45,206 nt of DNA from NCBI GenBank assembly GCA_945865315.1, contig CAMBDK010000013.1:1-45206 (forward strand). Direction: 5' to 3'. Of this stretch, positions 1 to 45,206 are shown piece by piece (positions within the stretch are counted from its first letter, which is position 1; every line of letters begins with the position of its first letter). This stretch comes from Chitinophaga pinensis (GTDB lineage Bacteria > Bacteroidota > Bacteroidia > 2-12-FULL-35-15). The position numbers were made by a program, and so were the translations under genes. The notes under the pieces were generated by a model. That model was not told the DNA's origin, ran no database searches, and saw nothing but the letters and a program-made list of their open reading frames with translations.

Positions 1-318
1 CATGAAACAGCCCGTGCAATGATGCAGCTGGAGCAAGAAAAAAACGCTAATATATTGGCTCAAACTTTAGAATTAAAAAAAACACTCAATAAAATAAACC
101 TCTATCAACAAACAGATACAGCTTCCCTTGGAAATATCATAATTACTAACAAAGAAAAATTTTATATCTCCATAAGTGCTGGGAAAATAACATTTGACAA
201 TGAAATTTATTATGCCATCTCCCCCCTTTCACCCATAGCGCTTAAGCTAATGGGCTTAAAAGCAAATCAAGAATTTATTTATAATGAAAAGTTGTATTTA
301 ATATTGCAAATTTTATAG
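1..318 (+). CDS. GreA/GreB C-terminal-like protein (3' part only)
   Basis: The reading frame is open from the first base of the window, so the N-terminus lies outside it; the 105 visible residues end at TAG 316-318. The segment HETARAMMQLE followed by a helical stretch (about residues 8-40) and a beta-rich domain with ITNKEKFYISISAG and YYAISPLSPIALKLMG resembles a widespread Bacteroidota family of about 150 residues. That family has a coiled N-terminus and a GreA/GreB C-terminal (FKBP-like) fold and is often mislabelled 3-oxoacyl-ACP synthase in databases. It is expected to be cytoplasmic and perhaps to touch RNA polymerase, but this is inferred from fold only. The internal ATG pair at 19-24 is not the start, because the conserved HETARAMMQLE motif begins before it. 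Confidence 0.75.
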   Translation, partial: HETARAMMQLEQEKNANILAQTLELKKTLNKINLYQQTDTASLGNIIITNKEKFYISISAGKITFDNEIYYAISPLSPIALKLMGLKANQEFIYNEKLYLILQIL

Positions 319-585
319 TTAAAAGAAGCTGAGGGTGTAAATTTAACAGTGCTTTTTTTGATTTCTAAAACCAAAATTACGCTCCATTATATAAATCAAA
401 AGAATTTTTTAGAAGTGAAAGGCATTTATTTGATGCCCCCTTTTAAAAACTTTCCTAGTGTTATCAAAGATATTCCGGATATTTTACATTTTCAATGCGA
501 ACCATGGAAACATAAGAAATTTTGGATGCCCGCCTCTAATGATCTGGTTTGCAAATCCCGACCAGCAGGAAAATCACATAAAACT
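319..585. other. Intergenic region, no gene recognised
   Basis: Between the GreA-like gene and the cspA terminator I see no convincing gene. A plus-strand frame from GTG 349 to 648 is open but runs through the terminator hairpin and into cspA on the other strand, and its translation resembles nothing I know. A 5-bp hairpin (544-548 with 561-565) lies in a stretch that looks loosely like a tRNA T-arm but lacks any acceptor or D-arm partner. Confidence 0.5.
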
Positions 586-614
586 AAAAAAACATGCCAT
601 AAGCATGTTTTTTT
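586..614 (-). terminator. Rho-independent terminator of cspA (probably bidirectional)
   Basis: A perfect 12-bp inverted repeat has arms at 586-597 and 603-614 with a 5-nt loop. The GC-containing core is ACATGC/GCATGT, flanked by seven A on one side and seven T on the other, so it can work in both directions. It lies 26 bp past the cspA stop codon. Confidence 0.8.
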
Positions 615-640
615 AGCAATCGAAAAATATATTTTTCGAA

Positions 641-832
641 CTAGATAACTTTTACACTTGAAGCATTTAAACCTTTAGGGCCACTTTCTACTTCAAATTG
701 TACTTTATCGTTTTCACGAATCTCATCAAGAAGACCTGAAGAGTGAACAAAGATGTCTTTTTCACCTGATTCAGGTGTGATGAAACCAAATCCTTTTGTT
801 TCATTAAAAAATTTTACTGTACCTTTTTGCAT
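641..832 (-). CDS. cspA: Cold-shock domain protein (CspA family)
   Basis: A 63-residue single-domain cold-shock protein, the standard length for a stand-alone OB-fold CSD. Both nucleic-acid-binding motifs are present: RNP1 as KGFGFI (about residues 14-19) and RNP2 as DIFVH (about 26-30), with the opening MQKGTVKFFNETKGFG typical of the family. It should bind single-stranded RNA/DNA in the cytoplasm and melt mRNA structure; whether it is cold-induced cannot be told from sequence. It is a single-gene transcription unit, with a clear promoter about 25 bp upstream and a strong terminator just downstream. The leader is only about 20 nt, unlike the long thermosensor leaders of enterobacterial csp genes. 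Confidence 0.95.
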   Translation of the reverse strand: MQKGTVKFFNETKGFGFITPESGEKDIFVHSSGLLDEIRENDKVQFEVESGPKGLNASSVKVI

Positions 833-856
833 GTTGTTTATTTATTTATTATAGAA

Positions 857-886
857 CAAATATACAAAAAAAATATTAACTAGCAA
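857..886 (-). promoter_or_regulatory. Bacteroidota-type promoter of cspA
   Basis: On the minus strand, TTG (886-884) is followed after 19 bp by TATATTTG (864-857), matching the Bacteroidota -33/-7 consensus TTG-N19-21-TAnnTTTG at every fixed position. Transcription should begin near 850, leaving a leader of about 20 nt. Confidence 0.8.
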
Positions 887-1192
887 TTTTTTTAAAAAAT
901 CTTACCATTTATTTTCATAAATAATATTCAAGTATTTAAAAATCAATACTTTAAAATTTAAATTAAAACAAGCATTTATTGAAAAAAAAAAATAAAAGGG
1001 AAAACGTAGTAAAAAACAGTAGCCCATCGACAGAAAAAATATTTTATTGGGTTTTAAACTCGCTGTTTTTACATTCTTAATTCAACAGCTACTATCCTTA
1101 ATGCCCTATTATGAGGCAGTATTAGCTTGTTTATTAATTGTAATTGAATAATTTTGTTCGGCTTAATATTTGAAAATTGTATGCTGAAAAAT
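887..1192. other. AT-rich intergenic region downstream of the amidase gene
   Basis: No coding frame with recognisable content. An imperfect inverted repeat pairs GTAAAAAACAG (1009-1019) with CTGTTTTTAC (1063-1072), with CCCA/TGGG inside it. On the minus strand it could act as a weak terminator for the amidase gene, but the match has a bulge and I do not rely on it. Confidence 0.4.
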
Positions 1193-4100
1193 CTATTTAA
1201 CTATCACTTTCATGAAATTTCGACCATAATTTGTTTCTAATTTCGCAATATAAATGCCGCTTGCCAATTGCATATTTTCGAAATTTATTATTTCAACATG
1301 TTTTCCTGCATTTTGATTTGGTCTTTGGAATATAATATTTTCTTTGCCAAGCATATCCGTAAATGTAATAGTAACCTTTGAACCTGAATTTAATTGGTAA
1401 GAGAATATCGCCTTATTAATCATAGGGTTAGGAAAAATAGATAATTTATCTGCCGCCTCTTGATCGTTTATAGAAGTAATTTCTACCATTTGTCCATTAC
1501 TTGAAAAAATGGGAGATAGCAGTCCTGCTCCATTTTCAGCCTTTACCGAATAATAATAATTTTGTCCGACAACAGAACTTAAATTGGTATCGGTTGCCGT
1601 CAGATTAAACCAATTATCCGTAAAATTTAAAATATCGGAAGACCCTGGCGATGTTCCTATAGCATACCAATACCTTGAAATAGCGGAGTTATTATCTGAT
1701 GAGGCTGTCCAGTTGGCGGAAAGTGTAGTTAAGGAAGAAGTAGTGTTAATATCGGCTCCTGTGCCATCATTTATGCTATTGCCACCAGATGGCGGAGTCC
1801 AGTCAACATTTATATTTTGATAAAAAACAGATGATAAGTTTCCTGCCGAATCAGCGCAAATAGATTTAATTTTTCCGGAAAAGGTTGTAGGATTTGGATT
1901 TTGATACCGTATATCATTTGTATTTGCTGATCCAACAGAAATTGCAGCTGAAGTAGCAGCACGCGAGCGGTAAACATTCAAATCATTTATTTCAAAATTT
2001 GAGTTTCCACTACGAAAAGAAATTGCATTTCCGCTAGCAAGCGGACTGGAGTCAGTCCATGAAGTTATAAATTTATTATCTCTATAAATGCTTATTTTAC
2101 CAGTAATACGATCATAAATTATTTTATAATCATACCATTGCCCTGCAATGGTAGTAAAGGGGATATTTAATACAGAGGAGCTAAATGCGTTATTTACAAC
2201 TTTAAAAATTTGCAATTCCGAATCATCCACACGAAACCAAACAAAATAAGAATTACCACGATTAGATTGCGAGGCATTGTCACAAAAGAAATGAAAACCT
2301 GCCCGTTTATTAGTTCCTATTCCACTTATTTTACCATAAAAATTATATAAATATCTATTTGATAAAGATTGATTGAGTGAAGCATAAATATTAGTATTGC
2401 TTGAATCTTGGTTAGATTGGGATAAAGCAGCGCCATTAATAGCCCATGTACCATTTGCATTTGTCCATTCGGGATGTATTGCATTATCAAAATTATCTTT
2501 AAAAAAACCATTATTACTATTAGCACGCCATTCGGCTCCATCGTAATCAATTACTTGATAATAGCTCTTTTCTAAACCGCTACCACCAGTTTCGTCAGTA
2601 TCCGTAAAATTTGCTGTAAAATTGTTAGTTTCCCAAGTGTTAGTATTCGTTACAGCGGTAGTGGGAGGTATGCTATCCATATTGGGAGCAGGCAATGCAT
2701 TGCTGGTCCAGTTAGCTGCCCATCCTGCAGCAGTTATATTGCAGTCGGAACGGAATTCTAATAATAAGGAACCTCCGGTCGAAACAATTGTACCGGGACT
2801 TGTTGTACCTGAAAAATCTCCAATAAGAGGAGATGAGGTAGTAGGTCCATCATAAATTAATAAATAATCCCATCCTAACTCAGTATTAAACGAAGTGAAA
2901 TTAAGTATTATAGAAGTGGCTCCAGAAGGTTGAATTAATTTTAAACTTCTTTCGTCATCTGCATAACTGCCTCCACTCCCACCACTATCATAAGTACTAC
3001 CTGTAACGCCTGTTACTGAAGTGATTATAGGATTATTATTGATAAGCAAATAATACTTCGCCCAATTCCAATTAGGTCCCGGATCGGTATGCGACTGTCC
3101 GGTAAACATTTGATGGCCTTTAATTTTTGTACAATCTCCAATTCCACAAGAACTAGCACCACCGGAACATCCAGGCCCATAATAGGTCCTTTTGGGATTT
3201 ATGCCATAACCGCTATTACAAATATCTCTTACTAAATCAGAAGACTTTGTATACATAGCATTGGTATACCAACTGGATTGATTGATATAACCTTCATGTT
3301 CAATACCAATGGTATAGGGATTTTCATTACCTACATGCCACCCTTTGGAGGCTTCAAGCACCATTTGAGTTACTTGTCCGTCACTGGAGCGCACAACATA
3401 ATGAGCCGAAACACTTGCTGAACAATTTTGAAACCAGGAAATACACCCAGCATAACTTCCTTGCACAGTATGAATTGTAACTGCCGATATAGCTGTTCCA
3501 CCGCGTGAGCTATAGTTACATGAAGCGGCAGCATTCCAAATTGCCGGACCATAATCACTTGTTTGCATTGATTTACTCTGAAATTGCAGTCCGCTTTTAC
3601 TATAAACCTTTTCATCTGTTACCCTTACGCTTGGCGAACTTAATATTTCATAATTATTAGCACCAAATATTTTAATGAAATCAATTTCATAATTAGGAAA
3701 GTTATACTGTTGCTGGTATGTTAGCGAATTTAAAAAATTAAAATAAGCATATATCTGCTGGTTCAAGGCATAAACCTGACCATCTGTTTGATGCGGAAGT
3801 TCACTTAAATTTATCAAGATTGGAATTTGATCTTGTATGTTACTACTTTTAATATTCAAAGATTTTTTTACAGCTATAAACGCATCGGCATAAGCCAATA
3901 TATTTTTTTCAGGATCATTGATAATTTCATTAATTGTATACCCCGATAGTTTCGAAATATAAACAAGATTATTAGCAAAATAATTTTGTCCATCAAGTGT
4001 TAAACCCATTACTCCGTATACATTAGGTAAACCAGTACAACTTTCCGATTGCAAGGAGGCATGCTCAATATGAGTAAAATGGGTATTAGAAAATGCAACG

Positions 4101-4258
4101 GCTTCTAGAACTCCTAATGGTATTTCGGGATGACTTTTATAGGCTTTATTAAAAAGGTCAGAATAATTATTTACAATAATTTGATCACTGTCAATATTTT
4201 TTGCTGAACCTTGATAAAAATTAAGTATCAGTAAAAAAACAATTAAATTTTTTTTCAT
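1193..4258 (-). CDS. T9SS-exported N-acetylmuramoyl-L-alanine amidase with CUB-like and LamG-like domains
   Basis: A 1021-residue modular secreted protein. A signal peptide (about 1-19) is followed by a helical region (about 30-200) with the motif ESCTGLPNVYGVMGL seen at the front of other Bacteroidota secreted amidases. The Amidase_2 (PGRP-like) domain spans about 240-410; likely zinc ligands are H263 (in TIHT) and H390/D392 (SHTDPGPNW), with E320-H321-E322 nearby. A Gly- and Asp-rich CUB-like beta domain follows (about 415-520), then a concanavalin/DUF1080-like domain (about 585-770), a fibronectin-III-like segment (about 840-930) and a T9SS type A sorting domain (about 945-1021, starting LSIFPNPMINKA). 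It should cut the bond between muramic acid and the stem peptide outside the cell. A scavenging or antibacterial role on foreign walls is inferred from the export route. Confidence 0.9.
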   Translation of the reverse strand: MKKNLIVFLLILNFYQGSAKNIDSDQIIVNNYSDLFNKAYKSHPEIPLGVLEAVAFSNTHFTHIEHASLQSESCTGLPNVYGVMGLTLDGQNYFANNLVYISKLSGYTINEIINDPEKNILAYADAFIAVKKSLNIKSSNIQDQIPILINLSELPHQTDGQVYALNQQIYAYFNFLNSLTYQQQYNFPNYEIDFIKIFGANNYEILSSPSVRVTDEKVYSKSGLQFQSKSMQTSDYGPAIWNAAASCNYSSRGGTAISAVTIHTVQGSYAGCISWFQNCSASVSAHYVVRSSDGQVTQMVLEASKGWHVGNENPYTIGIEHEGYINQSSWYTNAMYTKSSDLVRDICNSGYGINPKRTYYGPGCSGGASSCGIGDCTKIKGHQMFTGQSHTDPGPNWNWAKYYLLINNNPIITSVTGVTGSTYDSGGSGGSYADDERSLKLIQPSGATSIILNFTSFNTELGWDYLLIYDGPTTSSPLIGDFSGTTSPGTIVSTGGSLLLEFRSDCNITAAGWAANWTSNALPAPNMDSIPPTTAVTNTNTWETNNFTANFTDTDETGGSGLEKSYYQVIDYDGAEWRANSNNGFFKDNFDNAIHPEWTNANGTWAINGAALSQSNQDSSNTNIYASLNQSLSNRYLYNFYGKISGIGTNKRAGFHFFCDNASQSNRGNSYFVWFRVDDSELQIFKVVNNAFSSSVLNIPFTTIAGQWYDYKIIYDRITGKISIYRDNKFITSWTDSSPLASGNAISFRSGNSNFEINDLNVYRSRAATSAAISVGSANTNDIRYQNPNPTTFSGKIKSICADSAGNLSSVFYQNINVDWTPPSGGNSINDGTGADINTTSSLTTLSANWTASSDNNSAISRYWYAIGTSPGSSDILNFTDNWFNLTATDTNLSSVVGQNYYYSVKAENGAGLLSPIFSSNGQMVEITSINDQEAADKLSIFPNPMINKAIFSYQLNSGSKVTITFTDMLGKENIIFQRPNQNAGKHVEIINFENMQLASGIYIAKLETNYGRNFMKVIVK

Positions 4259-4291
4259 CTATGGTTATATTTTAGATAGCATATTCTTTAA

Positions 4292-4299
4292 CAAATATA
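4292..4299 (-). promoter_or_regulatory. -7 element of the amidase gene
   Basis: Minus-strand TATATTTG (4299-4292) matches TAnnTTTG and lies about 33 bp before the amidase ATG. No TTG occurs at the expected 19-21 bp upstream, so only the -7 half is supported. Confidence 0.5.
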
Positions 4300-4520
4300 C
4301 TATTTTTTTTATTTTAAAACACCTCAAAGACAATCAAATTAAAGGCTTATCAATAATTATTATTTCATCTTAATTATTTTTATTGTCTATTTATATGTGG
4401 CACATTATTTATTAGATGTTGCCTAATATTAAATTAGACTTTATACAAGGTATAATTTACGAGCACCAATGGGATGAATAAATAACAGAAGTTTAAAAAG
4501 GAATAATTTTTCAATCATAA
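4300..4520. other. Intergenic region, nothing recognised
   Basis: About 220 bp of AT-rich sequence between the amidase promoter and the rpsP terminator. No open frame of note, RNA fold or repeat was seen. Confidence 0.4.
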
Positions 4521-4555
4521 AAAAAGGCTATCAACAATTTTGTTGATAGCCTTTT
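4521..4555 (-). terminator. Rho-independent terminator of rpsP
   Basis: A perfect inverted repeat pairs GGCTATCAACA (4526-4536) with TGTTGATAGCC (4541-4551); one further A-T pair closes the loop, and the outer A/T bases also pair. On the minus strand it ends in a run of seven T. It lies 22 bp past the rpsP stop. Confidence 0.9.
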
Positions 4556-4577
4556 CAATAAAATAAAATAAATAAAA

Positions 4578-5111
4578 CTATCCTTCAGTTTGTGTTTCAG
4601 CTGCAGCACTTTCTGGTGCAGCATTTTCTTCTGCAACTGCTTCTACAGGAGGAGGAGTATTTTTAGCAACAACTTTAGCAGCAGTAGCTTCTTTGGAAGC
4701 AACTTCGGCAGTAAATCTTTTTTTATTTTCGTCTTTTTTAACAGTATCTAATCTTGTTATTTTACCTGTTATTTTGCTTTCTTTTTCTGCTTCCCATTTA
4801 GCATATTTAGCATCCGCTTGTTCTGCAGTAAGAGCACCTTTGGTAATCCCACCCTTTAAGTGATTTCTATACATTACACCTTTGTATGAAAGAATAGCAC
4901 GGCAAGTATCGGTAGGCTGTGCACCATTTTCTAACCAATTTAAGGCTTTTTCATTATCCAAAACAATTGTTGCTGGATTTGTAGTTGGGTTGTACGTGCC
5001 AATTTTCTCAATAAACTTTCCGTCTCGAGGTGCACGACCATCCGCAATTACAATGTGGTAAAAAGCACTTGCTTTTTTTCCATGACGCTGTAATCTAATT
5101 TTTACTGGCAT
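4578..5111 (-). CDS. rpsP: 30S ribosomal protein S16 with long C-terminal tail
   Basis: Residues 1 to about 85 are the S16 core ([41 protein letters not shown]), a small-subunit protein that binds 16S rRNA during assembly. The protein is 177 residues against about 80-90 in most bacteria. The extra 90 residues form a charged, Ala/Glu/Lys-rich low-complexity tail ([29 protein letters not shown]) of the kind usual in Bacteroidota S16. The start is fixed by the invariant MPVKIRL. It is followed by its own terminator, and no rimM, trmD or rplS lies next to it, unlike the E. coli operon. Confidence 0.97.
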
Positions 5112-5142
5112 TTTTTTTATGTATTAAAGTTAATAATTAATT

Positions 5143-5162
5143 CCCAAAAATTTAGTTTTGGG
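5143..5162 (-). promoter_or_regulatory. Hairpin in the rpsP 5' leader region
   Basis: A 7-bp perfect inverted repeat, CCCAAAA (5143-5149) with TTTTGGG (5156-5162), has a 6-nt loop and starts about 32 bp upstream of the rpsP ATG. No T-run follows on the minus strand, so it is a poor terminator for dusB. It may be a leader structure, but function is unknown. Confidence 0.35.
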
Positions 5163-5263
5163 ATCGCGAAGTTAATAAAATTATTTGAATAAAAAGCTTT
5201 AGTTTAATTTTTAATGCTAAAATGGGAGGTTTATTGGGTATTTTAACGCTATTATGCCACAAT

Positions 5264-6259
5264 TTAACAGATAGTCTCCAGCTCTTCGTATTTTTTTTCT
5301 ACTTCATCTAATATACTTGTAATCTCCTCGTATGAGTAGGATGTTACTAAATTCATGCGATAATCTTTAAAATGGGGCAAGCCTTTAAAGTAATTATTAT
5401 AATGCCTGCGCATTTCAACGATGCCAGCATGTTTACTTTTCCATTTAATAGAAAAATTTAAATGTTCTTTACAAATGCTAACTCTGTCTTTAATTGTAGG
5501 GGGAGGAAGGTGTTCATTGGTTTTTAAAAAATGTTTTATCTCATTAAAAATCCAAGGGTAACCTATACTAGCTCTTCCAATCATAATGCCATCTACGCCA
5601 TATCGATCTTTCATTAATTTGGCTTTTTCGGGTGAATCAATATCACCATTACCAAAAATGGGGATTTTAATCCTCGAATTATTTTTTATTTCTCCTATTA
5701 ATGTCCAATCTGCATCCCCTTTATACATTTGAGCGCGGGTTCTGCCATGGATAGTTAAGGCTGAAATGCCAATATCTTGAAGGCGTTCTGCTACTTCTAC
5801 CACATTCTTTGTTGTGTCGTCCCACCCCAAACGAGTTTTCACAGTAACCGGCCGATGCGCTATTTTAACTATTTCAGAGGTCATGTGCACCATTTTAGGA
5901 ATATCTTGCAGCAGCGCAGCACCAGCACCTCTGCATGCAACTTGCTTCACCGGACATCCATAATTAATGTCTATTAATTCGGGATTTGCATTATCAGCAA
6001 TTATTCCTGCTTCCCTCATAGAATTAATATCGGAGCCAAACAACTGGATACCAATTGGGCGCTCATATTCAAATATATCAAGTTTCTGAACACTTTTAGC
6101 GGCAGACCTAATAAGACCTTCAGAGGATATAAACTCGGTATACATTAAATCTGCACCATTCTTTTTGCATACCGCACGAAATGGAGGATCGCTAACATCT
6201 TCCATTGGTGCTAGCAATAATGGGAAATCAGAAAGTTCAATATTACCTATTTTAACCAT
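5264..6259 (-). CDS. dusB: tRNA-dihydrouridine synthase (DusB type)
   Basis: A 331-residue FMN-dependent enzyme that reduces uridine to dihydrouridine in the tRNA D-loop. The TIM-barrel domain carries the family signatures LLAPMEDVSDPPFR at the N-terminus, ELIDINYGCPVKQVACRGAGAALL (split here as INYGCPVKQ plus CRGAGAALL) with the catalytic Cys, LTIHGRTRAQMYKG, and IFGNGDI and GIMIGRASIGYPWIF for phosphate and FMN binding. A helical tRNA-binding domain makes up the C-terminal third (about 245-331). Length and motifs fit DusB, the usual Bacteroidota type. It is transcribed away from the CPBP protease gene from a shared 100-bp intergenic region. Confidence 0.93.
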   Translation of the reverse strand: MVKIGNIELSDFPLLLAPMEDVSDPPFRAVCKKNGADLMYTEFISSEGLIRSAAKSVQKLDIFEYERPIGIQLFGSDINSMREAGIIADNANPELIDINYGCPVKQVACRGAGAALLQDIPKMVHMTSEIVKIAHRPVTVKTRLGWDDTTKNVVEVAERLQDIGISALTIHGRTRAQMYKGDADWTLIGEIKNNSRIKIPIFGNGDIDSPEKAKLMKDRYGVDGIMIGRASIGYPWIFNEIKHFLKTNEHLPPPTIKDRVSICKEHLNFSIKWKSKHAGIVEMRRHYNNYFKGLPHFKDYRMNLVTSYSYEEITSILDEVEKKYEELETIC

Positions 6260-6325
6260 TTTAATTTTGTAAATTATTGTACTTAATATATAAAAGGAAA
6301 AAATCTAGAAACCGGAATAAATTTA

Positions 6326-6366
6326 TAAATTTGAGCAAAATTACAAAAAAATGATAAAAAATGCAA
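6326..6366. promoter_or_regulatory. Divergent promoters for dusB and the CPBP gene
   Basis: For dusB (minus strand), TTG (6366-6364) and TAATTTTG (6343-6336) are separated by 20 bp. For the CPBP gene (plus strand), TAAATTTG lies at 6326-6333, 27 bp before the ATG, without a TTG at the right distance. The two -7 boxes are 2 bp apart, so the promoters probably compete. Confidence 0.5.
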
Positions 6367-7275
6367 AATAATGAACTAGAAAGCCAATCTGGGCTTAAAT
6401 TAATTTCACTGCTTACATTTATTTTTGCATTTGGTTTATTTACCGTATTAGGCAGTAATGATGATATTCCCATGAACTTGGATAATTCAGCTACCATTGC
6501 AGTATTAAAAATTATACAGGGTTTTAGCGTACTTATTATTTTTATATTGCCAGCTGTCCTTTTTTCTGTTTTTTGGACAAAGCCGGGCATACACTATTTA
6601 GGGATAACATCAAAACCTTCCTTTTCTTCCTTATTAATTTCAGGTTTATTAATGCTTTTATCATTGCCATTGATTAACTGGTTGGCAGATATTAATCAGC
6701 ACTTAAAATTACCTGAAATGCTTAATGGCATTGAAATTTGGATGAAAAATAGTGAAGAAAAAGCAAAAGTCCTTACGGATGCTTTTACTGAAGGGGATTC
6801 TTTAGGGGTTCTTTTCCTAAACTTAATTGTTATAGCGCTATTGGCTGCCCTGAGTGAAGAATTATTTTTTCGTGGTGTTTTACAAAAAGTGTTAATTGAG
6901 TATACCCGCAATAAACACTTGGGTGTATGGATTGGCGCTATCATATTTAGCGCTTTTCACATGCAATTTTATGGTTTTTTACCTCGCATGCTGATGGGTG
7001 CCTTTTTGGGTTATCTTTTTTTATGGAGCGGGTCTTTATGGCTAGGAATATTTGCTCATTTCATAAATAACGGCATGGCAGTTTTAATAATCTGGCTAAT
7101 CAATAAAAATGTAATTCCAGAAAATATAGAAAAAGTAGGTATTCAATCTGGTGAATGGATTTATGCAGTAATGAGCCTATTAATATTAATAACAGGGCTA
7201 TTATTAGTTTATAAAAAAGAAAGTAAAAAAAACACCCTCCTCGTGCTTAAAAAAGAAGATACACTAGCACCTTAA
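6361..7275 (+). CDS. CPBP-family intramembrane glutamic endopeptidase
   Basis: A 304-residue polytopic membrane protein with about eight hydrophobic segments. It has the three conserved CPBP (Rce1/CAAX protease, Abi) motifs: EE-FFR as SEELFFRGVLQ (E166, E167, R171), then FSAFHMQFYGFLPRM (H200), then WLGIFAHFINNG (H233). The family cuts substrates within the membrane; roles range from prenyl-protein processing to bacteriocin immunity, and nothing here shows which applies. The last 30 residues are charged and cytoplasmic. The start at 6361 follows the -7 box closely and is the first ATG in frame. Confidence 0.88.
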   Translation: MQNNELESQSGLKLISLLTFIFAFGLFTVLGSNDDIPMNLDNSATIAVLKIIQGFSVLIIFILPAVLFSVFWTKPGIHYLGITSKPSFSSLLISGLLMLLSLPLINWLADINQHLKLPEMLNGIEIWMKNSEEKAKVLTDAFTEGDSLGVLFLNLIVIALLAALSEELFFRGVLQKVLIEYTRNKHLGVWIGAIIFSAFHMQFYGFLPRMLMGAFLGYLFLWSGSLWLGIFAHFINNGMAVLIIWLINKNVIPENIEKVGIQSGEWIYAVMSLLILITGLLLVYKKESKKNTLLVLKKEDTLAP

Positions 7276-7365
7276 AATAAGATAATTTGAATTGGCAATT
7301 AATAGAAAATCGACTTATTTAAATTTGTAAAGGATAATTTTATAATGAAAAGCTAATGCCTAAAA

Positions 7366-7719
7366 TTATTTTTCTTTTCTCTTTACTAAAAAATAGTAAT
7401 CATTTTCAATAGGTAGGTAACCATATTCATAGCAGAAGTAATAAGTTATGCCTTTTTTTGTAATATACAAATTAGTATAATATTGAAAATTAAATCCTTT
7501 TTGAATTAAATTAGATTTGCTAGACTTAGCAGTTTCAGAAGGCATGAGGTCTTTTAATATCCTTCTGTTTTTACGTAAAATATTATTTACATTTCTTACA
7601 TAATTTGTGGTATCGCTATTTATTTTATTATTGAACGCATTCCGACATAAATCGGAACAGAATTTCTTATCAGATCTTCCTTTTATAAGCTCAGCGCATT
7701 CCAGACATTCTTTTGTCAT
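7366..7719 (-). CDS. Conserved small protein with N-terminal zinc ribbon
   Basis: A 117-residue cytoplasmic protein of a family I recognise as common but uncharacterised in Bacteroidota. It opens with a four-cysteine zinc-binding pattern, CLEC and then CSDLC (Cys5, Cys8, Cys21, Cys25), followed by the conserved stretch NNILRKNRRIL (about residues 45-55). The C-terminal half is rich in Tyr and Phe (FNFQYYTNLY, GITYYFCYEYGYLPIENDYY), as in its relatives. The basic middle suggests nucleic-acid contact, but no function is known. It appears monocistronic; a family 1 repeat element begins 47 bp upstream of its start. Confidence 0.7.
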   Translation of the reverse strand: MTKECLECAELIKGRSDKKFCSDLCRNAFNNKINSDTTNYVRNVNNILRKNRRILKDLMPSETAKSSKSNLIQKGFNFQYYTNLYITKKGITYYFCYEYGYLPIENDYYFLVKRKEK

Positions 7720-7766
7720 ATAGGATAATTATCAAAACAATACAAATGTAATTTTTTTTAGCTTAA

Positions 7767-8002
7767 TAAAGCTTTCAAAATAATTTCGACAAATTAATTG
7801 GTTCAAAAACTGTGTGTTTTTCTTTTGTCTTGATACAAAAGAAACAAAAAATCAAGAACAAACGATTCCTCCCCACCTGCAACACTGCATCGCGTTTGTA
7901 CCTTCCTCACGCGCGTTTTCATAAGGATATGTTTTGAAAAAAAATGAAATCATCTTTTTTTATTAATATATCTGTTTTGTCGAAATTATTTTAAAAGCTT
8001 TA
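7767..8002 (-). mobile_element. MITE-like element, family 1, copy A
   Basis: A 236-bp non-coding element bounded by 27-bp terminal inverted repeats (7767-7793 and 7976-8002, one mismatch; each begins TAAAGCTTT from outside). It is flanked by the direct repeat CTTAA (7762-7766 and 8003-8007), a probable target duplication. Two further copies lie at 22630-22866 and 30336-30569, in the opposite orientation. An internal hairpin pairs 7819-7828 with 7835-7844 (10 bp, 6-nt loop). Its middle contains GC-rich stretches unlike its surroundings. No transposase is encoded, so a trans-acting transposase would be needed. It ends 38 bp before the next gene's ATG. Confidence 0.8.
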
Positions 8003-8040
8003 CTTAAGTAATCAATATTTGATTATTTTTGGCCCTCAAA

Positions 8041-8880
8041 ATGAAAAAGGGAAAATTTAAAAAAAACAGCATTAAAAATTTCTGTTGTGCTATATTGCTC
8101 TTGTTTCTGTTTATGCCTGCTTTAATCCTTTCCCAAGAAGTGGTAAAGGTTAATATTACATTAAAATTAATAATTAAGGAAGGGGATTTAAAGAATTCAC
8201 AAATCACCATTACCAAGATGGGAGTGCCCTATAAAGTTATTGAGCCAGGTCAAGAGATAAATGTTTTCGACTTACCATTGGGAACAGAATTTACGTTTAC
8301 ATTAACCAAAATAGGCTATAACACCAAAAGGGTATTAATAAACACTAATGTTCCAGCAAATAGAGAAAAAGGGACTTTTGCAAAACATATTTTTGAAGTG
8401 GTGTTAGAAAAGAAAGTAGGGAAACTGGAAGACAATTACATACAATTATTAGGTAAATTTTCTTACAGCGCTGCCAAAGGTGATTTTGACAAAGATTACC
8501 CAAGCCCTTCGGATAAAAACCAGAAGACAGAACCAGCAATTACCCAAAATAAAAAAACAACACCAAATAACATAAGCAATTCAATTGCCAATTCAAGCGC
8601 TCCAATAAAAAACAAAACGCCAATTTCTAAGGAAATAAATACTTCGAGTAAGGATATTAATCAAACTGGGAATAAACCTGAAATTTATTCGAATAAACCA
8701 ATGATTAAAAGTAAGGAGGAAAAAATAATACAGGAAGACTATAGGAAATTAACTATAATAACGATTAAAATTGATGAAAAAGTTTATGTATTTATAAAGG
8801 AGCAATACAACTGGGGAACCTATTATTATAAAGATGGCAAAAACATTACAGAAAGTACATTTTTATTTGAAACTCAGTAA
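8041..8880 (+). CDS. Secreted protein with PEGA-like beta domain, function unknown
   Basis: From ATG 8041 this is a 279-residue protein; an in-frame TTG at 8029 is possible but adds only MALK before a normal signal peptide. The signal peptide covers about 1-32 (hydrophobic core AILLLFLFMPALILS, then QEVVK). Residues about 33-125 form a PEGA/carboxypeptidase-regulatory-like beta domain (VNITLKLIIKEGDLKNSQI, TKIGYNTKRVLI). Together with the trailing GKFSYSAAKGDFDKDY it resembles a domain I recall from secreted Bacteroidota proteins. A low-complexity Asn/Lys/Ser linker (about 145-225) precedes a small conserved-looking end (ITIKIDEKVYVFIKEQYNWG). It is probably periplasmic. A family 1 element sits directly upstream, and the yfiR-like operon follows after a family 3 element. 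Confidence 0.65.
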   Translation: MKKGKFKKNSIKNFCCAILLLFLFMPALILSQEVVKVNITLKLIIKEGDLKNSQITITKMGVPYKVIEPGQEINVFDLPLGTEFTFTLTKIGYNTKRVLINTNVPANREKGTFAKHIFEVVLEKKVGKLEDNYIQLLGKFSYSAAKGDFDKDYPSPSDKNQKTEPAITQNKKTTPNNISNSIANSSAPIKNKTPISKEINTSSKDINQTGNKPEIYSNKPMIKSKEEKIIQEDYRKLTIITIKIDEKVYVFIKEQYNWGTYYYKDGKNITESTFLFETQ

Positions 8881-8915
8881 AATATTTTTTATTCAGCAAA
8901 AAAAATATTTTTTTT
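8879..8915 (+). terminator. Possible AT-only terminator after the PEGA-like gene
   Basis: Arms at 8879-8890 and 8900-8911 form a 12-bp stem followed by a T-run (8908-8915). The stem contains no GC pair, so its strength is doubtful. Confidence 0.35.
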
Positions 8916-8937
8916 ACATCCAATTTCTTTTTGTTTA

Positions 8938-9089
8938 ATACCAAGCTAATTCATACTAACTTTTTACCTCTTCGTAAGTAAAAAAATCACTTCGGTTTGT
9001 TAATACTTGAATATATTCCATAGAAAAAATTGATATTGTTTGAGATTAAGCGTATCTTTACTTTATAAAATTATGAAATAGCTTGGTAT
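8938..9089 (+). mobile_element. MITE-like element, family 3 (single copy)
   Basis: A 152-bp non-coding stretch bounded by 18-bp terminal inverted repeats with 17 matches: ATACCAAGCTAATTCATA (8938-8955) and the inverse of ATACCAAGCTATTTCATA (9072-9089). It is flanked by TTA direct repeats (8935-8937 and 9090-9092), the same target size as the family 2 elements. No open frame of note lies inside. The right end includes the TTG (9083-9085) that serves as the -33 element of the next operon. Confidence 0.65.
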
Positions 9090-9114
9090 TTATTACTAAA
9101 AAAATATATATTTG
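9083..9114 (+). promoter_or_regulatory. Promoter of the yfiR-TPR-spoIIE operon
   Basis: TTG (9083-9085), a 21-bp spacer and TATATTTG (9107-9114) match the Bacteroidota promoter consensus. The -33 half lies inside the terminal repeat of the family 3 element, and the -7 half lies outside it. The leader to ATG 9167 is about 45 nt. Confidence 0.7.
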
Positions 9115-9166
9115 TGAACGTAATGTTAAATTGATAGAAATTTAATTTTATTGCAGGCTTTGCTTA

Positions 9167-9697
9167 ATGAAAAAACTCCTACTAATATTAACTTCTTTTA
9201 TACTTTTCACATCCTCTACTGTGGAAAAAAGTGACCTATCGGAACAAGTGAATGCCAGAATTAAATCTATTTACATTTATAATTTTACCAAATATATTGA
9301 ATGGCCTGAAGATTATAAAGAAGGAAACTTTGTAATTGGATTTATAGGTTCTAATACGTCACTTTTAACTGAATTGTCGAAAATGGCAGGAACCAAACAA
9401 GTTGGAAATCAAGCTATTCAAATTAGAAATATAAGTAGCATTGATAATTCCGATAAATTCAATATCATTTATATTTTAACCGAAAAATCTGTTCAACTTT
9501 CTGAAGTACTAAGTAAAATGAAAGGGAAAAGCACCTTAATTATTACTGATAAGCCCGGCTTAGCCAAGCAGGGCGCATGTATTAATTTTGTGGTTGTTGA
9601 CAGTAAACAAAAAATAGAATTGAATAAAACAAATATAGCAAAGAGTAATTTAAAAGTAGCTACCACATTAGTGACAATGGCGACAGAGGTAAATTAG
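9167..9697 (+). CDS. YfiR-family (DUF4154) periplasmic protein
   Basis: A 176-residue protein with a signal peptide (about 1-18) and one YfiR/DUF4154 domain. The family pattern is clear: IKSIYIYNFTKYIEWPED near the start, FVIGFIGSN, VGNQAIQIRNIS, FNIIYIL, STLIITDKPGLAKQGACINF and KIELNKTNIAKSNLKVATTL to the end. In Pseudomonas, YfiR is the periplasmic repressor of the HAMP-GGDEF diguanylate cyclase YfiN. Here no GGDEF protein is nearby; the third gene of the operon is a HAMP-SpoIIE phosphatase with a periplasmic sensor domain, which makes it the likely partner (inference). The redox-active Cys pairs of Pseudomonas YfiR are missing, since only one Cys (in GACINF) remains. The gene lies 53 bp before the TPR gene. 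Confidence 0.85.
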   Translation: MKKLLLILTSFILFTSSTVEKSDLSEQVNARIKSIYIYNFTKYIEWPEDYKEGNFVIGFIGSNTSLLTELSKMAGTKQVGNQAIQIRNISSIDNSDKFNIIYILTEKSVQLSEVLSKMKGKSTLIITDKPGLAKQGACINFVVVDSKQKIELNKTNIAKSNLKVATTLVTMATEVN

Positions 9698-9750
9698 AAT
9701 TTTAATTTTTTTTTAATTGTTTAAAATTGTGCATTTATTAGCAATTAACG

Positions 9751-10659
9751 ATGATAAAGGTAAATAAAATAAGAACAATCATTTTTGGAGTTTTGCTTTT
9801 GATAGCAATAACTTCAAATGCGCAGCAGGATAAAGTTACTGCTGCCTATGAGTTCTTGCAACAAAACGAAATTGATAGCGCAAAAGCTAATATTGATATT
9901 GCCGTGCTTCATCCAGAAACAGCCTCAGATCCTCAGGCATGGTATGTTCATGGCTTTGTTTATAAAACAATTTTCATGAAAAATGAAAAAAACAACAAAC
10001 AATCACCAGCAAGAATAGTAGCATTAAAATCATTTAAAAAGGCAAATTCATTAAACCCTGATAAGGAAGATTACCTTGAAAACATTGAAAACATTAAACT
10101 TTTAATTGGCACTTTAAATAATCACGCCAGCGAATTGCTTACTCCTGCTAACTATAAAATAGCTATAAAACTTTTTAATACCTTTCAGGAGTATAATAAA
10201 TTAGTAGATCCCTCCACACAAACATTTCAATCCAATCAAATTGCATTTGATTTAGCTCTTGTGGCTGTTTTTAATTCTATTTTAGAAAAAGCCAAAACAG
10301 ACTCTGTTAAAAAACAAAAATTTATAGCACTTTCAAAATCTATTTATAATAAAGTTTTGAAGCTTGACCCTGAAAATGTATCTGCTAATTACGGCATGGC
10401 GATATTATTTTATAATCAAGCCGTAGATCTTGTTCTCAACACTCCTTTGGATGAAGGTTTAACAACGTTAAATATTATGCTCGACAATTCGAAGGAATTA
10501 TCAAAAGCCTCGCTACCATTTATGCAAAAAGCATACGAATTAGATCCTAGTCGTACAGCAACATTGGAAGGTTTGGCTGGAATTTATAATATTTTGCATG
10601 AAGAAGAAAAGTCTATGGAATTCCGACGCAAAAAAGCAGAATTAGAAATGAATAGGTAA
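9751..10659 (+). CDS. Secreted TPR-repeat protein
   Basis: A 302-residue protein with a signal peptide (about 1-24, ending TSNAQQ) and helical tetratricopeptide-type repeats over most of its length. Recognisable units include ALKSFKKANSLNPDKEDYLENIENI (in two parts: ALKSFKKANSLNPDK, then the next helix), SKSIYNKVLKLDPENVSANYGMAILFY (same remark) and PFMQKAYELDPSRTATLEGLAGIY. It should act as a periplasmic protein-binding scaffold. It sits between the yfiR-like gene and the HAMP-SpoIIE gene with short gaps and no terminator, so co-transcription is likely. A link between sensor and regulator is possible but not shown. Confidence 0.75.
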   Translation: MIKVNKIRTIIFGVLLLIAITSNAQQDKVTAAYEFLQQNEIDSAKANIDIAVLHPETASDPQAWYVHGFVYKTIFMKNEKNNKQSPARIVALKSFKKANSLNPDKEDYLENIENIKLLIGTLNNHASELLTPANYKIAIKLFNTFQEYNKLVDPSTQTFQSNQIAFDLALVAVFNSILEKAKTDSVKKQKFIALSKSIYNKVLKLDPENVSANYGMAILFYNQAVDLVLNTPLDEGLTTLNIMLDNSKELSKASLPFMQKAYELDPSRTATLEGLAGIYNILHEEEKSMEFRRKKAELEMNR

Positions 10660-10732
10660 GATTCATTTGCACAAACCAAAAAAAATATTGCATAAAATTA
10701 ATGAATTATTAATTTTAGCATAAAATCATAAT

Positions 10733-12529
10733 ATGAATTTCAGATTTACAATTGGCAAAAAAATAGCATTGGGATTTGGTGTAATTGTTTTTTTGACAAT
10801 TGTTTCATTTTATTTCACAAACTATACGCTTAAAAACAGTCGTGAAAAAACCAGAGAAGTTATTGAAACATACAATCCATCAGTAGATGCGCTGAAGGAG
10901 TTAGATAATTTTTTATACAAAACTAGATTAGGAATTAACGAATGGACTTCTTTATTTAAAGAGGATTTACCTCAAAAAAGGGAGTTAACTCGACTTATAA
11001 ATATAGAATATCCTGCCTTAAAAGCAAAAATTGTTCAATATTCTACCAAATGGAAGGATGGGGAACAAGAAAGTATTCGCGCGATATTTACTTTATTAGA
11101 TCATTTGATCGAATATTATAAAGAGCAAATTATGATGCCACTTACTACTTTCGATGATCATAATGATCCTTTAATAAAATTTATGGCAGATCAAGCACTC
11201 GAAGACTCCTATAGTGATTACTTACCTATTACATTAAAATTAAAAGAGCTCATAGACGAACAAAATTCAAACGCTGATAAAAACTCTAAAGAGATGTTTG
11301 ATTCTTTTAGTTTTTTGAATATAATAGTTATTTCGCTTGGAATCATATTATTTTTAGGAGGTATTTTAATTGCTGGATTTACAATAAAATCCATTGTTCA
11401 GCCTATACAACAGTTAAAGAAAATATTACTAATGATGGGGAAAGGCATTTTACCGCCAGATCGCATAAAAGACCGTAATGATGAAATTGGGGAGATGTCG
11501 GTTGCGCTTAATGATTTAGTAGATGGCATGGAAAGAACTACGCAATTTGCAAAACAAGTAGGATCGGGTAATTTTAATTCGAACTACAAGCCTTTAAGTG
11601 TAGAGGATACTTTGGGTGCGGCGCTAATAAAAATGCGTGAAGATTTGCGCGAAAATGAACGTGTACTTGAAGCCAAAGTTATAGAACGTACAGAAAAGGT
11701 AGTTTCTCAAAAAGAAGAAATAGAAGCTAAAAATGGAGAATTGGAAATTCTATTTAAACATGTTACTGATAGTATAAAATATGCAAAACGAATTCAAGAG
11801 GCTATTTTACCGCCGGATAGTCTTGTAAAATCAATATTACCTAACTCTTTTGTACTATACAAACCTAAAGATATTGTAAGTGGCGATTTTTATTGGATAG
11901 ATAAAAAAAATGGGAAAGCAATGTTTGCTGCAGTAGATTGTACTGGACATGGGGTACCCGGTGCTTTTATGTCGATAGTTGGATATAATATATTAAAACA
12001 ATCAGTAAATACAAATGAATCTACTACTACGCCAGCGCTTATACTTGATAAATTAAATGAAGGAGTGAGCGAAACACTGCATCATGGTGGTCGTAGCCAG
12101 GATGAAGAGCAGTCGAAAGATGGAATGGATATTTCCTTGTGCACCATAGACTTTGAAACACTAGAATTACAATATGCAGGCGCATATAATCCATTATATA
12201 TAATTCGTAATGGGCAATTATTAATTACAAAAGCTAATAAATTCCCTATTGGATTATTTTTAGGAGAAGAGAAAAAGAAATTTACTAACCATACGATACA
12301 GCTAGAAAAAGGCGATTCGGTGTATATTTTCTCGGATGGTTATTCCGATCAGTTTGGAGGCCCCCATGGAAGAAAATTTATGGCGCCTAACTTTCGCCAA
12401 TTACTTCTGGATAATGAAAAACAGTCCATGGCAAAACAAAAAGAAATCATGAACAAAACTATTGAAGATTGGCGTGGTGAGCATGATCAGGTAGATGATA
12501 TTTTAGTAATTGGAGTGAAAATTTCTTAA
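10733..12529 (+). CDS. Membrane HAMP-SpoIIE (PPM-type) serine phosphatase
   Basis: A 598-residue inner-membrane signalling protein. TM1 lies at about 11-31 and TM2 at about 194-217, enclosing a helical periplasmic domain of about 160 residues like the four-helix sensors of chemoreceptors. A HAMP domain follows (about 217-270), then a coiled coil (about 300-345, KVIERTEKVVSQKEEIEAKN) and a SpoIIE/PP2C phosphatase domain (about 350-598). Metal-binding acidic residues are present: D385 in SGDFYW, D402 in DCTGHGVPGAF, the Asp of FSDGYSDQFGG and the paired Asp of QVDDILVIG. The predicted output is dephosphorylation of Ser/Thr in a cytoplasmic partner, classically an anti-anti-sigma (STAS) protein, but none is encoded here. 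It is the last gene of the yfiR-TPR-spoIIE operon; the gap to the TPR gene is 73 bp. Confidence 0.9.
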   Translation: MNFRFTIGKKIALGFGVIVFLTIVSFYFTNYTLKNSREKTREVIETYNPSVDALKELDNFLYKTRLGINEWTSLFKEDLPQKRELTRLINIEYPALKAKIVQYSTKWKDGEQESIRAIFTLLDHLIEYYKEQIMMPLTTFDDHNDPLIKFMADQALEDSYSDYLPITLKLKELIDEQNSNADKNSKEMFDSFSFLNIIVISLGIILFLGGILIAGFTIKSIVQPIQQLKKILLMMGKGILPPDRIKDRNDEIGEMSVALNDLVDGMERTTQFAKQVGSGNFNSNYKPLSVEDTLGAALIKMREDLRENERVLEAKVIERTEKVVSQKEEIEAKNGELEILFKHVTDSIKYAKRIQEAILPPDSLVKSILPNSFVLYKPKDIVSGDFYWIDKKNGKAMFAAVDCTGHGVPGAFMSIVGYNILKQSVNTNESTTTPALILDKLNEGVSETLHHGGRSQDEEQSKDGMDISLCTIDFETLELQYAGAYNPLYIIRNGQLLITKANKFPIGLFLGEEKKKFTNHTIQLEKGDSVYIFSDGYSDQFGGPHGRKFMAPNFRQLLLDNEKQSMAKQKEIMNKTIEDWRGEHDQVDDILVIGVKIS

Positions 12530-12581
12530 ATAAAAAATTATTTTTTTTGTTTTGTATTTTAAAGAATAATTAAAAAAAACT

Positions 12582-12589
12582 TACTTTTG
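12582..12589 (+). promoter_or_regulatory. -7 element before the DUF6580 gene
   Basis: TACTTTTG matches TAnnTTTG, 30 bp before the ATG at 12620. No TTG lies at the expected distance, so the -33 half is not supported. Confidence 0.45.
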
Positions 12590-12619
12590 TTATTATTAAT
12601 AAATTAATAAATTTTTGAG

Positions 12620-13159
12620 ATGACTAAGAATTCAAAAAAAACAAGTGCAAGTTTTATTTTTATTGCATCTACTATTTTAATAGCTGCCGCGAGTCGTTTG
12701 TTTCCGCACATACCAAACTTTACTCCTATTGCTGCTATGGCATTGTTTGGAGGGGTTTATTTTTCAGACAAACGTTTAGCAATAGTGCTTCCTTTAATTG
12801 CTATGATTTTGAGTGATATAGCAATACAGTTAATCTATGGATGGGGCTTTCATGACACTATTATTTATGTTTATGTAGCTTTTATTTTAACGTCCTTCAT
12901 TGGAATAATGCTAAGAACTAAGGTAGGCTTACTTTCTGTTGCCTCAGGTTCTATAATATCATCTATTTTATTTTTTATTATAACGAACTTTGGAGTATGG
13001 GCCGCCTCAGGCTTTCAATTGGGAATTAATGGGTTAAATGCTACCTATCTATTAGGTATACCATTTTTTGCTCCAACATTGATAGGTGATTTATTTTTTA
13101 ATGGAATATTATTTGGTTCGTTTTATTGGTTATTCTCCAAAACATATAAAATTGCTTAG
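12620..13159 (+). CDS. DUF6580-type multi-pass membrane protein
   Basis: A 179-residue protein with about five transmembrane segments. The N-terminal signature AASRLFPHIPNFTPIAAMALFGGVYF, read here as SRLFPHIPNFTPIAAMALFG plus the next segment, belongs to a family named DUF6580 (putative transport protein, similar in outline to ECF S-components). Other conserved-looking parts are LIAMILSDIAIQL and the C-terminal PTLIGDLFFNGILFG. The substrate is unknown. The last base of its TAG stop (13157-13159) is the first base of the family 2 repeat element, so that element begins exactly at the gene's end. Confidence 0.75.
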   Translation: MTKNSKKTSASFIFIASTILIAAASRLFPHIPNFTPIAAMALFGGVYFSDKRLAIVLPLIAMILSDIAIQLIYGWGFHDTIIYVYVAFILTSFIGIMLRTKVGLLSVASGSIISSILFFIITNFGVWAASGFQLGINGLNATYLLGIPFFAPTLIGDLFFNGILFGSFYWLFSKTYKIA

Positions 13160-13317
13160 GCATTGTAAAGAAATAAAGTGTACAGAATTGGCGCAGTAAT
13201 TTTGTTCTTTTTCAAGGCGTAAATGAGGCGAATAGCCATAGCTATTTAACGATTTTACAACGAAGAAAAAGGGCAAAAGAACAAGCCAAAATGTATAGGT
13301 TATTTCTTTACAATGCC
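13159..13317 (-). mobile_element. MITE-like element, family 2, copy 1
   Basis: A 159-bp non-coding element with perfect 18-bp terminal inverted repeats, GGCATTGTAAAGAAATAA (13159-13176) and its complement (13300-13317), flanked by TTA direct repeats (13156-13158 and 13318-13320). The second copy at 30574-30733 lies in the other orientation. The central hairpin AATAGC-CATA-GCTATT (13231-13246) is kept in the second copy with another loop. Its inner arms (TTGTTCTTTTTC with GGGCAAAAGAACAA) also pair, so the whole element can fold into one long hairpin. No protein is encoded. It fills the gap between the convergent DUF6580 and xer genes. Confidence 0.8.
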
Positions 13318-13349
13318 TTAGTAGTTAATTTCAAAAACAGCCGATTCCT

Positions 13350-14234
13350 CTAGCCCTTAGGATGTGCTTGTTTATGAATACTTTTTAATTTCTCCACAGT
13401 ATTATGTGTGTAAATTTGCGTTGCTGCAAGACTTGTATGCCCCAACAATTCTTTGATGGCATTTAAATCAGCTCCATTATTAAGCATATGGGTAGCGAAG
13501 GAATGCCGCAGAACATGTGGGCTTTTCTTTTTTGCTGAAGTTATTTGAGAAAGGTAAGTTTTGACCAGCCTATAAATAAATTTTTCATATAATTTCTTTC
13601 CATTTTTATTGATGAAAAAAAACTCGTTTTTTACGTCCGCTTTTAAAATAATATATTGCTGAATCTGCTCTTTTAATATAGTATTAAATGGAATGATTCG
13701 CTCTTTATTTCTTTTACCAAGAACTTTTATCTGGCATAAATATAAATCTACATTGGATTGCTTAAGATTAATTAATTCTGACAATCGAATTCCTGTAGCA
13801 TAAAAAACTTCAATAATTAATTTGTTACGTATACCTTCGAAATCATCACCAAAAAAAGTATCGTCGAGCAAAGTGTCCATTTTATCTTTTTCAATAAAAG
13901 AAGGCAATCTTTTAGGTACTTTGGGAGATAATATTTTTAACATAGGATCTTCCAAAATTATATTTTGCCGAATTAAAAATTTATAAAAAGATTTAAGAGT
14001 AGTTATTTTTCTATTGATAGATCGTGAAGAAATTTTTTGTTCTACTAAGCTAACAACCCATGAACGTATAATTGTATGTCCAACTTCGGTTATACTTTTA
14101 ATTTCGTAGACAGTATCCAGATAGTTAACAAATTGAAATAAATCATTCGAATAGGCTAATAATGTATTATTGGAAGCACGTTTTTCGAATTGTATAAAAT
14201 CTATAAACTCTTTTCTGCAAATTTCTATTTTCAT
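13350..14234 (-). CDS. Tyrosine recombinase of the XerC/XerD type
   Basis: A 294-residue site-specific recombinase. The N-terminal SAM-like DNA-binding domain (about 1-90) contains FIQFEKRASNNTLLAYSNDL. The catalytic domain carries the full set of active residues: R150 (TGIRLSEL), K174 (VLGKRNKER), H240 and R243 (PHVLRHSFATHML), H266 (LLGHTSLAATQ) and the nucleophile Y275 (IYTH). Length and the compact C-terminus (KLKSIHKQAHPKG) fit chromosome-dimer-resolving Xer proteins rather than phage integrases. XerC versus XerD cannot be settled without a tree. There is no sign of an integrated element around it. Confidence 0.9.
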   Translation of the reverse strand: MKIEICRKEFIDFIQFEKRASNNTLLAYSNDLFQFVNYLDTVYEIKSITEVGHTIIRSWVVSLVEQKISSRSINRKITTLKSFYKFLIRQNIILEDPMLKILSPKVPKRLPSFIEKDKMDTLLDDTFFGDDFEGIRNKLIIEVFYATGIRLSELINLKQSNVDLYLCQIKVLGKRNKERIIPFNTILKEQIQQYIILKADVKNEFFFINKNGKKLYEKFIYRLVKTYLSQITSAKKKSPHVLRHSFATHMLNNGADLNAIKELLGHTSLAATQIYTHNTVEKLKSIHKQAHPKG

Positions 14235-14343
14235 GATTAATAGGAAGTATCAATAAGTGAAATTAAAATAAAAAAGGTTCATCAAAGACTTTTTTTATAA
14301 TTAGAGCAAAAAAAATATATGTTGAATTTACGTAACAGCAGTT

Positions 14344-15972
14344 TTAGGTTTGAATAACACCTACGTTATAAGCTTTGGTAATAGGAGCATTATTGGCCAT
14401 TTCTATACCCATAGAAATCCATTTACGGGTATCTAGAGGATTAATAATAGCATCCACCCAAAGGTGGGCGGCAGCATAATATGGCGAAGTTTGGCTATCG
14501 TAACGATCTTTTGTTTTATTAAATAATTCAGTTTCTTGTTCAGGAGTAATAACTTCCCCCTTTGCTTTAAGCGACGCAATTTCAATTTGCACCAATACTT
14601 TTGCTGCCTGAGCGCCACCCATCACGGCAATTTGTGCGGTAGGCCAAGCTAGAATTAATCTTGGGTCGAAAGCTTTTCCGCACATGGCATAATTACCAGC
14701 ACCGTATGAATTTCCAATAATGACAGTAAATTTTGGAACAACAGAATTAGCCATAGCATTAACCATTTTTGCGCCATCTTTAATAATGCCACCATGTTCG
14801 GATCTAGAACCAACCATAAATCCTGTAACGTCCTGCAAAAATAATAGCGGGATTTTCTTTTGGTTACAATTCATAATAAAACGTGCAGATTTATCAGCAC
14901 TGTCACTATAAATTACACCGCCAAATTGCATTTCACCTTTTTTACTCTTTACAACTTTCCGTTGGTTTGCAACAATTCCTACGCTCCAGCCATCAATACG
15001 TGCCAATCCACAAAGTAAACTTTGCCCATAAGTTTCTTTAAATTCTTCAAAATCCGAATTATCGACCAAACGGGCTATAATTTCGTGCATATCATATTGT
15101 TTATCACGGGCATAGGGAATAATACCAATAATTTCGTTTTCGTCTTTTTTAGGTAATATAGCTTCAATCCTATTAAACCCAGCCTTATCAAAATGACCCA
15201 CTTTACTAAAAATGTTACGAATGCGTGTAAGGCAATCGGCATCATCTTTACATTTATAATCAGTAACACCAGATATTTCGCAGTGAGTAGTTGCTCCCCC
15301 CAAAGTTTCATTATCAATAGTTTCGCCAATAGCAGCTTTCACAAGGTAAGAGCCTGCCAAAAAAATACTTCCTGTTTTGTCAACAATTAAAGCTTCATCG
15401 CTCATAATGGGAAGATACGCACCACCGGCTACACAGCTGCCCATAACAGCAGAAATTTGCAATATACCCATGCCCGACATGATGGCATTATTGCGAAAAA
15501 TACGACCAAAGTGCTCTTTATCAGGAAAAATCTCATCCTGCATTGGCAAATAAACACCAGCGCTATCTACCAAATAAATGATAGGCAATCGATTTTCCAT
15601 GGCAATTTCCTGAGCTCTTAAATTTTTCTTGCCAGTAATAGGAAACCAAGCACCAGCCTTTACGGTAGCATCATTAGCTGAAATTATACACTGCCTACCA
15701 CTCACATAAGCTATAACAATAACGACCCCTCCTGCCGGGCATCCTCCATGTTCCTTATACATATCATCCCCTGCGAAGGCTCCTATTTCTATTGTCTTAG
15801 AGTCTTTATCAATAAGGAAATTAATACGTTCCCGAGCCGTCATTTTACCTTGTTCGTGAGTTTTAGCAATTCTAGTTTTACCTCCGCCCAAATAAATTTT
15901 CTCCAACTTTTTTTCCATAGCAGAAATAAGCAGGCTCATTTTATCTTGGTTTTTATTGAATTCAATATCCAT
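14344..15972 (-). CDS. Acyl-CoA carboxylase beta (carboxyltransferase) subunit
   Basis: A 542-residue member of the biotin-dependent carboxyl transferase family. It has two crotonase-like halves: an N-terminal half with TARERINFLIDKDS, PIIYLVDSAGVYLPMQDEIFPDK (two overlapping motifs) and HFGRIFRNNA, and a C-terminal half with IPLLFLQDVTGFMVG, GAKMVNAMANS and VIIGNSYGAGNYAMCGKAF. The motif LPMQDEIFPDKEHFGRIF resembles methylcrotonyl-CoA carboxylase beta (LPRQAEVFPD...) more than propionyl-CoA carboxylase. A role in leucine breakdown or short acyl-CoA carboxylation is therefore likely but not fixed. The biotin-carrying alpha subunit is not in the window. It lies in a run of minus-strand genes with gaps of 109-150 bp. 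Confidence 0.88.
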   Translation of the reverse strand: MDIEFNKNQDKMSLLISAMEKKLEKIYLGGGKTRIAKTHEQGKMTARERINFLIDKDSKTIEIGAFAGDDMYKEHGGCPAGGVVIVIAYVSGRQCIISANDATVKAGAWFPITGKKNLRAQEIAMENRLPIIYLVDSAGVYLPMQDEIFPDKEHFGRIFRNNAIMSGMGILQISAVMGSCVAGGAYLPIMSDEALIVDKTGSIFLAGSYLVKAAIGETIDNETLGGATTHCEISGVTDYKCKDDADCLTRIRNIFSKVGHFDKAGFNRIEAILPKKDENEIIGIIPYARDKQYDMHEIIARLVDNSDFEEFKETYGQSLLCGLARIDGWSVGIVANQRKVVKSKKGEMQFGGVIYSDSADKSARFIMNCNQKKIPLLFLQDVTGFMVGSRSEHGGIIKDGAKMVNAMANSVVPKFTVIIGNSYGAGNYAMCGKAFDPRLILAWPTAQIAVMGGAQAAKVLVQIEIASLKAKGEVITPEQETELFNKTKDRYDSQTSPYYAAAHLWVDAIINPLDTRKWISMGIEMANNAPITKAYNVGVIQT

Positions 15973-16122
15973 TGGTATATTTAATGATTAATATTTGAAA
16001 ATTAAATTAGTAATTACACTGATTTTCAATTTCTAAGAAGCAGAACAGGATTGAAAATTTTAAAATTTAATTATTACAAAAGGTAATAAAATATGCCAAA
16101 TATAATAAAAATAGAAATGAAA

Positions 16123-16740
16123 TCAAATAAACTCCATTGCCCTAGAACCTTGATTAAAAAGTAAATCAATGATACTTAAGTTAGGAATAAATCCGTATTT
16201 ATTATCAAACACCTGGGAATATTTTTTTGAATCTATAACATTGTTATTTTGAAATAAAACTTTAGGGGCTATCAAGTTTCTATAATCGATAGCCGCTTCA
16301 ATAACTTTGTGGTACTCTGATGTAAAGGTATATTCCAATTTTTGTTTCAGCAAAATTAAAATCTCCTGCTGCAATGCTTCATTTAAATCGATTAAATAAT
16401 CATATTTTTTATTATGGTAATAAGGATATAAATCATCTTCAAAATATTCGAAAAATGGAGAGCTTCGATAACTTGATTCCAATGTTCGCCAATGAATTTT
16501 TCGCCAATCAAAATCATATGAAATTTTCAATTCTTTCACCCTTTGTCGGTGGTTACGTTTTACTAAGGGAACACTTAATGTTTTCAAACCATTGGGAGAA
16601 TAAATATCGCATCTGCTGCGGTAAGTCTGTTTAGGGAAATTTTCGCAGTGCTCGATGATACAGGATGAAGATTTAATTAAAATAGAATAATATTGTATTG
16701 GTGCTAGGTAGGCGGTAGAAAGTATCGCTGGGGGGGTCAT
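16123..16740 (-). CDS. wbqC: WbqC-like family protein
   Basis: A 205-residue protein of the WbqC family, seen from the opening ILSTAYLAPIQYYSIL, then KQTYRSRCDIYSPNGLKTLSVPL, WRKIHWRTLESSYRSSPFFEYF and the YDYLIDLNEALQ segment. The family occurs with O-antigen and wall genes, but its biochemical role is unknown. The position downstream of two lepB genes is a conserved Bacteroidota arrangement. The first codons after ATG contain a run of seven C (M-T-P-P-A), giving a short N-terminal extension before the family's normal first residues. In such a low-GC gene this could allow slippage that shifts the start out of frame. Confidence 0.85.
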   Translation of the reverse strand: MTPPAILSTAYLAPIQYYSILIKSSSCIIEHCENFPKQTYRSRCDIYSPNGLKTLSVPLVKRNHRQRVKELKISYDFDWRKIHWRTLESSYRSSPFFEYFEDDLYPYYHNKKYDYLIDLNEALQQEILILLKQKLEYTFTSEYHKVIEAAIDYRNLIAPKVLFQNNNVIDSKKYSQVFDNKYGFIPNLSIIDLLFNQGSRAMEFI

Positions 16741-16915
16741 AATTTAAAATATCATTTGCTATAAAAAAATAGCTTAGATTAAGGTTAATTAATTGAAAAA
16801 TAGAGCGCAGCTATAAACAAAAAGACAGCTACTAAATATGAAAACTAAATTACTACTCATTTTCAATATGCTAAAATATGAAAAAAAATAATATTAAAAA
16901 GGAAAAATAAAAGAT

Positions 16916-17974
16916 TTAATTTACCCCTTTAAATAAACGATTCCAACGAATAAAACCAGCATTGTCTGACTTATCAATTGAGATTATGACCATTACCGTT
17001 TTACCTACTATATGATCTTCAGGAACAAAACCCCAAAAACGTGAATCGGCAGAATTATGGCGATTATCACCCATCATAAAAAAATAATTCATTTTAAAAG
17101 TATAGTAATTACTGTATTTATCATTTATAAAAATAGAGTCGTTACTTAATTTTAAATCATTATTTTCATACACACTTATAATTCTTTTATAAAGAGGAAG
17201 GGATTCTAAATTTAATTTAACAGAGTCCCCGGCCTTAGGAATATAAAGAGGACCGAAAAAATCTACATTCCAAGCAAACCTATAATCTTCGGGGAACATA
17301 TAATCACTATAACTCTCTTTTTTTTCAAAAAGCGGCTCTACGCCAACAATATTTGGCATTTGCTTGACACTATCTACATTCTCATTATTCATAGTAAAAC
17401 AATATTCGCCATTATTGTGCATTTTACCACCTTCGGTAATGCCTATTTTTTTTAATGAATCATAGTCAAGTGTGTCAGTATTAGTTAAAATTTTATAGTT
17501 AAATTGTAATTTTTCAGGAAGATCATTGCAATGATTATTTATATAAACGCTACCGCTAATAATTTCCAAAGTATCACCAGCAATGGCTACGCAACGTTTA
17601 ACATAATATGTTCTTTGATCAACAGGGTGTTCGGCTTCCATAGGATAATTAAAAACAACTAAATCATTGCGCTTAATGTCCGCAGCACCAAACAAGCGTT
17701 TATAGGGTATCTTAATCCAATCTAAATAGGAATTGGTGTGGTCGGTAAATGGTAAACGCTGATGAATAAAAGGAAAAGAAAGTGGTGTATTAGGCACCCG
17801 CGAACCATAACTTAATTTACTTACCAAAATAAAATCACCGGAAAGTAATGATTTTTCCATTGATGAGGATGGAATTGCAAATGCTTCGAATAAAAAAACA
17901 CGAAATAAAATAATGCTTAGCGTTGCAAATAATATTGCATAAAGCCACTCTTTAATGTTTGATTTTTTTTTCAA
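16916..17974 (-). CDS. lepB: Signal peptidase I (second, shorter paralogue)
   Basis: A 352-residue S26-family leader peptidase. One transmembrane segment (about 10-33) anchors it, with the catalytic domain in the periplasm. Catalytic Ser38 lies in IPSSSMEKSLLSGDFILVSK (box B) and general-base Lys126 in [14 protein letters not shown] (box D). Box E is [24 protein letters not shown]. It cuts signal peptides from exported preproteins. The start is TTG at 17974 (no ATG in frame before the active site), giving MKKKSNIKEW. It begins 43 bp after the end of the longer lepB and is surely co-transcribed with it. The insert between boxes D and E is long, as in other Bacteroidota enzymes. Confidence 0.92.
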   Translation of the reverse strand: MKKKSNIKEWLYAILFATLSIILFRVFLFEAFAIPSSSMEKSLLSGDFILVSKLSYGSRVPNTPLSFPFIHQRLPFTDHTNSYLDWIKIPYKRLFGAADIKRNDLVVFNYPMEAEHPVDQRTYYVKRCVAIAGDTLEIISGSVYINNHCNDLPEKLQFNYKILTNTDTLDYDSLKKIGITEGGKMHNNGEYCFTMNNENVDSVKQMPNIVGVEPLFEKKESYSDYMFPEDYRFAWNVDFFGPLYIPKAGDSVKLNLESLPLYKRIISVYENNDLKLSNDSIFINDKYSNYYTFKMNYFFMMGDNRHNSADSRFWGFVPEDHIVGKTVMVIISIDKSDNAGFIRWNRLFKGVN

Positions 17975-18017
17975 TAGCTTACAAAAAAAATATTAGTTAG
18001 TTTTTAAAATAAAAAAA

Positions 18018-19736
18018 TCAGGAATTAAGATTATCCTTTTTTATTTTGAGCCATTTTTTTATTCTCATATAATCAATAAAAAACCATACCCCGATTATTA
18101 TAACTCCAAAATGAAGCAAGTATGACTTTGATAAGCCATCCGCTGACACGAAAGTAAAAAACCTTGCTCTACGCACCTTATCATTGAACAAAGAAGTTTT
18201 CAGTTTTTTAAAAAAACCACTCGTTTGTCTTGAAGCAGCATTCTTATTATCTTCTTTTATACTCATCCAAACAAATACGGGTTTGCCTACAATATGATCT
18301 TCTGGCACCATCCCCCAATAACGGGAGTCGGCGGAGTTATGCCTATTATCCCCCATCATAAAATAATAATTCATTTTAAAAGTATAAGACGATGTTTCAA
18401 TATTATTTATATATATTTTATCACCTTTTATTTCTAAACTATTTTCCTCATAAATATTAATTAATCTATCATACAAAACAATATTAGTGGTGTCAATATT
18501 AATTGTAACACCTTTTTTAGGGATATACAAGGGGCCAAAATTATCATTGTTCCATTTGTAATTCATATTATGAGGAAAAATACGTGAATTATATACCCCT
18601 AATTGCTCAATAACAGATTCAACAGATTTTACATTACTTACCTTTTTAAATTCATCCACTTTATTATTAGGTAAATTTATGAGGGAGAATAAACCCATGC
18701 TATCCTGGTCATTTCGAATAGGATCAGTAATATCAAATTTCTCAATTAGTTTAGGACTAAAACTTGTACCATCAGTTCTTACTTTATAAGTATATTGCAT
18801 TGTTTCTGCTACATAGGCAGGAATGCTATTTAAAAATAATTTTTGATTTTTTATTACAAGCGTATCGCCGGCAATTGCCACACATCGCTTTACGTAATTC
18901 TCTCGTTTATCAGGAGGGCGTGCCACAATATCACCAAAAAAAGGTTTACCAGTTTGAGTATTAATTTCCTTATTGTTCCAAACTAAGTCGTGTCCATAAT
19001 CACGGCATATCTGATAGTAGCTTTGATCTTGAGCATTCAATGCAACAGTATCACCATCGGGGTAATTAAAAACAACAATATCATTATTTTTTACAGAGGC
19101 AAAACCAGGCAGCCTAAAATAAGGTAGTTTAAACCATTCTAAGTATGATTTTGTATTTTCTGTAAATGGAAGTGTATGATGTGCAAAGGGGAAAGATAAT
19201 GGAGTGTTTGGTATTTTTGCACCAAAACTTACTTTACTAACAAACAAATAATCCCCTACCATCATTGACTTCTCTAGGGATGAGGTAGGGATAGTAAATG
19301 CTTCGAAGAAAAATGTACGAATTACAGTTGCCGCCACCACAGCAAATACACTAGCTTCTGTCCATTCTCTTACTATAGAAGGTTTAAGTTTGCTGGTATC
19401 TTCGGGTCCCACATAATTAATATCTTTTTGAAATGCAATGAAGGGAAGATAAATAAATCCTAAAAAAAAGGCTATTGTTTTTTCTTGAAAAGAGCGTTTG
19501 TTAAATACTTTTGCAGTAAGTAAGCACATGATGCCAAACATTAAAAAATTAATACCTGGAGTAATTATCAAAAAAATCCACCACCACGGTTTTTTAATAA
19601 CTCTTAACCAAATAATAAAATTTAAAAAAGGGATAAATGCTTTCCAAGGCCGCTCACCAGCAATAAAAAACAATTTCCATAATCCTATGATTGTAGTAAT
19701 AGAAAACAGAATAAGCAATAAATAAGAAGTATCCAT
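18018..19736 (-). CDS. lepB: Signal peptidase I (long form with extra membrane segments)
   Basis: A 572-residue S26-family peptidase. It begins with extra hydrophobic segments (about 4-25, 33-72 and 87-102; [20 protein letters not shown] is typical of the DUF5684-like membrane region). A further anchor follows (about 128-146), and then the periplasmic catalytic domain. Box B is [20 protein letters not shown] with Ser153; Leu replaces the Met that normally follows the catalytic Ser. Box D is [12 protein letters not shown] with Lys283, and box E is [25 protein letters not shown] last hydrophobic helix (about 538-556) lies near the C-terminus. The two lepB products probably share the secretome, but their division of labour is unknown. 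Confidence 0.92.
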
Positions 19737-19812
19737 AAATTAAGTTAAAAGTTAAAAGTATTTAATAATAACATGCATTTACTATAAAAAAATTACAACA
19801 ATCGATTTCATT

Positions 19813-19853
19813 AAAAAAACATTGTTTTGTTATCCTCTATTTACAAAACAATG
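19813..19853 (-). terminator. Rho-independent terminator after dapB
   Basis: A perfect 11-bp inverted repeat pairs CATTGTTTTGT (19820-19830) with ACAAAACAATG (19843-19853) around a 12-nt loop. On the minus strand it is followed by seven T (19819-19813). It separates dapB from the lepB genes, so the latter need their own promoter or readthrough. Confidence 0.75.
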
Positions 19854-19887
19854 AAGCAAAATTAACGCTAATATATTTCAATTATTG

Positions 19888-20601
19888 TTATTGGATTAAA
19901 TCATTCATTCCAAAAACACCTTTCTTACCTATTACCCATTCAGCAGCAATTATGGCTCCCAATGCAAATCCTTTACGATTATGAGCGATGTGCTTAATAC
20001 TTATATCATCCACAGAGGACTGGTAAGTAACAGTATGAGTGCCTGGAACTTCGTCAATACGTTGCGAAATAATGCTTAATTCGTTTTTATTATTCGACAA
20101 GTCATTAACCCAGCATTTTTTATTTGTATTATTCGCTATTACCTGATTTGCAAGGGATATAGACGTTCCGCTTGGAGCATCTATTTTATGTATATGGTGT
20201 ATTTCTTCAATAGAAACATTATAATCGGGATATACGTTCATCAATTTTGCTAATTGTTGGTTTAATTTAAAAAACAAATTTACGCCAATGCTAAAATTAG
20301 ATGCATAGAATAATGTCTGTTGTTTATTATTACAATTATTTATTACTTCGTCCAAGCTGTTTAACCATCCGGTAGTACCGACCACAACAGGGATATTTGC
20401 TTCGAAACATTTGTAAATATTGTTAATTGCCGATTCTGGCACGCTGAATTCAATAGCTACATCGGCAGTTTTTAATTGTTCGGATGAAAATAAATTTTCA
20501 TTATTAAGCTCTCCTTTCAAAACAATTTTATGTCCACGTAATAAGGCCATTTGCTCAATCTCCTTCCCCATTTTCCCATAACCAATAAGCGCTATATTCA
20601 T
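19888..20601 (-). CDS. dapB: 4-hydroxy-tetrahydrodipicolinate reductase
   Basis: A 237-residue NAD(P)H-dependent enzyme that reduces the DapA product on the way to diaminopimelate and lysine, which also feeds peptidoglycan. The Rossmann motif is MNIALIGYGKMGKEIEQ (G7, G9, G12). The catalytic and substrate motif is IEEIHHIHKIDAPSGTSISL, with H135/H136 and K139 ahead of D141-APSGT. PVVVGTTGWL marks the loop near the cofactor. It is about 30 residues shorter than the E. coli enzyme, as is usual in Bacteroidota. It is read as a single gene, closed by the downstream terminator. dapD and dapA lie further along on the other strand. Confidence 0.95.
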   Translation of the reverse strand: MNIALIGYGKMGKEIEQMALLRGHKIVLKGELNNENLFSSEQLKTADVAIEFSVPESAINNIYKCFEANIPVVVGTTGWLNSLDEVINNCNNKQQTLFYASNFSIGVNLFFKLNQQLAKLMNVYPDYNVSIEEIHHIHKIDAPSGTSISLANQVIANNTNKKCWVNDLSNNKNELSIISQRIDEVPGTHTVTYQSSVDDISIKHIAHNRKGFALGAIIAAEWVIGKKGVFGMNDLIQ

Positions 20602-20856
20602 TTAAAAATTTGCAATAAGTGTTTAAAATATTTCTTTTCAACTACTTTATATATTATAGAGACAAAGCCAGCTCATAAATATGAATTTAATTCCAGTTTT
20701 TAAATTCTAAAATTATTTGGCGAAATTACGATTTAATTGTCATTATATAATAACTCTAAAACAATTCAAAAAGGCGGTAGTTAATTCTATTCGCTTTATT
20801 TGTATTTTCGCAGTTTTAAAATATTTTATATTTAATGTATTAATTCCTTATCCAAA

Positions 20857-22020
20857 ATGTACCCATCCATATATTACGCAATAAAGGATTTATTCGGGCT
20901 GGATTTCCCGTTCCTCAAAATGATACAGAGTTTTGGTTTTTTTGTTGCATTAGCATTTTTAGTGGCGGCATATTTCTGGACAAAGGAACTTCAGAGAAAG
21001 GAAAAGGAGGGACTTTTAAGTTCATCTACAATTAAAACATTAAAAGGAGCAAGAGCTACCCCATCCGAACTTATTACATCTGCAATTTTCGGCTTTTTAA
21101 TTGGCTATAAATTAATTTATATACTACTGAACTTTTCCGCCTTTACAGAAAACACGCAAGGTTTTCTTCTATCTGTAAAAGGTAATTTAATTGGCGGCTT
21201 ATTTTTAGCAGCCATTTCAAGCTATTTGAAATATAGAGAGAAAGAAAAAACAAAATTGGAGAAACCCATTTGGGTAGAGGAACAATTACATCCATATCAG
21301 CATGTTGGCAATATGACACTTATAGCTGCCTTTGCAGGAATTTTGGGTGCTAAACTATTTCATAATCTAGAAAATTGGGATGAATTTATTGCAGACCCAA
21401 TAGATGCTTTACTTTCATTTAGCGGATTAACAATGTATGGTGGACTAATATTAGCTGCAGCTGTATTAATTTATTATGGTTATAAGAATAATATTGCAGT
21501 CCCTCACTTAATAGATTCTTCTGCACCATCATTAATGTTGGGTTATGCAATTGGCCGCATTGGATGTCATGTTTCGGGAGATGGCGATTGGGGGATTGAC
21601 AATATTTCTGAAAAACCTAAATGGTTAAACTGGGCACCCGATTGGGTATGGAGTTATGATTATCCTAATAACGTAAATAGTGTGGGAGAGCCTATTGCCA
21701 ATTGTTTGGACCTTAAATACTGCAACCACCTAGTACCAAATGTTTTCCCTACTCCATTTTATGAAACAATAATGTGTATCCTTTTATTTTTTGTATTATA
21801 CTACTTACGCAAACGCATCACAACACCGGGAGTTTTATTCTCTATTTACCTTATATTTAATGGAGTTGAGCGTTTTTTTATAGAAAAAATCCGGATTAAT
21901 ACCAATTACCATTTAGGGGGCTTTGCATTTACTCAAGCGGAGCTAATATCAAGCCTTTTATTAATTTTTGGAATTATTGGAATTTGGTATTTTAAAAAGA
22001 AAAAAATAAAATACAATTGA
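20857..22020 (+). CDS. lgt: Prolipoprotein diacylglyceryl transferase
   Basis: A 387-residue inner-membrane enzyme with about seven transmembrane helices. It moves diacylglyceryl from phosphatidylglycerol to the lipobox cysteine of prolipoproteins. The Lgt signature appears as GYAIGRIGCHVSGDGDWG, the Bacteroidota variant of GRxGNFxN, with the key Arg and Gly kept. TPFYETIMCILLF and NGVERFFIEKIRINT mark the C-terminal conserved helices. The soluble insert (about 250-290, with several Cys and Trp) is longer than in E. coli, as is common in this phylum. The next gene encodes a small lipoprotein, a natural substrate. Confidence 0.93.
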   Translation: MYPSIYYAIKDLFGLDFPFLKMIQSFGFFVALAFLVAAYFWTKELQRKEKEGLLSSSTIKTLKGARATPSELITSAIFGFLIGYKLIYILLNFSAFTENTQGFLLSVKGNLIGGLFLAAISSYLKYREKEKTKLEKPIWVEEQLHPYQHVGNMTLIAAFAGILGAKLFHNLENWDEFIADPIDALLSFSGLTMYGGLILAAAVLIYYGYKNNIAVPHLIDSSAPSLMLGYAIGRIGCHVSGDGDWGIDNISEKPKWLNWAPDWVWSYDYPNNVNSVGEPIANCLDLKYCNHLVPNVFPTPFYETIMCILLFFVLYYLRKRITTPGVLFSIYLIFNGVERFFIEKIRINTNYHLGGFAFTQAELISSLLLIFGIIGIWYFKKKKIKYN

Positions 22021-22282
22021 TTTTTTAAAATAATATACATTGTTTACCGAACCATTTTATTGCTGGCAATAGCAAATTCTATCAATATTTAATGGGATTT
22101 AATAGATTTTATAAGTATTAAAATTTGAATTTTCGATTGTTTTTCAGTATTGTTTACTTTCAAACTAATAATTTTATTTTTTATATTCCTAAATCACCTT
22201 CGGTTCAAATTTTAAAATACATATTGTTGAAAAGGAGTTAACAAAATTACAAAACATAATTTAGCTGAGAATTTCAAGTAAT

Positions 22283-22290
22283 TACCTTTG
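22283..22290 (+). promoter_or_regulatory. -7 element abutting the lipoprotein start (possible leaderless mRNA)
   Basis: TACCTTTG matches TAnnTTTG and ends only 5 bp before the ATG at 22296. TTA at 22261-22263 lies 19 bp upstream, where TTG is expected. If used, transcription would begin on or next to the start codon. Confidence 0.5.
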
Positions 22291-22295
22291 TAGCT

Positions 22296-22535
22296 ATGCG
22301 TAGTTTATTAAAAATAACATTATTAACATCCGTATTACTTTTTATGATAGGTGCGATGGAGGGCTGTAAAAGTAGGGGGCCCTACAATCCATACCTAACA
22401 ATGAAAAAAAAACCTTATAAAACACAAATAGATGCTGATAAAAAATTAGTACAAAAAGGTAACAAGGCATATAAAAGACAATTGGGTGACAGCAGAAAGA
22501 AATTATTTGGAAGAAGAAAAGCTCCTGGAGCATAA
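22296..22535 (+). CDS. Small lipoprotein, function unknown
   Basis: A 79-residue protein with a type II signal peptide (about 1-23) and a lipobox-like end, AMEGC, with Cys24 as the acylated residue. The mature part is about 55 residues and strongly basic (KKKPYKTQ, KRQLGDSRKKLFGRRKAPG), which is unusual for a lipoprotein and suggests contact with phospholipid, LPS or nucleic acid. I do not recognise the family. It follows lgt, the enzyme that would modify it, by 275 bp and has its own -7 box. Confidence 0.65.
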   Translation: MRSLLKITLLTSVLLFMIGAMEGCKSRGPYNPYLTMKKKPYKTQIDADKKLVQKGNKAYKRQLGDSRKKLFGRRKAPGA

Positions 22536-22572
22536 TAACCAGATGAATGAATTATAGTTATGGAGTTACGAA

Positions 22573-22601
22573 ATAAAATTTATCAATAAATTTTATATTT
22601 G
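22573..22601 (+). promoter_or_regulatory. Probable glyA promoter with AT palindrome
   Basis: A perfect palindrome, ATAAAATTTAT (22573-22583) and its complement (22586-22596) around CA, overlaps the -7 element TATATTTG (22594-22601). No TTG is found 19-21 bp upstream. No other good -7 box lies between it and glyA, apart from the inserted element, so I take it as the glyA promoter. The palindrome could be an operator or the terminator of the lipoprotein gene. Confidence 0.45.
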
Positions 22602-22613
22602 CAACAAGTGGAT

Positions 22614-22629
22614 TAAGTTGTTTTGTAAG
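22614..22629 (+). repeat. 16-bp direct repeat, left flank of family 1 copy B
   Basis: TAAGTTGTTTTGTAAG is repeated exactly at 22867-22882, on the other side of the inserted element. It is either a long target-site duplication or a pre-existing repeat. Confidence 0.7.
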
Positions 22630-22866
22630 TAAGGCTTTCAAAATAATTTTGACAAAACAGATATATTAATAAAAATAGAGGTCTTCATTTTTTTGCAAAA
22701 AATATGCTTATGAAAACGCGCGTGAGGAATGAACAAACGCGATGCAGGGTTGCCAGTTGAGGAGGAATCGTTTGTTTTTAATTTTTTGTTTCTTTTGTAT
22801 CAAGACTAAAGAAAAACACACAGTTTTTGAACCATTTAATTTGCGGATTTATTTTGAAAACTATAC
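22630..22866 (+). mobile_element. MITE-like element, family 1, copy B (in the glyA leader)
   Basis: A 237-bp copy of the family 1 element in the orientation opposite to copy A. The left terminal repeat is well kept (TAAGGCTTTCAAAATAAT), and the right end is degraded (it reads GCGGATTTATTTTGAAAAC inward to outward). The core with AAAACGCGCGTGAGGAA is conserved among all three copies. It is flanked by an exact 16-bp direct repeat. Indels break every frame shared between copies, so it is not coding. Confidence 0.8.
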
Positions 22867-22882
22867 TAAGTTGTTTTGTAAG
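22867..22882 (+). repeat. 16-bp direct repeat, right flank of family 1 copy B
   Basis: Exact copy of 22614-22629. Removing one repeat and the element restores an uninterrupted leader of about 85 nt between the proposed -7 box and glyA. Confidence 0.7.
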
Positions 22883-22929
22883 AATGATTGAGAAAAAAAT
22901 ATTTAACTAAATAAAAACATAAGATTACT

Positions 22930-24201
22930 ATGAAAAAAGATATTGTAATTAATGAATTAATTTTAAAGGAAAAAAAACGCCAAACAGTTGGTCTCGAACT
23001 TATTGCTTCCGAAAATTATGTAAGTGAGCAGGTGATGAAAGCAATGGGTTCAGTATTAACCAATAAATATGCCGAAGGCTTGCCCGGAAAGCGTTATTAT
23101 GGTGGATGTGAAATTGTGGATCAGGTGGAACAAATTGCTATCGATCGTGCGAAAAAACTATTTAATGCTTCTTGGGTAAATGTGCAGCCCCATTCAGGAG
23201 CGCAGGCAAATGCTGCAGTGATGCTTGGTATTTTAAAACCAGGTGATAAAATTTTAGGCTTTGATTTATCACATGGAGGGCATCTTACACATGGCTCACC
23301 AGTAAATTTCTCCGGAAAACTTTATGTACCGAGTTTTTATGGAGTAGAAGAAAAAACAGGGCTAATCGATTTCAATAAAATTGAAGCTATTGCAAAAAAA
23401 GAAAAGCCGAAATTAATTATTTGTGGCGCATCTTCCTATTCAAGAGATTGGGATTATAAAAAATTACGTCAAATAGCTGATAAAGTAGGAGCTTTACTTT
23501 TGGCAGACATTTCTCACCCTTCAGGATTGATAGCAAGGGGCTTAATGAACGACCCTTTACCTTATTGCCATATTGTAACCACCACTACTCATAAAACATT
23601 GCGTGGCCCGCGCGGTGGAATGATTATGATGGGTAATGATTTTGCAAATCCATGGGGTGAAAAAACATTAAAAGGAGATGTAAAAATGATGTCTGCAATA
23701 CTGGATTCTGCAGTATTCCCGGGAACACAGGGAGGCCCGTTAGAAAATGTAATAGCAGCAAAAGCCATTGCATTTGGTGAAGCATTAGATGAAAGTTATA
23801 TGAAATATTGTGTTCAATTAATGAAAAACGCTAGTAAGATGGCACAATGTTTTGTAGATAAAGGCTATAAAGTTATTTCAGGAGGAACCGATAACCATTG
23901 CATGCTTATTGATTTACGTTCAAAAAATATCACTGGAAAACTAGCAGAAAACACACTTGTAAAAGCCGATATCACAGTGAACAAAAATATGGTGCCTTTC
24001 GATGATAAATCTCCTTTTGTAACCTCTGGCATAAGGCTAGGTACTGCTGCTATCACTACGCGTGGTATAAAAGAAAAACATATTTCTAAAATTGTTGATT
24101 TAATTGATTTGGTATTAATGAATCCTGACAATGAAAAAGTAATTACCAATGTGCGCAAGGAGGTAAATAAATTAATGACCAAATTCCCACTTTTTGCATA
24201 A
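22930..24201 (+). CDS. glyA: Serine hydroxymethyltransferase
   Basis: A 423-residue PLP enzyme that converts serine and tetrahydrofolate to glycine and methylene-THF, the main source of one-carbon units. Signatures are [70 protein letters not shown] and the PLP-lysine motif [14 protein letters not shown] with K222. Length and motifs are normal for the family. The ATG at 22930 is the only sensible start. A family 1 repeat element lies in the leader, between the likely promoter and the start codon. Confidence 0.97.
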
Positions 24202-24370
24202 ATAAATGCCTTATAAAATTTAGATTTTATTGAAATGGTAAGGAGGCCAAAGGAATTTTAATCTATAGAAAATAAAATAGCTAATTAATTAATTTGGATG
24301 TTTTATTCATCAAAATATGAATTGAGCGCAGGAAATTAAATCATTTAGTTTAATGAAAAGAATAATATTA

Positions 24371-24787
24371 TCAATTTGTATTCATTTTCTCCTTCCATAA
24401 TTCAGGAACAGGGATAGTTTGATTGGTATTATAATTAAAACAAACAATAACAGCAATACCTTTGGCAGCTTCCACTTCTTCACCATTTACTATGCGAACA
24501 ATAGAACAGCTCATGTCGAAACTCTTTGAACCCATGCGTGACATCCAAGTATAAACAAAAACTTTATCTGTTAATAAAATAGGCTGTTTGTATTCCATTT
24601 CAATTTTTGCAAGAATAACACCTTCAGTCACCCAATCTATTTTTACACCTACTTCAGAAAGTGCCTCAAAATAAGTTAAACGTGCTAATTCAAAATAGGT
24701 TATAAAATTGGCATTATTTACATGCCCCATCATATCTATGTCTTTAAATCGTATTTGAACAGGTGTTTTTTGCTTGAATTGTGTCAT
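24371..24787 (-). CDS. Acyl-CoA thioesterase, 4HBT (YbgC-like) family
   Basis: A 138-residue hotdog-fold protein of the 4-hydroxybenzoyl-CoA thioesterase type. The active-site motif is VQIRFKDIDMMGHVNNANF with the catalytic Asp18, followed by the helix FITYFELARLTYFEAL. The strands PILLTDKVFVYTWMSRMGSKSFDMS fit the dimer core in two segments. It should hydrolyse short or medium acyl-CoA esters in the cytoplasm. It lies 62 bp after the capD-like gene on the same strand and may be read with it, although their functions differ. Convergent with glyA. Confidence 0.88.
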   Translation of the reverse strand: MTQFKQKTPVQIRFKDIDMMGHVNNANFITYFELARLTYFEALSEVGVKIDWVTEGVILAKIEMEYKQPILLTDKVFVYTWMSRMGSKSFDMSCSIVRIVNGEEVEAAKGIAVIVCFNYNTNQTIPVPELWKEKMNTN

Positions 24788-24849
24788 AAGGCAATTTAGA
24801 ATTAATAAATATAAATTTTACAGATTTTAATAAAAGACAATAAAAACAA

Positions 24850-26727
24850 TTAATCCAACTTTTCATAAATCGAATTATTACTTTTAAATTCTGGTACTAA
24901 TGTTTTCATTTTTTTAACAATCAATTTATTATCCTGTTGATCGAATAATGCAATTAATTCATTAATGCTAGTTGTTATTTCATTTAAATCATATTCTTTC
25001 ACTTTTGCTTTCATTATTTGCGTATGATGAGTAGGCAAAGTATTTTCATGGTCAGCTAGTAGCTCTTCGTAAAGTTTTTCTCCAGGGCGTAAACCTGTGT
25101 ATACAATGCTTATATCTTTATCTAAAGTCAAGCCAGAAAGTTTAATCATTTTTTTTGCTAACTCTACAATTTTGACAGATTTGCCCATATCAAAAATAAA
25201 AATTTCAGCCCCTTGTCCCATTGCACCAGCCTCTAGCACTAATTGGCAGGCTTCCGGAATAGTCATAAAATACCTTGTAATATCAGGATGGGTAATGGTT
25301 AAAGGCCCGCCATTTTCTATCTGCTGACGAAACCTTGGTATCACCGAACCATTAGAACCAAGTACATTTCCAAAACGAGTGGTAATAAATTTAGTATTTG
25401 ATTTTTTACTAAGTGATTGGGTATAAATTTCAGCAATGCGCTTGCTTGCCCCCATCACATTCGTAGGGTTTACAGCTTTATCAGTGGAGATCATCACAAA
25501 TTTTTCCACCTTATATTCAACTGACAAATCAGCCAGGTTTCTTGTGCCTAGAACATTGGTAAAAATTGATTCGGATGGATTATTTTCCATCATAGGAACG
25601 TGTTTATAAGCAGCGGCGTGAAAAACAATTTGAGGATTGAATGTTCGAAATACATTTCCCATGCGCTCCCTGTTGCGCACATCACCAATAACTACTTCAT
25701 AGCATTGTTGTTTATGCTTATCAAAAAGTTCCAATTCTATTTCGTATAAAGGAGATTCTGCCTGATCCACTAAAATAATTAGTTTCGGATTAAAAGGGAT
25801 TATCTGCCTAACAATTTCACTGCCTATACTTCCTGCAGCACCTGTTACCAATATAACTTTACCCGATAACTGTTTTTCTATATCCTCTTTATCTAATATA
25901 ATAGGGTCGCGGCCCAACAGGTCTTCAATTTTCACTTTTTTAATTTGCTTAAAACTTAATTCACCATTTATCCAATTGGTAATTGGAGGCACAGTCAATA
26001 TCTTGATAGTATAATTCAAACAGGTATCCACTATTTGCTGTTTACGCGCAGGCAATAAATTTTGAATCGAAATAATTAAATGTGCCACGTTATTATTTTG
26101 TAATAATTCATCTAATTTATCAAGACCAACAATCTTGGTACCTTCAAGCATCTTACCATGTTTTTTTTTGTTATCATCAATAAATGCTAAAACTTTATAT
26201 TTTGTTCCGGCATCACGGTCCAAAGTACGTTTGGTAATAATCCCAGAAGCTCCGGCACCAAAAATAATAACACTTCTTTTTTCTTTATTCGGATTAGTTA
26301 ATTCAAAATAAAGTGCCTTAAACATTACACGCAAACTAATCATTAAAAATGTAGTTGCCATATAATCAATTATAATAATGGAAAAGGGTATAAGGTATTT
26401 ACCATTGATAAAATTTGAGCTAATAATATTAATGATAACAAAAATTAAACTGCCAATAGTTATAACAGAAAATATACGTTGTGAATCTTTCGAACTTGTA
26501 TATTTTATAATACCCTGGTATATTTTAGATATATAAAAAGAGATAGCCCTTAAACCTAGTACCACTAAAAAAACTATAGGGAAATCTTTTATTGTAGCTT
26601 CAGGAATAGCAAAATTAAACCTTACTAAATAGGCCAATATCAAAGAAAATAAACAAATTTTTAAGTCGATGATAAAAATCACCCATCGGGGCATGTTCCG
26701 CAGAAATAGTAAATTGAGTGTTTTCAT
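24850..26727 (-). CDS. Polysaccharide biosynthesis nucleotide-sugar epimerase/dehydratase, CapD/WbpM (FlaA1) type
   Basis: An inner-membrane protein with four N-terminal transmembrane helices (about 14-150) and two Rossmann domains. The first (about 150-260) has VIIFGAGASGIITKRTL; the second, catalytic SDR domain (about 285-600) has GKVILVTGAAGSIGSEIVRQ, FHAAAYKHVPMMENNPSE, MISTDKAVNPTNVMGASKR and TRFGNVLGSNGSVIPRF. Members convert UDP-GlcNAc to 4-keto-6-deoxy sugars for O-antigen, capsule or glycoprotein glycans. I choose ATG 26727 (625 residues, MKTLNLLFLRNMPRWVIF) because the 25 codons upstream lack family resemblance; ATG 26802 is possible. The WbpM-type SDR uses Met-rather-than-Tyr chemistry; STDKAVNP fits that subgroup. 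Confidence 0.88.
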   Translation of the reverse strand: MKTLNLLFLRNMPRWVIFIIDLKICLFSLILAYLVRFNFAIPEATIKDFPIVFLVVLGLRAISFYISKIYQGIIKYTSSKDSQRIFSVITIGSLIFVIINIISSNFINGKYLIPFSIIIIDYMATTFLMISLRVMFKALYFELTNPNKEKRSVIIFGAGASGIITKRTLDRDAGTKYKVLAFIDDNKKKHGKMLEGTKIVGLDKLDELLQNNNVAHLIISIQNLLPARKQQIVDTCLNYTIKILTVPPITNWINGELSFKQIKKVKIEDLLGRDPIILDKEDIEKQLSGKVILVTGAAGSIGSEIVRQIIPFNPKLIILVDQAESPLYEIELELFDKHKQQCYEVVIGDVRNRERMGNVFRTFNPQIVFHAAAYKHVPMMENNPSESIFTNVLGTRNLADLSVEYKVEKFVMISTDKAVNPTNVMGASKRIAEIYTQSLSKKSNTKFITTRFGNVLGSNGSVIPRFRQQIENGGPLTITHPDITRYFMTIPEACQLVLEAGAMGQGAEIFIFDMGKSVKIVELAKKMIKLSGLTLDKDISIVYTGLRPGEKLYEELLADHENTLPTHHTQIMKAKVKEYDLNEITTSINELIALFDQQDNKLIVKKMKTLVPEFKSNNSIYEKLD

Positions 26728-27081
26728 AAATATTGAGCCCAAAGATATGAAAATTGATAGCTTATCTGATGGTTTCCAAAATATAAAATAAAACTGCAGC
26801 AATAAAACAATACTAATAAAAGGTAAATATCTATCTATATACCTACCAGTACTTTACAAACATTTGGAGGAGTATATAAATTGCTAAGCATTTTAAAAAA
26901 TTCATTCAAAAATAATCTAAGACATCATGAGGATACTAATATACAAATTGTTTATTTAAAAACGCATATTACCACTTTTCAAAATTAGATAATGGCTGTT
27001 AATAATTTTGGAATGAAATAAATTTAAATGCTACATATTAATTGATTCAAGTATTTAGAATTTTAAAATTAAAATATTCAA
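26728..27081. other. Divergent intergenic region between the capD-like gene and dapD
   Basis: About 350 bp of AT-rich sequence, part of which may be the capD N-terminus if ATG 26802 is used. No gene, RNA or repeat was recognised. The dapD -7 box follows directly. Confidence 0.4.
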
Positions 27082-27089
27082 TATATTTG
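27082..27089 (+). promoter_or_regulatory. -7 element of dapD
   Basis: TATATTTG is a full match to TAnnTTTG, 28 bp before ATG 27118. No TTG occurs 19-21 bp upstream, so the -33 half is unsupported. Confidence 0.55.
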
Positions 27090-27117
27090 CACAAAAATTA
27101 AAAAAGAATTTAAACAG

Positions 27118-27924
27118 ATGCAACAAATAATAGAAGCTGCTTGGATAAATCGCGACTTACTAAAAGACGAGAAAACAACAGACACCATTCATAAGCTTAT
27201 TGAGATGCTTGACAAAGGTGAGATACGTGTGGCTGAGCCTATTGGCGACGCATGGAAAGTAAATGATTGGATTAAAAAAGCTGTAATACTGTATTTCCCT
27301 ATTCAAAAAATGAAAACTATTGAAATAGGCATTTTTGAATTTTACGATAAAATGAAATTAAAAAACAATTATGAATCTTTAGGGGTTCGTGTTGTTCCAA
27401 ATGCAGTTGCACGCTATGGTTCATATTTATCTAAAGGAGTTATATTGATGCCCAGCTATGTAAATATAGGAGCTTATGTAGATAGCGGTACAATGATTGA
27501 CACTTGGGCTACTGTTGGTTCCTGCGCTCAAATAGGTAAAGATGTTCACATTAGTGGAGGTGTAGGAATTGGTGGAGTACTGGAACCAGTTCAAGCTGCT
27601 CCTGTAATTATTGAAGATGGTTGTTTTATTGGCTCCCGCTGTATCATAGTAGAAGGGGTGCATGTAAAAAAAGAAGCTGTACTTGGTGCCAATGTGGTAC
27701 TTACCAAATCAACAAAAATTATAGATATAACTAATGCAGAGCCTATTGAATATAGAGGTTTTGTCCCTGAACGTTCGGTAGTAATTCCTGGGTCATATAC
27801 TAAAAAATTTCCTGCCGGCGAATATCAAGTACCTTGCGCATTAATTATTGGGAAACGCAAGGAAAGTACTGATTTAAAAACATCATTGAATGCTGCTTTA
27901 AGAGACCATGATATTGTTGTTTAA
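27118..27924 (+). CDS. dapD: 2,3,4,5-tetrahydropyridine-2,6-dicarboxylate N-succinyltransferase
   Basis: A 268-residue cytoplasmic trimeric enzyme that succinylates tetrahydrodipicolinate, the committed step of the succinylase branch to diaminopimelate. The N-terminal helical domain includes GEIRVAEPIGDAWKVNDWIK. A left-handed beta-helix of hexapeptide repeats follows (about 105-230), with MPSYVNIGAYVDSGTMIDTW, GSCAQIGKDVHISGGVGIGG and DGCFIGSRCIIVEGVHV. The C-terminus PCALIIGKRKESTDLKTSLN is typical. With dapA and dapB in the same window, it shows that the organism uses the succinylase rather than the acetylase or aminotransferase route. Confidence 0.95.
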   Translation: MQQIIEAAWINRDLLKDEKTTDTIHKLIEMLDKGEIRVAEPIGDAWKVNDWIKKAVILYFPIQKMKTIEIGIFEFYDKMKLKNNYESLGVRVVPNAVARYGSYLSKGVILMPSYVNIGAYVDSGTMIDTWATVGSCAQIGKDVHISGGVGIGGVLEPVQAAPVIIEDGCFIGSRCIIVEGVHVKKEAVLGANVVLTKSTKIIDITNAEPIEYRGFVPERSVVIPGSYTKKFPAGEYQVPCALIIGKRKESTDLKTSLNAALRDHDIVV

Positions 27925-28019
27925 TATTTTTTTGATTGAAATGAAAAACATCCATTTTATTTTTAAATCTCTACTTTAAACTTTACTTGACACTGGGGAG
28001 AGTTAATTATTATTAGTTT

Positions 28020-29138
28020 ATGAAGATTGCATACGACGCAAAAAGGGCTTTTCTTAATAATAGTGGATTGGGTAATTATGCCCGTACGCTTATTAAATCG
28101 GTAAATCAGTATTACCCTTCAAATAAATACACACTATTTACTACCCGCAAAGAAGAAAATGATTTTTATAAATTTATTGCCGAACAAAAAAACATTTTTA
28201 TACAACAACCACAAAGTTTTATTGATAAAAAATTACAGTCGCGCTGGCGGTCTTTTGAAATTACAGAGTTATTAAATAACCAAGAAATAGATTTATATCA
28301 CGGCCTTAGCAATGAACTTCCTATTAATATAAAAAAATTTAAGGGTAAAAAAATTGTCACTATCCATGATCTTATTTTTTTACGTCATCCACAATTATAT
28401 TCTTTTCTGGATTGTAAAATTTACAATAAAAAATTTCGTGCTGCTTGTGAAATAGCCGATGTAATTATAGCTATTAGTGAAGAAACGAAAAGCGACATTG
28501 AAAAATATTATTCTATTCCAGAAAATAAAATAAAAGTAATCTATCAAAGTTGCGATGAATTATTCTATAAGAGGCCAACAGAAGCAAATATATCCGAAGT
28601 AATTATTAAACATCAATTACCGGAAACCTTTTTATTATATGTTGGTACTATTGAAGAACGGAAAAATTTATTGATATTGATTAAATCTTTAACATACACA
28701 AAAGATATTCCACTAGTTATTGTTGGAAAGCGAAAAAAATATTTCAAAAAAGTGATGGATTATATCCATCAACACAAGTTGGAAAACCGTATATTTTTTC
28801 TTGAAAATGTTAGTAATTCAGATTTGCCAATTATTTTCCGCCTCGCAACTGTTTTTATTTTACCATCCTTATTAGAAGGGTTTGGCATACCAATTATTGA
28901 AGCACTAATAAGTAAAACACCTGTTATTACTACCAAAGGAGGTTGTTTCCCTGAAGCCGGCGGCCCACATAGCATTTATGTTAATCCGAACGATGAAAAA
29001 GAATTGGCTGAAAATATAAATTATCTCATCAATTCAGAAAGCACACGAAAAACAATTGCAGAAAAAGGCTTTGCATATGCTGAGAAATTTCACCCCAAAA
29101 ATATATCTAGCCAATTGATTTCATTATATAACAGCTAA
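28020..29138 (+). CDS. Glycosyltransferase family 4 protein
   Basis: A 372-residue GT-B-fold enzyme. The N-terminal domain includes KIAYDAKRAFLNNSGLGNYAR (Gly-rich start), DLYHGLSNELP and KIVTIHDLIFLRHP. The C-terminal domain holds the GT4 nucleotide-sugar motif: FLLYVGTIEERKNLLILIKS and, further on, LPSLLEGFGIPIIEALISKT with the E-x7-E pattern, then PVITTKGGCFPEAGG. It probably adds a sugar to a cell-surface glycan from the cytoplasmic face; donor and acceptor are unknown. It lies between dapD and dapA in the same direction, with a 46-bp gap to dapA, so co-transcription with dapA is possible. Confidence 0.88.
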   Translation: MKIAYDAKRAFLNNSGLGNYARTLIKSVNQYYPSNKYTLFTTRKEENDFYKFIAEQKNIFIQQPQSFIDKKLQSRWRSFEITELLNNQEIDLYHGLSNELPINIKKFKGKKIVTIHDLIFLRHPQLYSFLDCKIYNKKFRAACEIADVIIAISEETKSDIEKYYSIPENKIKVIYQSCDELFYKRPTEANISEVIIKHQLPETFLLYVGTIEERKNLLILIKSLTYTKDIPLVIVGKRKKYFKKVMDYIHQHKLENRIFFLENVSNSDLPIIFRLATVFILPSLLEGFGIPIIEALISKTPVITTKGGCFPEAGGPHSIYVNPNDEKELAENINYLINSESTRKTIAEKGFAYAEKFHPKNISSQLISLYNS

Positions 29139-29184
29139 ATTATTTATCTTTACTTTCAATGTCAACAGCAACAATATATTTATC

Positions 29185-30075
29185 ATGAGCAAAAAAGAAA
29201 AATTTACAGGCACAGGCGTAGCAATTGTTACCCCATTTAATAGTGATAAAAGTGTTGATTATAAGTCTTTAGGCAAACTTGTTAATTACATTATTAAAGG
29301 AGGGATTGAATATATTGTAGTATTGGGTACTACTGGCGAGTCTGTTACATTATCAAAAGATGAAAAAAAATTGGTCGTGGATTATGTCATAGAAAAGGTA
29401 AATAAGCGTGTTCCTATTGTACTTGGACTGGGAGGCAATGATACTAATGAAATTATTAAGAGCCTAAAGGTGAAAGCCGATTTTAATAATATTGACGCTA
29501 TTCTTTCGGTATCACCGTATTATAATAAACCAAATCAGCTTGGTATTTATGAGCATTACAAATCAATTGCAAAAGAGTCGCCTGTACCTATAATATTATA
29601 CAATGTTCCAGGACGAACTGCTTCAAATATTACTGCTGCTACAACTGTAAAATTAGCCAAGGACTTTAAAAATATAATCGCCATTAAGGAAGCATCAGGC
29701 AATTTAGAGCAGTGCATGAAAATAATTAAACACAAACCCAAAGATTTTTTAGTTATTTCTGGCGACGACATGCTTACATTACCAATGATAGCTTGTGGTG
29801 CCGAGGGGGTAATTTCTGTTATAGCAAATGCTTTTCCGAAGGATTTTTCGGAAATGACGCGCCAAATATTGGCCGGCAATGTTAATGTAGCTCAAAAATT
29901 ACATTATAAATTTACCGATATTATCGAACAGCTATTTGCCGATGGCAACCCTGCTGGCATTAAAGCTGTTTTAGAGCTACAAAATATTTGTACAGCGAAT
30001 GTGCGTTTGCCTCTAGTAAAAATAAATAAGGATACCCAAAAAGAGCTTGAAAAATTAATGGATTTATTTGAATAA
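29185..30075 (+). CDS. dapA: 4-hydroxy-tetrahydrodipicolinate synthase
   Basis: A 296-residue TIM-barrel aldolase that condenses pyruvate with aspartate semialdehyde, the first step of lysine and diaminopimelate synthesis. The Schiff-base lysine is K168 in NIIAIKEASGN; the catalytic Tyr is Y139 in ILYNVPGRTASN; the Thr pair is in VLGTTGESVTLSKDE (T49/T50). ISGDDMLTLPMIACGAEGVI is also typical. It is close to the standard length. Lysine feedback sites were not assessed. Confidence 0.96.
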   Translation: MSKKEKFTGTGVAIVTPFNSDKSVDYKSLGKLVNYIIKGGIEYIVVLGTTGESVTLSKDEKKLVVDYVIEKVNKRVPIVLGLGGNDTNEIIKSLKVKADFNNIDAILSVSPYYNKPNQLGIYEHYKSIAKESPVPIILYNVPGRTASNITAATTVKLAKDFKNIIAIKEASGNLEQCMKIIKHKPKDFLVISGDDMLTLPMIACGAEGVISVIANAFPKDFSEMTRQILAGNVNVAQKLHYKFTDIIEQLFADGNPAGIKAVLELQNICTANVRLPLVKINKDTQKELEKLMDLFE

Positions 30076-30335
30076 TTTCCATCCATTATTTATGCTATCC
30101 AAGCTTGTTATAAATTAGATATTATTTTTGAAATAGAGCAATCATAAGGTATAACCAATGAAACAATATTCCCTGTTTTTATTTACCTAAAAGCCATTAT
30201 GAATGTGCACATTAGACCAAAAAACACCCTAGGGTTAAATACTAATATTCAAACGATAGATTTTTCTTTATTTTTTGTTAATTTCCATCAAGAAAAAAAT
30301 TAAAAGGCGGCTTAAATATTTTTCAATAACCTAAG

Positions 30336-30569
30336 TAAAGCTTTCAAAATAATTTCGACAAAACAGATATATTAATAAAAACAGATGATTTCATTTTTTT
30401 TCAATAAACATCCTTATGAAAACGCGCGTGAGGAATGAACAAAAGCGATGCGGGTTGCAGGTGGGGAGGAATCGTTTGTTCTTGATTTTTTGTTTCTTTG
30501 GTATCAAGACAAAAGAAAAAAACACAGTTTTTGAACCATTTAATTTGCGGATTTATTTAGAAAACTTGA
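30336..30569 (+). mobile_element. MITE-like element, family 1, copy C
   Basis: A 234-bp copy in the same orientation as copy B. The left terminal repeat (TAAAGCTTTCAAAATAATTT) matches copy A exactly; the right end is degraded. It is flanked by CTAAG (30331-30335 and 30570-30574). Core segments shared with the other copies include TTATGAAAACGCGCGTGAGG and the hairpin around 30490-30520. A family 2 element begins within 5 bp of its right end. Confidence 0.8.
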
Positions 30570-30573
30570 CTAA

Positions 30574-30733
30574 GGAATTGGGACAAGACAATCTTTCCAT
30601 TTTGACTTGTTCTTTTGCCATTTTTCCGCGTTGTAAAATCGTTAAATAGTTAACGCTATTCGGCCTCATTTACGCCTTGAAAAATAACAAAATAACTACG
30701 TCAATTCTTTGAACTTTATTTTGTCCTAACTCC
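30574..30733 (+). mobile_element. MITE-like element, family 2, copy 2
   Basis: A 160-bp relative of 13159-13317, in opposite orientation. The shared core includes GTTGTAAAATCGTTAAATAG and CCTCATTTACGCCTTGAAAA. The terminal repeats are GGAATTGGGACAA (30574-30586) and the inverse of GGAGTTAGGACAA (30721-30733), flanked by TAA (30571-30573 and 30734-30736). Its ends match each other better than they match copy 1. It lies back to back with family 1 copy C, upstream of the flippase-like gene. Confidence 0.75.
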
Positions 30734-30822
30734 TAATTGATATTAAAATTATTTATAGGTACTTTTAAAAATAATAAAGAGTCATCATTTACTGTTTAAA
30801 ATTTCAATTCATTAAAAAAACT

Positions 30823-31827
30823 GTGAAAACTAAAGCATTAGAACTACTACAATACTTTTTTTTACTCTCACTGGGTTTACTTTTATCTTGGCTATTTTTT
30901 AAAGATTTAAATTTCACTGATATACAGCAGGTAATAAGTACTGGCAATTTTTATTGGTGTTACCTGGTGCTACTTGTTTCTATTTTAGTATATATATTAA
31001 GAGTGTTGCGCTGGCAAATGCTTATAAAAGCAACAGGTTACAGCAGTGGTTTCATGAACCTTTTAGCTGCTTTATCTATTGGTTATTTTGTAAATTTTGC
31101 TGTGCCACGGCTAGGTGAAATCACACGCTGCCTATCGGTAAAAAAAAATAGCAATATACCCATTATGCAACTTTTAGGCACTGTTATTATTGAACGGGTA
31201 ATTGACGTATTGTGCTTATTACTGGTTTTGCTGCTTACTTTAATTTTCCAGTTTAATTATGTTATTGACTTTTTTTATGAGAATATTTTCAAACCAATTT
31301 ATCATGATATATATAGTAAACTCATAAACGGTAACTATTTTTCACTTTTTATATTTTTAACAGCATTAATTTGCAGCTTCGTTTTATTTTATTATTTCCG
31401 TAAAATTATACTTAAGAAATCGCCAAAATTAATAGTACAGTTCATTCAAGGATTAAAGGAAGGATTTATAAGTATTGCTAAACTAAAGCAAAAACGAATA
31501 TTTATTCTTTATACCATTTTAATATGGGTATGCTATTATTTAATGACCTATTTTTGGTTTTTTGTTTTTGATGAAACCTCTATTTTAACTTGGGGTGCCT
31601 GCCTTACTATATTAAGTATAGGCACTATTGGACGTTCAATACCTATACAGGGGGGTGGAATGGGAGCTTACCATTTTTTGGTGGGACAAGTGGTACTACT
31701 TTATGGTATTACCGGAATAGTTGGTAAAACATTGGCTACACTAATTCATGCAGGACAAACATTTTTCACCTTTGCTATGGGACTTGTTGGATTAATTATT
31801 TTTTTTGTTAGTTATTGGAGAAGGTAA
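30823..31827 (+). CDS. UPF0104 / flippase-like integral membrane protein
   Basis: A 334-residue protein with about eight transmembrane helices and the lysylphosphatidylglycerol synthase TM-region (AglD/UPF0104) pattern. Conserved parts include LRVLRWQMLIKATGY, YFVNFAVPRLGEITRCLSV, GTVIIERVIDVLCLLLV and SIPIQGGGMGAYHFLVGQ. Members probably move or bind lipid-linked intermediates, or help membrane homeostasis, but no reaction is proven for the stand-alone form. The soluble MprF catalytic domain is absent. The start is GTG at 30823, as no ATG is suitable. The 747-bp gap before it is more than half filled by two repeat elements. Confidence 0.8.
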   Translation: MKTKALELLQYFFLLSLGLLLSWLFFKDLNFTDIQQVISTGNFYWCYLVLLVSILVYILRVLRWQMLIKATGYSSGFMNLLAALSIGYFVNFAVPRLGEITRCLSVKKNSNIPIMQLLGTVIIERVIDVLCLLLVLLLTLIFQFNYVIDFFYENIFKPIYHDIYSKLINGNYFSLFIFLTALICSFVLFYYFRKIILKKSPKLIVQFIQGLKEGFISIAKLKQKRIFILYTILIWVCYYLMTYFWFFVFDETSILTWGACLTILSIGTIGRSIPIQGGGMGAYHFLVGQVVLLYGITGIVGKTLATLIHAGQTFFTFAMGLVGLIIFFVSYWRR

Positions 31828-31841
31828 TAAAAACTCCAAAC

Positions 31842-31908
31842 AAAAAAAAGCGGTTAACAAAAGAATGCAATTAAAATTAATTGATTCAATCATTAACCAC
31901 TATTTTTT
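31842..31908. terminator. Bidirectional terminator between convergent genes
   Basis: A nested hairpin has an outer stem GGTTAA (31852-31857) with TTAACC (31893-31898), and an inner stem of GAAT/ATTC plus CAATTAA/TTAATTG around a 2-nt loop. An A-run (31842-31849) lies on one side and a T-run (31902-31908) on the other. It can serve both the flippase-like gene and the acyl-CoA dehydrogenase operon. Confidence 0.6.
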
Positions 31909-31931
31909 ATCTAAGAGATATACTTTTTATC

Positions 31932-33728
31932 TTAATAACAATATTTATTTTCAGAAATTAATTTTGCTGCAATGCTACGTCTTGCAGCAGTAGAATTAAT
32001 AGGAGCTGTTTTTGTAAAACGTTTTAATCCCATAAGCATAATGCGTTGCTCATCGCCATCAGTATAACTATTAATAGCCTCTTTTCCTGATTTATGAATT
32101 CTATCAGCAGCGTCATTCAAATAGACTCGCATAATGTCCAATTGCTCCTTGCAAGCTTCTTCACCACGTTTGCCTACTAATTTCTCTACGCGTAATTGTA
32201 ATGATTCACAAACATATAATTCAATTATCATGTCGGCCAAGTTCATAAGTATTTCCTGCTCTTTGGCTAAATTTGCCATTAGCTTTTGTACAGCGGAGCC
32301 AGCCACCATAAGTATTGCTTTTTTGAAATTTGTGATATATTTTTTTTCATCAGAGAACAATGATTTCTCATCAGCACCAAAATCAGGGATACTCATTAAT
32401 TCGCCAGCAACTTTTTGAGCAGGGCCCATTAAATCTAGTTCACCCTTCATAGCACGTTTAAGCATCATATCTACGGTAAGCATGCGGTTAATTTCGTTTG
32501 TTCCCTCAAAAATTCTATTGATACGAGAATCGCGGTAAGCTCTATCCATAGGAGCTTCTGCGCTATAACCCATACCGCCATATATTTGAACCCCTTCATC
32601 GGAAACGTAATCTAATACTTCAGAAGCATGCACTTTTAAGATAGCCGCTTCAACAGCAAATTGTTCCGTTCCTTTCAGTTTTGCTTTCGCCTCATCCATA
32701 CCACCAGCAATTAATGCGTTTGTTGCATCTTCTATGTTTTGACTAGCTCGGTAAGTCGCGGCTTCTGTAGCATAGGTGCGAATAGCTTGCTCAGCAATTT
32801 TATGGCGGATAGCACCATATTTTGAAATTGGCCTTCCAAATTGCTGACGTTCATTAGCATATTTTACCGATTGCGTAATAATTTCTTTTGAGCCACCAAT
32901 GCATGCACCAGCAAGTTTTACACGACCAAGGTTTAATATATTTACGGCAATTTTAAATCCATTCTGGCGATCAGAAAGTAAATTTTCTACCGGCACTTTA
33001 CAGTCATTAAAAAATACTTGACGTGTAGAACTTCCTTTTATACCCATTTTATGTTCCTCTGGATTTAAAGTAATACCACCATAGTTTTTTTCAACAATAA
33101 AAGCACTTAAATTTTCGTCGTTATCAATTTTTGCGAAAACGGTAAAAATATCAGCAAAACCACCATTAGTGATCCACATTTTTTGACCATTCAAAATATA
33201 ATGTTTACCATCTGGAGTAAGTACCGCTTTTGTTTTACCAGAATTAGCATCCGAACCGGCACTTGGCTCTGTTAAGCAATAACAAGCTTTCCATTCGGCG
33301 CTTGCCAACTTAGGTATGTATTTTGCTTTCTGTTCTGCATTTCCATAATATAAAATTGGTAGTATTCCAATTCCTGTATGAGCCGAAATTGCTACAGCAA
33401 AAGAATGACCTGCACCAAGTACTTCGGTTACTAACATAGAAGTAATAAAATCTTTACCAAAGCCACCAAACTCTTCAGGCACCGAAATCCCTAACAAGCC
33501 CAATTCTCCTGCTTTATTTAATAAATCTACCATAAGCCCTTCTTCTTGCGCATCTATGCGATCAAGGTTAGGCCATACGTTTTGTGCCAAAAAATCATGG
33601 CAAGTTTTAGCTATCATTAATTGTTCTTCATTCCACTCTTCCGAAATAAAAATATCATTTGCGTCTGTTTCTTTAATAAGGAATTCTCCTCCTTTTAATG
33701 CATTCATAGTTTTAGTTATTGTTGTCAT
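31932..33728 (-). CDS. Acyl-CoA dehydrogenase
   Basis: A 598-residue flavoenzyme that makes the trans-2 double bond in the first step of fatty-acid beta-oxidation. The core domain (about 30-420) has CYCLTEPSAGSDANSGKT (FAD and substrate motif), KMWITNGGFADIF, GRVKLAGACIGGS and GYSAEAPMDRAYRDSRINRI with FEGTNEINR near the active site. About 170 extra C-terminal residues (helical) make it like VLCAD-type enzymes, which favour longer chains. It is the last gene of the marR-fadB-fadA-acd unit; gaps are 170 bp to the thiolase and 129 bp from the thiolase to fadB. Confidence 0.93.
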   Translation of the reverse strand: MTTITKTMNALKGGEFLIKETDANDIFISEEWNEEQLMIAKTCHDFLAQNVWPNLDRIDAQEEGLMVDLLNKAGELGLLGISVPEEFGGFGKDFITSMLVTEVLGAGHSFAVAISAHTGIGILPILYYGNAEQKAKYIPKLASAEWKACYCLTEPSAGSDANSGKTKAVLTPDGKHYILNGQKMWITNGGFADIFTVFAKIDNDENLSAFIVEKNYGGITLNPEEHKMGIKGSSTRQVFFNDCKVPVENLLSDRQNGFKIAVNILNLGRVKLAGACIGGSKEIITQSVKYANERQQFGRPISKYGAIRHKIAEQAIRTYATEAATYRASQNIEDATNALIAGGMDEAKAKLKGTEQFAVEAAILKVHASEVLDYVSDEGVQIYGGMGYSAEAPMDRAYRDSRINRIFEGTNEINRMLTVDMMLKRAMKGELDLMGPAQKVAGELMSIPDFGADEKSLFSDEKKYITNFKKAILMVAGSAVQKLMANLAKEQEILMNLADMIIELYVCESLQLRVEKLVGKRGEEACKEQLDIMRVYLNDAADRIHKSGKEAINSYTDGDEQRIMLMGLKRFTKTAPINSTAARRSIAAKLISENKYCY

Positions 33729-33898
33729 AGTTTTATTTATATGGGTGAATATTTGAATTATAACTATTTAATTATTGAATATTTTAATTTTAGATAATAG
33801 GATAAGTTTCGTTAATTTTTATTGTTAAAGTATTAATCATAACAGACAATTATAATTTTTATGGCGTCCTATATAATTTTAATAACAATTAAAAAAAA

Positions 33899-35074
33899 TT
33901 ACATCATTTCAAAAACTCCTGCTGCGCCTTGCCCAGTTCCTATGCACATTGAAACAATACCGTATTTTTTTTCCCTGCGTTTTAATTCATTAAACAGTTG
34001 TACTGATAATTTTGAGCCCGTACATCCCAGCGGATGACCCAATGAAATAGCGCCCCCATTAACATTTACTATCTCCGGATTCAAATTTAATTCACGAACT
34101 ATTGCTAATGATTGAGAAGCAAATGCTTCATTTAACTCAATTAAATCGATTTGGTTTAAATTCATCCCAGCAATTTTTAATGCTTTTGGGATAGCGGCAA
34201 TAGGTCCAATTCCCATTATACGCGGTGGTACGCCTGCAACAGCATAACTAACTAGTCTGGCAATAGGTTTTAAATTATTTTCCTTCATAAATTTTTCACT
34301 AACTACCATTACAAAGGCTGCACCATCACTAGTTTGAGACGAGTTTCCAGCGGTAACGCTTCCTTTACCATCAAAAACAGGTTTTAATTTTGCAAGCGCT
34401 TCAATTGTTGTATCAGCGCGCGGACCTTCATCTGTGTCAATAATGAAATCTCTATTTTTCTTTTTTCCAGCCTCATCCAAATATGTTTCAGTAACTTTTA
34501 CAGGAGCAATATCATCTTTAAATTTACCTTCTTTAATGGCTTTAATAGCTCTTTGGTGTGAATTAAAAGCAAATGCATCCTGATCCTCCCTGCTAACCTT
34601 ATACTCTTTAGCTACAGCTTCAGCTGTTAATCCCATCCCCCAATAATAATCAGGATTAGAAAGTGCCATATTTGGTTCTGGCACAATTCTCCAGCCCCCC
34701 ATGGGAATTAAACTCATACTTTCTGCACCACCAGCAATAATACAATCCGACAAACCGGCATTAATTTTTGCGGAAGCGATAGCAATACTTTCTAAACCAG
34801 AGGAACAATAACGATTCACAACCATTCCAGGAACCTTATCGGTATTAAAAGCCATTAGGGAAATAAATCTAGCCATATTCAAACCCTGCTCTGCTTCGGG
34901 CATAGCACAGCCTACAATTAAATCATCCACCTGATCATGATTTACTGTTGGTACGGATGCCATTAAATATTTAACAACACTTGCCCCTAACTCATCGGGC
35001 CGTGTGAAACGAAATCCCCCTCTGCCTGCCTTACCAACAGCACTTCGGAAACCTGCTACAATATATGCGTTCAT
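33899..35074 (-). CDS. fadA: Acetyl-CoA C-acyltransferase (3-ketoacyl-CoA thiolase)
   Basis: A 391-residue thiolase that releases acetyl-CoA in the last beta-oxidation step. The acyl-carrying nucleophile is C90 in VVNRYCSSGLES; the other active residues are H347 in ISLGHPLGCTG and C377 in SMCIGTGQGAA. The length is standard for degradative thiolases. It is encoded between the fadB and acyl-CoA dehydrogenase genes, and its product should form a functional pair with the FadB-like protein. The start MNAYIVAGFRSAVGK is typical of the Bacteroidota family. Confidence 0.95.
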   Translation of the reverse strand: MNAYIVAGFRSAVGKAGRGGFRFTRPDELGASVVKYLMASVPTVNHDQVDDLIVGCAMPEAEQGLNMARFISLMAFNTDKVPGMVVNRYCSSGLESIAIASAKINAGLSDCIIAGGAESMSLIPMGGWRIVPEPNMALSNPDYYWGMGLTAEAVAKEYKVSREDQDAFAFNSHQRAIKAIKEGKFKDDIAPVKVTETYLDEAGKKKNRDFIIDTDEGPRADTTIEALAKLKPVFDGKGSVTAGNSSQTSDGAAFVMVVSEKFMKENNLKPIARLVSYAVAGVPPRIMGIGPIAAIPKALKIAGMNLNQIDLIELNEAFASQSLAIVRELNLNPEIVNVNGGAISLGHPLGCTGSKLSVQLFNELKRREKKYGIVSMCIGTGQGAAGVFEMM

Positions 35075-35203
35075 AATTTTTATATTTTAATATTCGATTA
35101 TTTTTATATTTATAAAATTTCAATTCAATTTTTGAAAAAATGTTATTGTTAAAGAGTGAAATTCAGAGGATAAATTTCATAAAAAAAACTAATAACAAAA
35201 GCA

Positions 35204-37579
35204 TTAATTTCTTAATATTTTTCCACCAGTAATAATAGACTGAATCCTTTCCAATGTTTTTTTCTCACCGCACAACGATAAAAAAGCTTCTCGCTCCAAG
35301 TCCAATAAATATTGCTCACTAACTAAAGTTGGTGCGGATAAATCGCCACCACACAATACATATGCTAATTTCTGTGATATTTTTTCGTCATGGGGACTTA
35401 TAAAATTACCTGCTCTCATTGTATTTGCGCCAAGGTATGCTAATCCAAGCGCTTGTTTACCAAGCACTCGTATATCTTTACGCTGCACAGGTTGGGTATA
35501 ACCGGCTTCCGAAATTTCAATACAATTTGCTTTTGCTTCTGTTAATAAACGGTTACGTGAAATTACAATAACATCATTATCTTTTCTTAAATATCCTAAA
35601 TCAAATGCTTCAGCTGCTGAAGTAGAAACTTTAGCTTGCCCGATAGTTAAAAAACGATTACGGAAATTGTTTAGCTCAACATCCCCTTCCTGAAGTTCGT
35701 CTGAAAGCCTTACAGCAAATTCTTTTGATCCACCACCGCCCGGTATTAATCCGACTCCAAATTCTACTAATCCCATATAGGTTTCGGCATGCGCCACTAC
35801 CCTATCAGAATGTAAACTCATTTCGCAAGCACCACCCAATGCTAAATTATGAGGCGCTAATACCACTGGAATAGAGGAATAACGAATACGCATCATGGCA
35901 TTCTGAAATGCTTTAATAGCAAAATTTAATTCGTCATATTCCTGTTCTACTGCCAACATAAATATCATACCTATATTTGCACCAGCACTAAAATTAGCAC
36001 CTTCATTAGAAATTACCAATCCACGGAAATTTTTCTCGGCTATTTCAATTGATTTGTTTATACCCTCAATCACTTCACCACCTATAGAATTCATCTTTGT
36101 ATGAAACTCTAAATTTAAAATTCCATCGCCAATATCGGTGAGTGTTGTGCCGCTATTTTTCCAGACAGTTTTGCTTGCACGAATATTGTCCAATAATATA
36201 AATGACTCTGTTCCAGGTATTACTTTATAGGTTTTGGAAGGGATATCATAATACTTCTTAGCCCCATTTTCTACTTTGTAAAAAGATGTTGCACCACTGG
36301 CAATCATATCAAAAACCCAAGTGGCAGGTTTATTTCCAGCAGCTTCCATTGCTGCAACAGTTTCGGCTACACCTAAAGCATCCCATGCTTCAAATGGCCC
36401 TAATTCCCATGCAAAACCAGCATTCATTGCCGAATCAATTTTAAAAAGCTCGTCAGTAATTTCAGGAATACGGTTACTTACATAAGCAAATAAACCATAA
36501 AAGGAGGCGCGATAAAAATCACCTGCTTTATCTTTTCCGGCAACAAGAACCTTCATGCGGGAGCGCACATTATCAATTGTTTTTGTTGCTTCTAAGGTAG
36601 CAAATTTCGCTTTTTGCGATTGCCTATATTCAAGTGTTTTTAAATCCAATGATTGAATTTCTGACTTCCCGTTGGCCCCCATAACTTTTTTAAAGAAACC
36701 TTGTTCTGTTTTACTTCCTAACCATTTATTTTCTACCATTTTAGAAATATAACTAGGAATTTTAAATGCTTCAATAGCCTCATCACCAGGGCAACTTGCA
36801 GCCACACCATTAGCCACATGAACAAGAGTATCTAAACCAACAACATCACAGGTGCGGAAAGTAGCTGATTTAGGGCGTCCTAAAACGGGGCCAGTTAATT
36901 TATCTACTTCGTCAATTGTCAAACCCATTTTTTCTACAAGATGAAACAAACTCATAATTCCAAACACACCAATTCTATTAGCAATAAAGGCTGGAGTATC
37001 TTTACATAAAACAGTAGTTTTGCCTAGGAATAATTCGCCATAATGCATCAAAAAATCAACCACTTCAGGAGAAGTTTTAGGGGTGGGAATAATTTCGAGT
37101 AATCTTAAATAACGTGGAGGATTAAAAAAATGAGTGCCACAGAAATGTTTTTGGAAATCTTCGCTTCTACCTTCAATCATCAAATGAATTGGAATACCAG
37201 ATGTATTTGAGGTTATAAGAGTTCCTGGCTTGCGGTATTTTTCAACATTTTCAAATACTTGTTTTTTAATATCCAATCTTTCAATTACTACTTCAATGAT
37301 CCAATCACAGGAAGCGATATTTTTAATGTCATCATCGAAATTGCCGGTGGTAACACGTTTTGCATAGGATTTACGATAGATTGGAGAAGGGTTTGACTTT
37401 AACGCAAATTCAAGTGCGTCATTGACAATTTTATTTCTACTTTTTTTATCTTCCGTAGCGCCTTTTGGTAAAATGTCTAATAATAAAACTTCAATACCAA
37501 TGTTTGCAAAATGACAGGCAATGCGACTTCCCATTACACCAGAGCCAAGTACAGCTACTTTTTTTATTATTCTATTCAT
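35204..37579 (-). CDS. fadB: Bifunctional 3-hydroxyacyl-CoA dehydrogenase / enoyl-CoA hydratase
   Basis: A 791-residue beta-oxidation enzyme with the dehydrogenase part first. The NAD-binding motif is VAVLGSGVMGSRIACHFAN (G12, G14, G17); HFFNPPRYLRLLEIIPT and DTPAFIANRIGVFG follow. The enoyl-CoA hydratase/isomerase (crotonase) domain lies at about 485-660, with LVISNEGANFSAGANI, NLALGGACEMSLHSD and GLIPGGGGSKEFAVRL. This order is the reverse of E. coli FadB but normal for the Bacteroidota and Chloroflexi-type protein. It carries out hydration and oxidation of the chain and follows marR by 83 bp, so the two are probably one transcript. Confidence 0.94.
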   Translation of the reverse strand: MNRIIKKVAVLGSGVMGSRIACHFANIGIEVLLLDILPKGATEDKKSRNKIVNDALEFALKSNPSPIYRKSYAKRVTTGNFDDDIKNIASCDWIIEVVIERLDIKKQVFENVEKYRKPGTLITSNTSGIPIHLMIEGRSEDFQKHFCGTHFFNPPRYLRLLEIIPTPKTSPEVVDFLMHYGELFLGKTTVLCKDTPAFIANRIGVFGIMSLFHLVEKMGLTIDEVDKLTGPVLGRPKSATFRTCDVVGLDTLVHVANGVAASCPGDEAIEAFKIPSYISKMVENKWLGSKTEQGFFKKVMGANGKSEIQSLDLKTLEYRQSQKAKFATLEATKTIDNVRSRMKVLVAGKDKAGDFYRASFYGLFAYVSNRIPEITDELFKIDSAMNAGFAWELGPFEAWDALGVAETVAAMEAAGNKPATWVFDMIASGATSFYKVENGAKKYYDIPSKTYKVIPGTESFILLDNIRASKTVWKNSGTTLTDIGDGILNLEFHTKMNSIGGEVIEGINKSIEIAEKNFRGLVISNEGANFSAGANIGMIFMLAVEQEYDELNFAIKAFQNAMMRIRYSSIPVVLAPHNLALGGACEMSLHSDRVVAHAETYMGLVEFGVGLIPGGGGSKEFAVRLSDELQEGDVELNNFRNRFLTIGQAKVSTSAAEAFDLGYLRKDNDVIVISRNRLLTEAKANCIEISEAGYTQPVQRKDIRVLGKQALGLAYLGANTMRAGNFISPHDEKISQKLAYVLCGGDLSAPTLVSEQYLLDLEREAFLSLCGEKKTLERIQSIITGGKILRN

Positions 37580-37662
37580 ATTTTTTTATAAAATTAACAG
37601 GTAGATATTTAATAATTATTTTTCTTTTGTTTTACAATATTATTTGTTTTAATAAATAATTA

Positions 37663-38115
37663 TTACCCTTGCTTCTGCGATTTATGGCGCTGTTCTGCTA
37701 GGAGGGTAATTTCATTAATTATAGTATAAAATTCTTCAATTCTTTGCTTCCCAATTTTTTCTTCAACTAAAGTGTTGAAGTCCCTAACAATATTTTTTGC
37801 AAGTTCTTTATAACCTGTCCCTTTTGGCGTTAATAATAATTTAACTTTACGTTTATCAGAAGTATCTACTTTTTTAATTATCAACTTTTCGGCTTCAAGT
37901 GTTTTTATAATTCTCGAAAGAGATGTACTTTCCATTCCTAATTTAGGTGCTACATCAGTTGCATAGGACCCTTCTTTACTATCAATATTCAAAAGGAAAT
38001 ACCCCATAGAAATTGTACCACCGTGTTGCATTGCCTCGGCATTATACATTCGGCTTATTATTTGCCAACCATTTTTTAATTTTGAATCAACGGTTTCGGT
38101 GCGCTTTATTTTCAT
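37663..38115 (-). CDS. MarR-family transcriptional regulator of the beta-oxidation operon
   Basis: A 150-residue winged-helix protein. The helix-turn-helix region is GSYATDVAPKLGMESTSLSRIIKTLEAEKLI (two helices joined by LGMEST), followed by the wing IKKVDTSDKRKVKLLLTPKG, a clear MarR signature. The N- and C-terminal helices would form the dimer. As first gene of the operon with fadB, fadA and acyl-CoA dehydrogenase, it is the probable repressor, responding to acyl-CoA or fatty acid (inference; the ligand is not shown). A 28-bp palindrome starts 20 bp upstream of its start codon, next to the -7 box, which points to autoregulation. Confidence 0.92.
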   Translation of the reverse strand: MKIKRTETVDSKLKNGWQIISRMYNAEAMQHGGTISMGYFLLNIDSKEGSYATDVAPKLGMESTSLSRIIKTLEAEKLIIKKVDTSDKRKVKLLLTPKGTGYKELAKNIVRDFNTLVEEKIGKQRIEEFYTIINEITLLAEQRHKSQKQG

Positions 38116-38123
38116 TTCGGGAA

Positions 38124-38162
38124 CAAATATAATACATTTTATTATGCAAGCATAATAAAATG
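38124..38162 (-). promoter_or_regulatory. marR promoter and palindromic operator
   Basis: Minus-strand TATATTTG (38131-38124) is a full -7 match. Three bases further upstream lies a perfect inverted repeat: CATTTTATTATGC (38135-38147), AA spacer, GCATAATAAAATG (38150-38162). It occupies the region between the -7 and -33 positions, so a bound MarR dimer would block transcription. The -7 box ends 8 bp before the ATG, giving a very short leader. Confidence 0.75.
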
Positions 38163-38298
38163 CATCTATTTTGTAAATATTTAATTAATAAGGTAGGGGA
38201 AGCATAGGCCGAAACCAAAGGCGGAACTGGTATAAAGTTCAAAAAAATGAGGTGAAAACAGGATAAAGTACTAACATACAGCAGTTAGGTATAAAGTT

Positions 38299-38609
38299 TT
38301 AACCAATACTGATATTAAGGCTAGGTGATTCTACTTGCAATTTCACTTTTGATATAATACTTTTAAAACCGGCATTAAATTGAAAATGCTAGCATTACTT
38401 GCCTTGCTTTCAATCCTTAAAATTTGAGTCTTTTGAACACATATCAATTTAAGTAATTCTTCCTGTGTAAATTTGCTCTCTTTACGCTTCTTTTTAATAG
38501 CTTTTTCGATTAAGTACATTTTAAATCCATACTTAAAATTATCCCTGTTGGGGGTACAAACTTTTCCAATAAGTTTATGTTGAACCTAATCCAATGGGTA
38601 TGTTTTCAT
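38299..38609 (-). pseudogene. Broken HigA-type (Xre HTH) antitoxin gene
   Basis: The minus-strand sequence reads MKTYPLD, then a TAG stop at codon 8 (38588-38586), then continues in the same frame with VQHKLIGKVCTPNRDNF, FKMYLIEKAIKKKRKESK, FTQEELLKLICVQKTQI and LRIESKASNASIFNLM. It then hits TGA (38345-38343). A shift of one base near 38350 restores SKVKLQVESPSLNISIG to a TAA at 38301-38299. The whole gives about 103 codons, the normal size of Bacteroidota HigA-like antitoxins, whose usual form begins MKTYTLDEV and has the same Xre HTH. A toxin gene would be expected just upstream, but only about 95 bp separate it from the subtilase gene and none is seen. A 58-residue frame from ATG 38519 still encodes the HTH. 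Two independent lesions make sequencing error unlikely but not impossible. Confidence 0.75.
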
Positions 38610-38704
38610 TTTTTGTTCTTTAGTATTTTGCTTTTCATTTCTCAACAAAAGAACATAGAAAAATTACATTTTGCACTTATTAATATTTAAGCTATACTAA
38701 TTTT

Positions 38705-40285
38705 TCAATTGAGTTTTTTATTTAATCCCATCAACTCTAAAACAGCATTATTAACATTAACAATACCTCCAGAAACACATAGTTCCTTCATTTTTACTTT
38801 TCTATTACCTGAACCAGGTATAATAACTTTCTTTTTATAACGTACTACAGTTTTCATTAATACAGCCTTTACTTCATCCGCCTTTAATTCAGGAAAATAG
38901 CCCCTAATAACTGCTGCAACACCAGCCACAGTTGGCGATGCCATGCTAGTGCCAGATTCGTTAACATATTTATTATCAGGAATAGTAGAATAAATATCAA
39001 CACCAGGAGCAAATAAATCAACTTTGGTTTTACCAAAATTAGAAAACGAACCTATTAGATTTTTACCTCCACTAAATGAACTAGCACCTACCTCTATCCA
39101 ATTTGGAACAATTCTATCTGAAATTAATTCACGATTAGGAAAAGAAAGTTCTTTGTCGCTATTTTTTGAATCATTACCAGCCGCATGTATCAATAAAACA
39201 TCTTTGGATAATGCATAGTTCAGAGCATCATCCACCAATTTTTTATCAGGAGAATAGTATTTTCCAAAACTCATATTAATAATTTTGGCGCCATTATCTA
39301 CTGCATATTTAATAGCACAAGCAATATCCTTATCCCTCTCATCACCATTTGGAACAGCTCTTATAGGCATAATTTTTACATTAGCAGCTATCCCATTAAT
39401 CCCTATATTATTATTTCTTATTGCAGCAATAATACCTGAAACATGTGTGCCATGGAGCGCGTCGGGCCCCTTTACGCGATTACAGCCATAATATGGATTA
39501 TTCAAATTACTTAAATCGTCCCCAACTATATATTCACGTATTGAATCAGCGTTCATCTGATTATATTTTAGGGAATTTTCAAAATTCTCTTTTCCATTTT
39601 TAAGCTCCTCCTCTAACTTTTCTGGCTTAAGTCCTAGGAGGAATAAAAACTTCATCCTTTTCTTAATTTTTTTATCCAAACCGTTTTCAGGAACAAAATT
39701 CTTCAAGGCTTCCTTAGAAAGCAAACCATTATTTTGTTTTTTTACTTTATCCAAAAAACTGGAAAAAAATTGAATGTTATTTAATTGAAGTTCCAGCGTT
39801 TTTTGTTCATTAAAAAAACTGATCTTTATCTTTTTATAATAAATAAATTCTTTTAATTCAGCATCTATTAATTTTGAAGTATCCGCATTTTCAAACTTTT
39901 TGTTTAGCTTATGAAAAATACGAGCAAGCTCTGACGATTCATAATTGATATCACTATTTTTTCCGCCCAAAAAACTCCAACCATTAACATCATCAATATA
40001 TCCATTCTTATCATCGTCAATATTATTATCAGCTATTTCACCTTCATTTTTCCAAATAATATCTTTTAAATCTTCGTGCTCTATGTCTGTTCCAGAATCA
40101 ATTACTGCAACAATTACAGTATTCGCTTTTTTATCCTTTAAAGAGAGATATGCGTTTTCAAGGCCTATACCATATACCTTATCAGTTAAGGGATTTAATA
40201 ATTGCCAATTTTTAGGTGCTTTTTTTTGAGCTAATAAAGAGGAAGTGAAAAAAATTAACAATAGGAATATGCAATGCTTTACCAT
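38705..40285 (-). CDS. Subtilisin-like serine peptidase (S8 family)
   Basis: A 526-residue secreted protease with a signal peptide (about 1-19, ending SLLAQ). The catalytic triad is D63 (VIAVIDSGTDIEHEDL), H278 (ALHGTHVSGIIAAI) and S447 (ESGTSMASPTVAGVAAV), with oxyanion Asn371 in HAAGNDS. Between Asp and His lie about 215 residues, far more than the 30-60 of subtilisin. The extra part (about 115-260) is helical and rich in Lys and Glu. Acidic segments such as NNIDDDKNGYIDD may bind calcium. No T9SS sorting domain or lipobox is present, so it probably stays in the periplasm or leaves by an unknown route. The antitoxin pseudogene follows directly downstream. Confidence 0.9.
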   Translation of the reverse strand: MVKHCIFLLLIFFTSSLLAQKKAPKNWQLLNPLTDKVYGIGLENAYLSLKDKKANTVIVAVIDSGTDIEHEDLKDIIWKNEGEIADNNIDDDKNGYIDDVNGWSFLGGKNSDINYESSELARIFHKLNKKFENADTSKLIDAELKEFIYYKKIKISFFNEQKTLELQLNNIQFFSSFLDKVKKQNNGLLSKEALKNFVPENGLDKKIKKRMKFLFLLGLKPEKLEEELKNGKENFENSLKYNQMNADSIREYIVGDDLSNLNNPYYGCNRVKGPDALHGTHVSGIIAAIRNNNIGINGIAANVKIMPIRAVPNGDERDKDIACAIKYAVDNGAKIINMSFGKYYSPDKKLVDDALNYALSKDVLLIHAAGNDSKNSDKELSFPNRELISDRIVPNWIEVGASSFSGGKNLIGSFSNFGKTKVDLFAPGVDIYSTIPDNKYVNESGTSMASPTVAGVAAVIRGYFPELKADEVKAVLMKTVVRYKKKVIIPGSGNRKVKMKELCVSGGIVNVNNAVLELMGLNKKLN

Positions 40286-40404
40286 ATCACATTTTAAGTC
40301 TTAAATAATAAATGAATAAATATTAAAAAATAATTTACTAAACTGAAATATTACAATCAGATGAATAAATTCTTAAATTTCATTTTAGAACTTTTAAAAA
40401 AGTA

Positions 40405-40815
40405 TTAACAAAATTCGTTAAAAGCTAATTGTAAATTTTCAGCAATCATTTGAGCACTGCGTCCTTCAATATGATGACGTTCTACAAAATGTACCAACTT
40501 ACCATCTTTAAATAATGCCATAGCAGGGGATGATGGCGGATACGGTGCGAAATATTTTCGTGCCTCAGCAACAGCTTCTGTATCAAAACCAGCAAAAACT
40601 GTAGTAATCCTGTCGGGTCTTTTTGTCCCCTGTACAGCTAGCTTTACACCTGGACGTGCTGCCCCTGCTGCGCATCCGCAAACGGAATTTACAACAACTA
40701 AAACAGATCCTTTACTATTAATTGCCTCTTTTACAGATTCGGGAGTGGTTAAATCCTCAAAACCAAATGTTACAAGCTCTGCTTTCATTGGTTTTACCAT
40801 ACTTTCTGGATACAT
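40405..40815 (-). CDS. brxA: Bacilliredoxin (BrxA/YphP family)
   Basis: A 136-residue thioredoxin-fold protein of the YphP/YqiW family. The active-site CGC motif is at Cys46-Gly47-Cys48 in VVVNSVCGCAAGAARPG; MYPESMVKPMKAEL, RKYFAPYPPSSPAMALF and VHFVERHHIEGRSA are typical of the family. In Bacillus, members remove bacillithiol from proteins. Whether this organism makes bacillithiol cannot be seen here, though some Bacteroidota do. The last residue is a third Cys (NEFC). It is a single cytoplasmic gene with a -7 box about 40 bp upstream. Confidence 0.92.
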   Translation of the reverse strand: MYPESMVKPMKAELVTFGFEDLTTPESVKEAINSKGSVLVVVNSVCGCAAGAARPGVKLAVQGTKRPDRITTVFAGFDTEAVAEARKYFAPYPPSSPAMALFKDGKLVHFVERHHIEGRSAQMIAENLQLAFNEFC

Positions 40816-40856
40816 AATATTTTATATTTTTAATAAATAATTTGAAAATTTTCTTC

Positions 40857-40864
40857 CAAAGTTA
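40857..40864 (-). promoter_or_regulatory. -7 element of brxA
   Basis: Minus-strand TAACTTTG matches TAnnTTTG, 41 bp before the brxA ATG. No TTG lies 19-21 bp further upstream. Confidence 0.45.
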
Positions 40865-41010
40865 CAAAAGATTCTATTATACACTGTATTTAATGTATTA
40901 GAATTGTAATACTCCTAAGTATTTTATCATTTATAAAACATAGAAAATAAAAAAAACAATATTATATTTGATTAAAAAGCATTAAAACTACATTTCCTAT
41001 AAATCAATGT

Positions 41011-41120
41011 TTCGGTAGTTTTTACAATAAATAAAAAAAATACAAAAAAATCAATGGTTTTGAGGCAACAAGTCAATTTCTAAAATAGGCGCCAATAAAA
41101 GGTTAAAAAAAACTACCGAA
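41011..41120. repeat. Widely spaced inverted repeat in the brxA-M16 intergenic region
   Basis: TTCGGTAGTTTTT (41011-41023) is repeated inversely as AAAAACTACCGAA (41108-41120), 13 bp exact, with 84 bp between. Near-direct flanks (CAATGT left, CAATTGT right) hint at target duplication. It could be a fourth small MITE-like element, paired protein-binding sites or a stem-loop. No second copy is in the window. Confidence 0.5.
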
Positions 41121-41220
41121 CAATTGTATATATTTACAAAGCTTATAAAGTCTATAATAAAATAAATAAATAAAAATTGCAAAACAGCTCTTATTAGATT
41201 AAAAATTGGTTCTATTTAGA

Positions 41221-41228
41221 TATATTTG
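41221..41228 (+). promoter_or_regulatory. -7 element of the M16 peptidase gene
   Basis: TATATTTG fully matches TAnnTTTG and lies 23 bp before ATG 41252. No TTG was found at the expected -33 distance. Confidence 0.55.
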
Positions 41229-41251
41229 CTTAAAATTATAAACTATTTAAG

Positions 41252-44221
41252 ATGAAATTTAAAAATAAAATTTTTCTAACAATTTTACTATTACCAAATT
41301 ATTTTGCGTTATTTTCTCAGACGCTACTGATAGAGAAAATCACTCGCAATGGAAATGAATTAGTTATTCCATATGAAAAGTACCAGCTGAGCAATGGATT
41401 AACAATTTTGATTCACGAGGACCATTCCGATCCAATTGTTTATGTAGATGTAACTTACCATGTAGGCTCAGCGAGAGAGCAAGAAGGTCGTTCTGGATTT
41501 GCTCATTTTTTTGAACACATGATGTTTCAAGGTTCGGAGCACATCGCTGATGAACAGCATTTCAAAATTGTTACTGAGGCAGGTGGTGTGTTAAATGGTA
41601 CTACAAACATTGACAGAACAAATTATTTCGAACTACTTCCATCCAATCAATTAGAAACAGCCTTATGGCTAGAATCCGACAGAATGGGATTTTTACTTGA
41701 TTCGGTAACCCAGAAAAAATTTGAGATTCAACGAGCCACAGTAAAAAATGAAAGAGGACAAAATTATGATAACCGACCTTATGGCCTTGTTCATGAAAAA
41801 GTGTGCGAAGCCTTTTATCCTGTTACACATCCTTATTCCTGGCAAACTATCGGTTATATTGATGATTTAAATCGCGTGGATGTAAGCGACTTGAAAAATT
41901 TTTTTAAACGTTGGTATGGACCCAACAATGGAACTTTAACAGTTTCTGGAGATGTGTTACCAAAGGATGTTATTAAATTAGCAGAGAAATACTTTGGGCC
42001 TATACCTAGAGGTCCTGAGGTAAAACCCCAGTTTTTTTCTCCAATAATCTTAAACGAGGATCGTTATATTTCATATGAAGATAATATCCGCGCACCACAG
42101 CTATCTTTTACTTTCCAATCTATTCCTCAATATTCGGCCGATGAAGCTGCGCTAGACATTTTAGCCGATATTTTAGCTGGCAGTAAATCTTCCATCTTTT
42201 ACCAAAATTTCGTGAAAACTCAACTTGCACAATCTGTCGATATTGGAAATTATACTGGAGAATTGAATGGTCAATTTAATATTACTGTAAAAACATTCCC
42301 CGATAAAACATTAATAGAAATGGATACTTTAATACGCAACTCTCTAAAGGAATTTGAAAAAAAGGGCGTAATAGAGGACGATCTTAAAAAATTTAAAGCT
42401 GGTTTTGAATCTAATATGGTAAATTCTATATCAAGTGTTAGGGGTAAAGGAGGTATGCTGGCTTCCTTCCAAACCTTTAATAATAATCCTAATTATATTA
42501 GGAATGAAATTGAACGGTATAATTCAGTATCGAAAGAGGACGTGATGCGAGTATATAATAAATATATAAAAAATCAACATGCTGTAATTTTAAGTGTATA
42601 TCCAAAAGGAAAACCAGAAATTATTGCCAAAGCAAATAACTTTGTTCCACCAATTCGTAATATTAATAATACGGAAGCCATTGAATATAAAAACATCATT
42701 TATAAAAAAGCAATTGAAACTTTCGACAGGACGAAAAAACCATTACCGAATGCTTCCCCCATTGTAAAAGCACCTGATTATTGGATTCAAAATTTCGACA
42801 ATGGATTAAAAATTATAGGAGCGGAAAATAATGAAGTTCCTGACATTACAATTCAATTAAATATTGAAGCAGGCCATCAATATGAAAAAATTGAAAAAGC
42901 CGGCATTTCAGTTTTACTTACTAGTCTATTGAATGAATCTACACTGTATCATTCTGCCGAACAAATAGTAGAAAAACTAGAACGCATTGGAAGCAGCATA
43001 AATTTTGTAACTAATGGGCAAGAAATAACTATGAATTTGACCTCTTTAATTAAAAATATAGATTCAACTTTAGTAATAGCTGAAGAAATATTATTCCATC
43101 CCAAATTTGATAAAGAAGATTTTGAACGTATAAAAAAACAAAAACTAGAATCAATAGCAAACCAAGCAACACAGGCCCCAACAATTGCTAACAATGTTTT
43201 TTCAAAACTAATGTATGGTAGCAATCATATCATGGGAATACCATCCATAGGTACAAAGGAATCGGTAAATTTAATTACGCTAAATGATGTAAAGGAATAT
43301 TATAAAACATATTTTTCTCCCAAAATTGCAACTACAGTTATTGTTGGAGATATCACCAAGGAATCAATTATTTCAAAATTAACATTTTTAAAAAATTGGA
43401 AAGGAGAAAATATTTTACACATGCAGGAATCTAAAATACCCGTAATTGACAAAACAAAAATTTATATTGTAAATAAAGAAAAGGCTCCCCAATCAGAAAT
43501 AAGAATTGGATACATGGCGATGCCTTTCGACGCATTGGGCGACTACCATAAATCCGGTATAATGAATTATGTATTGGGCGGTGCATTTAACAGCCGTATA
43601 AATTTAAATTTAAGAGAATTACATGGCTATACTTATGGTGCCAGCTCTGCATTTTCTGGTAACAAATTTACAGGACCATTCCTTGCCCGTTCAGCTGTAA
43701 AATCCAATGCCACAGATAGCTCTATCGTTGAGTTTATTAAAGAAATTAAAAATTATGCTGATAAAGGTATAACAAATGAAGAACTTACTTTTACAAAAAA
43801 CTCCATTAGCCAGAATGAAGCACTAAGGTATGAAACATCTTCACAAAAAGCTGGTTTCATTAAACGAATATTGGATTATAATCTAAATAAAAATTTTGTA
43901 GCAAAACAAAGTGAACTATTAAAATCAATTACAAAAAAAGATATTGATATCCTTTCTAAAAAATATCTACCCTATAACGCAATGGCTATTGTTGTAGTTG
44001 GTGATATTGTTAAAATTTATGATGGTTTGAAAAAATTGAACTTTGAAATAATTGAATTGGACACCGATGGAAATCTTATAAAAGAAAGCGGAAAAATCAT
44101 ACTAGAAAAACCGAAAAAAGAGGAGGAGCAGAAGAAAGAGGTGAATACAGAACCAATAAAAAAACTACCAGCTGAAGGTAAAAAGAAAGCAAAGTTTACT
44201 ATTAACACACAATCAAAGTAA
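41252..44221 (+). CDS. Periplasmic M16 (pitrilysin/insulinase) metallopeptidase, two-domain
   Basis: A 989-residue exported protease with a signal peptide (about 1-23, ending LFSQT). The N-terminal M16 unit has the inverted zinc motif HFFEH (H85, E88, H89) in SGFAHFFEHMMFQGSEH and the third ligand E167 in TVKNERGQ. The second M16 unit (about 510-960) lacks HxxEH and contains RELHGYTYGASSAF with the substrate-contacting R/Y pair, as expected for the inactive half of the clamshell. Such proteins degrade short peptides, and in Bacteroidota often occur as envelope proteins. The last 50 residues are Lys/Glu/Pro-rich (EEEQKKEVNTEPIKKL) and look disordered. The length suits a fused active-inactive pair. 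Confidence 0.92.
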   Translation: MKFKNKIFLTILLLPNYFALFSQTLLIEKITRNGNELVIPYEKYQLSNGLTILIHEDHSDPIVYVDVTYHVGSAREQEGRSGFAHFFEHMMFQGSEHIADEQHFKIVTEAGGVLNGTTNIDRTNYFELLPSNQLETALWLESDRMGFLLDSVTQKKFEIQRATVKNERGQNYDNRPYGLVHEKVCEAFYPVTHPYSWQTIGYIDDLNRVDVSDLKNFFKRWYGPNNGTLTVSGDVLPKDVIKLAEKYFGPIPRGPEVKPQFFSPIILNEDRYISYEDNIRAPQLSFTFQSIPQYSADEAALDILADILAGSKSSIFYQNFVKTQLAQSVDIGNYTGELNGQFNITVKTFPDKTLIEMDTLIRNSLKEFEKKGVIEDDLKKFKAGFESNMVNSISSVRGKGGMLASFQTFNNNPNYIRNEIERYNSVSKEDVMRVYNKYIKNQHAVILSVYPKGKPEIIAKANNFVPPIRNINNTEAIEYKNIIYKKAIETFDRTKKPLPNASPIVKAPDYWIQNFDNGLKIIGAENNEVPDITIQLNIEAGHQYEKIEKAGISVLLTSLLNESTLYHSAEQIVEKLERIGSSINFVTNGQEITMNLTSLIKNIDSTLVIAEEILFHPKFDKEDFERIKKQKLESIANQATQAPTIANNVFSKLMYGSNHIMGIPSIGTKESVNLITLNDVKEYYKTYFSPKIATTVIVGDITKESIISKLTFLKNWKGENILHMQESKIPVIDKTKIYIVNKEKAPQSEIRIGYMAMPFDALGDYHKSGIMNYVLGGAFNSRINLNLRELHGYTYGASSAFSGNKFTGPFLARSAVKSNATDSSIVEFIKEIKNYADKGITNEELTFTKNSISQNEALRYETSSQKAGFIKRILDYNLNKNFVAKQSELLKSITKKDIDILSKKYLPYNAMAIVVVGDIVKIYDGLKKLNFEIIELDTDGNLIKESGKIILEKPKKEEEQKKEVNTEPIKKLPAEGKKKAKFTINTQSK

Positions 44222-44239
44222 AAAAATAATTTATTTTAA

Positions 44240-44689
44240 TTACCTTTTCTGCTGAAAAAAGGTTTTCATCAAAAAAGCACATTCTTCTTTTAGTACACCG
44301 CTAATTATTTCAGTTTTAGGATGAAGTATTTCCTTGTGGCTCAACAAATTAAACCCTCGCTTAGTGTCCTGAGCACCATAAACTAATTTACCAAATTGTG
44401 CCCAAAAAATAGCACCAGCACACATCAAACAAGGCTCAATAGTTACATAAATGGAGCAATCATTAAGATATTTACCATTCAAAAAGTTGGATGCAGAAGT
44501 AATTGCTTGCATTTCAGCATGCGCTGTTACATCATTAAGGAGTTCAGTTAAATTATGTGCTCTAGCAATAATTTTACCTTTACAAACAATAACAGCGCCT
44601 ATAGGTACTTCATTGGCAGCAAAAGCTTTTTTAGCCTCTTTTATTGCTTCCTGCATAAAATATTCATCCGTAAAAACTAGTAAACTCAT
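44240..44689 (-). CDS. tadA: tRNA-specific adenosine deaminase
   Basis: A 149-residue zinc deaminase that converts A34 to inosine in tRNA-Arg(ACG). The motif TAHAEMQAI supplies zinc ligand H57 and proton-shuttling E59; EPCLMCAGAIFWAQ supplies C87 and C90. NEVPIGAVIVCKGKIIARAHN is typical of TadA rather than cytidine or guanine deaminases. The length is normal. It ends 18 bp from the stop of the convergent M16 gene. Essential in most bacteria that use the ACG anticodon. Confidence 0.94.
   Translation of the reverse strand: MSLLVFTDEYFMQEAIKEAKKAFAANEVPIGAVIVCKGKIIARAHNLTELLNDVTAHAEMQAITSASNFLNGKYLNDCSIYVTIEPCLMCAGAIFWAQFGKLVYGAQDTKRGFNLLSHKEILHPKTEIISGVLKEECAFLMKTFFQQKR
44242..44267 (+). terminator. 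Possible terminator of the M16 gene inside the tadA 3' end
   Basis: ACCTTTT (44242-44248) pairs with AAAAGGT (44257-44263), followed by TTT. It lies within the last codons of the convergent tadA gene. Stem and T-run are short. Confidence 0.35.
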
Positions 44690-44773
44690 TGTTTTAAATA
44701 TGTTTGTGAAAAACTAATTATAATTAAAGTTTAAAAAACTTAAATTTAACAAAAAAAATCAACTTTTGTTATG

Positions 44774-44781
44774 TAATTTTG
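44774..44781 (+). promoter_or_regulatory. -7 element of the last, partial gene
   Basis: TAATTTTG matches TAnnTTTG, 41 bp before ATG 44823. No TTG is placed correctly upstream. Confidence 0.4.
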
Positions 44782-44822
44782 TAAAATTAATAATTTAAAA
44801 ATTGAATAAAAATAAATATATA

Positions 44823-45206
44823 ATGTTGAAAACAAAAACTAATATTCTTAGTAAAATAACATTGATGCTTATTCCATTTTTGTTAATTTTCACGTTAAAT
44901 TATGCCCAAAATACAGACGAGCTTTCATTACCATCTTTAAATCTTATTCCCAATGGAATAGAAAAAAATAATTATCTACTTTATTCTGATAAAAGTGGGA
45001 AATTAAAAATTGAATTGGGTAAATTGATGGAAGAAAAAAGGATGTTAATTTTAAAATGCAAAAGTTTAACAGCAGCAGCGCCGGATGATAAAAAATGTCA
45101 AACTGAAATTACTAATTTTAAAGCTGGTTTAAATTTACTTACGTTAAAAATCAATCTTTTTAATTCTGAGTTAGAGGAAATCGTTTACAATGATCCTGCC
45201 TTAGAT
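44823..45206 (+). CDS. Exported protein of unknown function (5' part only)
   Basis: The frame opens at ATG 44823 and is still open at the window edge after 128 codons. A signal peptide (about 1-28) ends NYAQNTDE. The visible mature part (LIPNGIEKNNYLLYSDKSG, KIELGKLMEEKRMLILKC, TAAAPDDKKCQTEITNF) is mixed helical, with two Cys that could pair. I recognise no domain. It starts 133 bp from tadA in the divergent direction. Confidence 0.65.
   Translation, partial: MLKTKTNILSKITLMLIPFLLIFTLNYAQNTDELSLPSLNLIPNGIEKNNYLLYSDKSGKLKIELGKLMEEKRMLILKCKSLTAAAPDDKKCQTEITNFKAGLNLLTLKINLFNSELEEIVYNDPALD

Follow-up and report, generated by a model that had tools for sequence, protein, structure and literature searches.

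A YfiR-like periplasmic protein encoded in a conserved Bacteroidota operon with a TPR protein and a helical-sensor PPM phosphatase

Work on YfiR has treated it as a brake, located in the periplasm, that acts on a diguanylate cyclase. In the stretch of Bacteroidota DNA analysed here (45,206 nucleotides, hereafter the window), a YfiR-like protein is encoded in one operon with a secreted TPR-like protein and a membrane HAMP-SpoIIE phosphatase (Table 1), which suggests that a regulator known for cyclic-di-GMP control here governs protein dephosphorylation. The best explanation, which we consider reasonably probable, is a tripartite periplasmic system that gates the PPM phosphatase through a helical sensor.

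Table 1. Features of the yfiR-TPR-phosphatase operon in the window
Feature	Positions	Strand	Basis
Bacteroidota-type promoter TTG-N21-TATATTTG (TTG 9083-9085, TATATTTG 9107-9114)	9083..9114	+	sequence motif
YfiR/DUF4154-like secreted periplasmic protein, 176 aa	9167..9697	+	PF13689, fold match
TPR-like secreted protein, 302 aa	9751..10659	+	orthologues in trio loci; TPR repeats below Pfam cut-off
Membrane HAMP-SpoIIE (PPM) phosphatase, 598 aa	10733..12529	+	Pfam, AF2, PPM motifs, NCBIfam SiaA

The three genes form one operon, as judged from their layout and their conservation as a unit. The gaps between them are 53 bp (yfiR/TPR) and 73 bp (TPR/phosphatase) in the window, with medians of 12.5 and 24 bp across the trio loci described below, and no terminator-like site was found within positions 8700-12900. 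A scan for generic sigma-70 sites gave 23, compared to 23.8 in shuffled sequences; this is no excess, and the generic sigma-70 reading was dropped and the Bacteroidota motif used instead. Among 77 trio loci, 23 have a motif of this class 5′ of yfiR, against 2.8 expected from Markov-1 resampling, and none falls inside the gene gaps of the 77 loci. The original prediction of a trio behind one promoter, with no terminator in between, is confirmed, position 9083 at which it began being the -33 element of this promoter.

When public genomes were scanned using only YfiR as the query, 80 loci were returned, 79 of which carry the YfiR, TPR and phosphatase genes in the same order and on the same strand, or as much of this arrangement as the contig holds. 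The predicted co-occurrence thus extends beyond the source genome: the trio is found in 29 of the 36 genomes of the source order and, at one locus (L233), in another order. It is kept across many environmental Bacteroidota. Its flanks vary widely and include divergent ECF sigma/anti-sigma genes, ferritin-type genes, response regulators and others. The genes could be chance neighbours or inherited purely vertically, in an arrangement without functional meaning, and many of the 80 loci do come from related lineages. Yet the trio stays intact amid these rearranged flanks, even in relatives as distant as L233 (about 31% identity over the sensor half), and such an explanation is highly improbable.

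The first gene product was proposed to be a YfiR/DUF4154 protein, and this is upheld by its match to Pfam PF13689 (DUF4154, YfiR/HmsC; E 3.6e-32, 111.8 bits, curated cut-off 24.9) and by its fold. Its AF2 model (pLDDT 90) aligns with the solved P. aeruginosa YfiR (4zhu, chain 4zhu_B) over 144 residues with a Z of 18.8 and an rmsd of 2.3 (Foldseek E 5.2e-7). It is encoded by the only DUF4154 gene of the source genome. The protein scored 22.6 bits with the NCBIfam sequest_YfiR equivalog (threshold 85) and 104.8 bits with the TOL_0243 YfiR-like family (cut-off 125). Searched against PDB sequences, an alignment of the trio YfiRs gave no YfiR match and a broader YfiR alignment found the solved protein marginally (E 0.0084), so the link to the solved YfiR rests on structure. 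With residue equivalences taken from this marginal match, the P. aeruginosa residue E163 corresponds to E in 66 of 66 trio YfiRs and F162 to F, I or Y in all 66; the role of both residues in P. aeruginosa has been described (PMC3375315, PMC4887326). The P. aeruginosa protein has two cysteine pairs, C71-C110 and C145-C152 (PMC4655355). On the same marginal equivalences, the positions of C71 (58) and C152 (140) hold Cys in none of the 66 trio YfiRs, and that of C110 (98) in 37 of them. The window YfiR has a single Cys, C138, and Cys occurs at this position in 1 of 66 relatives. The lone cysteine pointed out originally is confirmed, and the proposed loss of Pseudomonas-like disulfides is supported.

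The phosphatase comprises, in order, TM1, a periplasmic four-helix bundle (about residues 31-195), TM2, HAMP (216-266), a coiled coil (about 270-375) and a SpoIIE/PPM domain (393-597), and Pfam bears out the HAMP (4.8e-7) and SpoIIE (2e-20) assignments. By its profile and its invariant metal-binding Asp residues, the enzyme is classed in the PPM/SpoIIE serine/threonine phosphatase family. Indeed, D385, D402, T404, G405, H406, G407, D535, D588 and D589 do not vary among the 66 trios, with the SGDF, DxTGHG, SDG and DD motif residues intact throughout. The sensor is predicted to be a chemoreceptor/NarQ/TorS-like four-helix bundle located between the two TMs and feeding HAMP. The AF2 model of residues 1-276 (pLDDT 86) shows helices at 7-73, 80-104, 109-134 and 146-236, and Pfam gives a weak 4HB_MCP match (0.0086, residues 5-187). 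The model matches 8bsa (Z 15.6, rmsd 1.9 over 155), 6xyn (NarQ; Z 13.9, rmsd 2.0 over 155) and the sensors of the TorS-TorT and LytS-XylFII systems (Z 13.1 and 13.9), on the understanding that helical bundles give a high background Z and that these matches imply no claim of common descent. In YfiN, YfiR is thought to bind the PAS/CHASE8 domain. A CHASE8-like sensor was rejected for the trio phosphatase, given the lack of a Pfam match and the entirely helical prediction for the sensor, the fold search being by itself non-excluding.

The trio resembles the P. aeruginosa YfiBNR (TpbB) system in having three components, in encoding a YfiR fold beside an inner-membrane HAMP signalling protein and in keeping the residues equivalent to F162/E163. 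It differs in its output, which is a PPM phosphatase where YfiN has GGDEF, in its four-helix rather than PAS/CHASE8 sensor, in the loss of the paired cysteines, and in the secreted TPR protein that stands in place of YfiB, a Pal-like lipoprotein. No OmpA/Pal match of the YfiB type was found with Pfam among the trio proteins or the immediate neighbours scanned, and the membrane partner in the trio combines an all-helical sensor, HAMP and SpoIIE, not the PAS/CHASE8-HAMP-GGDEF architecture of YfiN. The original idea that YfiN control has been rewired to a phosphatase therefore holds for the HAMP-PPM output, in a genome without GGDEF, but not for the sensor, and the trio phosphatase is not simply YfiN with a swapped output. 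Yfi outputs were found to be modular by Malone et al. (2012), with histidine kinases, HPT, GGDEF-EAL and MCP placed on a conserved YfiR-YfiN (PAS/HAMP) core (PMC3375315). PPM phosphatases are unmentioned among the Yfi outputs in that paper, and the PPM output is a variant added to this already-known modularity. These modular systems, as well as the TonB receptor-YfiR-CHASE8 histidine kinase loci found among the scanned loci, share with the trio a YfiR tied to a non-GGDEF output, while the modular core has a PAS sensor and the trio a four-helix bundle.

At two other loci (L185 and L227), YfiR directly precedes a membrane protein with the same four-helix sensor but a GAF-PAS output, and the TPR gene is missing. 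In the YfiR tree, the trio YfiRs form one group with those of L185 and L227 (SH-aLRT 90), and YfiRs adjoining CHASE8 histidine kinases fall outside it; YfiR phylogeny tracks the partner's sensor, even where the output differs. Conservation of yfiR with a histidine-kinase partner in other genomes had been considered to speak against the predicted coupling. Such partners do occur, but in other YfiR subfamilies that stand apart on the tree. YfiR is also fused to a histidine kinase at L236 and L240 (Pfam-checked), with similar proteins by motif and length at L238 and L239, and YfiR domains can therefore act directly as receptor inputs.

The TPR protein has a Sec signal ending in NAQQ, without a lipobox Cys, and A24-Q25 at the predicted cleavage site is invariant. 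Pfam detects TPR repeats under its curated cut-offs (best 5e-4). Orthologues are present in all 79 trio loci. Searched against 395 genomes of the phylum, the TPR alignment found one strong match beyond the window's own (G080), the remaining ones being weak and typical of generic TPR proteins; the trio is therefore confined to certain lineages. The YfiR-TPR pair shows the strongest distance correlation (partial r 0.57). YfiR and sensor distances also correlate once the contributions of catalytic domain and linker have been accounted for (partial r 0.39, with a permutation p of about 0.001). This signal is weak: on corrected distances, 0.69 for YfiR-sensor is not clearly higher than 0.67 for sensor-catalytic domain (28 of 60 bootstraps).

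Co-conservation in one operon also fits remote action or mere co-regulation. YfiR and the TPR protein might form a periplasmic pair serving elsewhere, in envelope or surface-protein maintenance, with the phosphatase co-transcribed for the same stress and, in the manner of a chemoreceptor, sensing a small ligand with its own four-helix bundle without binding YfiR. The strong YfiR-TPR correlation fits such a pair, as do the yfiR genes that adjoin a TonB-receptor-like gene without any kinase (e.g., L038), and small-ligand binding is common among four-helix sensors with this fold (matches to Vc1313, MCP2201, NarQ and Tsr). However, YfiR lies before the same sensor at L185 and L227, a linkage independent of the TPR protein, and YfiR-kinase fusions exist. 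We consider such a separate pair unlikely.

In the tripartite mechanism favoured here, which would carry signals from the envelope to the cytoplasm, the YfiR-like and TPR proteins would be exported to the periplasm, where the YfiR-like protein would dock on the four-helix bundle of the phosphatase and hold the enzyme in one state. Its release or rearrangement would change the helix bundle, HAMP and coiled coil, and so switch the dimeric PPM domain. The TPR protein would be the third periplasmic partner, probably tuning how much YfiR is available, in a way similar to that of YfiB in Pseudomonas. Direct YfiR-sensor binding appears quite likely, repression of the phosphatase by YfiR has about the same chance as activation, and the role given to the TPR protein is tentative. 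In the original prediction, the system might respond to envelope state and the TPR protein might be a scaffold. The YfiR-like model resembles one lobe of binding proteins in the fold search (3lkv, 3lft), and the solved structures of TorS-TorT and LytS-XylFII include a binding-protein partner from the periplasm. Both of these sensors belong to histidine kinases, and their binding proteins have the full two lobes, whereas the trio contact is one that we infer. It is an evenly balanced proposition that the YfiR type of protein has a second class of receptor, unrelated in structure (four-helix, not PAS/CHASE8), and, with a dedicated TPR partner, gates a PPM phosphatase, so that a periplasmic regulator familiar from c-di-GMP and kinase systems would run partner switching where GGDEF is mostly lacking. 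If true, the YfiR brake would be a general input module of the periplasm, with serine/threonine dephosphorylation among the processes under its control. Of the roughly 20 orphan SpoIIE phosphatases in such a genome, one would gain a concrete input, and the YfiR-receptor interface would become testable in a second receptor fold.

The PPM domain would dephosphorylate a STAS-fold phosphoprotein, most likely a SiaC-like protein phosphorylated by SiaB-like kinases, or else a classical STAS anti-anti-sigma factor. The source genome has 5 SiaC and 4 SiaB domain matches. The NCBIfam SiaA model (NF038263) matches the phosphatase with E 1e-63, over residues 266-597 only, and the score of 216 bits is far under the equivalog cut-off of at least 700, the sensor half being unmatched. 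The genome has about 21 SpoIIE genes, and most of the other SpoIIE proteins tested also match SiaA (1e-45 to 1e-53), which makes the assignment of a SiaC substrate non-specific; such a substrate is plausible, if slightly short of an even chance. Like SiaABCD (PMC7647112), the trio has a SiaA-type membrane HAMP-PP2C phosphatase, and the SiaB and SiaC families are present in the same genome, but the trio operon carries YfiR and TPR genes instead of SiaB, SiaC or SiaD, and the genome is without SiaD (GGDEF).

The original prediction had pointed to a STAS/anti-sigma pathway. In such classical partner switching, the phosphatase would act on an RsbV-like STAS anti-anti-sigma protein to which the single RsbW-like kinase binds, thereby controlling a sigma factor, with YfiR as the periplasmic gate. 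The components are present (2 STAS proteins and 1 HATPase_c_2 protein, RsbW-like, 134 aa, E 4.2e-22), and about 29 of 76 loci have a divergent ECF sigma/zf-HC2 anti-sigma pair next to the trio. However, SiaA is the best-scoring model for the catalytic half, the STAS/RsbW genes are outnumbered by SiaB/SiaC genes, and the anti-sigma of the ECF neighbour is of the zf-HC2/TonB_C and not the RsbW type, with no such pair beside the window's trio. The classical pathway is therefore retained as a rather doubtful alternative, a SiaC-type substrate being at least as likely.

In P. aeruginosa, SiaABCD is a partner switch on SiaC that acts with the cyclase SiaD (PMC7647112). YfiR could still serve c-di-GMP control if the phosphatase fed a distant SiaD-like cyclase via SiaC, and SiaA-, SiaB- and SiaC-like proteins are all encoded in the genome. 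Yet no GGDEF protein was matched in the source genome (98% complete), and GGDEF was matched in only 2 of the 36 genomes of the order, the other 34 being without it. Given this absence from the genome, a classical SiaABCD system with c-di-GMP output was rejected, and the distant-cyclase variant is very improbable. SiaC gave no match in one trio-bearing relative (G028, 87% complete) and was matched in 34 of the 36 genomes of the order.

Open reading frames and domain matches across 9167-12529 bear out the original prediction of three consecutive genes, encoding a YfiR/DUF4154 protein, a TPR protein and a HAMP-SpoIIE (PPM) phosphatase (hereafter, the trio). The 53- and 73-bp intergenic gaps carry neither terminator-like sites nor Bacteroidota promoter motifs. 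This class of promoter motif is found 5′ of 23 of 77 orthologous yfiR genes, against 2.8 expected (about eightfold), and in none of the gene gaps of trio loci. A gene (8029-8880) for a secreted 283-aa protein without a Pfam or NCBIfam match precedes the trio in the same orientation.

Features of the trio and its promoter in the window
Feature	Position	Strand	Basis or context
Bacteroidota-type promoter	TTG at 9083, TATATTTG at 9107		upstream of yfiR
Secreted DUF4154/YfiR protein	9167-9697	+	ORF and domain match
Secreted TPR-like protein	9751-10659	+	ORF and TPR matches below the Pfam cut-off
Membrane protein, 598 residues, HAMP and SpoIIE domains	10733-12529	+	ORF and domain match

The arrangement, first proposed from this single genome, recurs well beyond it. 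DUF4154 occurs in 30 of the 36 genomes sampled from the window's order (one genus by the tool's count) and the YfiR-TPR arrangement in 29, the phosphatase gene following wherever the contig extends far enough. A scan of named genome contigs with YfiR as sole query recovered the trio in 79 of the best 80 loci, labelled Flavobacteriales, Cytophagales, Sphingobacteriaceae, Chitinophaga or unclassified Bacteroidota and all but one labelled MAGs; because loci were ranked against the trio-YfiR alignment and only the top ones retained, this count samples the trio YfiR subfamily, not all DUF4154 proteins. A diverged trio is also present in another order (locus L233). As flanking genes form many different contexts, gene order is conserved inside the trio only.

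Across an even sample of the phylum, DUF4154 was detected in 39 of 395 genomes, and most of these YfiRs have a TonB-receptor-like gene on one side and a membrane histidine kinase on the other. Two YfiR-adjacent histidine kinases from the window's own order carry CHASE8, the sensor type of YfiN. Fusions of YfiR/DUF4154 to a HisKA/HATPase histidine kinase (L236:5079-7409 and L240:3024-4964, Pfam-checked; also L238 and L239) are encoded downstream of a TonB-receptor-like gene. At two further loci, L185 and L227, YfiR lies directly 5′ of a membrane protein in which a trio-type sensor and HAMP domain precede a GAF-PAS end replacing SpoIIE. In L185:2010-5504 (a Bacteroidales MAG), two YfiR genes in tandem and one for a small secreted protein precede that for the four-helix sensor-HAMP-GAF-PAS protein, whose sensor is that of the trio (A3n, 2e-45) and which has no recognised catalytic domain; the L227 pair is similar. 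On the YfiR tree, trio YfiRs group with those of L185 and L227 (SH-aLRT 90), apart from the CHASE8-kinase YfiRs, and the L233 YfiR sits on a very long branch. Since the grouped YfiRs cluster despite differing outputs, the YfiR lineage appears, in this quick tree of modest support, to track the periplasmic sensor rather than the cytoplasmic output, as direct YfiR-sensor recognition would predict; the correlation suggests that YfiR may recognise the trio sensor. The window's order also holds a distinct DUF4154 class (L074, L076-L080), whose members are about 230-240 aa long, begin with a lipobox-like SCV(S/T)KK signal and lie in clusters that lack a sensor kinase.

The window YfiR model (pLDDT 90) best matches the solved P. 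aeruginosa YfiR (Z 18.8, against about 13 for the next group) and also resembles one lobe of periplasmic binding proteins. The sensor is predicted (pLDDT 86) to be a four-helix bundle flanked by two TM helices, closest to the sensor domains of Vc1313, NarQ, MCP2201 and TorS; as high Z is common among helical bundles, these matches support fold and topology, not function. Among related solved structures, entry titles name the pairs TorS-TorT and LytS-XylFII, in which a periplasmic binding protein reads the bundle.

P. aeruginosa YfiR residues F162 and E163 lie within the proposed YfiN- and YfiB-binding surface (PMC3375315, PMC4887326). In all 66 trios, the F162 equivalent is F, I or Y and the E163 equivalent is E, and no residue of the PPM motifs varies. 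None of the 66 has Cys at either position matching C71 or C152, so neither of the two known YfiR disulfides can form, which upholds the predicted loss of Pseudomonas-like disulfides. Within the phosphatase, conservation is highest in the coiled coil linking HAMP to PPM (mean entropy 0.86, compared with 1.94 for the sensor), in line with the idea, drawn from studies of B. subtilis SpoIIE and RsbU, that regulatory elements adjoining the PPM domain switch its activity (PMC5468089, PMC12143880).

By the tests that define YfiBNR, the trio is a different system: it lacks a YfiN-type sensor, GGDEF, YfiB and the Cys pairs, and its YfiR scores below the equivalog cut-off. It plausibly works like YfiBNR all the same. 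The analysis establishes the trio's layout, conservation, predicted folds and catalytic motifs and the gene inventory of the genome; its sign of control, TPR role, substrate and signal we infer, and a link to envelope state and a scaffold function for the TPR protein are hypotheses of the original prediction. Malone et al. (2012) had put forward a modular YfiR-YfiN[PAS/HAMP] core and found histidine kinase, HPT, GGDEF-EAL and MCP outputs (PMC3375315); compared with those systems, the phosphatase output, the constant TPR partner and the different fold of the sensor are new. No paper mentioning both YfiR and SpoIIE was found in the literature searched, whose coverage leaves out most subscription journals.

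GGDEF domains are absent from the window's genome and from 34 of the 36 genomes of its order. The genome encodes about 21 SpoIIE genes in 3.3 Mb (23 matches, some being pieces), 2 STAS proteins, 1 RsbW-type kinase, and 5 SiaC and 4 SiaB domain matches. The SiaA model matches the trio catalytic half at 1e-63; further phosphatases from this genome give 1e-45 to 1e-53, and an RsbU-like phosphatase gives 1e-9. Together with the SiaB/SiaC inventory, this would make a SiaC-type substrate the better guess for the trio phosphatase, though not a specific one. On contig C152 (L252:1492-3031, minus strand), a 373-aa protein with two tandem SiaB-family kinase domains is encoded with a SiaC gene, convergent to an adjoining TPR-SpoIIE gene; this cluster is likely a SiaABC-type module without a cyclase. 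Several SpoIIE genes of the genome share a PKDIVSGDFYW motif, and the roughly 21 SpoIIE genes contrast with only 2 STAS and 5 SiaC candidates.

In about 29 of 76 loci (e.g., L135:2331-4243), the trio is immediately preceded by a divergent ECF sigma factor and zf-HC2/TonB_C anti-sigma pair, which could possibly regulate it; no such pair adjoins the window trio. The gene directly 3′ of the trio in L134 (3572-5941) and other loci specifies a large protein that is secreted and bears a CHU_C type IX secretion signal; in several loci the trio is followed by related proteins.
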